From Mariprofundus ferrinatatus (GTDB lineage: Bacteria; Pseudomonadota; Zetaproteobacteria; Mariprofundales; Mariprofundaceae): a stretch of 64,000 bases of DNA. Numbering within the stretch: position 1 is the first letter of the stretch; every line of letters begins with the position of its first letter. The notes beneath the pieces are model-generated. The model was not told the DNA's origin and made no database searches. It saw only the letters and a list, made by a program, of their open reading frames with translations. Both the position numbers and the translations under genes were made by a program. The stretch covers positions 2,168,001-2,232,000 of the forward strand of contig NZ_CP018800.1 of the NCBI RefSeq assembly GCF_002795825.1, given 5' to 3'. Positions 1 through 64,000 of this stretch are shown piece by piece.

Positions 1-47
1 AAAATCAACACCCTTAGCTGAAAATCGGCCAGCGGGCAGGAGGCCTG

Positions 48-188
48 TCAGGCGGGAATACTGACCGCCAGCAGTGCGTGCTCATCCGGTTTTACAAGCA
101 ACGGGATCGCAGCGAAAAAGGCCTCGCGATCCTGCTCCTTTACCCCGACATAGAGCCCCTCATTCATGCAGCGGTGGTAACGCGCCAT
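48..188 (-). pseudogene. Short chimeric reading frame ending in a copy of the TrhP C-terminus
   Basis: This 46-codon frame begins at an ATG at 188 and ends with TGA at 48. Its last 20 residues (AIPLLVKPDEHALLAVSIPA) match the last 20 of the TrhP/YegQ protein encoded at 4181-5542 at all but four positions, and the DNA is nearly identical there (52-108 versus 4185-4241). The first 26 residues do not resemble TrhP. No Shine-Dalgarno sequence is visible before the ATG. I read it as the product of a duplicated gene end joined to unrelated sequence, either a remnant or a small fused ORF. The rest of 1-279 holds only this frame. Whether it is expressed is unknown. Confidence 0.35.
52..108. repeat. 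Direct repeat, copy 1 (trhP 3' end)
   Basis: This stretch matches 4185-4241 with 5 mismatches in 57 positions, including a perfect 35-base core at 62-96. The second copy is the end of the trhP coding sequence. Both copies are in the same orientation, with the porin gene and sensor kinase gene between them. Confidence 0.85.
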
Positions 189-279
189 GCACTGTAGATT
201 GGAGATATTCGACCATATGACCTCCGCCAGAGAGCGAATAGCAGATGATCTCGGCTTTGCCGTCCGGCCGACAACAGGT

Positions 280-3192
280 TCAGGAGAGCATTTGTTGAAT
301 ATAGTTCCCCAGCCTCTCGAACGAATAGGGTTTGGTCAAAAAGCGGCAGTTCTCTATCACCCTCTTTCTGGAGGCGCTATTATCCTGATCATAGCCCGAG
401 GCGAGAATAACCGGAATCTCCGGATCGATCCTGCGAATTGCCTCCACCAGCTCAGGGCCGCCCATCTTTGGCATAATAACATCAGAGAGAAGCAGATCGA
501 TCTCATCGGCGTGCTCTTGATAGAGCGCAAGCGCCTGTTCGCCATCACCTGCCTCAAACACCCGGTAGCCAAGATCGCGCAACACCTCCGCAGTTGTGCT
601 TCGCACATGCTCCTCATCATCAACAAGCAGGATTCCCTCCTGATTGCCGGAGGCCAAGACGGGTTCCGTTTCCGCTGCGGGCTCAATCTGTGACGATTGC
701 GAAAGAGGGAGGTAGACCTCAAACGTAGTGCCCCTGCCCGGCATACTATCAACTTCGATCACTCCACCAAATCTCTGCACGGTGGAGAAAGATATCGCCA
801 GACCCAGGCCTGTCCCCTTGCCCTCCTCCTTGGTGGTATAAAACGGATCGAAGATCGAACCCAGCCTTTCTCTCTCAATACCGGATCCATTATCGCTGAC
901 CGAGATTTTTGCCAACTCTCGGGAGTTGATGTCCGGATGAATGTTCATAAATGGTTCATCCGCCACATAGTGCTCAAGACGCCACTCGATCAGCGGCTGA
1001 TCCGCCCCCTCAAGTGCATCCCGTGCATTGTTGGACAGGTTGATCATCACCTGCTGCAGCTGCACGGGATCGACCTCGATGTTTAGCTGCTCCTCACAAA
1101 TCTGCAGCTTGTGCTGAATATTCTCGGGAATCGTGCTGCGGGCCAGGCTGAAACCCTCCTCGATCAGGCGATTCAGATTGATCACCTCGGCTTCAGTGAT
1201 ATCCCTCTTGGCAAAGGAGAGAAGCTGCCGGACAACCCCGGCAGCATGGCCAACAAGTGTCTCAATATTCTCCAGCTTTTCGGCGATGGTCAGCTTATCA
1301 TCGATTGCCTTCTTGGCGACATAGAGGTTGCCCTGCACCGCAGCCAGCATGTTATTGAAATCATGGGCGATGCCGCCCACCAGTGTGCCAACCGCTTCCA
1401 TCTTCTGGATCTGAACCAACTGCTGCTCCAGCTGCTTGAGTTCGGTGACATCCTTGATAATGGCAACATAGTGGGCAATCTCCCGCTCATCATTGAATAC
1501 CGGGGCGATCGATATCATGGCAGGGAAGAAGCTGCCATCCTTGCGACGATTGATCAGATTCCCCTCCCACTTGCGCCCTGCGGTGATCGTCTGCCACAAC
1601 TCACGATAAAAGGATGCATCCTGCTGGTTGCTTTTGAGCAGTGAAGTTTTTCTGCCCATCACCTCATCATAGGTGTAGCCGGTGATTTCACTGAAAGCGG
1701 GATTCACATACTCAATCTCCGCATCGGGCGAGGTGATGATGATGCACTCTCCCGCCTGCTGCAGCGCCTGTGACAATCTGGACAACTCCTGCTGCTGGGC
1801 CAGAATCTCATCCTGCGCCTGTTTTCGCTCGGTGATATTCCTGGCAATGCCGAGCACCCCGATAAGGCTGCCGTGGTTGTCATACATGGGGGTCTTGATG
1901 GTCTCGAACAGGCCGCGATAGCTGTCATCCGCAAAGGTGAGCCACTCCTCGTTGATGCGACTTCCTTTCGTCTCCATCGCTGCCAGATCATGCTGGCGGA
2001 AAGAATCAGCCTGTTCGCTGCTGACAAAATCGTAGTCGCTTTTGCCTACGATCTCATGTTCGGAACAGCCATAAAGCTTTTCGAAGCTCCGGTTGCAGCT
2101 GAGGTAAACCCCGTCCGCATCCTTCAGCCAGACCAGGTCAGGGATCGTTGAGAGAAGCGTCTTGAGCTGTCCCTGCTCCTTCACCAGCTGACCCTGGCTC
2201 TCGATAAGAGCCTTTTGGAGCGCCACGAGCTCATCCCGCTCTTTCATCAGTGTGCCCTGTCTTATCATCGACAGAACAACGACAACAACCGCCCCTGTAT
2301 CAGCAACCACCTGCACAAAATAGGGAAGGTCAGCAAGCGTATGCGACAAAACAACCGAAACCGAGGCTATCACCACCGTTATTAGCGGCAGCAGGCGCAA
2401 CGCCGACTCGCATACCCGATCCCACTCGGGGGCAGGGTTGACCTCAACCTTCCAGCGGGCCAGAGCGACAGCTATCAGCAGCACTGCTGCAGAGAACGAG
2501 GGATTAAACCAGCTGCCGTCAATAGCAATGCCATCGAGGGCCAGGAAGTTCCAGTGCATCCAGCTCATGCCGGTTGCAACAAGCCCGGAGATAAACAGCA
2601 GCAGGCTTGTATTAATTCTCAGGCGCAGCGTCGGGAGCATGGTCAGCGCGGTAATCGCTGCAGTCAGCAGCGTGGTCGGGTAGGCAACCAGCACCAGCAT
2701 GGAGAGCCAGTCGGTTTCGCCGCGCTTGGGCAGGTAGAGTGCCAACACCAGCGTCAGCAGGACCACGGTAAGGGTGGCTGTATCAAGCCAGATCGTTTTT
2801 CTTTGCGCTGGAGTGGTGTAACTGGCGATTTCACGAAACAGGCCGACCGCGACAAGCGGCCCCAGCAGGAGATAGAAGATATCCGACGGAGCGGGAAAAT
2901 TGGTATATCCGGTTGCCGCCTGAATATCCCAGAATATCTGCCCGACCGCATAGCCACTCAATCCGAGCGCTATCCAGAATAACCCTTTGGCATCATCGGG
3001 TTCGGCGCGCTTGAATACCAGCCAGGCTACAACCGCCGCGGCTGAAGTGCTCGCTGTCCAGTGGAGATTGTCGAAGATTCGAATCCATACAGGATCATGG
3101 GCAAGACGAATGCCGATGGTGCCGATCAGGGTGCACGCAATCCCCGCGAACAGTGCCACATAGATATTGCTGGAGCGTGGGAAAGTCTTCAT
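280..3192 (-). CDS. Membrane-bound hybrid sensor histidine kinase with two PAS domains and a receiver
   Basis: The protein has about 970 residues if it starts at ATG 3192; an upstream in-frame start at 3240 would overlap the porin gene. About ten hydrophobic segments fill residues 10-315. They are followed by PAS 1 (about 343-455, ending ARNITERK), PAS 2 (about 472-586, ending IIKDVTELK), and a HisKA helix with GGIAHDFNN whose phospho-accepting His is near 610. A HATPase domain follows ([25 protein letters not shown]; about 700-830), then a C-terminal receiver (LLVDDEE, phospho-Asp near 904 in [13 protein letters not shown], Lys near 954 in FLTKPY). The receiver is the only output module, so signalling presumably passes to a partner elsewhere. 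The gene starts 7 bases after the porin stop, which suggests co-transcription. The sensed signal cannot be read from sequence. Confidence 0.9.
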
Positions 3193-3199
3193 CTCCGGG

Positions 3200-4048
3200 T
3201 CAGAATGCCTTGTTAAGGTAGGCCTGCCAATGGGTACCACCGATATTCTTCACCCTGCCGTTGCCTGCCACGGAGAGGAAGTTGTTGTATATCTCTGCAC
3301 CCTGTGTCGTGGTTACAGCAACTGAAACGGACCATCCTGAAGTGACCTCTCTAGCAAGGCTGACCCTGTAGTCGCTGTAACTAAGGTTACTGCTGTTGGT
3401 GACCAACTGCAGCCCCGCGTGCAATCCCAAAGTAAATGCGGATCCGAGATCGAAATCGGCATTTGCCTCCAGGTAGCTTGAGCCCCTGGTGCCATTGCCC
3501 GCATGCACTCCCCCGACAATGCCGCTGTTCCATGTCGCTACCGGCGCCGTGCGCTCATCGTAGCCAAAATAGTCCGTGATGCAGACTGAATACTTCAGGG
3601 TGAGCCAGTCGTATGTAAAACCGAGGTACGCCTCCACCGTGTCATAACGCTTGTCCGGATAGGCCCCCTTCGGAGCCGCATGACTGTAGTTTGCGCCAGG
3701 GTAGAAGTATGCCCCGACACCAAAGTCATAAGCGATCAAATCGGTAAGGCTGCCGCCATGTCCAAGGTACAGATCAAGTTCCAGAGTGCCATTGGCGTAG
3801 TAGTCATCCGACACCTGTGAACCCCAGGCGGATACATACCATCCGCTTTGATGCAGAAGATCGACCCCCAGCTGAATGGCAGGCTCTCCCCAACTCATTC
3901 GCAGGCCACGACTGGTGTAGTCAGATGTTATGCCGATATTGGAGGAGACAGAAAATTCGGAAGCTTCATCTGCCAAAGCATCGGAGCAGAGTAAAAAAAA
4001 GCAAAGAAGCAGAGTAGAAGAGCTGAAAATTGCCGATTTTCTCGCCAC
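3200..4048 (-). CDS. TorF-family putative outer-membrane porin
   Basis: I start the gene at GTG 4048, because AGGAGG lies 6 bases upstream and a signal peptide follows at once (ARKSAIFSSSTLLLCFFLLC, cleavage near SDALA). This gives 282 residues; an upstream ATG at 4144 would put a non-signal extension in front. The mature part alternates polar and aromatic residues as in a beta-barrel. The N-terminal stretch NIGITSDYTSRGLRMSWGEPAIQ is shared with the 'TorF family putative porin' group (TIGR02001-like), whose substrates are mostly unknown. The last residue is Phe, as expected for a BAM substrate. It is the promoter-proximal gene of a pair with the hybrid kinase, and a perfect inverted repeat (4096-4132) lies 48 bases upstream of the start. 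Confidence 0.8.
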   Translation of the reverse strand: MARKSAIFSSSTLLLCFFLLCSDALADEASEFSVSSNIGITSDYTSRGLRMSWGEPAIQLGVDLLHQSGWYVSAWGSQVSDDYYANGTLELDLYLGHGGSLTDLIAYDFGVGAYFYPGANYSHAAPKGAYPDKRYDTVEAYLGFTYDWLTLKYSVCITDYFGYDERTAPVATWNSGIVGGVHAGNGTRGSSYLEANADFDLGSAFTLGLHAGLQLVTNSSNLSYSDYRVSLAREVTSGWSVSVAVTTTQGAEIYNNFLSVAGNGRVKNIGGTHWQAYLNKAF

Positions 4049-4095
4049 ATTAAGCCTCCTCACAATTTTTCGGGCAGCCAGATACTCCGGAGATC

Positions 4096-4132
4096 TTTGC
4101 TTGTATGGCTGTGCATAAGCTATACAAGCAAA
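4096..4132. repeat. Perfect 11-bp inverted repeat upstream of the porin-kinase pair
   Basis: Arms TTTGCTTGTAT (4096-4106) and ATACAAGCAAA (4122-4132) are exact reverse complements separated by 15 bases. The structure lies between the trhP stop and the porin GTG, 48-84 bases upstream of that start. No T-run follows on either strand, so an operator or 5'-UTR stem-loop is more likely than a terminator. A second, shorter one (TATTAT/ATAATA, 4136-4152) adjoins it. Confidence 0.6.
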
Positions 4133-4180
4133 CAATATTATCACCCATAATAGCAGGCCCAGACCGGATCATCCAGCTGC

Positions 4181-5542
4181 TTATGCGGGAATGTTGACCG
4201 CCAGCAGTGCGTGCTCATCCGGTTTTACAGGCACCGGAATCTTCACCTGGTGGCCGCTGCCGGGAGCGACATCCATCGGGTTGCCGTAGCGGGCATCGTT
4301 GATCGATTCGACGACAAAAGTGTGGTTGCCACCGGGATTGATCAATTCGATCGAGTCCCCGACCGAAAATTTATTCTTCACGATCACCTCGGCAAGTTTT
4401 TTCTCCTCGTCATAGCCGACCACTTCGCCGACAAAACGCTGGGTGAGCCAGGTTGAGCTGCCGGTCTCGTAGTTCTGTGTCGAGGATGCGCGCTTGCGCG
4501 AATAGAAGCCGTCGGTATAGCCCCGGTTCGCCAGCGCATCGAGCTGGAACATCAGTGACTCGTCGAACGGCCGCCCTGCAATCGCATCATCAATCGCCTT
4601 GCGATAGACCTGTGCCGTACGCGCCACGTAGTAGTGGCTCTTGGTGCGCCCCTCGATCTTCAAAGAGTCTATTCCAATCTTCACCAGCCGCTCGACATGC
4701 TGCACGGCCCGAAGGTCCTTCGAGTTCATAATATAGGTGCCGTGCTCATCCTCGAACACCGGCATCTGGTCATCGGGGCGGTTCGGCTCGGTGAGTGTGT
4801 AGACTTGATCTGCCAGCGGGTGGCGCGCCACATGACCGGTCTCTGCGAACGGCTCCGGTGGCGACATCATGCCGTCCAGCGCCTTGATCGGAATCACATC
4901 GCCGCTGATATCCTCTTTGGCCCCCTCCATGCCGTACTCCCAGCGGCAGGCGTTGGTGCATGTACCCTGATTGGCATCGCGGTGGTTGAAATAACCGGAG
5001 AGAAGGCATCTTCCCGAATAGGCGATACAGAGTGCGCCGTGCACGAACACCTCAAGCTCGATATCGGGGCAGCGCTGGCGGATCTCCTCCACCTCATCCA
5101 GTGACAGTTCCCGCGAGAGGATCACTCTTTTCACACCGACCGACTGCCAGAATTTGACCGCCGCCCAGTTCATGGTGTTGGCCTGCACGGAGAGATGGAT
5201 CGGCATCTCAGGCCACTTCTCGCGCACCATCATCATCAGCCCCGGATCGGCCATAATCAGCGCATCCGGTGCCATATCGATCACCGGCTGCATGTGCTCG
5301 AGATAACGTTTGAGCTTGCTGTTGTGCGGCAGCAGATTGCTGGCGACAAAGAACTTCCTGCCCAGGGCATGCGCCTCGTCGATACCGGTTTTCAGGTTCT
5401 CCAGCTGGAAGTCGTTGTTGCGCACACGCAGTGAATAGCGCGGCTGGCCGGCATAGACGGCATCAGCACCAAAGGCGTAAGCGTAACGCATATTGCGAAT
5501 GGTTCCGGCCGGAGCCAGCAGTTCAATCTGTGGTTTGGTCAT
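4181..5542 (-). CDS. trhP: TrhP/YegQ-type peptidase U32 family tRNA hydroxylation protein
   Basis: The protein has 453 residues from ATG 5542, the same length as E. coli YegQ as I recall it; a TTG one codon upstream is less likely. AAGGAT precedes the ATG at suitable spacing. The N-terminus (ELLAPAGTIRNMRYAYAFGA) and the block VFVHGALCIAYSGRCLLSGY...QGTCTNACRWEY match TrhP closely. Its four Cys are the expected Fe-S ligands of this family. Known TrhP proteins hydroxylate U34 of certain tRNAs together with prephenate metabolism, despite the old 'peptidase U32' name. The final codons form one copy of the direct repeat at 52-108. The gene lies just downstream of the TAXI protein gene and is probably co-transcribed with it. 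Confidence 0.9.
   Translation of the reverse strand: MTKPQIELLAPAGTIRNMRYAYAFGADAVYAGQPRYSLRVRNNDFQLENLKTGIDEAHALGRKFFVASNLLPHNSKLKRYLEHMQPVIDMAPDALIMADPGLMMMVREKWPEMPIHLSVQANTMNWAAVKFWQSVGVKRVILSRELSLDEVEEIRQRCPDIELEVFVHGALCIAYSGRCLLSGYFNHRDANQGTCTNACRWEYGMEGAKEDISGDVIPIKALDGMMSPPEPFAETGHVARHPLADQVYTLTEPNRPDDQMPVFEDEHGTYIMNSKDLRAVQHVERLVKIGIDSLKIEGRTKSHYYVARTAQVYRKAIDDAIAGRPFDESLMFQLDALANRGYTDGFYSRKRASSTQNYETGSSTWLTQRFVGEVVGYDEEKKLAEVIVKNKFSVGDSIELINPGGNHTFVVESINDARYGNPMDVAPGSGHQVKIPVPVKPDEHALLAVNIPA
4185..4241. repeat. Direct repeat, copy 2 (inside the trhP 3' end)
   Basis: This is the partner of 52-108, with a perfect 35-base core at 4195-4229. It encodes the TrhP C-terminal residues VPVKPDEHALLAVNIPA. 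The 4.1 kb between the copies carries only the porin and hybrid kinase genes. Confidence 0.85.
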
Positions 5543-5545
5543 CAA

Positions 5546-6808
5546 TTATCCTTTTGCCCGCTTGACCGACTTGCGGATCAGCGAGAGATGCATGCGCAGG
5601 TTATAGAGCTCATCGGAGTAGGAGAGCGGCACATGCACCTTCCTGATCTCGCGATCGATGCGGTCGAGATCGTCAAGCAGTGCCTGGTCGAAGCCGTTGC
5701 CGAGCGCTTCATCAATGCGGTTAAGCTCCTCATACCAGCGGTAGATGCGCGAGCGTACCCGCCAGCGGTAGAGCGGCGGCATCACCTTGAACAGCGGCAA
5801 CAGGAGTGCGATAAAGGGGAGCAGCATCACCTTCAGGCGATCCACCAGCGTGGCCGCCCAGAACGGCAGATAGCGCTGCAGGAATGAGGGGCCTGACTTG
5901 TAAAAGCGTTCCGCCTCGCGGCTTAAGGGCATGCCGGAGTAGCGCGGGCTAGGGAAGTCGCCGGCCGCAGAGAAGAGGGTGCGGCCGCCGTGTATCCCGG
6001 CCGCCGCCTGCAGCAGCAGATCCTGCAGTGCCGGGTGCAGATCGGCATTGACCAGCAGCGTTGCTGTGGCGGCAAGGAGCAGGAGATCGTCAGATGGCAG
6101 GTCGGCCGCCAGATCAAGTGACCCCTCGGGTAGTGTCAGCGCCGAAAGGGTTTCAAAACGGCGGGTGTAGGCCTCGGCGCGCTCGAAGCTGAACAGCTGC
6201 ACGGAAGGGCTGCCGTTAAGCCTTTGCACCGTATCGGCCTTTTCCGATGCAACCAGGAAGAGTGCATCAATCCGGCCAGCCAGCAGCGCATCGGCCGCAG
6301 CATCCCCGCCGCTTGCCATGAGTTTAGCATTGGCTGCATCGATACCGTTGGCCGCGAGCAGCTGTTGCGCCAGCACCTGCGTACCGCTGCCATCGCCGCC
6401 GATGGCAATCGATTTGCCTTTCAACTCTCCAAGAGATGCGATCTGCACACCGTTGCGGAGAAACAGCCAGAGCGGCTCATAATAGATGCTGCCGAGCGAC
6501 TCTATGCCTTGATCCGCATCGGTGGCGATACCGCTCTGCACAAACGCCAGGTCCGCCTTGCCCGCCTTCAGGCGCGCCAGGTTCTCCAGCGAGCCGCCCG
6601 ACTCCAGCAGCGTGACGGTGATACCGTGCTGTTTCAGGTAATCACGATAGGCCTCGCCATGGGCATAATAGGCGCCCCCCTTGCTGCCAGCCGAGAGGGT
6701 CAGCGTGGTTGGCGGAGCGGGATCAACAAACTGGTAGGCCACGACGAAGCCTGCCAGCACCAGCAGCAGTGCAGGGGTAAATGTTTTGATTCGATCGCCA
6801 AGGCTCAT
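5546..6808 (-). CDS. Membrane-anchored TAXI-family (TRAP-type) solute-binding protein
   Basis: This 420-residue protein has an N-terminal hydrophobic anchor (about 12-27). Then comes the TAXI signature region: SAGSKGGAYYAHGEAYRDYL, the ESGGSLENLARLKAGKADLAFVQ block, and GDGSGTQVLAQQLLAANGI. A second hydrophobic segment (about 325-345, VMLLPFIALLLPLFKVMPPL) is followed by a charged cytoplasmic-looking tail of about 70 residues. Classical TAXI proteins are free periplasmic receptors of TRAP transporters. This double-anchored form, with no TRAP permease genes nearby, may instead be a sensor or an uncharacterised binding protein. The gene ends 3 bases before the trhP start, so the two are probably co-transcribed. 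The ligand is unknown. Confidence 0.8.
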   Translation of the reverse strand: MSLGDRIKTFTPALLLVLAGFVVAYQFVDPAPPTTLTLSAGSKGGAYYAHGEAYRDYLKQHGITVTLLESGGSLENLARLKAGKADLAFVQSGIATDADQGIESLGSIYYEPLWLFLRNGVQIASLGELKGKSIAIGGDGSGTQVLAQQLLAANGIDAANAKLMASGGDAAADALLAGRIDALFLVASEKADTVQRLNGSPSVQLFSFERAEAYTRRFETLSALTLPEGSLDLAADLPSDDLLLLAATATLLVNADLHPALQDLLLQAAAGIHGGRTLFSAAGDFPSPRYSGMPLSREAERFYKSGPSFLQRYLPFWAATLVDRLKVMLLPFIALLLPLFKVMPPLYRWRVRSRIYRWYEELNRIDEALGNGFDQALLDDLDRIDREIRKVHVPLSYSDELYNLRMHLSLIRKSVKRAKG

Positions 6809-6843
6809 GCGCGGAATTCTAGGGAAGCGCCGGAAAACTGCAT

Positions 6844-6872
6844 CCCTCTGTTTTTCAGGTCATTACAGAGGG
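6844..6872 (-). terminator. Weak hairpin after sixA
   Basis: Arms CCCTCTGT (6844-6851) and ACAGAGGG (6865-6872) form an 8-bp stem 12 bases past the sixA stop. On the minus strand the T-run is displaced by several bases, so this is at best a weak terminator or an attenuator before the TAXI gene. Confidence 0.3.
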
Positions 6873-6883
6873 GTCTGTTCTCC

Positions 6884-7378
6884 TTATCGCTGCTGCCGTT
6901 TCGGATAATCGAAATCGAGAAGACGCCCTCCGCGTCCCGCATCGCGCCACGAATCAACCGGCAGTTCAAAGATGGCCACCCCGCAGGTGGGAATGTTATC
7001 GATCCGGGACTCCGACAGCCGGTTGGCGAGCTCGGTAATGCCCGGATTGTGCGCCAGCATTGCCAGTCGTCCGATATGGTCGGGGGTGTGCCGGATCAGC
7101 TTCAGCATGGTGTCGGGGCTTGCCAGGTAGAGCTCGTTTCTCGCCTCGATCGCCTCATCAGGCAGCCCCAGCGGTTCGACCAGCAGCGCTGCCGTCGCCC
7201 TTGTCCGGCGCGATGCGCTGATCACCAGCGCATCCGGAACAAGGCCGCGTTCGGCAAGCCTGCGCCCCATCTCTGGTGCATCGCGCAGGCCCCTGCCGCT
7301 CAGGTCGCGATCGAAATCGCGGGCTGCCAGATCATCCCAGCTCGATTTGGCATGGCGGATCAGAATCAGCTGTTTCAT
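6884..7378 (-). CDS. sixA: SixA-like histidine phosphatase
   Basis: This 164-residue protein of the histidine phosphatase superfamily has the phosphohistidine-forming motif LIRHAKSSW at residues 5-13, a Glu-containing core, and a second catalytic His in MLAHNPGITELA. Short single-domain members of this type are SixA-like phosphohistidine phosphatases. In E. coli, SixA acts on phosphorelay or nitrogen-PTS proteins. The gene is the last of the long minus-strand run starting at miaB, 3 bases after the TPS-like gene. The true substrate here is not evident. Confidence 0.85.
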   Translation of the reverse strand: MKQLILIRHAKSSWDDLAARDFDRDLSGRGLRDAPEMGRRLAERGLVPDALVISASRRTRATAALLVEPLGLPDEAIEARNELYLASPDTMLKLIRHTPDHIGRLAMLAHNPGITELANRLSESRIDNIPTCGVAIFELPVDSWRDAGRGGRLLDFDYPKRQQR

Positions 7379-7381
7379 GGT

Positions 7382-8005
7382 TTACTCCTCCCGGGCAGCG
7401 GCTGTGAGCGTGCGGGCCGCAGCGGCCGGATCCCCTGCTGCAAGAATGGCACCGATAACTGCCATGCTGTGCCCTTTCAGTTCGAGGCAATTGCCTGTGT
7501 CGATGCCGCCGAGTGCGACCACCGGTAAGGTGCTCTGCGCTGCCAGCGCATTGAAGCGCTTCACCCCGAGATGCGGCGCATCCGGATGGCTCAGTGTAGG
7601 GAAGACCGGCGACAGCAAGATGAAATCAGCGCCGTTATCCCCGGCCAGCTTCAACTCCTGTTCATTGTGGCAGGAGGCGGAGACGGTTTTCTGCGGATCG
7701 TTCAGCCAGCGCCGGATGGCCGGGATATTTCCGATATCGCCGCTCGCCACATGGACGCCGTCGGCTCCCACTGCGCCGGCAATATCGGCCTGCGTATGGA
7801 TGTAGAGCCTTGCCCCGTGTGCCGCAGTTGCTGCACGCAGTCCTGATGCCAGCGCCAGCAGCTTTGCGGAGCTGAGCCCCTTTTCCCGCAGCAGAACGGC
7901 ATCAACACCGCCCTTTAGCGCCGGCTCCACCGCCTCAAGGAGGTGATCTTCCGGAAAGCGGTTACAGTCTGTAATCAGAATAAGGGACGGGATATCAGCC
8001 CGCAC
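7382..8005 (-). CDS. Thiamine phosphate synthase-like (TPS/TenI superfamily) protein
   Basis: This 207-residue TIM-barrel protein starts at GTG 8005, with AAAGAG upstream. It retains LLREKGLS, VGADGVHVASGD and ALGGID. The usual ThiE motif with Asn-Asp before the R is replaced by IHTQAD, and the FPTTTK loop reads FPTLSHPDAPHLG. Loss of these phosphate and pyrimidine ligands argues against an ordinary ThiE. The SPVFPTLSHPDAPHLG and SASCHNEQEL signatures resemble the TPS-like half found fused to MutT in many gammaproteobacteria, from memory of that family. No thi genes are adjacent. A role in thiamine synthesis is therefore uncertain; a role linked to the separate Nudix protein at 50011-50397 is an alternative. 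Confidence 0.75.
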   Translation of the reverse strand: MRADIPSLILITDCNRFPEDHLLEAVEPALKGGVDAVLLREKGLSSAKLLALASGLRAATAAHGARLYIHTQADIAGAVGADGVHVASGDIGNIPAIRRWLNDPQKTVSASCHNEQELKLAGDNGADFILLSPVFPTLSHPDAPHLGVKRFNALAAQSTLPVVALGGIDTGNCLELKGHSMAVIGAILAAGDPAAAARTLTAAAREE

Positions 8006-8008
8006 GGA

Positions 8009-8416
8009 TCAGAACTCTTTCAACACCCAGTTCGGCACAGAGAGCCGCTTGCCGCCACCGGGAAGGCGCTGCTCGAAGTTGCCATCACCGTTCGGATCAT
8101 AGAGATAGTAGGCAGGAAGATCGCCGGCAGGCTGCACCTTGATCTTATATACGCGCCCGTGCACCGCATACTCGGTGATGGTTGCGCCATCGTTTCGCTG
8201 ATAGGAGCGCACATCGACAGCCACATCACTGTCAGGCGCCGCCAGCTCGTCCTGCAGGTTCGGAGCGCTCTCCTGCAGGCCCGTATTTTCAGCAGGAGGC
8301 GTACTCTCAGCCGCACTGGAGTCCGGCGGGGGCGGAACATCATGCTCTTCAGCCAGAGCGCTGGAAGAGAGCATCAGAAAGAGTGAAACAGGCAGGAGGA
8401 GGTATCGCATCATCAT
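8009..8416 (-). CDS. DUF2782-family exported protein
   Basis: The protein has about 135 residues. Three consecutive ATG codons (8416, 8413, 8410) precede a signal peptide (RYLLLPVSLFLMLSSSALA), and I cannot choose among them. A Pro/Ser/Ala-rich linker follows. The conserved C-terminal domain (about 75-135) includes VYKIKVQPAGDLPAYYLYD and GDGNFEQRLPG, the DUF2782 pattern. The function of this family is unknown; members are small periplasmic proteins. The gene sits between the smr gene and the TPS-like gene, with only 3 bases before the latter, consistent with a shared transcript. Confidence 0.75.
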   Translation of the reverse strand: MMMRYLLLPVSLFLMLSSSALAEEHDVPPPPDSSAAESTPPAENTGLQESAPNLQDELAAPDSDVAVDVRSYQRNDGATITEYAVHGRVYKIKVQPAGDLPAYYLYDPNGDGNFEQRLPGGGKRLSVPNWVLKEF

Positions 8417-8483
8417 GCAGCTACTATAGCAACAGCAACGCATTCGCACAGCACTTTTTACATTCCGGAGCTGTTGCCACGGA

Positions 8484-9008
8484 TCACTTATGCGCCACCT
8501 TGCGCAACAGCAGAAGGCAGGCGCCACCGCCGCTGCCCGGCTCCGCCACCGCCGCCAGCACCGCATGTGCCAGGGGGCCCTCACGCAACCAGCGGTAAAC
8601 CGCCTCTTTCAGGACCGGTTTGCCCTGCGAGTGCAGGCCTCGCCCGTGAATAATGCGGGCCACCCGCCTGCCCTCTGTCAGCATCGCTTCGAGCGATCCC
8701 GCCAGCAGCAGCAGCGCCTCATCGCGTGTTACGCCGTGCAGATCAAGCGTAAACTCGACCGGCAGATGCCCCGAAGCCAGCCGCCTCAGTCGCTCCCGGG
8801 ATACGCCATCGGCAACGAGCTGCCAGGGATCATCGGTTGTGGCGGGGGCGTGGGATGCAGGGGAGATCACCAGTTTTGCCGTGCGGACAGGCTTGAGCCG
8901 CGGCCTCTTTCTTCCCGACTTCAGGGATTCCGGCTCAATCTTTTTTGAAGCGGCAAGCGGCTGAACCCTGCCCATCGCTTCGGCAAACAGTTCATCCTCA
9001 TCCGCCAT
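8484..9008 (-). CDS. Smr-domain protein
   Basis: This 174-residue protein has a basic, probably disordered N-terminal half followed by a Smr domain with the characteristic LDLHG (88-92) and HGRG (121-124) motifs. Stand-alone Smr proteins such as SmrB are endonucleases or nucleic-acid binders; SmrB cleaves mRNA at collided ribosomes in E. coli. The start ATG directly abuts the gpsA stop. The exact activity here is inferred only from the domain. Confidence 0.85.
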   Translation of the reverse strand: MADEDELFAEAMGRVQPLAASKKIEPESLKSGRKRPRLKPVRTAKLVISPASHAPATTDDPWQLVADGVSRERLRRLASGHLPVEFTLDLHGVTRDEALLLLAGSLEAMLTEGRRVARIIHGRGLHSQGKPVLKEAVYRWLREGPLAHAVLAAVAEPGSGGGACLLLLRKVAHK

Positions 9009-9998
9009 CTATTCAGGTCGCTCCGGCCTCGCCATCAGCGCTGCCACGGCATCATGGATACCGAGCTCGCCGCTCACTACGCGGTGCACGCTCTGCATCA
9101 GCGGCAACTCGACATTCAGCTTCAGGGCCAGCTGGTTTGCAGCCCGGGCTGTACGCACACCTTCGACCACCTGACCGACCTGCTCAATCGCCGCCTCACA
9201 GCTCTGGCCTCTGGCTATGGCGATACCGAACTGACGATTACGCGACAGCTCGCCGGTGCAGGTCAGCACCAGGTCCCCGAGGCCGGAGAGCCCCATCAGC
9301 GTCTCGGTCTCTCCGCCACAGGCGACGGTAAGGCGGGCCATCTCGGCCAGGCCACGGGTCACCGCGGCTGCAACCGAGTTGTGGCCGAAACCGAGTCCGT
9401 CCGCCATGCCTGCGGCAATGGCGATGACGTTCTTCAGCGCACCGCCCATGGCGACGCCGATCAGATCATCGCTGAGATAGATGCGGAAATTGGTATCGTC
9501 AAAAAAGGCAGCAGCTGCAGCGGCCAGCTCCAGATTCTCAGCCGCCATGGTGATCGCTGTCGGCTGACCCTTCGCCACCTCAAGTGCAAATGAGGGGCCG
9601 GACAGCAGGGCTATGCGATCTTTGGCGATATATTTTGCCAGCATCTCATCGCTTCGGGTAAGCGTCTCGGGATGCAGCCCCTTGCAGGCGGCAATAACAG
9701 GGAAATCGCCTTCGGCGAGCTGCGGAAGGTAATCATCGACTGCGATGCAGGGCAGGGCATAGACACAGGCATCAATACCTGCAATGGCATGCGCCATATC
9801 GGCCGTAATACGGATATTGTCGGGCAGATGGATGCCCGGCAGGTAACGGCTGTTTTCACGAATCGCGGCAATTTCGGCCACCTGTGCCTCATCCCTGGCA
9901 ACCAGCCATACATCGCGCGCCCCGCTTCGCGCCAGCACCAGCGCCAGCGCCGTTCCCCACGAGCCTGCTCCCAATACACAAACCTGCTGCCTGCTCAT
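9009..9998 (-). CDS. gpsA: Glycerol-3-phosphate dehydrogenase [NAD(P)+]
   Basis: This 329-residue protein reduces dihydroxyacetone phosphate to sn-glycerol-3-phosphate for phospholipid synthesis. The N-terminal Rossmann motif is VLGAGSWGTALALVL (8-22). SGPSFALEVAKGQPTA and the catalytic-Lys block GGALKNVIAIAAG are intact, followed by GLGDLVLTCTGELSRNRQFG. The ATG overlaps the lnt stop by 4 bases, so translation is probably coupled to the lipid and envelope genes upstream. Confidence 0.97.
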   Translation of the reverse strand: MSRQQVCVLGAGSWGTALALVLARSGARDVWLVARDEAQVAEIAAIRENSRYLPGIHLPDNIRITADMAHAIAGIDACVYALPCIAVDDYLPQLAEGDFPVIAACKGLHPETLTRSDEMLAKYIAKDRIALLSGPSFALEVAKGQPTAITMAAENLELAAAAAAFFDDTNFRIYLSDDLIGVAMGGALKNVIAIAAGMADGLGFGHNSVAAAVTRGLAEMARLTVACGGETETLMGLSGLGDLVLTCTGELSRNRQFGIAIARGQSCEAAIEQVGQVVEGVRTARAANQLALKLNVELPLMQSVHRVVSGELGIHDAVAALMARPERPE

Positions 9999-11452
9999 AT
10001 GCTCTCCTTCCTCACAAACAGAGGAATTACTATCAAAACCAGAAGGATCAGCAAAGGAGCATCACCCCGCTTCACATAGGGCGTGATCGCATCGGAAGAG
10101 GAGAACTCGCCTGTCAGTGCCGATTCGCTCCACCATGGAAGACTCTTCATCACCCTGCCGTCAGGCCCGATGATGGCTGTAACACCGGTATTGGCCACAC
10201 GCAGCACATAGCGTCCTGTCTCCACCGCACGCATGCGCGCCGCCTGAAAATGCTGCCATGCCGCGGGTGAGGTGCCATACCATGCATCGTTGGTGACATT
10301 GACCAGAACCCCGGCGCCGGCATTCACACGCTGGCGTGACTGTTCAGGAAAGAGCGATTCGTAGCAGATCAGGGCACCGTATCGGATGCCCCGCAGTTCA
10401 ACCACGCCGGAATCCTCGGCAGGCTCGAAATTGGCGATCTCCGGCACCAGCGTGCGCAGAAACGGCACCCACGACGGCACATATTCGCCGAATGGAACCA
10501 GATGCTGCTTGCCTGCAAATTCACGGTAGTCGAGGGCCGGATCCTCGGCGAAGAGGCCGTTATTGGCCGTATCCTTGCCGGTCAGCTTCAGCCCGCCGAA
10601 GAGTAGAGGCGTACGCCACCAGTTGATGCGGTCACTGAGCCAGAGGTTCCACTGCGGCGCCCGCTCGAGAAAGAAGGGTATGGCCGCCTCAGGCCAGATG
10701 ATAACATCGCTCTCATCCGCTACTTTAGCGGAGAGATCGGCATAACGGTTCATCGTCTCATTCAGAAACGAAGCATCCCACTTCTTGTCCTGAGGAATAT
10801 TCCCCTGAATCAGGCCGGCACGATGCTGTACCCTGTCACTGCTTTCAAACGGCTCGGGGGCTGCAAGCATCAGCAGCGCAACCAGTACAACGCCTGCAGC
10901 GCCCCACCGTTTCTCCTCATGGGTAACAACCAGCAGCAGTGAAGCGGCAAGAAAAGAGGGAATCAGTGCAAGACCGTATACACCGAACCATGACGCCCAG
11001 CCGATCGCCGGCGTATCGAGCATCAGGTTGCCGAGCGCGGTCCATGGCAGGCCAGTGAAGATATGGCCACGAAGCCACTCTTCTCCTACGGCAGCGATGG
11101 GAAAGGTGACCATAATCCAGTGTGACCTTCCGCCCGACTTTGCCGTAATCCATGCCCAGAGTGCAGGCAGCAGCGCCATGACAGCGCCGACCAGAATAAC
11201 GCAGAAGCCGGCCACCACCCATGGAAGGTGACCATACGTGTGAAGGGTTGGTGCCAGCCACCAGGCGCCGAGACCGAACCAGCCGAAACCGAACGCATAA
11301 CCGATCCGAAACGGCATGCCCTGGCAGATCAGCCAGAGAAATCCAGCCAGCGCAGGAATGGCCAGCCAGGCATAATCGTAGGGTGAAAAGGCAAATGGCA
11401 TCAGCCCGCCCAGGGCCAGTGCCAGCAGCATGCGCAGTTTCCGGTCAGTCAC
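9995..11452 (-). CDS. lnt: Apolipoprotein N-acyltransferase
   Basis: This 485-residue inner-membrane enzyme performs the last step of lipoprotein maturation by acylating the N-terminal Cys. Hydrophobic segments fill about residues 1-200, and the nitrilase-like domain follows. The catalytic Glu lies in IIWPEAAIPFF and the nucleophile Cys in GALICYESLFPE. The enzyme is consistent with the many lipoprotein genes in the window. The start overlaps the corC gene by 8 bases, continuing the classic phoH-ybeY-corC-lnt order. Confidence 0.96.
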   Translation of the reverse strand: MTDRKLRMLLALALGGLMPFAFSPYDYAWLAIPALAGFLWLICQGMPFRIGYAFGFGWFGLGAWWLAPTLHTYGHLPWVVAGFCVILVGAVMALLPALWAWITAKSGGRSHWIMVTFPIAAVGEEWLRGHIFTGLPWTALGNLMLDTPAIGWASWFGVYGLALIPSFLAASLLLVVTHEEKRWGAAGVVLVALLMLAAPEPFESSDRVQHRAGLIQGNIPQDKKWDASFLNETMNRYADLSAKVADESDVIIWPEAAIPFFLERAPQWNLWLSDRINWWRTPLLFGGLKLTGKDTANNGLFAEDPALDYREFAGKQHLVPFGEYVPSWVPFLRTLVPEIANFEPAEDSGVVELRGIRYGALICYESLFPEQSRQRVNAGAGVLVNVTNDAWYGTSPAAWQHFQAARMRAVETGRYVLRVANTGVTAIIGPDGRVMKSLPWWSESALTGEFSSSDAITPYVKRGDAPLLILLVLIVIPLFVRKESI

Positions 11453-12287
11453 CGGCAGCGACTTGCTTGATATCCTGCAGACGCATCATGCGAACCTTGA
11501 TGATGCGTCGCGGCTCAGCCTCCAGAACATGCACCTGAAAACCATCCAGCCTGACCACCTCTCCGACCTTCGGAATTCGTGCCAGCCTGGAGGTCAGCCA
11601 GCCACCGACGGTATCGTAATCCCCCTGCGGCAACTGAACTCCGAGCTCCTTGCCGAGATCCTCGACATGCATCAGGGCCAGAACCAGGTAGCTGCCATCG
11701 GGCAGAGACTGGCACTCGGTATCCTCATCATCACCCTCTTCCCCGATCTCGCCGACAATCTCATCCAGCAGGTCGGAAAGCGTCACCAGCCCTGCCGTGC
11801 CGCCGTACTCATCAAGCACCATGGCGATATGGCAGGATTGATCGCGCATCTCTTCCAGAAGGCCTGAGACCTGCTCCATCTCCAGCACACGCAGGCAGGG
11901 GCGCAGTATCTCTGTCAGTGCAGGGCTCTCGCCACGAACCCTGGCCGCCAGCACATCCTGTATCTGGACCACGCCGAGTACATGGTCGATATCCGCCGCC
12001 ATGACCGGCAGGCGGGTAACACCATGCTCGACCAGACAGCTCTCCACCTCGCTAAGCGACGCCTCCACGGTGACGGCGTGAATATCAGAGCGCGGCACCA
12101 TCACCTCTCGCACACGGGTATCGCTGAAAGCAACCACCTGCTCAAGCATGCTGCGAAGCTCGTCCGACTGCACCGCCTCGGCACGCCCGAGTACGGCAAG
12201 CAGCTCACCTTCATCGCGTCCCGGTCGCAGCTGTTCAATCAGGGTCTCTCTTATTTTGTGCAGCCATTTCTGCTGGGTGGAACTCAT
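11445..12287 (-). CDS. corC: CorC/HlyC-family CBS-domain protein
   Basis: This 280-residue protein has a short N-terminal segment, then two CBS domains (about 60-185; [14 protein letters not shown] at the start, [17 protein letters not shown]-like end at [15 protein letters not shown]). A C-terminal CorC_HlyC domain (about 200-275) includes [17 protein letters not shown]. It lacks the transmembrane DUF21 domain of CNNM-type transporters, as in E. coli CorC (YbeX), which is tied to Mg/Co tolerance and ribosome homeostasis. It overlaps ybeY by 4 bases. Confidence 0.93.
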
Positions 12288-12769
12288 AACTTCTCCGGGT
12301 TTTCTTCAACGTCAAACGGGTAGGGGTCGTGCAGGCCAAGCCTGTTCATCGCTTCTCTCTCAATCGCCTGCATCGTGTCGGCATCATCATCATTGATATG
12401 ATCAAAGCCGAGCAGGTGCAGTGTGGCATGTACAATCAGATGCAGGGCATGATCCTGCTCCGGCAGGCCGAGTCGCGCAGCCTCAGTTGCAATAAAAGGA
12501 ACGGCAAGAGCGATATCGCCAAGCGACTCACCGAGATCGAAATCCGGACCTTCCTGCATCGGAAAGGAGAGCACATCGGTAACCCCCTCCCTCTTCCGCC
12601 ATGCTTCATTCAGCGCCTTCACAGCATCGTCTGTGGCAAAGCGGATGCAGAGCTCCGGCTCAGAACCCTGAAAACCGGCCGCCCGGCATGCGGCGGCTAC
12701 CGCCTCTTCAATCCGGGCAGGCGGAGTGAAACGCGCTTCGATCTCTTCATCTACGACGATCTCGATCAC
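12284..12769 (-). CDS. ybeY: Endoribonuclease YbeY (16S rRNA maturation)
   Basis: This 161-residue metalloprotein has the zinc-binding motif HATLHLLGFDH at about residues 120-130 (three His), plus the upstream conserved block REGVTDVLSFPMQEGP. YbeY takes part in 16S rRNA 3'-end processing and ribosome quality control. It lies between phoH and corC with 4-base overlaps on both sides, the usual neighbourhood for this gene. Confidence 0.97.
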   Translation of the reverse strand: MIEIVVDEEIEARFTPPARIEEAVAAACRAAGFQGSEPELCIRFATDDAVKALNEAWRKREGVTDVLSFPMQEGPDFDLGESLGDIALAVPFIATEAARLGLPEQDHALHLIVHATLHLLGFDHINDDDADTMQAIEREAMNRLGLHDPYPFDVEENPEKL

Positions 12770-13710
12770 TTCTCTCTCTTCTCCAGCCCTTCATAGGCGT
12801 TGACGATCTGCTCAACCAGCTGGTGACGCACCACATCGCGTCCGCTCATTCGGCAGATGCCGATATCTTTGACATGCTCCAGCACCTGCAGGGCATGCAG
12901 CAGTCCGCTCTGCTGATGCTTCGGCAGGTCGATCTGGGTGACGTCGCCGGTGACCACCATCATCGAACCGAAGCCGAGTCGGGTGAGGAACATCTTCATC
13001 TGCTCGCGGGTGGTATTCTGCGCCTCATCGAGAATGATAAAAGCATCGTTGAGGGTACGGCCGCGCATATAGGCAAGCGGCGCCACCTCGATGCGTCCCT
13101 GCTCGAGCATCGCATTCATCTTCTCGACACCCAGCATGTCGGCCAGCGCATCGAATAGCGGCCTGAGATAGGGGTCGACCTTCTGCTGCAGGTCGCCTGG
13201 CAAAAAGCCGAGCCGCTCACCCGCCTCAACGGCCGGGCGGGTCAGAATGATGCGTTCGACACGATTGCTGTTGAGTGCGGCCACGGCGGCGGCCACCGCC
13301 AGATAGGTTTTGCCCGATCCGGCCGGACCGACTGCAAGCGTCAGCGTATGTTTCTGGATTGATTTGAGATAACTTCTCTGATTCGGGGTTTTGCCGCCGA
13401 CATGGCGGCGCCCTGCAATCAGCAGCCCCTGCCCTGCTGTCTCGGGAGCATTTCCGGCATCGTCCTTCAGCGCCCCTTCGATATCGACATCGCTGAGTTC
13501 CCCCGGACGGGATGCGGCACAGGCGGCAAGGCGCAGCATGGCATCACGCGCGGCCCCGGCACGCGCGCCGTCGATCTCCCACTCGCCGGGCTGGCCGTGG
13601 AAACGGACCTGATAGAACTGCTCCACCCTGTTCAGAATGCGGTTACCTGCGCCGCACAGGCTCTGCAGGGAGAGTGAATCTGGCGCCTCAAGGCGCAGGG
13701 AAATTGTCAT
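12766..13710 (-). CDS. ybeZ: PhoH-like ATPase (YbeZ)
   Basis: This 314-residue protein has an N-terminal KH-like region (about 1-90) and a PhoH P-loop ATPase domain: Walker A GPAGSGKTYLAVAAAV near 130, and Walker B FIILDEAQNTT near 225. The FGSMMVVTGDVTQIDLP segment is the characteristic motif III. YbeZ proteins pair with YbeY in RNA metabolism. The gene is 18 bases downstream of miaB and overlaps ybeY by 4 bases. Confidence 0.95.
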   Translation of the reverse strand: MTISLRLEAPDSLSLQSLCGAGNRILNRVEQFYQVRFHGQPGEWEIDGARAGAARDAMLRLAACAASRPGELSDVDIEGALKDDAGNAPETAGQGLLIAGRRHVGGKTPNQRSYLKSIQKHTLTLAVGPAGSGKTYLAVAAAVAALNSNRVERIILTRPAVEAGERLGFLPGDLQQKVDPYLRPLFDALADMLGVEKMNAMLEQGRIEVAPLAYMRGRTLNDAFIILDEAQNTTREQMKMFLTRLGFGSMMVVTGDVTQIDLPKHQQSGLLHALQVLEHVKDIGICRMSGRDVVRHQLVEQIVNAYEGLEKREK

Positions 13711-13728
13711 AGCAGGGTAATCATGCCT

Positions 13729-15087
13729 CTAACCATCGGTGATGATCAACTCTCCGCGCAGCGACTGGCCGTAGGCCTCGATGATCCGCATCGGCATGAT
13801 CTGGCCGATCTGCCGCATCTGCCCCTTGAAGTGGACAATCCGGAAGTCGGGCGTGCGCCCTGCCATATCACCGGGATTGCGCCCCTCTTTCTCGACCAGC
13901 ACATCAATGATTTTGCCGACCTGGCGCTGCATCCCCTCTCTGGCCTGCTCACGCATCAGCGCCAGCAGCCGCTGCAGCCGGATATCCTTCACATCCTCGG
14001 ATACACTGTCCTCGGACTTTGCGGCCGGCGTGCCGGGACGCGGTGAATATTTGAAACAGTAAGCGGAATCAAACACCACCCTGCGCACCAGATCGAGTGT
14101 CGCCTCGAAATCCTCTTCGCTTTCGCCCGGATAACCGACAATGAAATCGGAGGAGAGCGCGATATCGGGGCAGTGACTGCGAAGCTCCTCGATAATGCGG
14201 AAATAGGTTTCACGGTCATGGCCGCGATGCATCATTTTCAGCATGCGATCCGATCCGCTCTGCACCGGCAGGTGCAGGTACGGCATCAGCTGCGGAATCT
14301 CGGCAAAAGCGACACACAGTTCGCTGGTCATCTCCATCGGATGGCTGGTTGTAAAACGCAGTCGCTTCAGCCCGTCAAGCTCGGCTACAGCGTAGAGCAG
14401 CATGGTGAAATCCCACTCCTCGCCATCCGGTCCGTCACCACGGTAGGCGTTCACATTCTGGCCGAGCAGATTGATCTCCACCGCTCCGCCGTCCAGCAGC
14501 TGCCTGCACTCCTCGATGATATCATCCACCGGGCGCGATATTTCGGGGCCTCGCGTATAGGGAACCACGCAGAAGGTGCAGAACTTGTCGCACCCCTCCA
14601 TGATCGTGACATATCCTGAGACACCGTGGCTCTCCGCTTTCGGCAGATGGTCAAACTTTTCGATCTCCGGCATATCGATCTCGGTCAGGCAGACGCGGTC
14701 ACGACGGATCTCCTTGATCATCTCAGGAAGACGGTGATAGGTCTGCGGACCGAAGACCACATCGACATAGGGTGCCCTCTGCTGGATGCGTTCACCCTCC
14801 TGCTGACCGACACAGCCGCCGACACCGATAATCATGTCGGGGCGCTTCTCCTTCAGCTTCTTGTAACGGCCGAGTTCGGAGTAGACCTTCTCCTCCGCCT
14901 TTTCGCGTACCGAGCAGGTGTTCATCAGGATGACATCGGCCTGATCGGGCGTAGGGACCAGCCTCAGGCCATAGGCCTGCTTCATCATGTCGGCCATGCG
15001 CCCGGAGTCGTACTCGTTCATCTGGCAGCCGTAGGTCCTGATAAACAGCGTGTCCAGGCTTTCGATTTTTTTCGTCTCGGTTTTCAT
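13729..15087 (-). CDS. miaB: tRNA-2-methylthio-N6-dimethylallyladenosine synthase
   Basis: The protein has 452 residues from ATG 15087; the frame stays open upstream to 15264, but family alignment places the start here. MiaB is a radical-SAM methylthiotransferase acting on A37 of tRNAs. The N-terminal UPF0004 domain has Cys in RTYGCQMNEYD, MNTCSVREKAEEKV and GGCVGQQEG. The radical-SAM triad is CDKFCTFCVVPYTRG. A TRAM domain closes the protein. It is the first gene of the long minus-strand run and its start faces the divergent HDOD gene about 100 bases away. Confidence 0.96.
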   Translation of the reverse strand: MKTETKKIESLDTLFIRTYGCQMNEYDSGRMADMMKQAYGLRLVPTPDQADVILMNTCSVREKAEEKVYSELGRYKKLKEKRPDMIIGVGGCVGQQEGERIQQRAPYVDVVFGPQTYHRLPEMIKEIRRDRVCLTEIDMPEIEKFDHLPKAESHGVSGYVTIMEGCDKFCTFCVVPYTRGPEISRPVDDIIEECRQLLDGGAVEINLLGQNVNAYRGDGPDGEEWDFTMLLYAVAELDGLKRLRFTTSHPMEMTSELCVAFAEIPQLMPYLHLPVQSGSDRMLKMMHRGHDRETYFRIIEELRSHCPDIALSSDFIVGYPGESEEDFEATLDLVRRVVFDSAYCFKYSPRPGTPAAKSEDSVSEDVKDIRLQRLLALMREQAREGMQRQVGKIIDVLVEKEGRNPGDMAGRTPDFRIVHFKGQMRQIGQIMPMRIIEAYGQSLRGELIITDG

Positions 15088-15187
15088 CAGGCGGCGCAGG
15101 CTAGAGTGGCGGTCAAGTGCAGGCAACTTAATGGCGCATCTTTTGCTTGTCGCATTGAACCTCACTATCGACTTACCGGAGACCATC

Positions 15188-16303
15188 ATGCCACTGCTTG
15201 GCGACTTTTTTTCACGACTCCTTTCTGCCGGCACCAGAAACAAGCGTTTGCCCTCCGCTGCCAAAGAAGCAGCGCCGGATCAGGGCACCGCCGGACAGGC
15301 GGATGCTGATGCCTCTATCGCCGCCATTCTCAGGAGCCTTCGCGCCACCGCCAATCCCCCGGCAGATGTCTATGATCTGATCTCGCCTCCAGGCCTGCAT
15401 GGCAATACCCTGAATCGTCTGCGCGCAAAGATTCACGACATTCCACCCATGCCTGAGATCTGGCATCAGATCCAGCAGATTCTGGATAAACCTGAAGCCT
15501 CGGCCACGGAATTGGGGGCGTGCATCGCCAAGGATCCGGTACTCTCCGCCAAGGTTCTCATGGTATGCAACTCATCAGCCTACAGGAGCCCGGCCAGCCC
15601 CGAGATCACAAATATGCCTCTGGCGATTGCGCGACTGGGCCTCGATGCGACAAGCAATATCATCTTCCAGACAGTTGCGCCGAAGCTCGAAAAAGGTGAA
15701 GAGAATCGATTTCAGGTTCACCAAATATGGATGCACAGCCAGGTCATCTCATCGCTCACCCGCATCCTGGTCGCGCCGTGTCACCGCCTTTCCCTCCATG
15801 ATGCAAGCCTGATGGGCATGCTCCACGATATCGGCAAGCTTGCCATTCTCTATATTGAGAGCGATGACAAACTGGCGGCACTGAAAAAAGCGATCGCGTC
15901 AGGGGAGGAGACGCTCTGGGCAGAGCATAAAATACTCGGATACACCCATATCGATGCCGGCATTTCGCTTGCCCTGCACTGGCGGCTGCCGAAACAGGTA
16001 CGACAGTATATCTCATACCATCACCACGCCTCCAGCCTGCCGGCCTCTGCAATCCCTATAGGGCTGCGCCACGGCATGGTCGCGGTAAGTCTGGCACACA
16101 TCATACTCCGGCATTTCACTGCAGCTGGAGAGGAGAATATGGGCAGGCTTATCTGGACGCCTCAGGGCTGCACCTATGCAGCCATCAACGATCGCTTTAT
16201 TGCATCTGAACTTCAAATACCGCTCAATAATGAGGAGACCTATCGACTGATCGAGAGAGAGATGGCCCGCACCAGACAGATTATGCCCGAACTCTTCTCC
16301 TGA
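15188..16303 (+). CDS. HDOD-domain protein
   Basis: The protein has 371 residues from ATG 15188, chosen because GGAG lies 6 bases upstream; an ATG at 15050 would run over the miaB start. After a basic, low-complexity N-terminus of about 70 residues, an HDOD domain (about 90-290) begins with IHDIPPMPEIWHQIQQILDKP. It contains CNSSAYRSP and GMLHDIGKLAIL. HDOD proteins usually act in signalling (chemotaxis, c-di-GMP or stress circuits) rather than as confirmed phosphohydrolases. Transcribed alone and convergent with smc. Confidence 0.85.
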   Translation: MPLLGDFFSRLLSAGTRNKRLPSAAKEAAPDQGTAGQADADASIAAILRSLRATANPPADVYDLISPPGLHGNTLNRLRAKIHDIPPMPEIWHQIQQILDKPEASATELGACIAKDPVLSAKVLMVCNSSAYRSPASPEITNMPLAIARLGLDATSNIIFQTVAPKLEKGEENRFQVHQIWMHSQVISSLTRILVAPCHRLSLHDASLMGMLHDIGKLAILYIESDDKLAALKKAIASGEETLWAEHKILGYTHIDAGISLALHWRLPKQVRQYISYHHHASSLPASAIPIGLRHGMVAVSLAHIILRHFTAAGEENMGRLIWTPQGCTYAAINDRFIASELQIPLNNEETYRLIEREMARTRQIMPELFS

Positions 16304-16350
16304 GGTTGAATTTCCAAGAAACGGGAATCGCTCCCCGATCCGGGCAACGC

Positions 16351-19300
16351 CTAGTGAGGCACGGAAGCCATATCGACAGCGACAATCTTGGATACACCAG
16401 GCTCGGGCATTGAGACGCCGATCAGGCGGTCGGCCTGCTGCATGGTGATCTTGTTATGCGAAATGGAGAGGAACTGAACGCGGTCGGAGAGCTCGCGCAC
16501 CATCTCGCCGAAACGCCCGACATTGGCATCATCAAGCGGTGCATCTACCTCATCAAGCACGCAGAACGGTGCCGGCTTGATCTTGAAAATCGAGAATACC
16601 AGCGCCACGGCCGTCAGCGCCTTCTCCCCGCCTGAGAGAAGCGTAACATCCTGCAGCCGCTTGCCCGGCGGCTGTGCAATCACCTCAACACCCGCTGTCA
16701 GCACATCGTCGGAGTCCAGACGCAACTCTGCCCGTCCGCCACCGAAGAGCTGCGGGAAGGTCTGCTTGAAGTAGGCATTGGTCTGATCAAACACTTCACG
16801 AAAACGCTGCTTTGTCGTGCGGTCGATACGGGAAATCGTATCGGAGAGTGTCGTCAGGCTCGACTCCAGATCCGCCGCCTGTTCAGAGAGGAACAGTTCA
16901 CGTTCGCTCGCCTGTTCAAACTCATCGATGGCCAGAAGATTCACCGGCCCGAAACGCTCCAGCCTGTCGCCCAGTTCATGGGTGCGTTCAATAATCGCCT
17001 CGGCATCATCGATCCCTTCCATGGCATCAATCCGCTTGAGCAGTGTCGCTGCAGAGACCTGGCAGCGGCTCTCAATCTCCCCTTCCAGGTCCTGTAAGCG
17101 GGTCGCATCCTGCGCCTCGGAAAGTTCGACCGACTGACGCTGCCCGGAAGCCAGATGCAGCTGCTGGCGTGCCTGACGTTCCGCTCTCTCGCACTCATGC
17201 TGAGCCTGTTGCAGTTCATGGCCTCGCTGCCGGATAGCGTTCATCGCCTGGTGCATCTTCTCAACCTCTGCTGCTGCGGAGGCAAGGTGCTGATCGAGGT
17301 CACTGTCCGCACGCACTCTCGACAACTCAGCCTCGGCCTGACGAAGACGCTCACTATCGGTTTCCACCTGACTGTTCAGGCGCGACTGCTCCTGCTGAAG
17401 CCGTGTGCACTCCCGGTGAATATTATCCTGTGCCTGTGCGAAGAGGGCGAGTGACTGTTCAGCCTGCGACAGTCCCGTTCGCGCCTGGTTCAGCGCCTGC
17501 TCGGCCCGGGCAACAGCATCGTTCTGCTCGCTCAGCCTGTGACGGGCCTTCTCCAGCTCCTCCTGATCAACACCGCCAGCCTGATCCAGCTGCTGTTGCC
17601 AGTGTTCGCGCTCACCGCTCGCCTCATGAATATCGGATTGCAGTCGCTGCCGCCGTTCATTGAGTGAAATCTGCTCCGCTTTGGCGTGCGAGAGTCCGGA
17701 CTGGGACTTGTGCCAGTCGCCTTCGGCCCGGGTAACCTCAACATGCGCCTGCTGCCAGCTCTTCTGCTGCAGCTCCAGGCGGCTTTCCGCATTGGCAAAG
17801 GTTTCGGATACGGAGACAAGGCGTGCTTCAGCCCGATCAAGTTTGCTTTCGGCATCACGCAGTTTCCGCTGCGTGGCCAGTCGGTTTGCCGTACGGTTTC
17901 CCGCCGGCGGAACCAGCCAACCCTCCGGTTCCAGACGCCAGCCATCACGACTTACGCAACTCTCACTGCTGCCGAAGGCCTCGGTGATGTCTTCCACCAG
18001 CGCAATCGGCGCAAAAAGGTCATAGAGCGTATGCCCCGCATCCAGGCCGATCGCGGTTGCCAGCGACTCTGATACCGCCGGCTTTGCTTTCGAGCTGTTG
18101 CCGGCAAACAGGGCTACAGGTGCCTCCGCGACGCGACCGAACAGCCCTTTCCAGCTGGTGAGATCAGGATTGACCGGAATACGCGCATCGGCAGAGCGGC
18201 CGCGCAGTGCTGCAGCCACGGCGGCTTCAAGGCCTTCGGGCACATTCAGCGACTCATCGACCCATACAGCGCCCTGCGCCCTCAATCCGTCGCGCAGCTC
18301 ATCGGAAACATCCTGGTTTTTTGTGCGTCCGCGCAACTCCTGCACGGTGCCTTTAAGTTCGCGCACGACAGCTTCCTGTTCAGCCAGCTCCCGGGCTGCT
18401 GCTTCACGGTCACTGCGACTGCGATCCAACTCGCTCTGGGCCGTAACAAGCTGCTGCTCGGCGTTGCGGTAGAGCTGCTCACTGCTGGCCAGGAGCCTCT
18501 CTGACTCCTTCACCGCTTCCGTGTTGCTGCCGATCTGCAGCTCTATCTCGGCGAGCTGGGAAGCAAACCGCTCTTCCCTCTCGCTCAGCCTGAGCAGTGC
18601 TGCCGCGGCCTTATCCCGCTGCTGTTTTGCCTGCTCGCCACTGTGCCTGAGCCGCTCAAACTCGGAGAGCCTGGCATCGCGCTGTACTCCCTGCTGCTGG
18701 AAATGCAGCTGTGCCTGCTCGACACCTTTCTCAGCCAATGTTTTCAGCGACTGCAGTTCAGAGTCATCCTGTTCGCTCAAACGCTGCTCTGCCCCTGCAA
18801 GCTCTTCACCAATACGGCTGAGGTACTGGTTTGCCTCATCAATTCGTCCGGTCAGCGCGCTCTTTCTTTCGCTCAGCAGACGCCGGTCACCCGCCACGCG
18901 TTCGGCCTGCTGCTGCAGGTCAGAGCGACGGCGTTCGGCAACCCTGAGCTGGTCCTGCGACGCCTGCGCCTCGCTCTCATGCCCAATCACCTTCTCGCGT
19001 GCTTCGGAGACCGCCTTCTCTGTCGCGGCCAACAGTTTTGATGCTTCTGCTTCCGCCGTTCTCGCCTTCGCAAGCCGCTTCTCGGTCTCCTCAAACCCGG
19101 CTCTCAAATGACGGTAACGCAGCCCCAGGCTGACCGACTGCAGATGCGTGAACTCCTCCTGCAGCTTCTTGAAACGTTCGGCGCGTCCTGCCTGCTGCTT
19201 GAGGCTGCGGCACTGGGTTCGTACCTCTTCCAGCAGATCAAGCACACGGTCAAGGTTCTGCTGCGTATCCTTCATGCGGCGCTCGGCCTCTTTGCGACGG

Positions 19301-19824
19301 GAGCGATATTTCATTACGCCGGCCGCCTCTTCAAAAATGACACGCCGCTCCTCGGGCTTCGCGGTCACCATACGGGCTATCGAGCCCTGCTCTACGATGG
19401 CGTAAGCGCGCGTCGAGATGCCGGTATCAAGGAAGAGATCGACAACATCCTTCATGCGCACCATCTTGCCGTTGATAAAGGCGTCGGAGCCGCCCTCGCG
19501 GGTCAGGCGGCGGCGAATGGTGATCTCTTCGAGTTCATGGTAAGGCGTCGCCAGAGCCCCCCTTTCAATGGCAAAGGTGAGTTCCACATCGCAAACGGCC
19601 ACGGGCGAACGGGTATCGGAGCCCTGGAAGATCAGGTCATCCATCACACCGCCGCGCAGATGTTTGGCTGAGTGTTCACCCAGCACCCAGCGCAGTGCGT
19701 CAACGATGTTGGATTTGCCGCAACCGTTAGGCCCGACAATGGCGGTAATGCCGAGATCCAGATCGATCCTGGTCGGATCGACAAACGATTTAAAGCCGGC
19801 CAGTTCGATCCGCTTCAGCCGCAT
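16351..19824 (-). CDS. smc: Chromosome segregation protein SMC
   Basis: This 1157-residue protein is of full family length. It has an N-terminal ABC head with Walker A GPNGCGKSNIVDALRWVLGE (32-51), long coiled coils (about 170-500 and 670-1000), a hinge near 510-650, and a C-terminal head with the signature LSGGEKALTAVALVFSIF and Walker B FCVLDEVDAPLDDAN. With ScpA/ScpB (not in this window) it would form the condensin that organises and segregates the chromosome. Transcribed alone from the minus strand, convergent with the HDOD gene. Confidence 0.97.
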   Translation of the reverse strand: MRLKRIELAGFKSFVDPTRIDLDLGITAIVGPNGCGKSNIVDALRWVLGEHSAKHLRGGVMDDLIFQGSDTRSPVAVCDVELTFAIERGALATPYHELEEITIRRRLTREGGSDAFINGKMVRMKDVVDLFLDTGISTRAYAIVEQGSIARMVTAKPEERRVIFEEAAGVMKYRSRRKEAERRMKDTQQNLDRVLDLLEEVRTQCRSLKQQAGRAERFKKLQEEFTHLQSVSLGLRYRHLRAGFEETEKRLAKARTAEAEASKLLAATEKAVSEAREKVIGHESEAQASQDQLRVAERRRSDLQQQAERVAGDRRLLSERKSALTGRIDEANQYLSRIGEELAGAEQRLSEQDDSELQSLKTLAEKGVEQAQLHFQQQGVQRDARLSEFERLRHSGEQAKQQRDKAAAALLRLSEREERFASQLAEIELQIGSNTEAVKESERLLASSEQLYRNAEQQLVTAQSELDRSRSDREAAARELAEQEAVVRELKGTVQELRGRTKNQDVSDELRDGLRAQGAVWVDESLNVPEGLEAAVAAALRGRSADARIPVNPDLTSWKGLFGRVAEAPVALFAGNSSKAKPAVSESLATAIGLDAGHTLYDLFAPIALVEDITEAFGSSESCVSRDGWRLEPEGWLVPPAGNRTANRLATQRKLRDAESKLDRAEARLVSVSETFANAESRLELQQKSWQQAHVEVTRAEGDWHKSQSGLSHAKAEQISLNERRQRLQSDIHEASGEREHWQQQLDQAGGVDQEELEKARHRLSEQNDAVARAEQALNQARTGLSQAEQSLALFAQAQDNIHRECTRLQQEQSRLNSQVETDSERLRQAEAELSRVRADSDLDQHLASAAAEVEKMHQAMNAIRQRGHELQQAQHECERAERQARQQLHLASGQRQSVELSEAQDATRLQDLEGEIESRCQVSAATLLKRIDAMEGIDDAEAIIERTHELGDRLERFGPVNLLAIDEFEQASERELFLSEQAADLESSLTTLSDTISRIDRTTKQRFREVFDQTNAYFKQTFPQLFGGGRAELRLDSDDVLTAGVEVIAQPPGKRLQDVTLLSGGEKALTAVALVFSIFKIKPAPFCVLDEVDAPLDDANVGRFGEMVRELSDRVQFLSISHNKITMQQADRLIGVSMPEPGVSKIVAVDMASVPH

Positions 19825-19954
19825 CTGAAAATCACCTGCAATGTCTTAACGGGTACGGATCCCCTCTCCCTTCTCATAAGGCAGAGAGTCGCAGGAACAG
19901 TGATCTATTTCAAGATGAAGCAGTGCTGTTTTTTCGCCTGTCGCAACAGCGTTG

Positions 19955-20647
19955 TTACTGCCCTGCCTTCGCCTTGTTCAGGTGATTCATCAGCAGAAAA
20001 CTGACAAGGCAGGCGGCAAAGCTCGAGGTGACGACCATGTAAAGCACGGTCAGCTGGGCAACTGCAGCATCGAATGCAGCAGCACCGGCCAGCAGCATAC
20101 CGACAAAAATACCCGGCATGTGCACAAGCCCCACCACGCGCAGGGTATCGATCGTCGGGATCATTGCGGTTTTCACACCATCGCCGATCTGGCTGCCCGA
20201 CTTCAACCGTTCAATCATGATCGAGATTGCGTTCATGCCATTTGCCGCAACCATGCTCCCCAAGGGAACCAGCGTACGCGTCTCACTGGATATGGCTCCG
20301 GAAAGCGCCAGCCAAGGCAGCGTCAGCAGGCATGCGCAGGCAAGCCCGGCTGCGCACGCCAGCCATGTGCCCAATGCGCCATCGTAATGCGAGGCGCTGT
20401 TATGTCCGCCCATGATGCAAAAGCCCGCTATCAGCGCCGCCTGTGCCAGATGCGACTGGATATCGAAGACCCAGTGCAATACGAAGGCCAGAGCCAGTAG
20501 CTGCAGCAGGCCGCGACCCGACGCAATCAGCATGCGCCGGGAGAGGCCGAACCCCTCGCGGTTGGCCCAGTAGGCGGCTCCGGCAATCAGCATCCATGCT
20601 GCAAACAGCTTGATCAGCGTATCCGTCAATCCTGCATCAAAACTCAT
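19955..20647 (-). CDS. FetB/YbbM-type ABC transporter permease
   Basis: The protein has 230 residues from ATG 20647, with AGGAGA 4-5 bases upstream. It has about seven hydrophobic segments and the UPF0014 signatures SMVAANGMNAISIMIERLKSG and TLRVVGLVHMPGIFVGMLLAG. E. coli FetB, with the ATPase FetA, exports iron under oxidative stress. Here no ATPase gene is adjacent on either side, so its FetA must lie elsewhere or be absent. It is about 30 residues shorter than the E. coli protein. The tRNA-Ala gene and its terminator lie immediately upstream. Confidence 0.82.
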   Translation of the reverse strand: MSFDAGLTDTLIKLFAAWMLIAGAAYWANREGFGLSRRMLIASGRGLLQLLALAFVLHWVFDIQSHLAQAALIAGFCIMGGHNSASHYDGALGTWLACAAGLACACLLTLPWLALSGAISSETRTLVPLGSMVAANGMNAISIMIERLKSGSQIGDGVKTAMIPTIDTLRVVGLVHMPGIFVGMLLAGAAAFDAAVAQLTVLYMVVTSSFAACLVSFLLMNHLNKAKAGQ

Positions 20648-20841
20648 TCGCTCTCCTGCCAGCCTCCACCTTCGACGTAATAGCGATTCGAATCGATAAA
20701 CGCCTTTTATGCAATGGAAATCGAAGCAGCCGCAGAGCGCACCGAACTGCGAATTGGGGTAGCCCGGTGATTGCAGAAAATATAACCTTCGCGGCAATGA
20801 AGATTCTGCCTGCTCCCGCGCCCGCAAATTCAGGGCATAAA

Positions 20842-20868
20842 AAAACCGGACACAACGTGCCCGGTTTT
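20842..20868 (-). terminator. Intrinsic terminator of the tRNA-Ala gene
   Basis: On the minus strand, AAAACCGGGCAC and GTGTCCGGTTTT form a 12-bp stem (one G-T pair) around a 3-base loop, followed by a T-run. It lies 5 bases beyond the tRNA 3' CCA. Confidence 0.85.
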
Positions 20869-20873
20869 CAATA

Positions 20874-20949
20874 TGGTGGAGCCAAGCGGGATCGAACCGC
20901 TGACCTCCACACTGCCAGTGTGGCGCTCTCCCAGCTGAGCTATGGCCCC
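20874..20949 (-). tRNA. tRNA-Ala (GGC)
   Basis: This 76-base cloverleaf begins GGGGCCATAGCTCAG and ends with an encoded CCA. The anticodon arm CCACA-CTGGCAG-TGTGG gives anticodon GGC, and the T-arm contains GGTTCGATCC. The acceptor stem pairs GGGGCCA with TGGCTCC, one G-T included. It is divergent from trpE. Confidence 0.96.
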
Positions 20950-21011
20950 ATTCCTTCAGCGATCTTTTGCGAAGGCGGCGCATTTCGCCACAGCAAGGTA
21001 GGCTTGTCAAC

Positions 21012-22442
21012 ATGAGTACACCCGTTCGCCTGTTCCTGCGCACCCTTTCCGCAGACTGCCTGACCCCTCCCGGAGTCTTTTCCCGGCTTGTGGATCGCGG
21101 CGACTGTTTTCTGTTTGAGTCGGCTGAAGGGGGCGAGCAGTGGGGCCGTTACAGCATCCTCGGCATCAATCCCGCCTGCCGGGCCACCGCCAATGGCGAT
21201 ACCACCCATCTGAGATACCGCGACGGCAGTGAAGAGATATTTCAGGGCGGCATTCTCGACTGGCTGCACGACGCCGTCTTAAGCCAGCAATTTATCCCCG
21301 AGGATGATCTGCCATTTGCCGGTGGTGCCGTCGGCTATTTCGGTTATCAGCTGGTGTCCCATTTTGAGAATATTCCTGCCGACCTTCCCGATCCTGTTGG
21401 CGCCCCCGAGTCCGCCTACCTGCTGGTGGACCGGTTCATGGTATTCGACAATCTCAAAGGCACCCTGACCTGCTGCGTGCGTCTCCCCGAAGATGAAGCG
21501 GACGAGGCCGAGAGTGTCCTGGACCGCATGGAGGCAAGCCTTTACGAGGGAGAGATGGCGCATGTACTGAAGCTCGATGCCGACACCTCGCGCTCCGAAC
21601 CTCCAACACCGCAGACTACTCAGGCTGATTTTGAGGCAGCTGTCAGCAAGGCGCGCGAATATATCCTCGCCGGTGATATCTTTCAGGTAGTGCTCTCACA
21701 ACGCTTCAGCAAGCCGCTGAAGTGTGCGCCGTTTGATATCTACCGCGCGGTACGCCACATCAATCCGTCGCCCTACCTCTTCTACCTCTCTGTTGGCGAA
21801 ACGATTCTTGTCGGTTCATCACCTGAGATTCTGGTGCGGCGAGAAATGGAGAAGGCGGTGGTACGCCCGATCGCAGGCACCCGCCCGCGCGGCAAAACAG
21901 TTGCTGAGGACAAAGCGCTGGAGGCCGACCTGCTCGCCGATGCCAAAGAGCTTGCCGAACATGTCATGCTGGTGGATCTGGGCCGCAATGATCTGGGGCG
22001 CGTCTGCGAATACGGCTCGGTTTCACTGACCGAATCGATGACCATCGAACGCTATAGCCATGTGATGCATATTGTTTCGCAGGTTGAGGGGAAGATACGC
22101 AGTGATGCCGACAGTCTCGACCTGCTGGCGGCCACATTCCCTGCCGGCACGGTATCCGGCGCCCCCAAGGTGCGCGCCATGGAGATAATCCATGAACTGG
22201 AGCCTGTGGCACGAGGCCCCTACGCCGGCACGGTCGGCTACATCGGCTTTGGCGGGGAGCGTCTGGATACCGCCATCGCGATCCGCACCGCGGTAATCCA
22301 CGGTGGCGAGGTCCATATTCAGGCAGGCGCAGGCATCGTGGCCGACTCGGTACCCGAACGCGAACATATTGAGTGCGTGAACAAGGCAACCGCGATGTTC
22401 CGTGCCGTCGCACTGGCAGAGGCTCAGAGGAAGGATTCATGA
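21012..22442 (+). CDS. trpE: Anthranilate synthase component I
   Basis: The protein has 476 residues from ATG 21012 (family N-terminus [19 protein letters not shown]). It makes anthranilate from chorismate with ammonia supplied by TrpG. Recognisable blocks are [16 protein letters not shown], the chorismate-binding [12 protein letters not shown], the [17 protein letters not shown] stretch and [15 protein letters not shown]. It heads the trpEGDC run and overlaps trpG by 4 bases. No leader peptide with a Trp cluster is visible in the 60-base upstream gap, so attenuation is not supported. Confidence 0.96.
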
Positions 22443-23005
22443 TTCTCGTTATCGACAACTACGATTCGTTCACCTTCAATCTGGTGCAGTATCTGGGTGA
22501 ACTGGGTGAAACCCCGCAGGTTTACCGCAACGACAAGATCACACCAGATCAGATCTCGGAACTGAACCCTGACCATATCCTGGTCTCACCGGGCCCCTGC
22601 ACCCCATATGATGCAGGCATCTCCATGGATGTAATCCGCCGCTTCTCAGGCACCATCCCGATTCTCGGCGTCTGCCTCGGCCACCAGTCGATTTCCGCCG
22701 TGTTCGGCGGCCGGGTGATTCGTGCGCCAAGACTGATGCACGGCAAAACAAGCCCGATCGAACATGACGGCGAGGGGATATTCAAGGGCGTGCCATCACC
22801 GTTTATTGCCACCCGCTACCACTCGCTGATCGTGCCGGAGCCTCTGCCCGACTGCCTGGTTAAAACGGCCTGGACAAAAGAGGGGGAGCTGATGGGGTTG
22901 CGCCACCGCGATCACCCTACTTTCGGCGTGCAGTTTCATCCGGAGTCCATCCTCACAGAGCATGGGCATACGATGCTGAAGAACTTTCTTGCGGTGAAGG
23001 CATGA
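22439..23005 (+). CDS. trpG: Anthranilate synthase component II / aminodeoxychorismate synthase glutaminase
   Basis: This 188-residue class-I glutamine amidotransferase starts at the ATGA overlap with trpE (AAGGATTC before the ATG). The nucleophile Cys lies in GVCLGHQSI and the catalytic His/Glu in [11 protein letters not shown]. The N-terminus [19 protein letters not shown] is typical. It supplies ammonia to TrpE and possibly also to PabB for folate. Confidence 0.96.
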
Positions 23006-23042
23006 TGCCTCTGGCGCAGAGGGCAACAGCCTGGAGAATGCA

Positions 23043-24071
23043 ATGAGTGAAGGCGTGGCACGAATGATCAGCCAGCTGCAGAGCGGTGAAAAGATCTGCG
23101 GCAGGCTTGCCGAACTGGTGTTTACCGAGATCATGGCCGGCGCTGCCTCGCCAGCTCAGATTGCTGCAGTATTGATGGGACTCTCCATCCGCGGTGAAAC
23201 GCCCGAGGTCGTGGCCGGAGCTGCGAAAGCGATGCGTGCCGCCTCCACTAAGATCACACCGAACGCGACCGGACTGGTTGATACCTGTGGCACGGGCGGC
23301 GATGGTGCCAAAACATTCAACATCTCCACCGCCGTATCGATGGTTGTCGCAGCCTGCGGTGTGCCGGTTGCCAAGCATGGCAACCGTGCCATGTCCTCCA
23401 AATCCGGTGCGGCGGATGTGCTGGAAGCGCTTGGCGTCAACCTGAACATTACCCCAGAAAAGGTGGCCGAATGCATCGATGAAACCGGCATCGGCTTTCT
23501 CTTCGCCCAGCAGCTGCATCCGGCCATGAAACATGCAGGGCCTGTACGGCGTGAGCTCGGCGTACGCACCATCTTCAACCTTCTCGGGCCCCTGACCAAC
23601 CCGGCCGGTGCCGAGTATCAGGTTCTGGGCGTTTACGGCGCCGACAAACTGGAACTGGTGGCCGGCGCACTTGGCCAGCTGGGCAGCAAGCGGGCGCTGG
23701 TTGTGCATGGCCGCGATGGACTCGATGAGATCACCACGACCGACATTACCGATGCGATCCTTATCGAGGCGGGTGAGGAGCCGATCCGCTTCGAGATCGA
23801 TCCCGCCGCCTTCGGCATGCCCTATGCCACACCTGCCGCACTTGCAGGTGACGATGCAGCCACCAATGCCGAGATCCTGAAACATATCTTTGCAGGCCAG
23901 AAAGGCGCCGGTCGCGATATCGTACTGCTTAATGCTGCTGCTGCCCTCTGGGTGGCAGGCAAGGTAAACGGAATCGGTGACGGCATCAGCATGGCCGCAG
24001 ACGCCATTGATTCAGGTCGCGTCACTGCAACACTCAACAAACTTGTTGCGTTCACCCGGAGCGCGGCATGA
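23043..24071 (+). CDS. trpD: Anthranilate phosphoribosyltransferase
   Basis: This 342-residue enzyme transfers the phosphoribosyl group of PRPP to anthranilate. The PRPP site [17 protein letters not shown] is intact near residues 79-95, and [21 protein letters not shown] and [12 protein letters not shown] follow. It is 37 bases after trpG and overlaps trpC by 4 bases. Confidence 0.97.
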
Positions 24072-24856
24072 GCTCGATCCTTAATGAGATTGCCGAATAT
24101 AAACGCGGCTGGGTAGCGACATGCAAGCAGAGCCTCTCCGAAGCGGAGCTGCTGCTGCAGGGCAAGGCGAAGACCCCGCTCGATTTTGCCGCTGCACTGC
24201 ATAACCGGACTGCAGCCAGAGAGAACGCCGTCATTGCCGAAGTGAAGAAGGCGAGCCCCTCCAAGGGGATTATCCGCGCCGATTTCGATCCGGTTTCTAT
24301 TGCCAGAAGCTACGAAAGCGGCGGGGCAACCTGCCTGTCGGTGCTCACCGATGTGAAATATTTTCAGGGTGCGGATGAATATGTCCGCATGATTCGCGCT
24401 GCTGTCGGCCTCCCGATCCTGCGCAAGGATTTCATGCTCGATACCTATCAGATCGCAGAGGCGCGTGCGATGGGCGCAGATGCAATCCTTGTCATCCTTG
24501 CCATGGTTGATGATACGCTGGCTGCTGAACTGACTGCATGCGCCAATGAGCTGGGACTGTCTGTATTGCCTGAGGTGCATAATGCGGAGGAGCTTGAACG
24601 GGCCCTTAAACTCGATACGCAGCTGATCGGCATCAATAACCGCAACCTGCACACCTTCGAAACAAGCCTTGATACGACCCTCTCGCTGCTTGCAGAGATC
24701 GACGATGAGAGAACGGTGATTACCGAGTCCGGCATCTTCACACCGGAAGATATCCGGCTGATGAATGATAACGCTGTTTACGGCTTCCTTGTTGGGGAGT
24801 CACTGATGCGCCAGCCCGATCCGGGCAGAGCACTGGCTGAACTCATTGCCGTATAA
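24068..24856 (+). CDS. trpC: Indole-3-glycerol phosphate synthase
   Basis: This 262-residue monofunctional TrpC is not fused to TrpF. The TIM-barrel motifs [46 protein letters not shown] and NNRNLHTFE include the catalytic Lys and Glu residues. It is the last gene of the trp run. trpF, trpB and trpA are not in the window. No clear terminator follows before the convergent lipoprotein gene. Confidence 0.97.
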
Positions 24857-24906
24857 TCTTTAAGTGAAACTGTATTGTCCCAATTGGGGCTGAAACAGGG
24901 AGTGAA

Positions 24907-25524
24907 TTAACGCTTCAGCAGTTCATCGACAGCGGAAAACAGCTCCTCAGACACCTTGCGTTTTAATGGCCGATCCTCCCACTGGCTGCTTACATACTCC
25001 TGACCAATGGTATGTACTTCCAGCATGCTACTGCCTTCACTTTCCGCAACCACGCGCACCACAAAGCTATGACGGGTAAACCCTATTATAGAGGGCTGGA
25101 AGGTCGGATCATTTTCACCCTCGCGAACCCAGTCCGAGGTGATAATGCCGTTGGGTGAATCGACAACATCAACCGGAATATTCAGCGAGAACATAGCATC
25201 CACTACAGATGAAAGCACCCTGCCGGGCTGTGCATTGAAAGTACGCGCATCCAGGGTAACAGCCCTTCCGGCCAGCATACCCTTATAGGCCTCAGGCATA
25301 GCTCCAGCCTTACTCCCCACCACTCCGGCCACAGGCATCACATAGCCGGAACGAGATTCCGGAGATGCTGCCGTTTGCGCATGTGAAGCTTCACCCTGCA
25401 GATCTGAATCCTGCTGAGCACCCTGGCCGCCATCGGCCTCCCAAAACAGCTTCGGCATTCCACCGCAGGCAGAGAGCGCCAAGGCAAGTGAGGCGATCAA
25501 AGCAATTCGCATCGGATTCATCAT
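24907..25524 (-). CDS. BamC/DUF3576-like lipoprotein, paralogue 3 of 3
   Basis: This 205-residue protein has a lipobox (ALALSAC, Cys near 20) followed by GGMPKLFWEADG, the motif shared with its two upstream neighbours. A variable linker leads to a conserved domain (about 85-205) with GRAVTLDARTFNAQPGRVLSSVVDAM, SPNGIITSDWV and RVVAESEGSSMLEVHTIGQEY. The NGIITSDWV core recalls the BamC/DUF3576 families, but I can only suggest the relationship. It overlaps the preceding paralogue by 4 bases. Position +2 after the Cys is Gly, so by E. coli rules it would go to the outer membrane. Confidence 0.7.
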   Translation of the reverse strand: MMNPMRIALIASLALALSACGGMPKLFWEADGGQGAQQDSDLQGEASHAQTAASPESRSGYVMPVAGVVGSKAGAMPEAYKGMLAGRAVTLDARTFNAQPGRVLSSVVDAMFSLNIPVDVVDSPNGIITSDWVREGENDPTFQPSIIGFTRHSFVVRVVAESEGSSMLEVHTIGQEYVSSQWEDRPLKRKVSEELFSAVDELLKR

Positions 25525-26210
25525 GGTTCAATACTCCTGGCCGCTTCAGCAGGCGCTTCTCTGGCAGGCGGAATTCTCGCCACCTGCTCCTCGATAGCGG
25601 CAAACAATTCATCACTCCTGTCTGAGAGGCTTCGTTTATTCAGCCAATGGCCATTCTGGTATGCCTGCGTAAGCAGATGCACTTCGACCCGGCTGCGATG
25701 AATGCCACCCTCGTTAAGGCGGAATACACGCACAATAAAGCGATAACGAACAACATTGATTCTGCTCATTCCAATTGACCCGAGAATTGAATCGGAAAGT
25801 GCTGAATCGCCCTTTCTGACCCAGTCAGTGGTAATGATGCCGCTTGGCGAGTCAACTGAATTAACCGGAAGGTTCATCTGAGTCATTGCATCCAAGGCAG
25901 ATGAGAGAAGCTGGCCTGCCGTAACATCGTAAAGCCGGGCATTCAGGGCTACCTTTTTACCTGCTTTCGCAACGATCACATCATACTTTTCAGGCAGCGG
26001 GGCTGCCGCAGCAGTCAGAGTCGCCTTTTCATCCACTGCCGGAAGATTAAGTTCTCCTGTTAGTTCAGGGGGGAGATTAAGCGGCGCACGGAAAGCCTCA
26101 CCTGAGCCGCCATTGTCATCGCTATCCCAGAACATCTTGGGCACGCTGCTGCAGGCTGATAACGAGATGATCGTGATTAACAGAAGAAGGTAGTGAACGG
26201 TATGTTTCAT
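25521..26210 (-). CDS. BamC/DUF3576-like lipoprotein, paralogue 2 of 3
   Basis: The protein has 229 residues from ATG 26210, which directly precedes the signal sequence (KHTVHYLLLLITIISLSAC). The frame is open to 26264, but that start lacks a signal peptide. After the lipobox Cys comes SSVPKMFWDSDD. The C-terminal domain carries GKKVALNARLYDVTAGQLLSS, SPSGIITTDWV and a RYRFIVRVFRLNEGG strand. It has a C-terminal extension rich in Ala/Pro/Glu that its paralogues lack. It is the middle gene of three. The role is unknown; an outer-membrane assembly accessory is one possibility. Confidence 0.7.
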   Translation of the reverse strand: MKHTVHYLLLLITIISLSACSSVPKMFWDSDDNGGSGEAFRAPLNLPPELTGELNLPAVDEKATLTAAAAPLPEKYDVIVAKAGKKVALNARLYDVTAGQLLSSALDAMTQMNLPVNSVDSPSGIITTDWVRKGDSALSDSILGSIGMSRINVVRYRFIVRVFRLNEGGIHRSRVEVHLLTQAYQNGHWLNKRSLSDRSDELFAAIEEQVARIPPAREAPAEAARSIEP

Positions 26211-26309
26211 AGGCGGATTCCATCCATTCACCGGCCCTGGGTCAAGCTCAGTTTGCCTGATCAAAACAGGCAGTCCATCCGACCCATGCTACCGGCAGAG
26301 AATTAAGCC

Positions 26310-26912
26310 CTACAAAAGAGCCAACTGACGCTCAATCTCTCCGAACAGATTCACATCGTCCGTATCATGGTTTCTGGAGTTGACCCAGTGACCCCTGTAC
26401 TCCTGATGAAGCGTTCGCACTTCAAGCCTGCTCTTCTGTTGTTCACCCTCAAGGCGGAAGACTCGGACAATATACCGGTGTCGCGTTGCGCGCGGTGAGG
26501 AATCCCCAGTCAGACCAGCCAACAAACCGGGACTTTCCAGCACCTTTTTAATCCACTCCGAAATTACAACGCCGCCCTGAAGATCAGAGGATGTAACGGG
26601 AATATTCAATGAAAGCATAGCCTTCTCTACGGCTGAGAAGAGGTGACGGGCATCTGCATTGTATTGTCGTGCATGAACTGCTACCGCCTTACCTGCGACG
26701 GCCTGACTGTAGCCATCCGGCATCTGGCTTGTATCCGAACTGGCTGTTTCGGTCAGCACCGGGGGCACATCGAGAGGAACATCACCACCCGATCTGTAAT
26801 CGGGCCGGCCAGTGCCTTCATCAGTACTCCAGAACAGTTTGGGCATGCTGTCACAGCCAGTCAGGGAGATAAGCAGAGCGATTAAAAGAAGGGGGCGAAT
26901 GATATTTTTCAT
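26310..26912 (-). CDS. BamC/DUF3576-like lipoprotein, paralogue 1 of 3
   Basis: The protein has 200 residues from ATG 26912. The signal peptide ends in LLISLTGC, followed by DSMPKLFWSTDEG. The conserved domain includes GKAVAVHARQYNADARHLFSAVEKAML, LQGGVVISEWI and RHRYIVRVFRLEGEQQKSRLEV. Asp directly follows the Cys (+2), which in E. coli is an inner-membrane retention signal, unlike Gly or Ser in the other two. It is the first of the three tandem copies and lies downstream of the Cyc2-like gene, separated from it by a strong terminator. Confidence 0.7.
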   Translation of the reverse strand: MKNIIRPLLLIALLISLTGCDSMPKLFWSTDEGTGRPDYRSGGDVPLDVPPVLTETASSDTSQMPDGYSQAVAGKAVAVHARQYNADARHLFSAVEKAMLSLNIPVTSSDLQGGVVISEWIKKVLESPGLLAGLTGDSSPRATRHRYIVRVFRLEGEQQKSRLEVRTLHQEYRGHWVNSRNHDTDDVNLFGEIERQLALL

Positions 26913-26977
26913 GGAGCGCGATTCCATCCCCTGACAAGCATTAGGTCAAGCATGGCGTCTCGCAGTTTTTTCGCGCA

Positions 26978-27008
26978 AAAAAAAGAGGAGGGCCGAAGCC
27001 CTCCTCTC
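26978..27008 (-). terminator. Strong intrinsic terminator of the Cyc2-like gene
   Basis: On the minus strand, a 10-bp GC-rich stem (AGAGGAGGGC / GCCCTCCTCT) is capped by a TTCG tetraloop and followed by eight Ts. It starts about 30 bases after the Cyc2-like stop and separates that gene from the lipoprotein trio. Confidence 0.92.
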
Positions 27009-27037
27009 TAAGACATTTCCTGGTAAGGAAGCCGCTA

Positions 27038-28252
27038 TTACAGCAGTGCTTCGATGTCCAGTACAGTAGTCTTGGTAGTAGCACCAACACCACCGGTAGG
27101 AGTGGTCTTGCTGTTGTTGTAGATCAGAGCAACTACGAAGTTCTGGTAGATCTCGTACTCTGCAGCAACCTGCCACTGAGCAGTCTTAGACGCAGCGTTC
27201 TTCAGCTGGCCAATACCACCACCAACGATGATGTTGTGGGTAGGCTTAACTTCGATACGTGCAGAGTAACCCTTCATAGCAGAAGTTGAAGTGTTGTAAA
27301 CGTTTACGTTTGTTGCAGTAGATGCAGCAGCGTGAGCGTAGTCAGCATAGAAACCGATGCCGATGTCGCCGATCTCGCCCTGCAGCTGACCGTCGATGAA
27401 CCACTTCTTCATGTCAGCATTAGTGCCTACAGGAGCGCCAACCAGTGCGTTCAGAGTGTTAGCGTTACCGGTCTTGCCTGAGTTGATGCCGAAACCGATA
27501 CCAGCGCGCATGCCGGCAACTTCAGGAGTCAGGAACAGACGTGCAACAGGAGCCAGCTTCCAGCTGTTGGTTACGCCCAGAGCAGAACTGGTAGTGACCA
27601 GAGACAGGTTAGCATGAACCAGCTCGTTGCCGTAGAAGAAACCAGCACCACCGGTGCCGATGCTCAGGTTGTTGTTAGCAGACAGGCCTTTACCGCTCAG
27701 CATACCGCCGTGCTGACCGAAAGTAGAACCTACTTCGTAAGCATAAGTCTCGCCGAAGCCAGAGTTGAAGATAGAGACACCAGCTTTACCGCCAGCCATA
27801 TCTACAGAGTGGGTCAGCTTGAAGTTGCCGAAGCCGCCAGTAGCAGTTGGGCCGCCGAATGCGATCTCAACGAAAGTACCGGTATTGGTGCCAACACGGC
27901 CACCTACGATAACTACCTGGTCAGCAGTGATTGCAGCAGTCTTGGTAGTACCAGCAGCGGTGCTAACAGAAGTGAAGTTTGGACGCAGAACCAGAGTCAT
28001 GTTCACAGAAGAGGTGATTGACAGGTGATCGTCTTCAACCAGAGCCTGTTCGCCAACGTCAGTCAGAGCGCCAGCTTTAAAAGCAGCACCGAAAGCGTTA
28101 AGAGCAGGGAAGCTCAGGTGGTGGCATGCCAAGCAGGCAGCGCCGGTCTGGCGTGCAAACGCCGGAATTGCTTCAGAAGTGGTTGGAGCAACTGCAACAG
28201 CAGAAACAGCAACAACAGCGAAGGCAGCAGCAGAAAGAAGCATCTTCTTCAT
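27038..28252 (-). CDS. Cyc2-like outer-membrane monohaem cytochrome-porin fusion
   Basis: This 404-residue protein has a signal peptide (1-28, ending SEA). The conserved cytochrome entry IPAFARQTGAACLACHHLSFP follows, with one haem-binding CLACH at 40-44, then LNAFGAAFKAG. The rest (about 70-404) reads as alternating beta-strands of a porin barrel. This plan, with FARQTG before a single CXXCH and a barrel behind it, is that of Cyc2, the outer-membrane iron oxidase of neutrophilic and acidophilic iron oxidisers. It departs from common Cyc2 in having FGAAFK where FGRxFK is usual, and in ending with Leu rather than an aromatic residue. Codons are strongly biased (GCT, GGT, GTT, AAC, CTG), as in the ribosomal genes at 62.4-63.2 kb, which suggests high expression. 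AGGA precedes the ATG by 9 bases. The family assignment is probable; iron as the substrate is inferred. Confidence 0.75.
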   Translation of the reverse strand: MKKMLLSAAAFAVVAVSAVAVAPTTSEAIPAFARQTGAACLACHHLSFPALNAFGAAFKAGALTDVGEQALVEDDHLSITSSVNMTLVLRPNFTSVSTAAGTTKTAAITADQVVIVGGRVGTNTGTFVEIAFGGPTATGGFGNFKLTHSVDMAGGKAGVSIFNSGFGETYAYEVGSTFGQHGGMLSGKGLSANNNLSIGTGGAGFFYGNELVHANLSLVTTSSALGVTNSWKLAPVARLFLTPEVAGMRAGIGFGINSGKTGNANTLNALVGAPVGTNADMKKWFIDGQLQGEIGDIGIGFYADYAHAAASTATNVNVYNTSTSAMKGYSARIEVKPTHNIIVGGGIGQLKNAASKTAQWQVAAEYEIYQNFVVALIYNNSKTTPTGGVGATTKTTVLDIEALL

Positions 28253-28407
28253 GTTTAATATCCTCGTAAAAGTTATTTGACTCCGTGGAGCCAGTGCAAA
28301 TCATTACCCGCCCCTCGTTCCAAGCGCTTCAGCACTCGTCCCCACGGGTGGACGATGCGAACTTTGCGTGACCCGCATCACTGGGTCAACAAGACACATC
28401 TGGTGTG

Positions 28408-28416
28408 TGTTAAAAT
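28408..28416 (+). promoter_or_regulatory. Candidate extended -10 promoter for the sulfotransferase cluster
   Basis: TGTTAAAAT is an extended -10 element (TG, one base, TAAAAT) lying 105 bases upstream of the first sulfotransferase ATG. No good -35 is present. It sits in the 268-base divergent gap shared with the Cyc2-like gene, which also holds small imperfect hairpins near 28340-28360 and 28393-28410. Confidence 0.3.
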
Positions 28417-28520
28417 GACACATGCCGGCATTTGACCTGTAAAATCAACCCACGGAAAGCAAGGCAACGATTGCAACAGGCAGGAGTACATCGCTATGGT
28501 TCGTTGCCAAAGGAGTCTGC

Positions 28521-30218
28521 ATGACACAAAAACTCTCCAACAACAAGAAGCGCCGGCTGAATGAATTTGCCGAACAGGCATGGGCCTATGCATCCAAAGG
28601 CAAGTTTGCTGCTGCACTAAACATCTGCGACAAAGCCGACAGCCTGTTCGAGAACTTTCCGGAGATAGTCTATGTGCGCGGCATGAGCGCTGCCATGCAG
28701 GGAGATTACCCATCGGCCAGCACCTGGCTTGAACAGGCCAGCAAGGCCATGCCGAAAAACCTCAGCCTGATGGTTAATCTCGCGAATGCGCTTCTTTTCT
28801 CCAACAGAGAAGAGGAGGCAGTTCCGCTGTATGCCCATATTCTTGAGAACGACCCGCAGCTGTTTGAGAAAGCCAATGGCTATGGCGCCTATGCCATAGC
28901 ACTCTCGGAGCTCGGGGAGTACAACCGGGCGATGCAGTTCTTCGATGAGGCCATCAAACGAATCCAGTCGGGGGATCTGGAGTTGATCAAAAAGGCTGCC
29001 CATATTTGCCATGTACGCCGCAATAGCGACAAGGCCATCTCACTGCTTGAAAAGGCAAGGTCGTCACATCCTGAAAATTACTCGATACCGTTTCAGATGG
29101 CCCTGTTGCTTATGCAATGGAACAGACATGACGAGGCCCGCGCGCTATTGCGCGAGACATTGCGGATCCACCCGGGCCATATAGGGGCCCTGTCGTTACT
29201 GGTGGCGAGCGGGGAGTACGAGGAGCGCCAGGCAGATATTACCCGTCTGCAAACAATCTACGAGCAGGCAGAACCTGACAGTAATGACCGCCTCATCGGA
29301 GCCTATGCCCTTGGAGATGAAGCTGACAGGAGTGGAGAGTACAGCGCAGCATTCAACTACTGGAGTGAAGGTAACCGGATGCGCCGGGCTCAGGTCGCCT
29401 ATCATGATGCCGAGCAGGAGAGGCTGTTCAAGGCTGCCATCGCCCCATTTTCAGCTGAGCGGTTCACGCATGCAGCATGCAAAGGTGCCAGCGATGCCGC
29501 TCCGATATTTATTGTTGGCATGCCCCGTTGCGGCTCCTCGCTTCTGGAGCGGGCACTCTCCCTTCATCCTGACCTGACGGATGCCGGCGAGATAGGTGCC
29601 CTGCAGCAATCCATCGCCGGACGCATGCGCAAACCATCAACCGGCCTCATCATGGAGAGACTGGAAAGCCTGGATGACGCCGGATTTCTCGAAGTCGGCA
29701 CAGAGTATGCCCGGCGTCTCGCTGAAGAGCACAATATTGACGGGCGTGCAATCGACAAGTCATTGGGCAATTTTGGCCTTATTGGCGCAATCACCAAGGC
29801 ACTTCCGAATGCGCGTATTATTCACCTTGCCAGAGATCCGATGGCCTCCTGCCTCTCCATGTTTCAGGCCCACTTCACCGCAGGCGTCAACTACTCCTTT
29901 GATCTTGATGAACTGGGGCGTCACTACAACCGCTACCTGAAAGCCATGCAGCACTGGCGCGACGTGCTTCCATCGGGGGTCATGCTGGAAGTTCACTATG
30001 AAGAGCTTGTCAGCAACACCGAATCTGAGTTGCATCGTGTTCTTGAATTCTGCAATGTCGAGTGGAATGACGCCTGCCTGCAGACACACAAGGCGGGCGG
30101 CTCAGTCAGTACTGCAAGTGTTTTCCAGGTGCGCAAGCCGATCCATCAGAAGTCGATCGCCCGCTGGAAGCATTATGAAGCGCAACTGGCCCCGCTCAAA
30201 AAACACCTTACACAGTGA
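28521..30218 (+). CDS. TPR-repeat sulfotransferase, paralogue 1 of 3
   Basis: The protein has 565 residues, with AGGAG 7 bases before the ATG. It begins with the shared signature KLSNNKKRRLNEFAEQA. Tetratricopeptide-like helices fill about residues 15-300 (for example ALNICDKADSLFENFPEIVYVRG). A sulfotransferase domain occupies about 328-560. Its PAPS 5'-phosphosulfate loop is IFIVGMPRCGSSLLERAL, and the 3'-phosphate-binding strand is around RIIHLARDPMASCLSMF. The C-terminus QVRKPIHQKSIARWKHYE is almost invariant among the three copies. No signal peptide or TM is seen, so it acts in the cytoplasm. The acceptor (sugar, lipid or protein Tyr) is unknown. Confidence 0.85.
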   Translation: MTQKLSNNKKRRLNEFAEQAWAYASKGKFAAALNICDKADSLFENFPEIVYVRGMSAAMQGDYPSASTWLEQASKAMPKNLSLMVNLANALLFSNREEEAVPLYAHILENDPQLFEKANGYGAYAIALSELGEYNRAMQFFDEAIKRIQSGDLELIKKAAHICHVRRNSDKAISLLEKARSSHPENYSIPFQMALLLMQWNRHDEARALLRETLRIHPGHIGALSLLVASGEYEERQADITRLQTIYEQAEPDSNDRLIGAYALGDEADRSGEYSAAFNYWSEGNRMRRAQVAYHDAEQERLFKAAIAPFSAERFTHAACKGASDAAPIFIVGMPRCGSSLLERALSLHPDLTDAGEIGALQQSIAGRMRKPSTGLIMERLESLDDAGFLEVGTEYARRLAEEHNIDGRAIDKSLGNFGLIGAITKALPNARIIHLARDPMASCLSMFQAHFTAGVNYSFDLDELGRHYNRYLKAMQHWRDVLPSGVMLEVHYEELVSNTESELHRVLEFCNVEWNDACLQTHKAGGSVSTASVFQVRKPIHQKSIARWKHYEAQLAPLKKHLTQ

Positions 30219-30326
30219 TCGCCCTATGCTGTTACCCCCTGCAATGGGCATGCCGCTCCTCATCAGCACGTCATCGCAACATGCGAGAACGAATCATCAT
30301 GGCCCGGAATTGAGAGGAAGCAGCAC

Positions 30327-32027
30327 ATGAAGGCGGCAAAACTTTCCAACAACAAAAGGCGCCAACTCGTCTCGCTTGCCGATCAAGCGAAGTCCCGACT
30401 TCAGGGAAAGCACTACGCCGCAGCAGATCAACTTTGCAATCAGGCAGACAAGATATACAAAGACCATCCTGAAATCATGAATGTTCGTGGTTTGATCTCT
30501 CTGCTGAAGGGAGACAACACTTCCGCCCTGAAGTGGCTTTCCAGTGCCGCTGAAGCCGCACCGAAGCAAATCGAGATTCAGGCCAATTACGCCGGATGCC
30601 TGATTCTTTGCGGCCAGGAAGAGCAGGCTCTGGAGATTTACCCAAAAGTCGTACAGGAACTGCCGCGTCAGGGTGAAGTCCATCTCGGCTATGCTACCGC
30701 ACTGGCTGCAGCAGGTGAGTATCGTCTGGCCATCAAGGTTCTCGAACATGGCTTGAGCATCAACCCCAAGCATCTCCGCATGTACAAGAAACTTGCTGAC
30801 ATCTACAACGATCTAGGTGAAACCGAAAACTCCATAGATCTCATGGAAAAAGCCCGGCAGCTGTCACCTGATAATATTGACATTCTATTTGATACGGCCA
30901 TTTACCTGATTGGCCAGGGCAACATTGAGTCGGGTCGGAATTTTCTGAAACAGGTAATAGAGCGCAACCCTCAGCATATCAATGCACTCTCCCTGCTGGC
31001 AAACAGCAGCAAAGAGGGAAATGACGCCACCCTGGCATTAATCAGACAGGTCTATGACCAGAGTGAGGCCGGCAGCCAGCTTCATGTTACAGCAGCTTAT
31101 ACCCTTGGCAACGCAGCTGAATCACATGGGGATTACGAGCAGGCTTTTGGGCTCTGGCAGGAGGCCAACGCGCAGCGTCGCAAAACCTTCACATATGAGG
31201 CCAGCAGCGTTAAGTCGATGCATGACGCTATCATTGCCGCATTCCCCGCCTCACGCTTTACCCCCACCCCCGATGCCGGCATCTCAACATCCGGGACGTC
31301 ACCCGTTTTTATCGTTGGCACTCCTCGTAGCGGCTCCACCCTGCTGGAGCGGGCGCTTATCCATCATCACGACCTGAGCAGTATCGGAGAGATCGATGTG
31401 ATCGAACAGGCCATTGTCGGCCGCAAGCGCAAGGTGCGCGATCAGCAGCCTCTGGAGATGATGCTCTCATCTGACAACACCCTCCTCCGCGAAGTGGGCT
31501 TCGAGATCCAGCGGCGACTGCAAGAGGAGCACCGCATTGCAGGCAGGGCGGTTTGCAAAGCACTGAACTATTATATGTATGCCGGACTGATCGCAGTGGC
31601 CATGCCAGGCGCGCGCATTATCCATATAAAGCGAAACCCCTTGGCGGCATGCCTCTCCATGTTCAAGGAGGATTTTGGCAGCTCCCAGCCATACAGCTAC
31701 GATCTCGAGGAGATGGGCCAGCGCTATCAATGGTATGACGCTATGATTCAGCACTGGCGCCAGGCACTTCCGGAACATGTTATGCTGGAGACAAGTTACG
31801 AGAGTCTTGTGAGCGATCCCGAGCCTGAGCTGCGACGCATTCTTGCCTTCTGCAACCTCGAGTGGGATCCCGCCTGCCTTGCCACCCACGAAGCAAAGGG
31901 TACAGTAGCCACAGCCAGTCTCATTCAGGTGCGCCAGCCCATTCACAAGAAATCGATTGCCCGCTGGAAACACTACGAAGAACAGCTCGCTCCTCTCATG
32001 AAATTCGTAAAGGACCAGGTAACATGA
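30327..32027 (+). CDS. TPR-repeat sulfotransferase, paralogue 2 of 3
   Basis: This 566-residue protein has the same architecture as its neighbours: AKLSNNKRRQLVSLADQA start, TPR region to about residue 300, then VFIVGTPRSGSTLLERAL as the PAPS loop near 326, and RIIHIKRNPLAACLSMF. The C-terminus is QVRQPIHKKSIARWKHYEE. It is the most divergent of the three in the linker following the PAPS loop (HHHDLSSIGEIDVIEQ instead of DAGEI). It lies 108 bases after the first copy and overlaps the third by 4 bases. The substrate is unknown. Confidence 0.85.
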   Translation: MKAAKLSNNKRRQLVSLADQAKSRLQGKHYAAADQLCNQADKIYKDHPEIMNVRGLISLLKGDNTSALKWLSSAAEAAPKQIEIQANYAGCLILCGQEEQALEIYPKVVQELPRQGEVHLGYATALAAAGEYRLAIKVLEHGLSINPKHLRMYKKLADIYNDLGETENSIDLMEKARQLSPDNIDILFDTAIYLIGQGNIESGRNFLKQVIERNPQHINALSLLANSSKEGNDATLALIRQVYDQSEAGSQLHVTAAYTLGNAAESHGDYEQAFGLWQEANAQRRKTFTYEASSVKSMHDAIIAAFPASRFTPTPDAGISTSGTSPVFIVGTPRSGSTLLERALIHHHDLSSIGEIDVIEQAIVGRKRKVRDQQPLEMMLSSDNTLLREVGFEIQRRLQEEHRIAGRAVCKALNYYMYAGLIAVAMPGARIIHIKRNPLAACLSMFKEDFGSSQPYSYDLEEMGQRYQWYDAMIQHWRQALPEHVMLETSYESLVSDPEPELRRILAFCNLEWDPACLATHEAKGTVATASLIQVRQPIHKKSIARWKHYEEQLAPLMKFVKDQVT

Positions 32028-33745
32028 AAACGAAGGCTTCATCCAGAAAGATTTCCAACAATAAGAGGCGCCAACTGAACCAGATCGCCCAACAGGCGCT
32101 GCTGCATATTAACGACGGAAAAATCCTGGCTGCAGCAACCCTGTGCGACAAGGCTGACGATATTTTTAAAAACTTTCCTGAGATCATGTATGCGCGTGGC
32201 ATGATTGCCGCTTTTCAGGAGGATTACCCCACTTCATGCAAATGGCTGGAACCGGCTTGCGCCGCCATGCCAAAACGCTTCGATTGCCTGGCCAATCTTG
32301 CCAGCAGCATGTCTCTATGTGACAGAAAGGAAGAGACCGCTGCGATTTTCCCCCGGATCATGGAGAAGGCACCGGATCTATTCGAGAGAATGAACGGCCA
32401 TGCTGTTTTTGGTGACCTGCTTATCGACCTTGGAGAATACCAGCAGGCCATGAAACTCTTAGGGCAGGCGGTTGCCAGAACCAACTCGAAAGATGCAGAT
32501 ACAGCTATCAAAGCCTCTGGGCTGTATAATGAATTCGGGAAGCCCGATGTTGCAGTTTCACTGCTTGAGAAGGCGCAAACGACAGCGCCGACTGATCCAA
32601 GAATCCCTTACGAGATTGCAACCATCCTCATCAAGCAAAACCGGAACGAAGAGGCCAGGGCCTTGCTGAAGAAGGCTTTGGCCATAAAGCCAGGCTTTAT
32701 TGATGCTTTGTTCCTTCTCATAAAAACCGGGCCATATCAGGGAATGGAGGATGACCTGGCCAAAATGCGCGAGATCTATCGGCAAGCTCCCCCGGAAAGC
32801 AGCCATCGCATTTTACCCGCCTTTGCACTTGGTGATGCTGAAGACAAGGAAGGTCACTATCCTGAAGCCTTTGACTACTGGAGTGAAGGCAACCGAATTC
32901 ACAGGAACCATACAGGATACAACGAGCAGGATCAGGAGAGCATCCACCAGGCTGCTATCGAGGCATTCCCCGCGCCCCGCTTTTTGCATGAGACTTCCGA
33001 GAACTGCAGCAGCGCATCTCCCATCTTCATTGTTGGCATGCCACGCTGTGGATCCACACTGCTTGAACGGGCCCTCTCCCGCCATCCTATGCTTACCGAT
33101 GCCGGCGAAATCGATGCCCTGGGTCAATCCATCGCCGGTCGCATGCGCTTGAGAAGCAATCAACTGGTCATCGAAAACCTGAAGACATTGGATGACGAAG
33201 CCCTGCTTGGAGTAGGCAGAGAATACATCCGCCGAATCAGGAACGAATATCAAGTCGAAGGAACGGCCGTAGACAAATCTCTGGGCAACTATCTCTTTAT
33301 CGGAGCAATTGCCAAAGCTCTCCCCAATGCACACATCATCCATATACAACGTGAGCCCATGGCCTCCTGTCTCTCCATGTTTCAGGCGAACTTTGACAAT
33401 GTACACTACTCCTTCAACCTCGATGAGTTGGGGCGTCAATATGCCCGCTATCAGAAGCTCATGCAGCACTGGAGAAACGTGCTGCCGCAAGGAGTAATGT
33501 TTGAGACCAGCTACGAAAACCTGGTCAGCAATACCGAGGCAGAATTGCGGCGCATACTGGAATACTGTGGCCTCGAATGGCATCCTGATTGCCTGGCCAC
33601 GCATAAAGCCACAGGATCAGTGAATACTGCAAGTCTGTTCCAGGTTCGACAGCCCATTCACCAGAAATCCGTCGCTCGCTGGAAGCACTACGAAGAGCAG
33701 CTTGCCCCACTCAGGAAATACATCAAAGCGTCGTCGAATTCGTAA
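32024..33745 (+). CDS. TPR-repeat sulfotransferase, paralogue 3 of 3
   Basis: The protein has 573 residues from the ATG overlapping the previous stop (ATGA); a long open extension to 31862 lies inside paralogue 2 and is rejected. It begins RKISNNKRRQLNQIAQQA. TPR helices precede the sulfotransferase domain with IFIVGMPRCGSTLLERAL near 332 and HIIHIQREPMASCLSMF. The C-terminus is QVRQPIHQKSVARWKHYEE. It is closer to copy 1 than to copy 2 in the sulfotransferase half (shared DAGEI, AGRMR and DKSLGN). No clear terminator follows. Confidence 0.85.
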   Translation: MKTKASSRKISNNKRRQLNQIAQQALLHINDGKILAAATLCDKADDIFKNFPEIMYARGMIAAFQEDYPTSCKWLEPACAAMPKRFDCLANLASSMSLCDRKEETAAIFPRIMEKAPDLFERMNGHAVFGDLLIDLGEYQQAMKLLGQAVARTNSKDADTAIKASGLYNEFGKPDVAVSLLEKAQTTAPTDPRIPYEIATILIKQNRNEEARALLKKALAIKPGFIDALFLLIKTGPYQGMEDDLAKMREIYRQAPPESSHRILPAFALGDAEDKEGHYPEAFDYWSEGNRIHRNHTGYNEQDQESIHQAAIEAFPAPRFLHETSENCSSASPIFIVGMPRCGSTLLERALSRHPMLTDAGEIDALGQSIAGRMRLRSNQLVIENLKTLDDEALLGVGREYIRRIRNEYQVEGTAVDKSLGNYLFIGAIAKALPNAHIIHIQREPMASCLSMFQANFDNVHYSFNLDELGRQYARYQKLMQHWRNVLPQGVMFETSYENLVSNTEAELRRILEYCGLEWHPDCLATHKATGSVNTASLFQVRQPIHQKSVARWKHYEEQLAPLRKYIKASSNS

Positions 33746-33818
33746 TCAGACATTCGGCCATGCTTCCACACCCACAAATCCAATCGCCTCTATATAAATA
33801 ATAGGTTAATCTGCAACC

Positions 33819-35162
33819 ATGACATCGCGCCTTACCATATCCGACCTTGCCAACTGGTTTGCCGATGGCAACAAACCTCGCGATCAGTGGCGTATCGGCA
33901 CTGAGCACGAGAAGGTCGGCTTCTGCATGGATACGCTTAAGCCCATCCCCTACGAGGGTGAACGCAGCATCAACAGCCTGCTGAAGCTGCTTTCAGAACA
34001 GAACTGGCAGCCAGTTGAAGAGAGCGGGAACATCATCGCCCTGAAAAAAGGACTGGCTTCGATCACGCTTGAGCCGGGTGGGCAGCTTGAACTCTCTGGA
34101 GCTCCCCTCGCCACGATTCATCAGACCTGTGAGGAGACCACCGGTTATCACAGGATTCTGAAGGCGATCACCGACGAACTGCGCATCGGCTTTCTCGCCG
34201 TCGGCTTCCAGCCGAAATGGCAGCAGGCCGATATCCCGTGGATGCCCAAGGCCCGCTACAGGGTGATGCGCAACTACATGCCGAAGGTGGGTAGTGGCGG
34301 ACTCGACATGATGCTGCGCACCGCCACGGTGCAGGCCAACCTCGATTTCGGATCGGAGGCGGACATGGCGCGCAAGATGCGCATCTCCCTCTGCCTGCAG
34401 CCACTGGTTACCGCCCTCTATGCAGCAAGCCCTTTTGAAGGCGGCAAACCATCCGGGTTCCTCTCGCGCCGTGCCGCATGCTGGCTCGACACCGACCCGA
34501 ATCGTACCGGCATCCCCGCCTGCGCCTTTGAAGAGGACTTTGGGTTTGCCGCATATACGGAGTGGGCACTGGATGCACCGATGTACTTCGTGATCCGGAA
34601 TCGTACATATATAGATTGTGCCGGCGCCAGTTTCCGCGACTTTCTGAACGGCAACCTTTCCCAGCTGCCCGGCGAATATCCGACCATGGCGGACTGGGAA
34701 CTGCATATCTCCACCCTCTTTCCCGATGTGCGCCTTAAACAGTACATGGAGATGCGCGGTGCCGATGCCGGGCCATGGCCGTGGATCTGTTCACTGCCGG
34801 CACTCTGGAAGGGCCTGCTCTACGATGAACAGTCGCAAACAGAAGCGTGGGAGATGATCGCCGACTGGAGCCATGGCGAGGTGGTAAAGCTGCGGAGCGA
34901 GGTTCCGAAAACCGCGCTGGCCACCCCGTTCCGGGAGACAACCGCATTGCAGCTGTGCCAACAGATGCTGGAGATCAGCCGGGGCGGCCTTGAACGGCTA
35001 AATGCCCTGAACAGCTCAGGGGAAAACGAAACTATATTCCTGAAGCCGCTGGAAACTGCCATTGCGGCAGGACAGACACAGGCTGAATTCTGGCTCAACC
35101 TGTACAACGGCGCATGGAACAGAAATATCGACCGTGTCTTCTTTGAGGCGATGCACAACTAA
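33819..35162 (+). CDS. gshA: Glutamate-cysteine ligase (plant/alphaproteobacterial type)
   Basis: This 447-residue protein has the GCS2 family layout: FRIGTEHEKVGF-like start (WRIGTEHEKVGFCMD), EPGGQLELSGAPL, MPKARYRVMRNYMP and the ATVQANLDFGSEADMARKMR block. It makes gamma-glutamylcysteine, the first step to glutathione. This fits the glyoxalase I gene at the window end, which needs glutathione. It differs from the E. coli-type GshA family. No gshB is nearby. Confidence 0.93.
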   Translation: MTSRLTISDLANWFADGNKPRDQWRIGTEHEKVGFCMDTLKPIPYEGERSINSLLKLLSEQNWQPVEESGNIIALKKGLASITLEPGGQLELSGAPLATIHQTCEETTGYHRILKAITDELRIGFLAVGFQPKWQQADIPWMPKARYRVMRNYMPKVGSGGLDMMLRTATVQANLDFGSEADMARKMRISLCLQPLVTALYAASPFEGGKPSGFLSRRAACWLDTDPNRTGIPACAFEEDFGFAAYTEWALDAPMYFVIRNRTYIDCAGASFRDFLNGNLSQLPGEYPTMADWELHISTLFPDVRLKQYMEMRGADAGPWPWICSLPALWKGLLYDEQSQTEAWEMIADWSHGEVVKLRSEVPKTALATPFRETTALQLCQQMLEISRGGLERLNALNSSGENETIFLKPLETAIAAGQTQAEFWLNLYNGAWNRNIDRVFFEAMHN

Positions 35163-35201
35163 ACAAACAATTAAGAAACCAGTATTATAAGAGTGACTGA
35201 A

Positions 35202-35930
35202 ATGGATTTAATCACCGAACAGACAGAAGCAACCTCCTGGCCGGCTCATGCTGCCGCTGTGGGAACCCATGACACCGTAATGCGTGTGATCAGGAAGCAC
35301 CTCCCCTCATTAACAAACAGGCGGACATGTGACTTGCCATGTGGAGCAGGCCTCTTCTCAAAACGGTTGCATGAAGAGGGCGCTGAAGTCTTCGCCTTTG
35401 ATATAGAAGATGTCCGCCCATATTATGGCCCTTCCACTTCCCGTGCCCTCGCCAATGCCAACGATTTCCTGCCCATTGCCAACAACACATTCGATCTCAT
35501 GGTAAGCATCGAAGGTATCGAGCACGTAGAAAACGGCTCCCAGCTTCTTCGCGAGATGGCACGGTGCACTAAAGATGATGGTATCATGGTTATCAGCACA
35601 CCGAATACGGACAGTTTTCGCTCACGAATTGTCACAATATGGAAAGGCTACCCGAAATATTTCAACCCAATGGACATGGAGAGCAAAGCATCAGGGCATC
35701 TGCAGCCGGTAGATATGGTCTTTATGCATGGGGCGGCTAAAAAGGCCGGCCTGGAAATCATCGACATACAAACTGTGCAGCAGAACAGGGACAGAGGTGT
35801 TGCCCTCTGGCTTCAAGAGCTGGTGCGCCCATGGTTCACCCGATCACTGCCGGAAAAGATGCGCGGCAAAGTCCCATTTTACGGGGATGTTATTATCTAC
35901 GTTCTTAGGAAACAGCCTGTTAACTCCTGA
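35202..35930 (+). CDS. Class I SAM-dependent methyltransferase
   Basis: The protein has 242 residues from ATG 35202; a GTG three codons upstream (35193) is an alternative. Motif I is CDLPCGAGLFSKRLHEEG, with the acidic residue at the end of strand 2 (AFDIEDV). Strand 4 has MVSIEGIEHVENGSQLLREM. This is the layout of UbiE/Coq3-like small-molecule methyltransferases (Methyltransf_11). The acceptor cannot be told. It follows gshA by 39 bases on the same strand and might share its transcript. Confidence 0.8.
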   Translation: MDLITEQTEATSWPAHAAAVGTHDTVMRVIRKHLPSLTNRRTCDLPCGAGLFSKRLHEEGAEVFAFDIEDVRPYYGPSTSRALANANDFLPIANNTFDLMVSIEGIEHVENGSQLLREMARCTKDDGIMVISTPNTDSFRSRIVTIWKGYPKYFNPMDMESKASGHLQPVDMVFMHGAAKKAGLEIIDIQTVQQNRDRGVALWLQELVRPWFTRSLPEKMRGKVPFYGDVIIYVLRKQPVNS

Positions 35931-35932
35931 AC

Positions 35933-36289
35933 TCAGGCGGTCAGTTCGATGGTGTTGCCGTCCGGATCGCGGCAGAAGAGCGCCTGCCTGCCCGACCTGC
36001 TTAATGTGTATGTGACTCCCGCCGCACTAAGCCGGCCTTCGATCTCAGTGAAATTATCGACCTGCATCGCAAGATGGTTGTCGCGACCACCATGTTCAGA
36101 CTTGTCACATCCGGCATAGGGATTATCCAGCAGCATCAGGTGAATCTGCTGCCCGCCATCCAGACCATACCACAGCCCGTCGAACCCGAGATCGGGGCGC
36201 TCTATCCGCTTCAGCCCCAGAATGCCCTCGTAAAAGCTTGCCGACCGCTCAAGCTCAGCAACAATCAACCCTGCATGCATAATTTTCAT
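35933..36289 (-). CDS. VOC-superfamily (glyoxalase/dioxygenase fold) protein
   Basis: The protein has 118 residues from ATG 36289, where the fold begins (MKIMHAGLIVAELERSASFYEG). It contains FCRDPDGNTIELTA at the C-terminus and HLAMQVDNFTEIEGRLSAAG in the middle, typical of vicinal-oxygen-chelate proteins with metal ligands His and Glu. The specific activity is unknown. It is 16 bases downstream of the ROK kinase gene on the minus strand and convergent with the methyltransferase, with 2 bases between the stops. Confidence 0.82.
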   Translation of the reverse strand: MKIMHAGLIVAELERSASFYEGILGLKRIERPDLGFDGLWYGLDGGQQIHLMLLDNPYAGCDKSEHGGRDNHLAMQVDNFTEIEGRLSAAGVTYTLSRSGRQALFCRDPDGNTIELTA

Positions 36290-36305
36290 GGATTCATGCC
36301 CGGCA

Positions 36306-37229
36306 TTACTCGTGGCCCCAGAGCCATGCAGCGCCACGCACACCGGACGAATCACCATGTTTCGGCGGCAGCAGCTGCGTGGTTACCTCATCGGAGAAGA
36401 TATATCGGCCCCACAGCTTAGGCACCTGATCATAAAGCATTTTGATGTTGGAGAGGCCGCCGCCAAGCACAATCACGTCGGGATCGAGGATATTGATCAC
36501 GCCCGCCAGCGCACGCGCCAGACGGTCACAGTAGCGCTCCAGCGTAAATCTGCAGAGAGGGTCGCCCTGCTCGACTCCGGCAGCAATCTCATCCGGCCTC
36601 ATCAGGCCCCCGCCTGAGCGCAGATGATCATCCGCCATGGCCGGGCCGGAAAGCCAGGTCTCGATGCACCCTTTGCGGCCGCAGTAACAGCCATGCCCGG
36701 TGAGTTCGCTGCCGAATGGGGATGGCAGCGGATTATGCCCCCACTCTCCTGCAATGCTGTTGATGCCACTCAGCACATGGCCGTTGACGACAATGCCTCC
36801 GCCAACCCCGGTGCCGAGAATGACGCCGAACACAACACCTGCACCGGCAGCTGCGCCATCAACCGCCTCAGAGAGGGCAAAACAGTTGGCATCATTGCTC
36901 ATGCGCACCTCCCTGCGAAGCTCCGCCTCAATATCCTCTTTCAGCATCTGTCCATTCAGGCAGGTGGAGTTGCAGTTCTTCATCAGACCGGTTTTCAGGG
37001 AAATCGCCCCCGGTGTGCCGATACCGATACTGGCCGCCGCCGCCAGTTCCCTGTCCGCTTCGCCAACCATCTCTGCGACTGTTTTAACGGTCGCCATATA
37101 GTCTTTGGCCGGAGTGGCGCGGCGAAAGCGGAGCAGCTCATTCCCATCACGATCCATGGCAATCAACTCAATCTTGCTGCCGCCAAGGTCGATGCCGATA
37201 CGCAGGCCATTTTTATCCAATACATTCAT
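36306..37229 (-). CDS. ROK-family sugar kinase
   Basis: The protein has 307 residues from ATG 37229. An ASKHA-fold phosphate site IGIDLGGSKIELIAMD opens the protein. The catalytic Asp is in MSNDANCFALSEA, followed by GVILGTGVGGGIVVNG. The ROK zinc motif is GHGCYCGRKGCIETWLSG. This most resembles fructokinase (Mak) or N-acetylglucosamine kinase. The substrate remains open. It is divergent from folD with 38 bases between the starts. Confidence 0.88.
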   Translation of the reverse strand: MNVLDKNGLRIGIDLGGSKIELIAMDRDGNELLRFRRATPAKDYMATVKTVAEMVGEADRELAAAASIGIGTPGAISLKTGLMKNCNSTCLNGQMLKEDIEAELRREVRMSNDANCFALSEAVDGAAAGAGVVFGVILGTGVGGGIVVNGHVLSGINSIAGEWGHNPLPSPFGSELTGHGCYCGRKGCIETWLSGPAMADDHLRSGGGLMRPDEIAAGVEQGDPLCRFTLERYCDRLARALAGVINILDPDVIVLGGGLSNIKMLYDQVPKLWGRYIFSDEVTTQLLPPKHGDSSGVRGAAWLWGHE

Positions 37230-37267
37230 GCAGCTTATGATTGTCTGAAGCGGAGCTAACTGCAACA

Positions 37268-38149
37268 ATGCGCATCCTTATGAGCACTTCAAATGCAAAC
37301 ATCCTCGACGGCAAGGCTCTTTCCGACCGCATGCGCGGTGAACTCGGTGAAGAGGCTTCTCTACTGACAAAAAAGCATGGCCGCGCGCCCGGACTCGCTG
37401 TAATCATTGTCGGCAATGACCCGGCCTCCCACGTCTATGTTAAAAACAAGAAACTGGGCTGCGAAAAGGCGGGAATCCGCTCCTTTTCACACGAGCTTCC
37501 TGCCGACACCACACAGCAACATCTGCTCGGCCTCATCTCTGAACTGAACCATGATCCGAAGGTTGATGGCATTCTTGTGCAGCTCCCGGTTCCCGCCCAT
37601 ATCAACCCTGAGACGATCATCGAAGCGATCGATCCGGGCAAGGATGTTGACGGCTTTCACCCCTATAACGTCGGTCGCCTCGCGGCTCGACAGCCCGCGC
37701 TTCGATCCTGCACACCCTACGGCTGCATGAAACTGCTTGCCGAGACCGGCATCGATCTGCACGGAAAGGAGTGTGTGATTGTCGGCGCATCCAATATCGT
37801 CGGTCGCCCGATGGCGCTTGAGCTGCTGCTGGCCGGCGCAACCGTCACCGTCTGCCACCGATTCACCCGAAACCTGCAGCAGCATATTGAGCGAGCCGAA
37901 ATCATCATTGCTGCGGCCGGCAAGCGCGGGCTGATCAAGGGCGAGTGGATCAGGGAGGGTGCCATTGTTGTTGATGTCGGCATCCACAGAATCGAGGACG
38001 GCTCGCTGACCGGTGATGTCGAATTTGCGACGGCGAGCAAGCGGGCGGGCTGGATTACCCCCGTACCGGGCGGTGTCGGACCGATGACCATTACCATGTT
38101 GCTGGCCAATACCATTCAAGCCTTCAAGGCACATCTGGGAGACGAGTAG
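37268..38149 (+). CDS. folD: Bifunctional methylene-THF dehydrogenase / methenyl-THF cyclohydrolase
   Basis: The protein has about 293 residues from ATG 37268; ATG 37280 (289 residues) fits the family N-terminus equally well, and neither has a good Shine-Dalgarno sequence. Signatures include [14 protein letters not shown] (catalytic Lys), [16 protein letters not shown], and the nucleotide site [17 protein letters not shown], with the closing [14 protein letters not shown]. It interconverts C1-tetrahydrofolates in the cytosol. It directly precedes gcvT, which produces its substrate, with the folD stop touching the gcvT ATG. Confidence 0.95.
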
Positions 38150-39241
38150 ATGTCAGAACTTGCAAAAACACCGCTCTTCTCGGAGCACGTTGCCATGGGC
38201 GGCAAGATGGTCCCCTTCGCTGGCTTTGAGATGCCGGTGCAGTACAAGAGCGGCGCCCTTAAAGAGTATACCTTCGTACGTGAAGGTGGTGCAGGCATTT
38301 TTGATATCACCCATATGGGGCAGGTACGCGTATCGGGGGCAGAGGCTCTCGCTTTCCTGCAGCATGTCACCACCAACGATGTATCGAAACTGGCCGACGG
38401 GCAGGTGCACTACTCTGCCCTGCTCAATAATGCCGGCACATTCATCGACGATATCACCACCTACAGGATTTCAGACACCGAATACTACCTCTGTATCAAT
38501 GCCGCCAACCGCCACAAGGATGTAGCCCACCTTCAAGGTGAGGCAAAGCGCTTCGATGTGACGGTGAGCGACGAGTCCGACGAGACCACGCTGCTGGCGC
38601 TGCAGGGTGCTGCGGCGCAGAAAGCCCTGCAGCCGCTGGTTGATGGTGACCTTGAGAACATCGGTTATTACAGGTTTGCGCAGGTTGTGATCGGTGGTGC
38701 TGATGCAATTGTCTCCCGCACCGGCTATACCGGTGAAGACGGTTTCGAGATCTATATCCCGAACCATATCGCCGTGGATGTGTGGAAACAGCTGCTGGCA
38801 AACGGTGCCGAACCAATCGGCCTTGCTGCCCGCGACATGCTGCGCACCGAGATGGGATATGCGCTCTACGGCCATGAGATATCAGACCAGGTGACGCCGG
38901 TGGAAGCGAAACTGATGTGGATCACCAAACTCGACAAGGGTGACTTTATCGGCAAATCAGCTGTTGAGGCACGCAAGGCAGAAGGGCCAAGGCAGCGCCT
39001 GATCGCACTGAAGCTGACCGGACGAGGCATTCCTCGCGAGCACTATCGCGTATTTGCCGATGGCGTGGACACCGGCGAAGTGACTTCCGGTATGTTTAGT
39101 CCTATGGCGGGAGGGGTTGCTCTCGCTTATGTGAAACCCGAGCATGCCGAGACGGCTGCGCTTGCCATCGAAATTCGCGGCAATAAGGTGGAAGCCGAGC
39201 GCACCACTTTACCATTTGTGCGCAGCAACGTACGACGCTAA
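38150..39241 (+). CDS. gcvT: Glycine cleavage system T protein (aminomethyltransferase)
   Basis: The protein has 363 residues. It releases ammonia from the aminomethyl-lipoyl group of GcvH and passes the methylene to THF. Recognisable parts are MVPFAGFEMPVQYKSG, GIFDITHMGQVRVSG, the THF-site region TGYTGEDGFEIYIPN, and GLAARDMLRTEMGYALYGHE. It begins directly at the folD stop. Confidence 0.97.
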   Translation: MSELAKTPLFSEHVAMGGKMVPFAGFEMPVQYKSGALKEYTFVREGGAGIFDITHMGQVRVSGAEALAFLQHVTTNDVSKLADGQVHYSALLNNAGTFIDDITTYRISDTEYYLCINAANRHKDVAHLQGEAKRFDVTVSDESDETTLLALQGAAAQKALQPLVDGDLENIGYYRFAQVVIGGADAIVSRTGYTGEDGFEIYIPNHIAVDVWKQLLANGAEPIGLAARDMLRTEMGYALYGHEISDQVTPVEAKLMWITKLDKGDFIGKSAVEARKAEGPRQRLIALKLTGRGIPREHYRVFADGVDTGEVTSGMFSPMAGGVALAYVKPEHAETAALAIEIRGNKVEAERTTLPFVRSNVRR

Positions 39242-39275
39242 ATTTAGCCGACACTAACCGGGTTGAGGAGAGGTC

Positions 39276-39650
39276 ATGACAATTCCTGCTGATTTGAAAT
39301 ATACCAAAGATCACGAGTGGGTGCGTATCGAAGGCGATATCGCCACCTTCGGTATCACCGACCATGCGCAGGAAGCACTTGGCGATATCGTATTCGTGGA
39401 GCTGCCAGAAATTGGCCGCACTATCGATGCAGGCGAAGCCTATGCCGTGGTTGAGTCAGTCAAGGCCGTTTCCGATGTCTATGCACCTGCTGCCGGTGAA
39501 GTGGTCGAGGTCAATGAAGATCTGGAAAGTGAGCCCGAAAAGGTGAACAGCGACGCTTACGGTGCCGGCTGGATTGCCAGGGTAAGGATGAGCGGTGACA
39601 CCATCGAACTGATGAGTGACGACGAGTACAACACCTTCCTGGAAGAGTAA
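39276..39650 (+). CDS. gcvH: Glycine cleavage system H protein
   Basis: This 124-residue lipoyl carrier of the complex begins [19 protein letters not shown] and carries the lipoylated Lys in [14 protein letters not shown] (about residue 62-63). AGGAG precedes the ATG. A strong terminator hairpin follows the stop by 18 bases, before the P-protein genes. Confidence 0.97.
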
Positions 39651-39668
39651 TTATCAATCGCTTTGATG

Positions 39669-39707
39669 AAAAAGGCTCGGATGGCCAGATGGCTTCCGGG
39701 CTTTTTT
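39669..39707 (+). terminator. Intrinsic terminator between gcvH and gcvPA
   Basis: AAAAAGGCTCGGA (39669-39681) pairs with TCCGGGCTTTTTT (39695-39707) with two G-T pairs, and the inner GGCC/GGC bases extend it. A T-run closes the hairpin. It lies inside an otherwise continuous gcv cluster, so some transcripts should stop after gcvH. Confidence 0.8.
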
Positions 39708-39739
39708 GATTTTAATTCAATGGATAAACCGAGAATATC

Positions 39740-41086
39740 ATGAGATTTTTACCGCACACGGACACCGACAGATCAGCCATGCTCGAGGCGATGGGCGCTT
39801 CATCCATTCGCGACCTTTTTGCCGATATCCCTGCTGAGTTCCAGCTAGAGAGAGGCAGCCTTGGACTAGAGCCGGCGCTCTCTGAAGCGGCCATCGTACG
39901 CAAGTTCACCAGGGCTTCCGAAAAAAACCGCAACGCCACCAACAGCCGATATTTTCTGGGCGGTGGCACCTACCACCACTTCGTTCCTGCCGTGGTCGAC
40001 TATGTGATCTCGCGCGGCGAGTTCCTCACCGCCTACACCCCATACCAGCCGGAAATTTCGCAGGGCACACTGCAGGCGCTCTTCGAGTTCCAGACCATGA
40101 TCGCTCGCCTGACCGGCATGGATGTCTCAAATGCCTCGATGTACGAAGCGGCCACAGCTACGGCCGAAGCCGCATTGATGGCGCGCCGGGTCACCCGTAA
40201 ATCCCGCGTGGTGATGGCGGGATCGGTGAACCCACGCTACCGCAGCGTTACAGCAAATTACCTTTCTCGCCTTGAGGGCGAATATACTGAAGTAGACATG
40301 GGCGGCTTCGGCACCGATCTCAGCAAGGTGATTGCCGCCATTGATGAGACTACCGCCTGTGTAATCGTCCAGTACCCGGACTTCTATGGCTCGGTTTATG
40401 ACCTGGCACCATTGCGTGCTGCCTGCGACGCAGCCAAGTGTCTGATGGTGGTCGCCTTTTCTGATATTTCCGCCTTCGCGCTGATCGAATCGCCCGGCGC
40501 CATGGGGGCAGATATTGCGGTTGGTTCCGGCCAGGCGCTCGGTATCCCGATGGGGTTCGGCGGACCGCACCTCGGGCTCTTCGCCTGCAAGCAGAAACAC
40601 CTGCGACAGATGCCGGGACGCGTCTGCGGTCTGACTACGGATGTGAACGGCAAGCGCGGTTTCGTGCTCACCCTCTCCACCCGTGAACAGCATATCCGCC
40701 GCGAAAAGGCGACCAGCAACATCTGCTCCAATCAGGGACTGATGTGCACTGCCGCCGCCACCTATATGACGCTGATGGGAGAGGCAGGGCTGGAAAAGGT
40801 GGCCCGACACTCTGCCGCTGCCCTGCAGATGCTGGTGACAAAGCTGCCTGCACACGTTACAGCTCCCCTCGACGCCCGTTACAACGAAACCGTACTGAGC
40901 TTCAGCGATCAGGCGGCACGCGACCGCTTCCTCGCAACTGCCCGTTCTGAGGATATCTTTGCCGGCATTCCACTTGAGCAGATCGAGCCGGGAGCCGGGG
41001 CAAACCACCTGCTGGTTGCCACCACCGAGATGGTGGAGGAGTCCGATATCGCAGACTTTATCGCAGCGCTGGAGGTGGCCAAATGA
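39740..41086 (+). CDS. gcvPA: Glycine dehydrogenase (decarboxylating) subunit 1
   Basis: This 448-residue protein is the N-terminal half of the P protein, encoded as a separate subunit. Signatures are RYFLGGGTYHHFVPAVVD, YQPEISQGTLQALFEFQTMI, MYEAATATAEAALMA and GFGGPHLGLFACK. With GcvPB it decarboxylates glycine using PLP and loads the lipoyl arm of GcvH. The start ATG has only a weak Shine-Dalgarno. The 3' end overlaps gcvPB by 4 bases. Confidence 0.97.
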   Translation: MRFLPHTDTDRSAMLEAMGASSIRDLFADIPAEFQLERGSLGLEPALSEAAIVRKFTRASEKNRNATNSRYFLGGGTYHHFVPAVVDYVISRGEFLTAYTPYQPEISQGTLQALFEFQTMIARLTGMDVSNASMYEAATATAEAALMARRVTRKSRVVMAGSVNPRYRSVTANYLSRLEGEYTEVDMGGFGTDLSKVIAAIDETTACVIVQYPDFYGSVYDLAPLRAACDAAKCLMVVAFSDISAFALIESPGAMGADIAVGSGQALGIPMGFGGPHLGLFACKQKHLRQMPGRVCGLTTDVNGKRGFVLTLSTREQHIRREKATSNICSNQGLMCTAAATYMTLMGEAGLEKVARHSAAALQMLVTKLPAHVTAPLDARYNETVLSFSDQAARDRFLATARSEDIFAGIPLEQIEPGAGANHLLVATTEMVEESDIADFIAALEVAK

Positions 41087-42567
41087 TCAATCCTGACTAC
41101 AAGTACTCCGGAACCTGCGGAATCCAGCATGAAGAGCCGCTGCTCTTCGAGCATGCCCACGATGCACCCGAAGCTCTCAATATGCCGGGTGTGGATGGCG
41201 ACATCTCCCCTGAACTCGCCGCCTTTGCACGCAAGAGACCAACCAATATTCCGGGCCTGTCGGAGCCGGAAACGGTGCGCCATTTCGTTCGCCTTTCACA
41301 GTGGAACCACGGCATCGAAACAGGCTTCTATCCGCTCGGCTCCTGTACAATGAAGTACAATCCGCGTGTCAACGAGCAAGTGGTTCGTCTGCCGGGACTC
41401 GCCCATATTCATCCGGATCAGCCGGAAGAGAGCGTTCAGGGTGCGCTGGAACTGCTCTATGAGCTGCAGCAGTGGCTGGGGGAAATATCCGGACTTCCGC
41501 ATGTCACCCTGCAGCCTGCTGCCGGAGCACATGGCGAACTGGTTGGCCTGATGATGATCCGCGCCTGCCTCGATGCTCGCGGAGAATCAAATCGCCGCAA
41601 GGTACTGGTTCCCGACTCAGCCCACGGTACCAACCCTGCTTCCGCAGCACTCTGCGGCATGCAAACGGTTGAACTGAAATCGGGGGCTGACGGCCGCATC
41701 GATCTGGATGAACTGAAAGCGCATCTGGATGGCGATACTGCTGCGCTGATGATGACCAACCCGAATACAGCCGGTGCTTTTGAATCGGATATCAGGGAGA
41801 TTTGCCAACTGGTGCACGATGCCGGCGGCCTCGTTTATGGCGATGGCGCCAATCTCAATGCGCTGGTCGGCGTGGCCCGCCCCGGGGATATGGGCATCGA
41901 CTGCCTGCATATCAATGTGCATAAAACCTTCTCTACTCCGCATGGCGGTGGCGGCCCGGGTGGTGGCCCTGTCGTTGTGAATGAAACACTGGCCCCCTAC
42001 CTGCCAGTTCCCCGCATAGAGAAACAGGGTAGTCAGTACAAGCTGATTCACCATGATCAACAATCGATTGGCCCGGTACTTGGCTCTGCAGGCCAGATCG
42101 GAGTCATGCTGCGCGCCAATGCCTATATCTCAGCCTTTGGCCGCGAGCATCTGCACAAGATTGCCGAAGATGCGGTGCTGAACGCCAACTATGTGCTGCA
42201 CCGTCTGAAAGAGCGCTACCACGTACCGTTTGAAGGGCTCTGCAAGCATGAGTGCCTGCTCACCGACGAATATCAGAACAGTCACGGCGTAAAAACGCTC
42301 GACATTGCCAAACGGCTGATCGATCTCGGCTTCCATCCGATGACCGTCTACTTCCCGCTGATCGTACATGGGGCGATGCTGATCGAACCGACCGAAACCG
42401 AGTCCCGCGAGACGCTTGATGCCTTCTGCGATGCAATGCTGGAGATTGCGGATCAGTGTGAAGCCGGTGAAACAGAAATGCTGCACGATGCGCCGGTCAA
42501 ACCGTTCCGCCGCAGGCTCGATGAGACCCAGGCAGCAAGAAAACCGGTACTGGTCTGGCAGGAGTAA
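41083..42567 (+). CDS. gcvPB: Glycine dehydrogenase (decarboxylating) subunit 2
   Basis: This 494-residue subunit binds PLP. The Schiff-base Lys lies in INVHKTFSTPHGGGGPG, and GFYPLGSCTMKYNPR and DSAHGTNPASAALCG are conserved. It partners GcvPA, giving the split P protein seen in many bacteria, rather than the fused form of E. coli. It is the last gene of the folD-gcvTH-PAPB cluster. Confidence 0.97.
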   Translation: MINPDYKYSGTCGIQHEEPLLFEHAHDAPEALNMPGVDGDISPELAAFARKRPTNIPGLSEPETVRHFVRLSQWNHGIETGFYPLGSCTMKYNPRVNEQVVRLPGLAHIHPDQPEESVQGALELLYELQQWLGEISGLPHVTLQPAAGAHGELVGLMMIRACLDARGESNRRKVLVPDSAHGTNPASAALCGMQTVELKSGADGRIDLDELKAHLDGDTAALMMTNPNTAGAFESDIREICQLVHDAGGLVYGDGANLNALVGVARPGDMGIDCLHINVHKTFSTPHGGGGPGGGPVVVNETLAPYLPVPRIEKQGSQYKLIHHDQQSIGPVLGSAGQIGVMLRANAYISAFGREHLHKIAEDAVLNANYVLHRLKERYHVPFEGLCKHECLLTDEYQNSHGVKTLDIAKRLIDLGFHPMTVYFPLIVHGAMLIEPTETESRETLDAFCDAMLEIADQCEAGETEMLHDAPVKPFRRRLDETQAARKPVLVWQE

Positions 42568-42670
42568 TCACGCTTCACCAGGAGAAGCCTGTATAGCTAA
42601 ATTGTGAATGTCTGCTATGAATAAGGTGATGCAGTTCTCTGCTTCATCATCATTAACAGGGCGGAAATAT

Positions 42671-43141
42671 ATGGGCATTCACATCACGCTTCATGCAGGT
42701 CGTAACTTTATTCTCGCCATCTTTCATGGTCCCGTGACGGCCCATGAGTTAGAGAGCTTCGTAGATGAGCTGCTTCTGGATAAATATGACACCAAAGACA
42801 AAGTGCGACTGGCGATCCTGAGTGAGGGTGCATCCGCCTCCCTGTTGAGGTATCACACCATATGCGCCGCAGGAAAAAGGATGCGTCTCGGCAGGCATCG
42901 ACAACACCGCGGAAAACTGGCCATTATCGCCAGAAGCAGGGTGGGTTTTGGTCTTGCCAAGATGTATCAGATGGCGACTGAAAAAGTTGAACCCAGCGAA
43001 ATTCTGGTGCTGCATGGTGATGGCCTGGAATCAGCGACGCAATGGCTAGGCATCAGCGACCTTTCAGCCAACATCCGGCAGATCTTAAACTGCGTTGAGC
43101 AGGGTGTTGAGAGGGGATTATCTACTCAAATGATCCGCTAA
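42671..43141 (+). CDS. Unknown protein, possibly SpoIIAA/STAS-like fold
   Basis: The protein has 156 residues from ATG 42671 (GGGCGGA upstream); ATG 42608 would add 21 residues that look uncharacteristic. It has no signal peptide or TM segment. The pattern of an opening strand (GIHITLHAGRNFILAIFHGPV), a helix (TAHELESFVDELLL), a basic central loop (AAGKRMRLGRHRQHRGKLAI) and a late helix ending ATQWLGIS resembles SpoIIAA-like/STAS proteins that cap with a 'WL' segment. This is a weak fold impression only. Its 3' end overlaps the convergent lipoprotein gene by 20 bases. Confidence 0.6.
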   Translation: MGIHITLHAGRNFILAIFHGPVTAHELESFVDELLLDKYDTKDKVRLAILSEGASASLLRYHTICAAGKRMRLGRHRQHRGKLAIIARSRVGFGLAKMYQMATEKVEPSEILVLHGDGLESATQWLGISDLSANIRQILNCVEQGVERGLSTQMIR

Positions 43142-43562
43142 AGCAGCGCTTTTCGACCACGAAATAACCGTGGGTTGAGGGCTGCTCGCTGTAACTTACG
43201 CGAATGCGCGCATCCGGATTGAAGGTCTGGCTGGTACCGAAGATCACCTGCTCCTGGTGCGTCAGCATGGCATGTTGCGGATATACAAGCTCAAGCTGAT
43301 CATCACCTTGCCAGCGGATGATCGCGTCAAAGCCATGGCGCATGGAAAAGCTGAACATGCTACTGTTAAATGACTCTGAGGCAGGGCGAACGTTGAGCTT
43401 CGTTTCCCGGTTCACATCCTGCACCCCATCTGAAACCAGATAGATTGTGGCGATTTCGCCCCCATCCGGTGAAGGGCACTCAAAGAGAATATCGGTTTTT
43501 TCACTGCCGCAACCGGACATAAGCAGCAGGGGCAATGCGAATAAAACAGGCCTGAGGTTCAT
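43122..43562 (-). CDS. Small lipoprotein of unknown function
   Basis: The 146-residue protein has an N-terminal signal and lipobox LPLLLMSGC (Cys about 18), followed by GSEKTDILFECPSPDGGEIA. The rest appears beta-rich with no motif I recognise. Residue +2 is Gly, which does not favour inner-membrane retention. It starts at the ATGA overlap with the flavoprotein gene and is probably co-transcribed with it. Confidence 0.7.
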   Translation of the reverse strand: MNLRPVLFALPLLLMSGCGSEKTDILFECPSPDGGEIATIYLVSDGVQDVNRETKLNVRPASESFNSSMFSFSMRHGFDAIIRWQGDDQLELVYPQHAMLTHQEQVIFGTSQTFNPDARIRVSYSEQPSTHGYFVVEKRCFSGSFE

Positions 43563-44752
43563 ATCTGGCCGGACAGACGACTAAATTCGCTCTCCACCCG
43601 GGCAAGGCAGTCCTCAACCGCTACCCCTTCAAAGTAATTGCCAACCAGCGCCAGCGGTTTCCCATCCAGCAGCTCATCCACCTTAGCCATCAGTGTGTGA
43701 TGCCCCATATCGGGTGCCGGCAGCCGGTTGGTTTTATGGAAAACCGCCACCAGCTTTCTTCTTTTCACATTCAGAAGCTTGCAGATACGCTCAACCTTCG
43801 CCTCATCGTCCAGCATCCCCGGCTTGAAATGAAATGCAAAGCCTCGCAATTCAGCATCTGCAATATAGTCGCGGGAAACAGCGGAATAGAAATCACCATC
43901 GACTGCAATAATGCCTGCGACCGGATCCAGCTCCAGATCATTCCTGTTGATGACGATGCCGACCGACTCGATCTCCACCTCATTCACCCAGCCAAGCTGC
44001 TCTGCAACATCAGGAAAAGCCCCCTGCAACAGACGAGAGGCTGCCAGAACCGGCGTTGCAATCGCCAGTCGCTCGGCATGCAGGGTTGTATCGGCTAGTG
44101 CAACGGCAAATCCATGATTCTTGTCAAAAGTGATCTCCTCGATCTTTACCCCTGTCCTGCACTGCACGCGCTTCTCCAGTTCGCTGATAATACGGCTCAG
44201 CCCTTCAGGGAAGGTGTAGCTGCGCATCACACTTTTATCGCGGGGCCGTTTACGGAAAAGCATGTCGGCAGGCACCTCGTCAGCCTGCTGGCAGATCACG
44301 GCGTTAAAGGCGTGGCGGAATACATTTTGATAGTTTTTCGGCCCGACAATGGCGCGATAGTAGTCAGCCACTGATTTGCCATCCTTCGTGGCCGAAAAGA
44401 TGCGCCATGCGTTGGCAAACAGTTCAAGGAATTTCAGCCGAGAAGGAATTGAAACCAGCTGCTCATCGGCCAGCATCTTGTAGCTCTGCTTCTCACGTGC
44501 GCTGAGCTGATCCATCAGTCCCAGTTTGTCGAAAATTTTCAATAACCGTCCGTAGGAGTTGAAGCAGGTGTGCGTCCCCATCTCCAGCCAGAAAGGCTTT
44601 TCACCCGCAACCGTGGCCGAATCAAAGCAGCCGCCGGCCCGCTCGCTCTTCTCCAGTACCAGCACCTTCTGCCCGGCCATCTTCGCTTCAAATGCCATCG
44701 CCAGACCGGAAATCCCGGCGCCGACAACTATCAGATCGTATCGCTCACTCAT
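43559..44752 (-). CDS. FAD-dependent oxidoreductase, protoporphyrinogen oxidase-like
   Basis: This 397-residue flavoprotein has an N-terminal dinucleotide site LIVVGAGISGLAMAFEA and ERAGGCFDSA, as in HemY/monoamine-oxidase-type enzymes. The C-terminal FAD contact reads ALVGNYFEGVAVEDCLARV, the HemY-like 'G-N-Y-x-x-G-V-x-V-x-D-C' pattern. It could be the oxygen-dependent protoporphyrinogen oxidase, consistent with a haem-requiring cell, but the middle is divergent and a carotenoid or polyprenyl substrate is not excluded. It is the first gene of a minus pair with the lipoprotein. Confidence 0.72.
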   Translation of the reverse strand: MSERYDLIVVGAGISGLAMAFEAKMAGQKVLVLEKSERAGGCFDSATVAGEKPFWLEMGTHTCFNSYGRLLKIFDKLGLMDQLSAREKQSYKMLADEQLVSIPSRLKFLELFANAWRIFSATKDGKSVADYYRAIVGPKNYQNVFRHAFNAVICQQADEVPADMLFRKRPRDKSVMRSYTFPEGLSRIISELEKRVQCRTGVKIEEITFDKNHGFAVALADTTLHAERLAIATPVLAASRLLQGAFPDVAEQLGWVNEVEIESVGIVINRNDLELDPVAGIIAVDGDFYSAVSRDYIADAELRGFAFHFKPGMLDDEAKVERICKLLNVKRRKLVAVFHKTNRLPAPDMGHHTLMAKVDELLDGKPLALVGNYFEGVAVEDCLARVESEFSRLSGQI

Positions 44753-44816
44753 GCTGCGACTCTATGCTATTCAGTGCCGTCAGGACAAACCTGAATCCAT
44801 CGTTTAAGCTGCCGGC

Positions 44817-45968
44817 ATGCGAAGAATTGATCAGATTGAACCGTTCCGTGTAATGCAGCTGCTCGAGCGCGCCAAGGAGCTGGAGGCCGAAGGGCAGAAG
44901 ATTATCCATATGGAGATCGGCGAACCCGATTTCCCAACCCCCCCTTCAGTCATCGAAGCTGCGAAAGCCGCCCTCGATAGCGGAGACAACTATTATACCC
45001 CGTCCACCGGAAACCCTAAACTGCAAAAGGCGTTGTCGCAGTGGTATCTGGGCGAATACGGTGTTGCCGTTGCCCCCGAACGCATTCTGATCACCCCAGG
45101 CACATCCGGTGCATTCAGCCTGATCTATGCGACCCTGCTTGAGGCGGGTGAATCAGTGCTTCTCTCCGACCCCGGCTACCCCTGCCAGCGCAACTTTATT
45201 CGCCTTGCAGGGGGCGAGCCTCTCAACATCCCGGTTAGCCCCGAAACGCGCTACCACCTCTCAGCCGGACTGATCGAGCATCACTGGAAAGCGGGAACAC
45301 GCGCCGCCGTGGTGATCAATCCATCCAACCCTACCGGAACACTGATCGATGATGGGGAGTTGAAAAAAGTAGCTGACAGTTGCCGCAGGCTGGGCGGATA
45401 CCTGATTTCCGATGAGATATACCATGGCCTCACCTATGGCGCCAAAGCGCGCTGTGCCCTGGAGTTCAGTGATGACGCCATTATCGTCAACGGCTTCTCC
45501 AAACGCTGGGCCATGACCGGCTGGCGCATCGGCTGGGTCATCGTGCCTGACAGCCTGATCGATGCCTGCCGCCGGGTGATGCAGAATATCTTTATTGCCG
45601 CTCCCACCCTTTCGCAATATGCGGCGATCAGGGCCCTTGCGGCCAGTGATGAAATTGAAGTCATGCGCAGGGCCTATGATGAACGGCGCAGCTATCTTTT
45701 AAGTGAGCTGCCAAAGCTCGGATTCGATATTGTGGTGGAACCGCAGGGGGCATTTTACATTTACGCCAATGTCAGCAGGCTCACCGATGACTCGCGCAGT
45801 TTCTGCTGGCAGATGCTTGAAAAAGCCGGCGTGGCGATCACTCCGGGCGAGGATTTTGGCAGTTACCGGTCGGATCAACATGTGCGCTTCTCCTATGCCA
45901 CGGGACTTGAAGATATCCGTGAAGGTGTCGACAGGATTCGCCGATACCTGAGCCTCGCCACGAAATAA
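44817..45968 (+). CDS. PLP-dependent aminotransferase (class I/II)
   Basis: This 383-residue fold-type I enzyme has a catalytic Lys in NGFSKRWAMTGWRIGWV, an Asn-Pro pair in VVINPSNPTG, and a phosphate-site Asp in LISDEIYHGLTYG. It resembles aspartate/alanine-type aminotransferases (AspC/AlaA-like family) with start IEPFRVMQLLERAKELEAEG. The donor and acceptor cannot be fixed by sequence reading. Transcribed divergently from the flavoprotein gene; secA follows after a 112-base gap. Confidence 0.9.
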   Translation: MRRIDQIEPFRVMQLLERAKELEAEGQKIIHMEIGEPDFPTPPSVIEAAKAALDSGDNYYTPSTGNPKLQKALSQWYLGEYGVAVAPERILITPGTSGAFSLIYATLLEAGESVLLSDPGYPCQRNFIRLAGGEPLNIPVSPETRYHLSAGLIEHHWKAGTRAAVVINPSNPTGTLIDDGELKKVADSCRRLGGYLISDEIYHGLTYGAKARCALEFSDDAIIVNGFSKRWAMTGWRIGWVIVPDSLIDACRRVMQNIFIAAPTLSQYAAIRALAASDEIEVMRRAYDERRSYLLSELPKLGFDIVVEPQGAFYIYANVSRLTDDSRSFCWQMLEKAGVAITPGEDFGSYRSDQHVRFSYATGLEDIREGVDRIRRYLSLATK

Positions 45969-46009
45969 CCGTTTTATTCCCTGATTCGCTTCGTCTTTGC
46001 GGCTTACGA

Positions 46010-46018
46010 TGCTATGCT
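46010..46018 (+). promoter_or_regulatory. Candidate extended -10 element upstream of secA
   Basis: TGCTATGCT (TG, one base, TATGCT) is an extended -10 pattern 62 bases before the secA ATG. No -35 fits well. The gap 45969-46080 holds no terminator for the aminotransferase gene and no other recognisable element. Confidence 0.25.
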
Positions 46019-46080
46019 GCGCATCCAATGACGCCTGCCGGCGTCGACAGCTTTGAGATCAAACCGGAGAACACACCATC

Positions 46081-48732
46081 ATGTTTAATGTCCTGACCAA
46101 ACTGTTCGGTAGCCGCAACGACCGTTTACTGAAAGAACTATGGCCCATGGCCGAACAGATTAACGCGCTGGAAGCCGACATGCAGGCACTCTCCGATGAA
46201 GAGCTGGCCGGAAAAACTGTTGAGTTCCGTCAGCGTATTGCAGATGGTGCAACCGTTGATGACCTTCTTTTCGAAGCCTTTGCCGTGGTACGCGAAGCAT
46301 CAGTGCGAGCCCTCGGCATGCGCCATTTCGATGTACAGTTGATCGGCGGCATCATCCTGCATCAGGGCAAGATTGCCGAAATGAAGACCGGTGAAGGTAA
46401 AACCCTGACCGCAACCCTGCCTGTTTATCTCAATGCACTGCCCGGCAAGGGCGCGCATGTCATTACCGTGAATGACTACCTGGCAAGACGCGATGCGGAA
46501 AACATGGGCAAACTCTATGGATTCCTGGGCCTCTCCACCGGCGTTATCGTGCATGGCATCAGCAATGAAGAGCGCCAGCAGGCTTACGCTTCCGATATCA
46601 CCTACGGCACCAACAACGAATTCGGTTTCGATTACCTGCGCGACAACATGGCATTCTCCGCCGAGGAGCTGGTACAGCGTGGCCACCACTACGCGATCGT
46701 CGATGAAGTGGACTCGATCCTGATTGATGAGGCACGTACGCCGCTGATCATCTCCGGCCCTGCCGAGCAGGCGACCGAGCTCTACAAGCAGGCGGACGGC
46801 CTGATCAAGCAGCTTAACGAAGAGGATTACGAAAAGGATGAAAAAGATCGCGCCATCTCCTATACCGAGATCGGCAACGATCATGTCGAGGAACTCTTCC
46901 GCAACGCGGGACTGCTGATCAACGGCAACCTCTATGATCCTGAAAACGTCAATCTGATGCATGCCGCCACACAGGCACTGCGCGCCAACCACCTGTTTGC
47001 CCGCGAAAAGGATTATATTGTGCGTAGCGATGAGGTGATCATCATCGACGAGTTCACCGGCCGCATGATGCCGGGGCGCCGCTACTCCGATGGCCTGCAT
47101 CAGGCTTTGGAGGCCAAGGAGGGGGTAACGGTTCAGCCTGAAAACCAGACACTGGCTTCAATCACCTTCCAGAACTACTTCCGCATGTATGACAAGCTGG
47201 CCGGCATGACCGGCACGGCAGATACGGAAGCGGAAGAGTTCCAGAAAATCTACAGCCTGGAAGTGGTCATCGTACCGACCAACAAGGATATGATCCGTAA
47301 CGATGTCGCCGATGTGATCTATCGCGATACCGAGGACAAGTTCAACGCGATCGTCAGCGATATTGAAACCGTGCACAAAGAGGGGGCCCCGCTACTGGTC
47401 GGCACCACCTCGATCGAAAAATCCGAATACCTCTCCGAGCTGCTGAAAAAGAAAGGCATCAAACATGAGGTTCTCAACGCCAAGCACCATGAACGCGAGG
47501 CGGAGATCGTTGCCCAGGCCGGTCGCAAGAATGCGGTTACCATCGCCACCAACATGGCCGGCCGCGGTACCGACATCATGCTCGGCGGCAATCCCGACAT
47601 GCTCATCTCCCAGCTCCCACAGGGCCTCTCGGAGGCCGACCGCAAGACCAAAGCGAAGGAGATTCGTGAAGCATGTCAGGCAGAACATGTTGAGGTAGTA
47701 GAGCTTGGAGGCCTGCATATTCTCGGTACCGAGCGTCATGAATCCCGTCGCATCGACAACCAGCTGCGAGGCCGTTCCGGTCGTCAGGGCGATCCGGGTG
47801 TAACCCGCTTCTACCTCTCCCTTGAAGATGACCTGATGCGCATCTTCGGTGGAGAAAAGATGCAGTCGATGCTGACCAAGATGGGCTTCGAACAGGGCGA
47901 AGCGATCGAACATCCATGGGTCACCAAGGCTATTGAGAACTCACAGAAGAAGGTTGAGGGTCGCAACTTTGATATTCGCAAGCAGCTGCTTGAGTACGAT
48001 GATGTAATGAACCAGCAGCGCGATGTGGTTTATTCGCAGCGCCGTGAGTTGCTTAGAGCCGATGATGTCGCCGATGTCATTGACGACATGCAGGCGGACC
48101 TTGCAGCTCACCTTGCTGCCGAGTTCCTCGATGGCCATCCTGAAGCGTGGCACATGGATGAGCTGAAAGATGCGCTGATGGAGCGGCTGACTGTGGAGAG
48201 CGACCCTCAGGCATGGCTGGCCAGTGATGATGTTGATACTGCAGACGATATGGCTGTCAAAATCAAGGAAGCGCTGCAGGCGCATATGGCTGCCAAGGAG
48301 GCAATCACAGGGGCTGAGCAGATGCGCGGCTTCGAGAAGTACCTCGTGCTAAACATTCTAGATCACCACTGGAAAGAGCACCTGCTGGCGATGGACCACC
48401 TGCGCCAGAGTGTCGGCCTTCGCGGTTACGCCCAGAAGCAGCCGATTCAGGAGTACAAGCGCGAATCATTCGAACTGTTCGAAGGCATGCTCGATAAAGT
48501 GCGCGAACAGACCATGGTCGCCCTGCACAGTGTACAGGTAGAGCAGCAGGCACCCATCGTGGAAGAACCTGCACGCGAGGACCCATCCAAGGTCAATTAC
48601 AGCCACGGTGCTGACGAAACGGATGAAGATCACCACACCTACAAACGAGAGCACCCCAAGGTTGGTCGTAATGATCCATGTCCGTGCGGTTCCGGAAAAA
48701 AATACAAGCAGTGCCACGGCAGGCGGAATTAA
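46081..48732 (+). CDS. secA: Preprotein translocase ATPase SecA
   Basis: This 883-residue motor of the Sec system drives unfolded proteins through SecYEG. Motif [36 protein letters not shown] (DEAD-like), [15 protein letters not shown] and [13 protein letters not shown] are intact. The zinc-binding C-terminal tail [17 protein letters not shown], which binds SecB and lipids, is present. It heads the conserved order secA-argJ-mutT. Confidence 0.98.
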
Positions 48733-48790
48733 TCGCCGACCGAATGGGAAAGCTGCACAAGATTAGGATTACGATCGAGGCCCATACATC

Positions 48791-50014
48791 ATGTCTGTAA
48801 ACCCACCGAACCAGAAGCATCCGCTGCCTGTTCCCGGCTTCAAAGTCGGCACTGCCTCATGCGGCGTGAAGTCGCCTGCACTGCGTGGAAAGCGCCAGGA
48901 TGTGACACTGATTGTCGCCGAGTGCGCCTGTCACGCGGCCGGCGTTTTTACAAAAAACCGCTTCCGCGCTGCCTGCGTTCGCAGCGGCGAGAAGACCCTC
49001 GCATCAAACAGTGAAAATGTACGTGCCATTGTAGCCAATGCAGGCAATGCCAATGCAGGGCTTGGTGAAATGGAAACGGTCTGGGCACGCCAGCTTATTG
49101 AGACCGGTGCCGAGGCTGCAGGCGTCGTTTCTGACAGCGTACTCTCCGCCTCGACCGGCGTCATCGGCACTCCGTTCCCAATCGAACGTATTCAGGAGAA
49201 GATGCATGAAGCCTCTGACTCTCTTGCTGCGGATAACTGGGAGGCCGCAGCACATGCCATCCGCACCACCGACACCTTCGCCAAGTGGTCCTCGGCTGAG
49301 ATAGAGATCGAGGGCAACCGTTATACGCTGACAGGCATTGCCAAAGGCAGCGGTATGATCCATCCGAACATGGCAACGATGCTCGCTTTTGTTGCCACCG
49401 ATGCACCGATCAAAGCGGCCGAACTTGGCCCTATGCTCAAACGTGCCGCCGACCGCTCGTTCAATTGCATCTCGGTGGATGGCGACACTTCAACCAACGA
49501 CACCCTGTATCTGCTCTCCTCCGGCATAGGGCTCGGTCATGCACCGCTTGCAGACACATCCCTCTTCGAGCATGCGCTGACTGAACTCTGCATCGAACTT
49601 GCCACGCAGATCGTTCGTGATGGTGAGGGTGTCTCAAAGTTTGTCACCATTGAGGTTTCCGGCGCAGCGTGCGAGGCGGATGCCCGTACTGTCGGTCGAG
49701 CAGTTGCTGTATCTCCACTTGTAAAAACCGCTTTTGCAGGCAGTGATGCCAACTGGGGACGCATACTCTCCGCAGTAGGTAATTCGGGCATAGCCATCGA
49801 CACCAACCGCATCACCCTCTCGGCCGATGATGTGCTGATGTTCGAGAAGGGCAACCTGCATCCGGATTACAGCGATGAGCAGGGTATGGCGGTATTCAGT
49901 CAGGATGAGTTCACCATCTCGCTCGACCTCGGCATGGGCGATGCGCAAGCAACCGTCTGGACTGGAGATCTGACCCACGAATATATCACCATTAACGCAG
50001 AGTACCGGACCTGA
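48791..50014 (+). CDS. argJ: Bifunctional ornithine acetyltransferase / N-acetylglutamate synthase
   Basis: This 407-residue protein recycles the acetyl group in arginine synthesis. The autocleavage site lies in [16 protein letters not shown], where the Thr becomes the new N-terminus of the beta chain and the active nucleophile. The C-terminus ends [17 protein letters not shown]. It follows secA by 58 bases. Its TGA overlaps the apparent CTG start of the Nudix gene. Confidence 0.97.
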
Positions 50015-50397
50015 GAACCCGCAATATCGCACTGATCGCTCCCTTTGATCGCGAAGGGAACGTACTGCTTCTCAAGCGTAGCGCCAGTCAGCACTGCGGA
50101 GCCCTCTGGTCATTCCCAGGCGGCAAGATTGAGGTCGGAGAGAAGCCAAAAGAGGCTGCCATGCGCGAGCTTCAGGAGGAGACGGGGCTGTCGGGGGACA
50201 ACTGGAAGCTGCTCGGCATGCACCACTTTGAATATCCTGACAGGATTCTCCATTTTCTCCTATTCAGCTGCATTTGCGGTGAACCGGGAACCCTGAATGC
50301 CGAATCAGAACATGCATGGGTATCCATTGATGAACTGGAGAGTTATCCAATGCCCGAAGCCAATCTCGGCATGCTTCCGCTCATTTCCGGAGTTTAA
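50011..50397 (+). CDS. mutT: MutT-like Nudix hydrolase with apparent CTG start
   Basis: The open frame encodes [37 protein letters not shown] and a perfect Nudix box, GGKIEVGE followed by REL, EE and G at the correct spacing (residues 38-60). The first ATG in frame (50161) falls inside the Nudix box, so it cannot be the start. No ATG, GTG or TTG occurs between the preceding in-frame stop (49993) and the conserved N-terminus. The best start is CTG 50011, overlapping the argJ TGA as CTGA. This gives 128 residues, a full MutT length. It would sanitise 8-oxo-dGTP. Translation is probably coupled to argJ. A sequencing or strain difference that removes an ATG is the main alternative. Confidence 0.82.
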   Translation: MRTRNIALIAPFDREGNVLLLKRSASQHCGALWSFPGGKIEVGEKPKEAAMRELQEETGLSGDNWKLLGMHHFEYPDRILHFLLFSCICGEPGTLNAESEHAWVSIDELESYPMPEANLGMLPLISGV

Positions 50398-50399
50398 CT

Positions 50400-50759
50400 T
50401 TACAGCCAGCCACCCGGCAGAGGACGCAACCACGATACGCCAGGCCTGTGGTGCCGCTGGATGGTCGCCTCACGATAGTACTCCAGCATACGTGCTACAT
50501 ACTCAAGAATCGCCTGATTCTCATCATTGGCCGTTATTTTCTCAGGGATATAGGCGTGTGACATTGCCGGGGTCTTGAGTGCAAAATTGGCTTGTATTTT
50601 ATATGTTCTGTGCTGAGGCCGGGTCGTAAGAATATCCCAGTGAGCCCGAATGGTGATAATCCGTGCGATCCCCTTCAGCTTAAACGAAACACCACCCTCC
50701 CTGATCCTAAGTCGTTCAAGTTCCTCAAAATTGAATAGTCTGTATAGAGAAGCAGCCAT
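50400..50759 (-). CDS. Conserved-looking protein of unknown function
   Basis: The protein has 119 residues. I choose ATG 50759 because GGAGG sits 5 bases upstream; ATG 50771 and a TTG at 50774 are less likely. It begins AASLYRLFNFEELERLRIRE and has a His- and Arg-rich C-terminal half (TIQRHHRPGVSWLRPLPGGW). No signal, TM segment or motif is recognisable. The stop faces the Nudix stop with 2 bases between. Not similar to a family that I can name. Confidence 0.55.
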   Translation of the reverse strand: MAASLYRLFNFEELERLRIREGGVSFKLKGIARIITIRAHWDILTTRPQHRTYKIQANFALKTPAMSHAYIPEKITANDENQAILEYVARMLEYYREATIQRHHRPGVSWLRPLPGGWL

Positions 50760-50857
50760 ACTTGCCTCCATCAATATGCCAAACTGGAGAAGCAGATACA
50801 GATTAACAGGCAGGATGATGATTCCGCTGTGATGTGGGCAACAAATTATTGTTCGGC

Positions 50858-51739
50858 TTAACCTTTGCGTCTGGCTCTGGGATGGGCTTCGTCATAAACC
50901 TCGGTGAGTTTGGCGATATCGAGATGGGTATAGCGCTCGGTAGTGGCAAGCGATGCGTGGCCGAGCAACTCCTGTATGGCGCGCAGATCAACACCGCTGG
51001 CGAGAAGGTGTGTGGCAAATGAGTGGCGCAGCCGGTGCGGCGTTACCGAAATATCAGCGCCATTCTCCAGTGCCCTGTCTTTAAGCATGCGCTGCACGCT
51101 GCGCACGGTTAAACGCCTTCCGAAACGGTTAAGAAATACCGCCTTCTCCTCGACGGCTGAGATACGTTCACCTAGATAGGCCTGAAGATATTCCACCGCG
51201 CCCTGCGGCAGTGGCACGATGCGCTCTTTACGCCCTTTTCCGAAAACCCGCAGTTCAAACTGATCCATATCAATATCATCAAGGTTCAGTCCCACCACTT
51301 CGGATACACGCAGGCCGCAGCCGTACATCACAGCCAGCAGTGCCAGATCCCGTAACTCGCTGGCGCGATCGGTATGGTTCATCAGGGCGGCGGTCTGCTC
51401 CGGCGGCAGGGTGCGCGGCAGTCGTTTCGGCAATTTGGGAGGACGCACACCAGCCGCCACGTTGGCCCTGCACCAGCCCGCCTGCACGGCTGCATCGAAA
51501 AAGCTGGAGAGCGCTGAAAGCCTCCTGGCCAGCGTTGAAGCGGCAAGTCCCGCTGCATGGCTATCCACCAGCCAGTCCTGCACCTGGGTTCGATTGATTG
51601 CTGAGAGTGACGCATCCTCACCACAGAACGCGACAAACCGTACAAGATCGCGGCGATATGCGGCAACCGTATGCTCTGAGGCAAGGCGGACATCGGCCAG
51701 TTCATGAAGAAACTGGTCTATCGCCTTGCTGAGTAACAT
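50858..51739 (-). CDS. xerC: Tyrosine recombinase XerC
   Basis: The protein has 293 residues from ATG 51739; longer in-frame starts run into the DUF484 gene. An N-terminal SAM-like core-binding domain (about 1-85) precedes the catalytic domain with Arg in CGLRVSEVVGLNLDDID, Lys in FGKGRKER, HRLRHSFATHLL, LLGHASLATTERYTHL and the nucleophile Tyr. XerC with XerD resolves chromosome dimers at dif. The start lies right after the DUF484-GGDEF stop. It ends KARRKG-like (PRARRKG). Confidence 0.95.
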   Translation of the reverse strand: MLLSKAIDQFLHELADVRLASEHTVAAYRRDLVRFVAFCGEDASLSAINRTQVQDWLVDSHAAGLAASTLARRLSALSSFFDAAVQAGWCRANVAAGVRPPKLPKRLPRTLPPEQTAALMNHTDRASELRDLALLAVMYGCGLRVSEVVGLNLDDIDMDQFELRVFGKGRKERIVPLPQGAVEYLQAYLGERISAVEEKAVFLNRFGRRLTVRSVQRMLKDRALENGADISVTPHRLRHSFATHLLASGVDLRAIQELLGHASLATTERYTHLDIAKLTEVYDEAHPRARRKG

Positions 51740-51740
51740 C

Positions 51741-52865
51741 TCAGCTGCCGTCGGAATCTCCCTGTTCAGATTCGGCGATCTCAACCCGATTGCCGCCCAG
51801 GGCCTTGGCGACATACATTGCCTGATCTGCCTTGGCGACCAGCTGCTTAACGGCAGGATCCTTGCCGGCAGGAGAGTAGGCCACACCAATGCTTACCGTA
51901 ACCTTCTCATCCTCCAACAGTTCACTCTCTGCTACGCAGTTGACAGCACGCGCTGCAATATCACACGCCTTCTCCTGACTGCAGCCCGGCAGCAACAGAA
52001 CAAACTCATCGCCGCCCATACGGATCAGCGGGTCATTAGAGCGCACATACTGGCGCATCGCCTTGCTGACCATGCCCAGCACCCTATCGCCGGCATCATC
52101 GCCCAGGCGTTCATTGAGCGACTTAAACCGATCCACATCGGCATAAATACACGCCACCTCCGTTTCACTGCCAAACCACTGCGATAGCGGCTGATGGCTG
52201 TGAGGCTGCAGAAAGCGGCGATTCTGGCTGCCGGTCAAAGTATCGGTAACCGACAGGCGGGCAAGGTGCTCACGTGCTGCAGCATGCTCGAGAGTAAGAC
52301 CGACCACCTGCGCCAAGTGCTGCAGAAAATCACTGCTTTGATCGGGCGCGAAACGGTCACGGTCGATCGACCCTACCCCCAGCACGCCGAAAGGATTGTC
52401 GAGGTCACCCAGTGTTAGCAGTGCAATCGAACCGAGATGGCGATCTTGTGAATCGAGCCAGTCGAACTCATGTTCCGGGGAGAGTTGCATCAGCCATGCC
52501 TGCTTACGTGAAATGCCCATCTGCCTTATCTCATCATTCTCAACCCAGACCAGATCGCGTTCCGAGAGTGCATCGAGCTTATGGCCACCTATAAAGCTGG
52601 AGCGGTCGAGCCAGAAGCGGACAAAGTCGAGTTCAAAATTGGAACGCAGGCCACGCAGCAGGGTGAAACAGAGATCTTCGGGGTCGGTGGACTTTAGCAC
52701 CTGTGACTCAAGATCAAACATTCGTGAAAACAGCCGCTCGTTCTGACGCAGACGCTGCATCACCTCGGCGACATACCCCTTAAGCTCCCTGTTCTCATCG
52801 GCCATCTGCTGAAAGCGGCGGTCCGAGAGGCTCTCCACCTTGGAGGCTTTCTCTTCCTTGCTCAT
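51741..52865 (-). CDS. DUF484-GGDEF fusion, putative diguanylate cyclase
   Basis: The protein has 374 residues from ATG 52865 (GGAGGAG upstream; a TTG precedes it). Residues 1-205 form a DUF484 (GAF-like) domain with a coiled start (VESLSDRRFQQMADENRELK). Residues 208-360 form a GGDEF domain. The active site RMGGDEF (GGDEF at 284-288) is intact and an RxxD inhibitory site (RSND, 275-278) precedes it by five residues, so c-di-GMP synthesis with feedback is likely. In gammaproteobacteria, a plain DUF484 gene usually precedes xerC; here it carries an added cyclase. Confidence 0.88.
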   Translation of the reverse strand: MSKEEKASKVESLSDRRFQQMADENRELKGYVAEVMQRLRQNERLFSRMFDLESQVLKSTDPEDLCFTLLRGLRSNFELDFVRFWLDRSSFIGGHKLDALSERDLVWVENDEIRQMGISRKQAWLMQLSPEHEFDWLDSQDRHLGSIALLTLGDLDNPFGVLGVGSIDRDRFAPDQSSDFLQHLAQVVGLTLEHAAAREHLARLSVTDTLTGSQNRRFLQPHSHQPLSQWFGSETEVACIYADVDRFKSLNERLGDDAGDRVLGMVSKAMRQYVRSNDPLIRMGGDEFVLLLPGCSQEKACDIAARAVNCVAESELLEDEKVTVSIGVAYSPAGKDPAVKQLVAKADQAMYVAKALGGNRVEIAESEQGDSDGS

Positions 52866-52974
52866 CAATTATCTCCTCCCTCTTCCGTACCTGGCGGCTG
52901 AACCATGATCAGCTCCAACCTATAAATTCGGCTCCATACAGATATCGTAATTAGGCTGAAGCGATGAACAAGTT

Positions 52975-53598
52975 CTATTTGCCCTGCTCCTCAGGCTTGC
53001 CTCCATTTCCGGCGGGCAGCGTGCCTCCGGAAAGAACCAGCTTCATCCCCTCTTCGACACTCATGTCGAGATAGACAATCTGCACAGGATCGACAAACAG
53101 CAGCCAGCCGGTCGTGGGGACAGGTGTAGAGGGGACAAAGACAGACACCCGTGTTTCACTGGCCCCATGAATCGCGACTGCGGTCTCACCGGTGACAAAG
53201 CCTATCACCATGGTTGCCTTGTCAGGGAATGGTACCATGACCACCTTCTGAAATGCGCTCGAGCTATCGCTCAAAGTCGCTTCAAGCAGCTGGCGGGTTG
53301 CCTTGTATATCGATCGCACCAGCGGGATACGCCCCATAATTCGATCCACAAGGCGCATCAGGTGGTGCCCGATAAAGTGAGTGGTCAGCATGCCGATGGT
53401 GATAATGAAAAGCAGGGCCAGAATAATACCCAGACCCGGGATATCGATGCCGATCAGCGTCTCAGGGGCATATCCTGCCGGCAGCAGCGAAAGCGCATCA
53501 TCAGAGAGTTCGATCAACCAGTTGATCAATGCAACCGTAACCAGCAGTGGCGCCAGGGCAACGACACCTGCCAGCAGATATTTACGTAACGAAGCCAC
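52975..53598 (-). CDS. DUF502-family membrane protein
   Basis: The protein has 207 residues from a GTG at 53598 that overlaps the preceding TAG. Two TM helices (about 8-26 and 55-80) and the family motif RIPLVRSIYKATRQLLE identify DUF502, an inner-membrane protein of unknown function, with a cytoplasmic or periplasmic domain of about 110 residues. The C-terminus is Gly- and Pro-rich. It follows the YibQ-like gene and is probably co-translated. Confidence 0.85.
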   Translation of the reverse strand: MASLRKYLLAGVVALAPLLVTVALINWLIELSDDALSLLPAGYAPETLIGIDIPGLGIILALLFIITIGMLTTHFIGHHLMRLVDRIMGRIPLVRSIYKATRQLLEATLSDSSSAFQKVVMVPFPDKATMVIGFVTGETAVAIHGASETRVSVFVPSTPVPTTGWLLFVDPVQIVYLDMSVEEGMKLVLSGGTLPAGNGGKPEEQGK

Positions 53599-54512
53599 TA
53601 CAGCAGCACCTCAGGTTTGATTTTCGCCTGATGCACAGGCTTGCTCTCATGTAGCAGCTGATTCACCGATGATGCTGACTCCATCAGCTCTGTTCCCAGC
53701 TGTTCTTCAAGAAAGGTGATTGTGCTTCGGTATGGGTGGGCAATCACGATGCACTGCTTCTCCTGCTCCAGGCAGCGCTCTGCCTTTTGCCATGCACGCT
53801 GCATCGCTTCGGGACTTTTATCATGGTCTAGAAATATGCGTCTGCTGGCCCAGGCCACTCCGGCCAGTTCGGCGGCCTCCGCTGCAACACTTCTGTTGCT
53901 GGTTACAGAATCGACAAAAAACAGCCCCTGCTCCCTGCACACCTCCATAACCCAGCGCATCGGCTCTATCAGCTCGGTCAGGTGGGAGCCCATATGGTTA
54001 TTAACCCCCTGGACGTAGGGAACCGCAGTCAGGCCGCGAAGAAAAGTCTGGCGCAACTCACTCCTGTCCATTTTCTCATTCAGGAAATAGGGCGTCATCC
54101 TGTTCCGGTACTTCTCCGATGTCGGCTCCATCGGCAGGTGCAGCATCACCAGCTGTCCCATTGCATGTGCCATCTCTGCCGAATCATGTGCGAATGGCGC
54201 ATCAGGGATAATCGAAATAGCCACAGGCATGGGGAGTGCCAGAATCCGCCTGAGTGCAGCCAGATCATATCCGACATCATCCATAATCAGAGCCAGACCC
54301 GACTCAGGATGCTGCAAACCGGGCTCCATGTTTAACAGTGCATCCCTCTCCGGTTCGGGGAGGGAGGGTGCGACGGCCTTAACCGTAGCATCAGGCACCT
54401 CAACCCGCTTTTGGGACGCAGTCCCCTGCAGAGACACCACAACAAGAAGCAGGCTCAAAACAATCAGGAACAGCAGCGCCAGCCATTGCGGCTGCATTTT
54501 TTTATGGCTCAT
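53598..54512 (-). CDS. Divergent polysaccharide deacetylase (YibQ-like)
   Basis: The protein has 304 residues with an N-terminal TM anchor (about 8-28). The deacetylase-like fold has LALIMDDVGYDLAAL, the MLHLPMEP strand and the NNHMGSHLTELIEPM block with His residues, followed by IVIAHPYRST. This is the divergent polysaccharide deacetylase family of E. coli YibQ, often found with envC and a CtpA-type protease, as here. The substrate may be peptidoglycan or another envelope glycan. Confidence 0.85.
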   Translation of the reverse strand: MSHKKMQPQWLALLFLIVLSLLLVVVSLQGTASQKRVEVPDATVKAVAPSLPEPERDALLNMEPGLQHPESGLALIMDDVGYDLAALRRILALPMPVAISIIPDAPFAHDSAEMAHAMGQLVMLHLPMEPTSEKYRNRMTPYFLNEKMDRSELRQTFLRGLTAVPYVQGVNNHMGSHLTELIEPMRWVMEVCREQGLFFVDSVTSNRSVAAEAAELAGVAWASRRIFLDHDKSPEAMQRAWQKAERCLEQEKQCIVIAHPYRSTITFLEEQLGTELMESASSVNQLLHESKPVHQAKIKPEVLL

Positions 54513-54558
54513 GATCCTCTCACACTTCCTGTACGATACCCGGCATTAAGCGGGCTTA

Positions 54559-55881
54559 TCATCCACGAAGCGCATGCAGACCTCGGAGAAGATCCAGCGC
54601 ACGCTGCAGCTGGGCATCAAGCTCAAGTCGCTCCTTCATTTTGTCGCTCGGACCGTCTCCGGCAACCTCTTTTACCGTTTTCTTGGACTTGCCGTTGCCA
54701 TTCTCAAGATGCCCCTTCAGATCACGTTCAGTTACCCTGGGAATGAGACCATTGCTCTGCTCGTCCTTCTTCAATACCACCTGCTCAACCAGAATATCGG
54801 GGTCGATACCGGTCGCCTGAATGGAGCGGCCACTCGGGGTAAAGTAGAGCGCCGTGGTCACCTTAATTGCAGTACCGTCATTGAGCGGAACGACTGACTG
54901 CACCGACCCTTTACCAAAGCTCTTGGTTCCCATCACAATTGCGCGGTGATGATCCTGAAGGGCGCCACCGACGATCTCGGATGCCGATGCAGAACCATTG
55001 TTCATCAGCACCACCATGGGCAAGCCATTGAGGATATCGCCCGGCTCCGCATCGAATGAGAGGTTGTTACCCGCCCGCGACTTGGTGCTAACAATATTGC
55101 CCTTTTCCAGGAACAGGTCGGAAACTGCCACCGCCTGGTTAAGCAAGCCGCCCGGATTATTGCGAAGATCAAGTACGGCACCGGAAAGTTTGCCACCGGC
55201 ACGTTTCTTCAACTCCCTGATCTGCTTGGAGAGCAGGGTTACCGTCGGCTGCTGGAACTGGGTAATACGCAGGTAGGCATAACCGGGCGCCAGCATATCG
55301 CCCTTTACCGACTCCACTTTGATAATGGCGCGGGTAATCTTCACCTCGAGTGAAATGTTTTCACTTTCACGGTAAATCGTCAGCACGGTGCTGGTACCGG
55401 GTTTGCCACGCATCCTCTTCACCCCTTCCATCAGGGACATATCACGTGTCAGTTCATCATCGATCTTGATAATCAGGTCACCTGCTTTGACGCCTGCACG
55501 ATCTGCCGGGGTATCCTCAATCGGTGCAATAATTCGGATGCCGCCCTCGGCAGCCTGAATCTCGATGCCAAGGCCTCCGAATTCGCCCTTGGTATCCACA
55601 TTCATCTGCTTGTACATCTCTTTATCAAGATAGGTGGAGTGTGGATCCAGGCTGGAGAGCATGCCTGAGAGCGCACCCTCGATCAGCTTTTCATCGCTGA
55701 CCTCCTCGACATAAGCCTGGCGCACCATCTCCATCACCTGTGAAAATTTCTGCAGCTGTTGATAATCGGTGGCGGCATTGGCTTGACGGTGACCCGTTCC
55801 GGGCTCCCACGCCATAATACCCGCGCCCAGCAGAGCGAGAGCGCCTGTACCTAATAAAACTCGACGAAACTTCAAAGACAT
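54559..55881 (-). CDS. ctpA: Carboxyl-terminal (S41) processing protease, CtpA-like
   Basis: The protein has 440 residues from ATG 55881, with GGAG 6 bases upstream. A signal or anchor segment (6-22) is followed by a PDZ domain (about 85-165, FGGLGIEIQAAEGGIRI...GVKAGDLIIKIDDE). The S41 core carries the nucleophile Ser in NNGSASASEIVGGALQDH and the general-base Lys in GTKSFGKGSVQSVVPL. It acts in the periplasm on C-termini. It lies in the conserved order envC-ctpA-yibQ. Confidence 0.94.
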   Translation of the reverse strand: MSLKFRRVLLGTGALALLGAGIMAWEPGTGHRQANAATDYQQLQKFSQVMEMVRQAYVEEVSDEKLIEGALSGMLSSLDPHSTYLDKEMYKQMNVDTKGEFGGLGIEIQAAEGGIRIIAPIEDTPADRAGVKAGDLIIKIDDELTRDMSLMEGVKRMRGKPGTSTVLTIYRESENISLEVKITRAIIKVESVKGDMLAPGYAYLRITQFQQPTVTLLSKQIRELKKRAGGKLSGAVLDLRNNPGGLLNQAVAVSDLFLEKGNIVSTKSRAGNNLSFDAEPGDILNGLPMVVLMNNGSASASEIVGGALQDHHRAIVMGTKSFGKGSVQSVVPLNDGTAIKVTTALYFTPSGRSIQATGIDPDILVEQVVLKKDEQSNGLIPRVTERDLKGHLENGNGKSKKTVKEVAGDGPSDKMKERLELDAQLQRALDLLRGLHALRG

Positions 55882-55969
55882 ACCTTTCTCCAACACTCCG
55901 GCAGCCGCAACTGCCTTGTCATCATGTTTCTGCGCCACATGCTGCGTGAAGCAGCAGCATGCCAGCGCA

Positions 55970-57127
55970 TCAGCGCCGACACCAGCCTTTCGGGTTTACG
56001 GCTTTCCCGCGATCCCTTATTTCAAAATAGACCGCAACGCTGTTGATCCAGCCCGTGCTCCCCGCCTCGGCAATCGTCTCATTCTCTTCCACCCAGTCTC
56101 CCAACTGCTTGTAGAGCACATCATTATGGGCATAAACCCCGAGGATACCGTCGCCGTAGTCAATAATCGTCATCAGTCCGAATCCACCAAACCAGTCGGC
56201 ATAACGCACCTGTCCGGATGCCATGGCCTTCACTCCATGCGCACTCGAATTCGGCCTGAGCTGAACGCCCTGCAATTCTGGCATCGAGGGGCTGGGACGA
56301 GAGCCAAAGCTTGCAACGATCTTGCCTGTAACAGGCCACTTCAAATGCCCCTTACGCTTGCGAATCTTCTGCTCTAAAGCGGACTTATCCGTGGCAAGCA
56401 GCCCTTCACTCATGTTATCGAGCAGCCTGAGCAACGCCTTCTCCTCGCGCGCCAGCTGCTGGTCACGCTTTTTCTTGGAGACAACATCACCGCGTATCCG
56501 ATCAAGCATGGCACGTTTATCGTGCACCCTTCCGGCAAGCTCCTGCTCACTTTTCTGCTTCTCCCTGCGTAAAGCATCAAGCCGCTCACGCTCCTCCAGC
56601 AGCTCGACCTCAACGCGCTCCAGATCCTGCACAGATTGAAGGTATGCAAGGCGATCCTGCTCCTGAGAATTCATAACCCGGTTCAACAGATATCTGCGGT
56701 GTGGAATATCACTGACCGGCACGCCGGTAAAGATACCCATCCACTCAGATGCACGACTACTGCGCTGCCATGCTGCAGCACTCTCATCTAGCATCTGTTT
56801 CTTCAGCTGTTTGATTCGTGACTGCAGCTGATCCCGCTCCCGATTCAGCCTGGCCAGACGTATGTCCGCCTCTTTTACCTGCTTTCTTGCTGCGCCGGTT
56901 GCCTTGCGTGCAGAGATCAGGCCTGAGTCGAGCTTGCGAAGTTCACGCCCGATATCGCCCATCTGTCCTTCAAGTTGGCTGCGCACCTTGGCCAGGCGCT
57001 GTCGTTCAGCCTTGATTTTTTCAATTTTCCCCTGGGTGTCCGTCTCTGCAGCAACTATCCCTGGCAGACCCCACGACAGCATGAGCAGCAGCAAAAGAGA
57101 AGAGATATACCGCAAAAGAGTGCTCAT
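55970..57127 (-). CDS. envC: EnvC-like murein hydrolase activator
   Basis: The protein has 385 residues from ATG 57127, with a signal peptide (about 1-28, ending GIVAA). Long coiled coils fill about 30-250, followed by a LytM/M23 domain (about 275-380). The usual zinc ligands are incomplete: SSAHGVKAMASG replaces the HxxxD motif, although VYAHNDVLYKQLGDWV is retained. This is as in EnvC, which activates amidases without peptidase activity of its own. It overlaps rlmH by 4 bases. Confidence 0.9.
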   Translation of the reverse strand: MSTLLRYISSLLLLLMLSWGLPGIVAAETDTQGKIEKIKAERQRLAKVRSQLEGQMGDIGRELRKLDSGLISARKATGAARKQVKEADIRLARLNRERDQLQSRIKQLKKQMLDESAAAWQRSSRASEWMGIFTGVPVSDIPHRRYLLNRVMNSQEQDRLAYLQSVQDLERVEVELLEERERLDALRREKQKSEQELAGRVHDKRAMLDRIRGDVVSKKKRDQQLAREEKALLRLLDNMSEGLLATDKSALEQKIRKRKGHLKWPVTGKIVASFGSRPSPSMPELQGVQLRPNSSAHGVKAMASGQVRYADWFGGFGLMTIIDYGDGILGVYAHNDVLYKQLGDWVEENETIAEAGSTGWINSVAVYFEIRDRGKAVNPKGWCRR

Positions 57128-57573
57128 ACGCGATGATAAGGGTGTCCCTGAATAATGGTAAATGCCCGATAGAGCTGCTCCAGCACCACCGCCCGCACCA
57201 GCTGGTGCGGCAGGGTAAGCCTGGAGAGGCTCCAGCATGCACCAGCAGCTCTGCGCACCTCATCGGCAACACCGTCAGCACCGCCAATCACAAAATCCAG
57301 CTGAGCATCACCCGCCAGCGAGCCCAGATGCCCCGCCCACTGTTTACTGCCGTTGAGCAGGCCTCGCTCATCGAACAGCACAAAGCCGCTGCCGGCGTGC
57401 TTGAGGATCTGCTTGGCCTCCTCCTGTTTACGCTGGGAGACCTGTTTGCCCCGGCCTTCAGGCAACTCGATGACCTGACAGGCTGCAAACGGTTTAAGGC
57501 GTTCAAGAAAGCGCGCCTCGAACTCGGAGAGTTCGCGCGATCCACGCCCAATCACCAGCAGCCTGAGCTTCAC
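57124..57573 (-). CDS. rlmH: 23S rRNA (pseudouridine1915-N3)-methyltransferase
   Basis: This 149-residue SPOUT-fold enzyme modifies helix 69. The SAM site FVIGGADGVADEVRRAAG and the C-terminal QLVRAVVLEQLYRAFTIIQGHPYHR are characteristic. It lies between rsfS and envC with 4-base overlaps on both sides. Confidence 0.97.
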   Translation of the reverse strand: MKLRLLVIGRGSRELSEFEARFLERLKPFAACQVIELPEGRGKQVSQRKQEEAKQILKHAGSGFVLFDERGLLNGSKQWAGHLGSLAGDAQLDFVIGGADGVADEVRRAAGACWSLSRLTLPHQLVRAVVLEQLYRAFTIIQGHPYHRV

Positions 57574-57941
57574 GATGCGCTGTCCGACTCCTTATGGGGC
57601 ACACGCCAGAGCCGCTCGAGCTGGAAACTCTCGCGAACCTCGGGAAGGAAGAGGTGAACCACAATGTCGCCCAGATCAACCAGCAACCACTCCATCGCCT
57701 CCAGCCCCTCTACCTTGGCAGCGAGCCCGTACTGATGCGCCACCTCAGACACCGACTGAGAGAGCGCTTTGATCTGGCGATCAGAACGGCCACTTGCGAC
57801 GATGAAGCGATCGGTAAAATCGCACCTGCCGTGAACGTCAATCACCAGCACATCCTGTGCCTTCTTATCCTCAAGCGCCTCAACCAGTGCTTCGGTCATC
57901 TGCTCGAATCTTTCACTATCTTTAACTGCTACCTGTGTCAC
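57570..57941 (-). CDS. rsfS: Ribosomal silencing factor RsfS
   Basis: This 123-residue protein blocks subunit joining by binding L14 when nutrients are scarce. Conserved elements are KKAQDVLVIDVHG, FIVASGRSDRQIKAL, and the MEWLLVDLGDIVVHLFLPEVRESFQLERLW end. It overlaps rlmH by 4 bases and follows nadD. Confidence 0.96.
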   Translation of the reverse strand: MTQVAVKDSERFEQMTEALVEALEDKKAQDVLVIDVHGRCDFTDRFIVASGRSDRQIKALSQSVSEVAHQYGLAAKVEGLEAMEWLLVDLGDIVVHLFLPEVRESFQLERLWRVPHKESDSAS

Positions 57942-57964
57942 ATCTTCTCCTTATAGGGATTCCT

Positions 57965-58615
57965 TTACCTGTCCGGGGGAACCCTGTAACTCATCTCAAT
58001 CCTGCTTCTCACCTGCTCAGGCACCCTTCCGAGAAGCGATATTCCCTGCCTCGCATCACTGCGCAACATGGTGGCCGATATATCCGGCAGCGCTACCGGC
58101 AGATAACACCAGTGGCCTGGAGCATTGCGTTCCTGCCACTGCCGTACGTCAACTTGCTGCCAACCTGCATGATCTGGAAGCGCTTCCACATCAAGCCCGG
58201 TTCGGGCAAATACGGCGATATTGCAGAGCTCAAGGTGCGCCGGATATTCGCGCCAGCTTTCGAGACCCGCCCATGCATCGGCACCCAGCATCAGCCATGG
58301 CACAGTGCCGGGGTAACGCTGCTGAAAATCACGCAGGGTTTCCACCGCTGCAACGGGCCTGCCCAGCCTCACTTCCCAGTCAAACACCTGCACTTCCGGC
58401 CTGCTTTTATAAATCTCCTGCAACCAGCCAAGGCGTTTTGCACCATCGGCAAAGCCCGACAACTCTCGGTGCACGGGCTCTGCAGGTATCACCCACACCT
58501 CATCAAGCCCCATCACATTCAGGCCCGCCTCAACAAGTGCCACGTGGCCGTTGTGCGGGGGATCAAACGTTCCGCCAAACAACCCGATATGCCTGAGAAC
58601 AGCATCTGAATTCAT
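57965..58615 (-). CDS. nadD: Nicotinate-mononucleotide adenylyltransferase
   Basis: This 216-residue enzyme makes deamido-NAD+. The nucleotidyltransferase HxGH region is IGLFGGTFDPPHNGHVALVE, and ISATMLRSDARQGISLLGRVPEQV carries the IS(S/A)T-x-x-R motif. It is 23 bases upstream of rsfS. The 145-base gap to proA shows no gene or structure. Confidence 0.96.
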   Translation of the reverse strand: MNSDAVLRHIGLFGGTFDPPHNGHVALVEAGLNVMGLDEVWVIPAEPVHRELSGFADGAKRLGWLQEIYKSRPEVQVFDWEVRLGRPVAAVETLRDFQQRYPGTVPWLMLGADAWAGLESWREYPAHLELCNIAVFARTGLDVEALPDHAGWQQVDVRQWQERNAPGHWCYLPVALPDISATMLRSDARQGISLLGRVPEQVRSRIEMSYRVPPDR

Positions 58616-58760
58616 CCTGTCTCCCCGGACAATTGAGAGATTGTCAGAGTTTTATTCTGCAGCAAGGCAGGAGGCGAACAGAGCCATAGCGTACTGGCGA
58701 TACGCGAGGATTCGAACACAGCCATAATGCCGCTACAGGACAATAGATGGGTGACCGCTT

Positions 58761-60029
58761 CTATCCTCGAATCTCGCCGTGGCCGAGCACGATCCATTTC
58801 TGTGTTGTCAGCCCTTCAAGGCCAACGGGGCCACGAACATGCAGGCGATCCGTCGAGATCCCGATCTCAGCGCCCAGTCCGTACTCAAAGCCGTCGGCAA
58901 AACGGGTGCTCGCGTTCCACATCACCGAAGAGGAGTCGACCTCCCGCAGAAAGCGATTGCCCGCCTCGTACTCCTCGGTCACGATCGTTTCGGTATGGCC
59001 TGATCCATATGCGTCGATGTGGTCCATGGCCATATCCAGCGAGTCGACAATGCGTACCGAAAGTACCGGGGCAAGATACTCTGTGGCCCAGTCCGCATCG
59101 CTGGCCTCTTTCACACCCATGCCGGCGCAGCGGGCTATCGTCTGTTCACAGCCTCGCACCTCAACACCCTTGTCGAGCATGGCCTGTATCAGCGACTGCA
59201 CCGCATCTGTGGCAACATCCCGATGGATCAGCAATGTTTCCATCGCATTGCAAACGCCATAGCGGTGCGTTTTGGCGTTCAACGCGATATTTCGTGCCAT
59301 TTCCGTATTTGCTGCGGCATCAATATAAACATGACAGATGCCGTCCAGATGCTTAATGACGGGCACGCGCGACTCGGCAGAGACACGCTCGATCAGTGAT
59401 TTGCCGCCGCGTGGAATAATCACATCGACATAGCTATCGCTTCTCAGCAGAGCCCCGACAAGTGCACGGTCGGTCGAATCGACAAGCTGCACAGCATTCT
59501 GAGACAGTCCCTTGTCCACGAGTGCGCGGCGCAGACAGGCGGCAATAGCACGGTTGGAGTGAATCGCTTCCGATCCCCCGCGTAGAATCGCTGCATTGCC
59601 CGATTTCAGACAGAGGCCCGCAGCATCGGCAGTGACATTGGGGCGAGACTCGAAAATAATACCGATCACGCCCAGTGGCACCCGCATATGACCAACCTGA
59701 ATACCGGAGGGGCGATAACGCAGATTGTCGATCGCACCAACCGGATCAGGCAACGCTGCAATCTGCTCCAGCCCTTCAGCCATCGCCTCTACGCGGTCGC
59801 CATTTAGCATCAGACGATCCTTCATTGCGCTATCCAGGCCGTTCTCATCCGCTGCTTTCATATCGAGTGCATTGGCGGCAAGAATTTCGTTCATCTCCCG
59901 GCGCATCACGGCCGCCGCAAGAAGCAGTGCCTCATCTTTGGAGCGGGTATTCGCCATTCGCATCGCCTTGGCTGCATCCTTTGCCTGCCTGCCCAGCTTG
60001 TTCATGATCGATTGTGCATCAGTTTCCAT
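58761..60029 (-). CDS. proA: Gamma-glutamyl phosphate reductase
   Basis: The protein has 422 residues from ATG 60029 (GGGAG 7 bases upstream). It reduces gamma-glutamyl phosphate to the semialdehyde in proline synthesis. The catalytic Cys is in [11 protein letters not shown], and the nucleotide site runs around [21 protein letters not shown]. It follows proB on the minus strand, as is usual. Confidence 0.97.
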
Positions 60030-60073
60030 TCTATTCTCCCACAAAAGGCATTCTGACTGGTGCGCACCGGCAC

Positions 60074-61225
60074 CTATTCAGCTCGCTCCAACTCCTCTCT
60101 GCTTAACACCAGGTTATCGCGATGAATCACCGATGAAAAATCCCGGAATCCAAGTATGGATTCGATCTCGCTGCTGCAGTGACCCATAATCCGGCGCAAC
60201 TCATCAACGGCGTAATTGCAGAGGCCGCGTGCGATCACCGCACCGTCCGGATCTACAATCTCTACGCAGTCGCCCTTATCGAAAATGCCGTTGATATCTT
60301 TCACACCGACCGGAAGGAGACTGCTTCCCTGAGCCACAATCGCCCTGGCCGCACCGGCATCAACATGAATCTCCCCGCGTGGCGAGAGTATCTCCATAAT
60401 CCAGTGTTTACGGCGGGTTTGTCTGTCCACACCACAAAGAAACAGAGTTCCTTCATCCTCTCCAGCCAGAAGCCGGCTAAGTCTTCCATTCTCCTTACCG
60501 CTGATGATGGCTGCTGTAACGCCTCCGGTTGTGGCCACCCGTGCTGCCGAAAGCTTGCTCGCCATTCCGCCTGTGCCGAACGATGATCCGACATCACCAG
60601 CCATTGCAGCATGCTCCTCTCCAAGATGGCCGACGACACCCACACGCTGCGCATCAGGATGCGTGGCTGGATTCTTATCATAGAGACCATCAACATCAGT
60701 CAGCATGACCAGCAGATCAGCATCAACAACCAGACTGACCAGCGCGCCCAGTGAATCATTGTCCCCGAATTTTATTTCTGCCACGACCACCGTGTCGTTC
60801 TCATTAACGATCGGAACGACACCTGCTGAGAAAAGCGTCTCACTGGTATTGCTGGCATTGAGGTATCGGCGACGGTGCCTGAGATCGTCTTTGGTGAGAA
60901 GCATCTGGGCGACAGTCCGTTCGTGCCTGGCAAAGGCCCTGCCGTAAGCATCCATTAATTTGGGTTGCCCAATTGCTGCTGCCGCCTGTTTTTCATGCAC
61001 TGAGAGTGTGCGCTCCAGCCATCCCATCTGCACTCGTCCGAGCGCCACAGCCCCGGAGGTAACAACCACAAGCTGCATGCCCGCGGCGATAAACTCCTCC
61101 AGCTCATCAACAAGGTGATCGATCACATCCTGACGAATGCCGTGCTCAGCATCGGCAAGCAGTGAGCTGCCGATTTTCACCACCACCCGTCGGGCACGCT
61201 TCAGGTCACTTCTCGAACGAATCAT
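60074..61225 (-). CDS. proB: Glutamate 5-kinase
   Basis: The protein has 383 residues: an amino-acid kinase domain (about 1-265; [12 protein letters not shown] at the start, [29 protein letters not shown] and [19 protein letters not shown]) and a C-terminal PUA domain (about 285-370). It makes gamma-glutamyl phosphate, passed to ProA. The start overlaps the obgE 3' end by 20 bases. Confidence 0.97.
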
Positions 61226-62264
61226 TTATCTCCTCAGCCTCTTCTCTATCCTTCGCTGCCAGCTGCTCACGAAGCTTCAAAACCTGCTCGTATATCCGGT
61301 GCAACAGCTGCTGAACCCCTTCGCCGCTTACAGCCGAGATAAAATAGGCCTCAACACCCATCGTCGCAATCTCTTCCTCAATAGCTGCCCGTTCATCATC
61401 CAGCAGCGCATCGGATTTATTGAACACAAGTAAACGCGGCTTGCTGGTCAGCGCTTCGCCATAGCCCTCCAACTCACCCTGAATCTCGCTGATCTGTTCG
61501 CGAACAGGCTTGCCATCCTCGCATGCAGCATCAACCAGATGCAGCAGAACAGCGGTGCGTTCGATATGTCTCAGAAAGCGGTGCCCCAGCCCCTTGCCTT
61601 CGTGCGCTCCTTCAATCAGCCCGGGAATATCGGCAACCACAAAACCATCACCATCATCCATAAACACCTGTCCCAGCATCGGCTTAATAGTGGTGAATGG
61701 ATAATCAGCAATCTTGGGCCGCGCATTGGAGATGCGGGAAAGAAGCGTGGACTTGCCCGCATTGGGGAGTCCCACAAGACCGACATCGGCCATCAGCTTC
61801 AACTCCAGATAGCGGATGCCTTGCTCACCCTCCCTGCCCGGCTGACAGTAGCGCGGTGCCCGGTTGGTGCTGGTGGCGAAACGGGCATTGCCCATGCCGC
61901 CATCGCCGCCGCGGGCAACAAAGAACTCCTGACCATCGTGTGCCAGATCGGCAAGAATATGGCCATCCTCATCCTTGACGATGGTGCCTACCGGGACCTG
62001 CACAATCACATCATCCCCATACTTGCCGTGACAATCGGATCCCATGCCCTGCTGGCCGTTCTTTGCAACCAGCCGCTTTCGCAAATAGAGCTCCTGCAGG
62101 GTGTTTTTGCTGCCTGAGGCCACAAAGATCACATGGCCACCACGTCCGCCGTCGCCTCCATCAGGGCCACCTTTGGCAACATACTTTTCCCGCCGGAATG
62201 AACTACATCCCTTGCCGCCATTTCCGGCACGAACCTCGACTTTGACTTCATCAATAAAACGCAT
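61206..62264 (-). CDS. obgE: Ribosome-associated GTPase Obg/CgtA
   Basis: This 352-residue GTPase has the Gly-rich N-terminal Obg domain (about 1-158; GNGGKGCSSFRREKYVAKGG) and a G domain with P-loop GLPNAGKSTLLSRIS, switch II VADIPGLIEGAHEGKGLG and specificity motif NKSD. It acts in 50S subunit assembly and stringent control. A TGTAAT hexamer lies 5 bases before the ATG. Confidence 0.97.
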   Translation of the reverse strand: MRFIDEVKVEVRAGNGGKGCSSFRREKYVAKGGPDGGDGGRGGHVIFVASGSKNTLQELYLRKRLVAKNGQQGMGSDCHGKYGDDVIVQVPVGTIVKDEDGHILADLAHDGQEFFVARGGDGGMGNARFATSTNRAPRYCQPGREGEQGIRYLELKLMADVGLVGLPNAGKSTLLSRISNARPKIADYPFTTIKPMLGQVFMDDGDGFVVADIPGLIEGAHEGKGLGHRFLRHIERTAVLLHLVDAACEDGKPVREQISEIQGELEGYGEALTSKPRLLVFNKSDALLDDERAAIEEEIATMGVEAYFISAVSGEGVQQLLHRIYEQVLKLREQLAAKDREEAEEINDSFEK

Positions 62265-62346
62265 GCTGTATTACACCATATTTAACCTGAACCACAAAGA
62301 TATCGGACAACAACTCCGGCGCATTTGCAGTAAAATTTCTCACAAA

Positions 62347-62380
62347 CAAAAAAGGGGGTGCGACAAGCGCACCCCCCTTT
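62347..62380 (-). terminator. Intrinsic terminator after rpmA
   Basis: GGGGGTGCG (62354-62362) and CGCACCCCC (62368-62376) form a 9-bp stem with a 5-base loop. On the minus strand it is followed by a T-run. It separates the ribosomal genes from obgE. Confidence 0.88.
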
Positions 62381-62399
62381 CAACGTTCAGAACCTGCCC

Positions 62400-62648
62400 T
62401 TAGGCAGTGATACGGACAGTCGTACGACCGTTGCTCTTGTAGTACTCGACTTTGCCGTCGGTCAGAGCGAACAGGGTGTAGTCGCGACCACAACCAACAT
62501 TATCGCCCGGGCGGATTTTAGTGCCGCGCTGACGAACAAGGATGTTTCCGGCAATGACTGCTTCACCGCCATATTTTTTCACGCCAAGGCGTTTGGAATT
62601 GGAATCGCGTCCGTTACGACTTGAACCACCAGCTTTCTTATGTGCCAT
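62400..62648 (-). CDS. rpmA: 50S ribosomal protein L27
   Basis: This 82-residue protein begins [20 protein letters not shown] directly, with no N-terminal propeptide. The conserved [11 protein letters not shown]-like stretch ([20 protein letters not shown]) identifies L27, which reaches the peptidyl-transferase centre. It is 3 bases after rplU. Confidence 0.98.
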
Positions 62649-62651
62649 GGT

Positions 62652-62960
62652 TTACTCCTTGATCTTTTCGATACGCACAGAGGTAAAGCTCTGGCGATGA
62701 CCCTGGGTCAAACGATAGTTTTTACGGCGACGTTTCTTGAAGATAACAACCTTCTGTCCACGGCCGTTCTCGGTCACGACTGCAGTCACCTTGGCCTTGG
62801 CTGCATCTGCGCCTGCCTTGATGGACTCGCCTTCGCCTACCATAAGAACGTCGTCAAAGGTGACTTTCTTGCCAGCTTCGGCATCCAGTTTTTCAACGCG
62901 CAGGATATCGCCTTCCTGAACACGGTACTGTTTGCCACCAGTCTTGATTACAGCGTACAT
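62652..62960 (-). CDS. rplU: 50S ribosomal protein L21
   Basis: This 102-residue protein begins [18 protein letters not shown] and ends with [20 protein letters not shown], both standard for L21. It precedes rpmA as in most bacteria, and follows rpmE by 17 bases. Confidence 0.98.
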
Positions 62961-62977
62961 CTAAAACTCCAATAGCC

Positions 62978-63190
62978 TTACGCAGCCTTACCAGGCTTGC
63001 CGTATTTCTTATAGAAGCGCTCAACGCGACCTTCCGTGTCAATGATCTTCTGCTTACCGGTGTAGAACGGGTGGCAGGAAGAGCAGATTTCCACGTGGAT
63101 ATCGCCTTTGGTCGAACGCGTCTCGAATGTGTTGCCGCATGAACAAGTTACCTTGGATGCGAGATATTCTGGATGAATGTCAGCTTTCAC
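62978..63190 (-). CDS. rpmE: 50S ribosomal protein L31 (zinc-binding type)
   Basis: This 70-residue protein starts at GTG 63190, with GGAG 7 bases upstream; no suitable ATG exists. The four zinc Cys/His ligands are visible in CSCGNTFE and [13 protein letters not shown], so it is the C+ form. Its place directly before rplU-rpmA is unusual; L31 genes more often stand alone. Confidence 0.96.
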
Positions 63191-63222
63191 GTCATTTCTC
63201 CGTCAATTTTTAAGGGGCGCGA

Positions 63223-63251
63223 TTTCTAGCGTCCTTGCGTCGGTTAATCAA
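63223..63251 (-). promoter_or_regulatory. Candidate sigma70-type promoter for rpmE-rplU-rpmA
   Basis: On the minus strand TTGATT (63246-63251) and TAGAAA (63223-63228) are separated by 17 bases; each matches the consensus at 4 of 6 positions. It lies 33 bases before the rpmE GTG. It is a pattern match only. Confidence 0.35.
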
Positions 63252-63296
63252 GCACTATTACGCAGTTTTTCTCAGATCAGGCAAATTGCACCATTT

Positions 63297-63689
63297 TTAG
63301 ACCTGGCTGGATCTTTCAATCAGTTCAATTGCATATCCATCAGGATCCTTCACAAAGGCGATCACAGTACTGCCGTGCTTCATCGCTCCCGGCTCGCGGG
63401 TGATCAAAGCGCCACTTTCGCGAATCCTATCACAGACGGCATAGATATCATCCACACCAATCGCAACATGCCCAAACCCGTCCCCAAGATCATAGCTTTC
63501 CTTCTCCCAATTATGGGTAAGCTCGATCACTGCGCCTTCCGTTTCATCATCGTAACCGACAAAGGCGAGCGTGAATTTCCCTTCCGGATAATCCTTCTTG
63601 CGCAACAGCCGCATGCCCAGCACACGGGTATAGAAGTCGATGGAGCGCTCCAGATCACCCACCCGGATCATGGCATGCAGAATTCGCAA
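63297..63689 (-). CDS. gloA: Lactoylglutathione lyase (glyoxalase I)
   Basis: This 130-residue protein converts the methylglyoxal-glutathione adduct to lactoylglutathione. It begins [20 protein letters not shown] and includes [30 protein letters not shown] and [14 protein letters not shown], with metal ligands of the glyoxalase I family (His, Glu, His, Glu). The Ni/Co-type length fits. It depends on glutathione, which gshA supplies. Confidence 0.96.
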
Positions 63690-63737
63690 TGTGCTCCTCC
63701 TATTAATATATAGATATCAGTCGAATTCATTTGAATC

Positions 63738-64000
63738 CTAAAATGCCATCCCGGAAATCCAGTAGTGCGTAGCGATGGATGCGACATAGCCGAGGAGAAT
63801 CGCCCATGTCCATTTCAGGTGACTGCCGAAGGTATAGATGCCGCGTGCCTGACCCATCAGTGCCACCCCGGCCGCAGATCCAATAGAGAGCAGCGAACCG
63901 CCAACTCCCGCAGTCAGTGTCACCAGCAGCCACTGATTCAACCCCATATCAGGCAGCATGCTAAGTACAGCAAACATCACTGGAATATTGTCGACGATAG
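63738..64000 (-). CDS. nhaD: Na+/H+ antiporter NhaD, C-terminal part (cut by window end)
   Basis: The visible part reads IVDNIPVMFAVLSMLPDMG through GSLLSIGSAAGVALMGQARG to HYWISGMAF. These are hallmark stretches of NhaD-type sodium/proton antiporters, found often in marine and halophilic bacteria. The frame stays open to the window end, so only about the last 86 residues are present. It faces the gloA gene on the same strand with 48 bases between. Confidence 0.9.
   Translation of the reverse strand, partial: IVDNIPVMFAVLSMLPDMGLNQWLLVTLTAGVGGSLLSIGSAAGVALMGQARGIYTFGSHLKWTWAILLGYVASIATHYWISGMAF

Follow-up and report, generated by a model that had tools for sequence, protein, structure and literature searches.

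The cyc2 locus of a Mariprofundus genome: most probably a standard single-copy Cyc2 with a conserved candidate control region upstream

The window analysed here is a stretch of 64,000 nucleotides from Mariprofundus ferrinatatus, and the locus under study is a minus-strand gene at 27038-28252 together with its flanks (Table 1). The open reading frame starts with ATG and reads MKKMLLSAAAFAVVAVSAVAVAPTTSEAIPAFARQTGAACLACHHLSFPALNAFGAAFK...DIEALL (404 aa). A signal peptide, MKKMLLSAAAFAVVAVSAVAVAPTTSEA, was assigned by inspection and is conserved class-wide. It is followed by a monohaem domain, IPAFARQTGAACLACHHLSFPALNAFGAAFKA, in which the motifs occur in the order AIPAFARQT-GAA-CLACH-HLSF-PAL, and then by a beta barrel. 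Counted over the whole protein, there are exactly two Cys residues and one CXXCH. FGAAFK occupies residues 54-59, and the protein ends in EALL. The layout of the original prediction, a signal peptide with FARQTG...CLACH and a barrel-like sequence behind it, was thus confirmed by the 404-aa frame, the single CXXCH and a 16-strand model. The strong TTCG terminator that it had named was also found; it starts 28 nt after the stop codon. Upstream of the gene lie a predicted promoter with a palindrome in its spacer and a leader with two potential stem-loops.

Table 1. Features of the cyc2 locus (window coordinates)
Feature	Position	Strand	Basis or remark
cyc2 CDS (404 aa; signal peptide, monohaem domain, 16-strand barrel)	27038..28252	(-)	ATG start, ORF call, homologues, model, tree
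Signal-peptide codons 1-28	28169..28252	(-)	amino acids and synonymous sites both kept across the class
Haem domain, residues 29-60	28073..28168	(-)	
CLACH haem-attachment motif, residues 40-44, sole CXXCH	28121..28135	(-)	
Codon 56, Ala vs Arg in 43/46 class sequences (FGAAFK for FGRxFK)	28085..28087	(-)	
Beta barrel, residues 81-403, 16 predicted strands	27044..28012	(-)	AlphaFold2 model and Foldseek
Intrinsic terminator, 12-pair stem, TTCG loop, T-run	26982..27009	(-)	
Predicted promoter, TTGACC 28389..28384, 17-nt spacer, CAAAGT 28366..28361	28361..28389	(-)	kept in relatives
CRP-type palindrome GTGA-TGCGGG-TCAC, within promoter spacer	28368..28381	(-)	
Leader stem-loop SL1 (P1 ACCCGT/GCGGGT, P2 CGAGTGC/GCGCTTG)	28306..28349	(-)	weaker evidence
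Leader hairpin SL2, TGGCTC-CACG-GAGTCA	28278..28293	(-)	ends 26 nt before ATG
Shine-Dalgarno-like GAGGAT	28260..28265	(-)	GAGGAT or TAGGAT in many relatives

The consensus that defines Cyc2 is AXPXFAR[Q/K][T/Y]...CXXCH...PXL (PMC8406198). In the window protein, AIPAFARQT precedes CLACH, and PAL stands four residues after it. As regards size, Cyc2 proteins have at least 365 aa and a 16-strand porin; here we found 404 aa and 16 strands of at least 8 residues. Pfam and NCBIfam profile scans of the protein gave no match, and neither did a PDB sequence search. Cyc2 matches were found in 68 of the 78 genomes of the class, and the fetched loci yielded 46 distinct full-length proteins of a type that we call A and 15 of type B. 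In a maximum-likelihood tree, all 46 type-A rows were split from the 15 type-B rows by a 100/100 branch. The window Cyc2 nests in the class-wide type-A family as sister to a sequence of the same genus (L016) and then to a second one (L015), at 100/96 and 100/99. A Cluster 1 cyc2 has been described from every zetaproteobacterial group, and a Cluster 3 one from fewer of them (PMC7029218). Since this distribution fits, we infer that type A is Cluster 1 and type B is Cluster 3, a naming drawn from the class-wide distribution and the literature with a class-internal tree. We conclude, with a probability of about 0.94, that the gene is cyc2 and that its product is the outer-membrane cytochrome-porin Cyc2, of the standard Cluster-1 type and present as a single copy; the Mariprofundus that carries it is most probably M. 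ferrinatatus CP-8. In PMC5513912, the cyc2 genes of M. ferrinatatus CP-8 and M. aestuarium CP-5 are described as coding for an outer-membrane barrel protein with a signal sequence and a single CXXCH, as seen here. The window gene is very probably that published CP-8 gene, and thus already reported; the passages of PMC5513912 consulted make no mention of a promoter palindrome, a leader hairpin or codon conservation.

The codon usage of the gene was compared with that of a cluster of ribosomal-protein and elongation-factor genes of the same genome (L085). The codon adaptation index (CAI) of cyc2 was 0.82, which ranks first among 54 greedily called ORFs of the window (next 0.74). It also exceeds every gene of the reference (best 0.81, mean 0.72), a set that contains a few spurious small ORFs blurring the index slightly. 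The predicted bias like that of ribosomal genes is therefore borne out, and the value is not an average one for the window. High expression of cyc2 agrees with meta-omics of iron mats, in which Mariprofundaceae often express Cluster 1 cyc2 more than any other gene (PMC7029218).

In the upstream region, TTGACC and CAAAGT are 17 nt apart, and GTGATGCGGGTCAC (28381..28368) lies in between. The promoter was missed by a consensus scan because CAAAGT falls below the scan threshold. The element in the spacer, GTGA-N6-TCAC, is a TGTGA-N6-TCACA-like palindrome, and this is the classic form of a DNA operator of CRP. It occurs in 20 of 44 cyc2 upstream regions of the class vs 0.4% of mononucleotide shuffles, and most of these sites share the same TTGAC...GTT frame. 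The full element occurs once in its own genome, and matches with three mismatches stay at the level of a reversed-pattern control. The genome codes for two proteins with the HTH_Crp_2 domain of the CRP family, both showing, by inspection, an R-E-x-x-x-R recognition helix. Judging from these sequences, a CRP-family protein may act at the cyc2 promoter, and it is predicted to occlude or modulate it through the spacer palindrome.

The hairpin SL2 is found 24-31 nt before the ATG across the class and shows compensatory changes. At the SL2 offset, 78% of 45 class leaders reach the stem threshold vs 9% of dinucleotide shuffles; a stem as strong was present in 6 of 32 other window genes (19%). A covariation test was run on 16 sequences, with the stem aligned without gaps and 500 shuffles, which leave relatedness in. 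In this set, 99% of the cells were paired, seven two-sided changes were counted, and four pairs had two-sided changes; no shuffle out of 500 reached the score. When the partner strand was slid by one column, pairing fell to 51-57%. Variants in the same place include TAACCC/GGGTTA, TGGTCC/GGATCA, CGGCTC/GAGCCG and TAGCTT/AAGCTA, whose arms were picked by complementarity, so that the list is no test alone. RNAalifold recovered only four SL2 pairs, as the variable stems of the leader defeated alignment by MAFFT. The SL2 sequence is unique within its own genome at up to three mismatches. In the upstream regions of Cluster-3-type cyc2, SL2 was not found in the same place. An Rfam search of the upstream region gave nothing above the gathering threshold, the best hits scoring 11.7 and 9.9 bits vs cut-offs of 40 and 100. 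Control by CsrA through GGA motifs was also considered and dropped, as GGA is paired and not conserved.

In the case of SL1, the evidence comes from folds of single sequences, which ignore relatedness. From the promoter to SL2, the leader gives better folds than shuffled versions of it, with a mean z of -1.5 over 37 leaders (relatedness ignored). The outer stem of SL1 often starts 7-11 nt into the leader and ends 10-13 nt before SL2; in most leaders taken singly, the fold is not significant.

An alternative is that the inverted repeats arise by chance or serve as DNA operators only, and that the leader has no RNA function. The operator form of GTGA-N6-TCAC speaks for it, as do the longer leader stem P1, which taken singly is no better than shuffles in most species, the relatedness left in the SL2 shuffles, and the equally strong stems at the same offset in other window genes. 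An operator would be expected to conserve its letters, not pairing alone, and in SL2 the letters vary while pairing and place persist, which favours RNA. The covariation score and the excess of stems over shuffles among class leaders also count against chance. We consider the alternative unlikely, though it keeps a real share of the probability. On the reading that the leader works as RNA, its role would be, at a best guess, in mRNA stability or translation control: the hairpin is predicted to stabilise the 5' end of the mRNA or to keep the ribosome-binding region open.

Conservation continues into the coding sequence. Among the type-A proteins of the class, it amounts to 0.84 in the signal peptide, 0.84 in the haem domain and 0.49 in the barrel; in two neighbouring lipoproteins, identity in the signal peptide was only slightly above that in the rest of the protein. 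At identical residues in codons 2-28 of cyc2, the same codon was used in 64% of cases, where the codon usage of the genes themselves would give 38%. The corresponding values were 54% vs 47% for the haem domain and 50% vs 45% for the barrel. Other genes of the neighbourhood showed no consistent excess of codon conservation. High expression would be built in through codon choice, the conserved promoter with its CRP-type palindrome and the conserved leader hairpin. We put at even odds the proposal that a class-wide, cyc2-specific control module, made up of the operator promoter, the SL1/SL2 leader and the synonymously conserved signal-peptide codons, sets very high and iron-responsive expression. 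Its well-supported components are SL2 and the palindrome. Among the open-access papers searched, we found none that describes a leader of cyc2 or, for Zetaproteobacteria, a promoter of the gene, and no report was found of this upstream region (promoter palindrome and leader hairpin), which is common to relatives across the class.

The original prediction took the protein for a Cyc2 paralogue with a different electron donor or loop structure, marked by FGAAFK in place of FGRxFK and by a C-terminal Leu. A search of the complete one-contig genome (2,301,665 bp) with the Cyc2 query returned a single match at E<=1, the gene itself, and the DNA pattern FAxQxxG..C..CH also occurs there once. The window Cyc2 has no second copy in the genome and is therefore not a paralogue. 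The change from Arg to Ala at residue 56 is real; as a mark of divergence it fails. Arg stands in 43 of the 46 type-A proteins, Ala in the window protein and L049, and Val in L012; the three proteins without Arg belong to three separate lineages at wide distances in the tree. Type B has no Arg at this place, most of its members reading MGVAFR and the others a close variant. As three lineages and type B do without it, Arg56 is a common residue but does not define the family, and it has been lost repeatedly. The replacement by Ala is most likely neutral or mildly tuning. A C-terminal Leu is no difference, being shared by 10 of the 46 class sequences (M 17, L 10, I 9, F 5, Y 5). A paralogue specialised for another donor, or one with a different loop architecture, could draw on Arg56Ala and on HL in place of FQ after CXXCH. 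Its close relatives, however, share CHHLSFP and yet keep Arg, and the two nearest ones (L016, L015) have FGRSFK. The length of 404 is in the middle of the type-A range of 371-447, there is no further Cyc2 in the genome, and Arg has been lost independently elsewhere. We saw no sign of a different electron donor, and this reading is very improbable.

The barrel was modelled with AlphaFold2 on 12 aligned sequences (mean pLDDT 72, pTM 0.74). Counting strands of at least 8 residues, the model has 16 in positions 81-403; one extra 3-residue strand was left uncounted. Residues 1-43 stay under a pLDDT of 50 and confidence in the haem domain is low, so the model speaks for the barrel only. Foldseek against the PDB gave 251 matches at E<=0.001 with porins first (OmpT, PorB; OprP 2o4v at rank 25), and 16-strand porins were matched at a probability of 1.0. 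The published Cyc2 model is likewise a 16-strand porin related to OprP/OprO, with OprP 2o4v as its named template (PMC8406198). The model and the Foldseek result, together with a conserved C-terminal strand, leave next to no room for a protein without a barrel, namely a c-type cytochrome of the periplasm whose tail is of low complexity, which the Gly/Ala/Thr-rich sequence and the empty Pfam and NCBIfam scans might have suggested. As far as the class-internal tree, the model and the CAI within the window go, none of the three refuting conditions named with the original prediction (a place outside all Cyc2 clusters, a non-barrel model, an average CAI) spoke against Cyc2.

Compared with the Cluster 1 Cyc2 of Zetaproteobacteria, known from Mariprofundus ferrooxydans PV-1 (PMC8406198), the window protein is alike in its signal peptide, AXPXFARQT, one CXXCH, PXL, a length of about 400 aa, a 16-strand porin and a high-expression signature. 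It differs by Ala for Arg at residue 56 and is otherwise within the class range, PV-1 being compared by description. The Cluster-3-like Cyc2 found elsewhere in the class (L065-L078, L084) shares the signal peptide, one CXXCH and a porin-length protein. In contrast, it reads IPVFARKYG...CHTMFPKLxKMGVAFRERGF, has 446-483 aa, forms its own clade (100/100) and is absent from the window genome. Porins of the OprP/OprO type have the same barrel fold (2o4v, probability 1.0), whereas they have no cytochrome and about 9% identity to the window Cyc2.

Purified PV-1 Cyc2 oxidises Fe(II) and has a potential of +208 mV (PMC8406198). By analogy with this homologue, the window Cyc2 would sit in the outer membrane and oxidise iron by the same mechanism. 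Dissolved Fe(II) would enter the 16-strand barrel from outside and reduce the haem plug at its periplasmic mouth, and the electron would then pass to a periplasmic carrier.

Several observations concern the neighbouring genes and other Cyc2 proteins of the class. Beside cyc2, at 24907-26912 (-), the window carries three tandem paralogous lipoprotein genes whose products have MPKLFW or VPKMFW right after the lipobox Cys; two of the three were scanned against Pfam and gave no match. Lipoprotein genes also adjoin cyc2, in synteny, in the two nearest relatives. Divergent from cyc2 are three tandem TPR-sulfotransferase genes, at 28521-33745 (+), which adjoin it in the two nearest relatives too, apparently in fewer copies. 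Tandem copies of cyc2 itself were seen elsewhere, identical in L012 (G011; 4817-6034 and 7043-8260) and similar in L064 (G074). At the C-terminus, 36 of the 46 class Cyc2 proteins carry Leu, Met or Ile and not the aromatic residue usual for outer-membrane barrels. A deep type-A subclade, L055-L061 (G076, G045, G053, G054, G026, G023, G022), is characterised by CLNCHFQAIPRL...FR and an aromatic C-terminus, EYVY or EYVF, and its protein is the sole Cyc2 found in some genomes. Only a Cluster-3-like Cyc2, with no type-A copy, was found in L065-L069 and L084 (G048, G061, G062, G059, G055, G004); G048 is a 99%-complete genome of the same genus in 4 contigs.

About ten class genomes, the window genome not among them, code for free-standing proteins of 77-98 aa that carry the haem motif of Cyc2, TPAFSRQ..ADCRTCHFQ...LNKFGREFK, but lack a porin. 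Examples are L079 1251-1484, L080 1075-1347, L081 1450-1746, L082 1356-1634 and L083 from about 1025 (G046, G051, G047, G069 and G052, respectively). In L080, L081 and L083 the gene directly follows that of a MerR-type regulator (LitR-like, by inspection); a photolyase is near it in L083 and a lipocalin in L081. As the motif has been described as unique to Cyc2, such proteins could be miscounted as Cyc2 fragments.

At the protein level, the analysis adds little: one more Cyc2 proves to be of the standard kind, and the proposal of an odd paralogue falls away. The gene is a marker of iron oxidation at neutral pH, and its transcript level is used as a marker of activity (PMC7029218). For the question of how cyc2 is controlled in these hard-to-engineer bacteria, on which the papers searched gave no account, the operator and the leader hairpin offer a concrete, testable lead. 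A conserved leader would also affect how cyc2 transcript counts are read, as a matter of stability vs synthesis.
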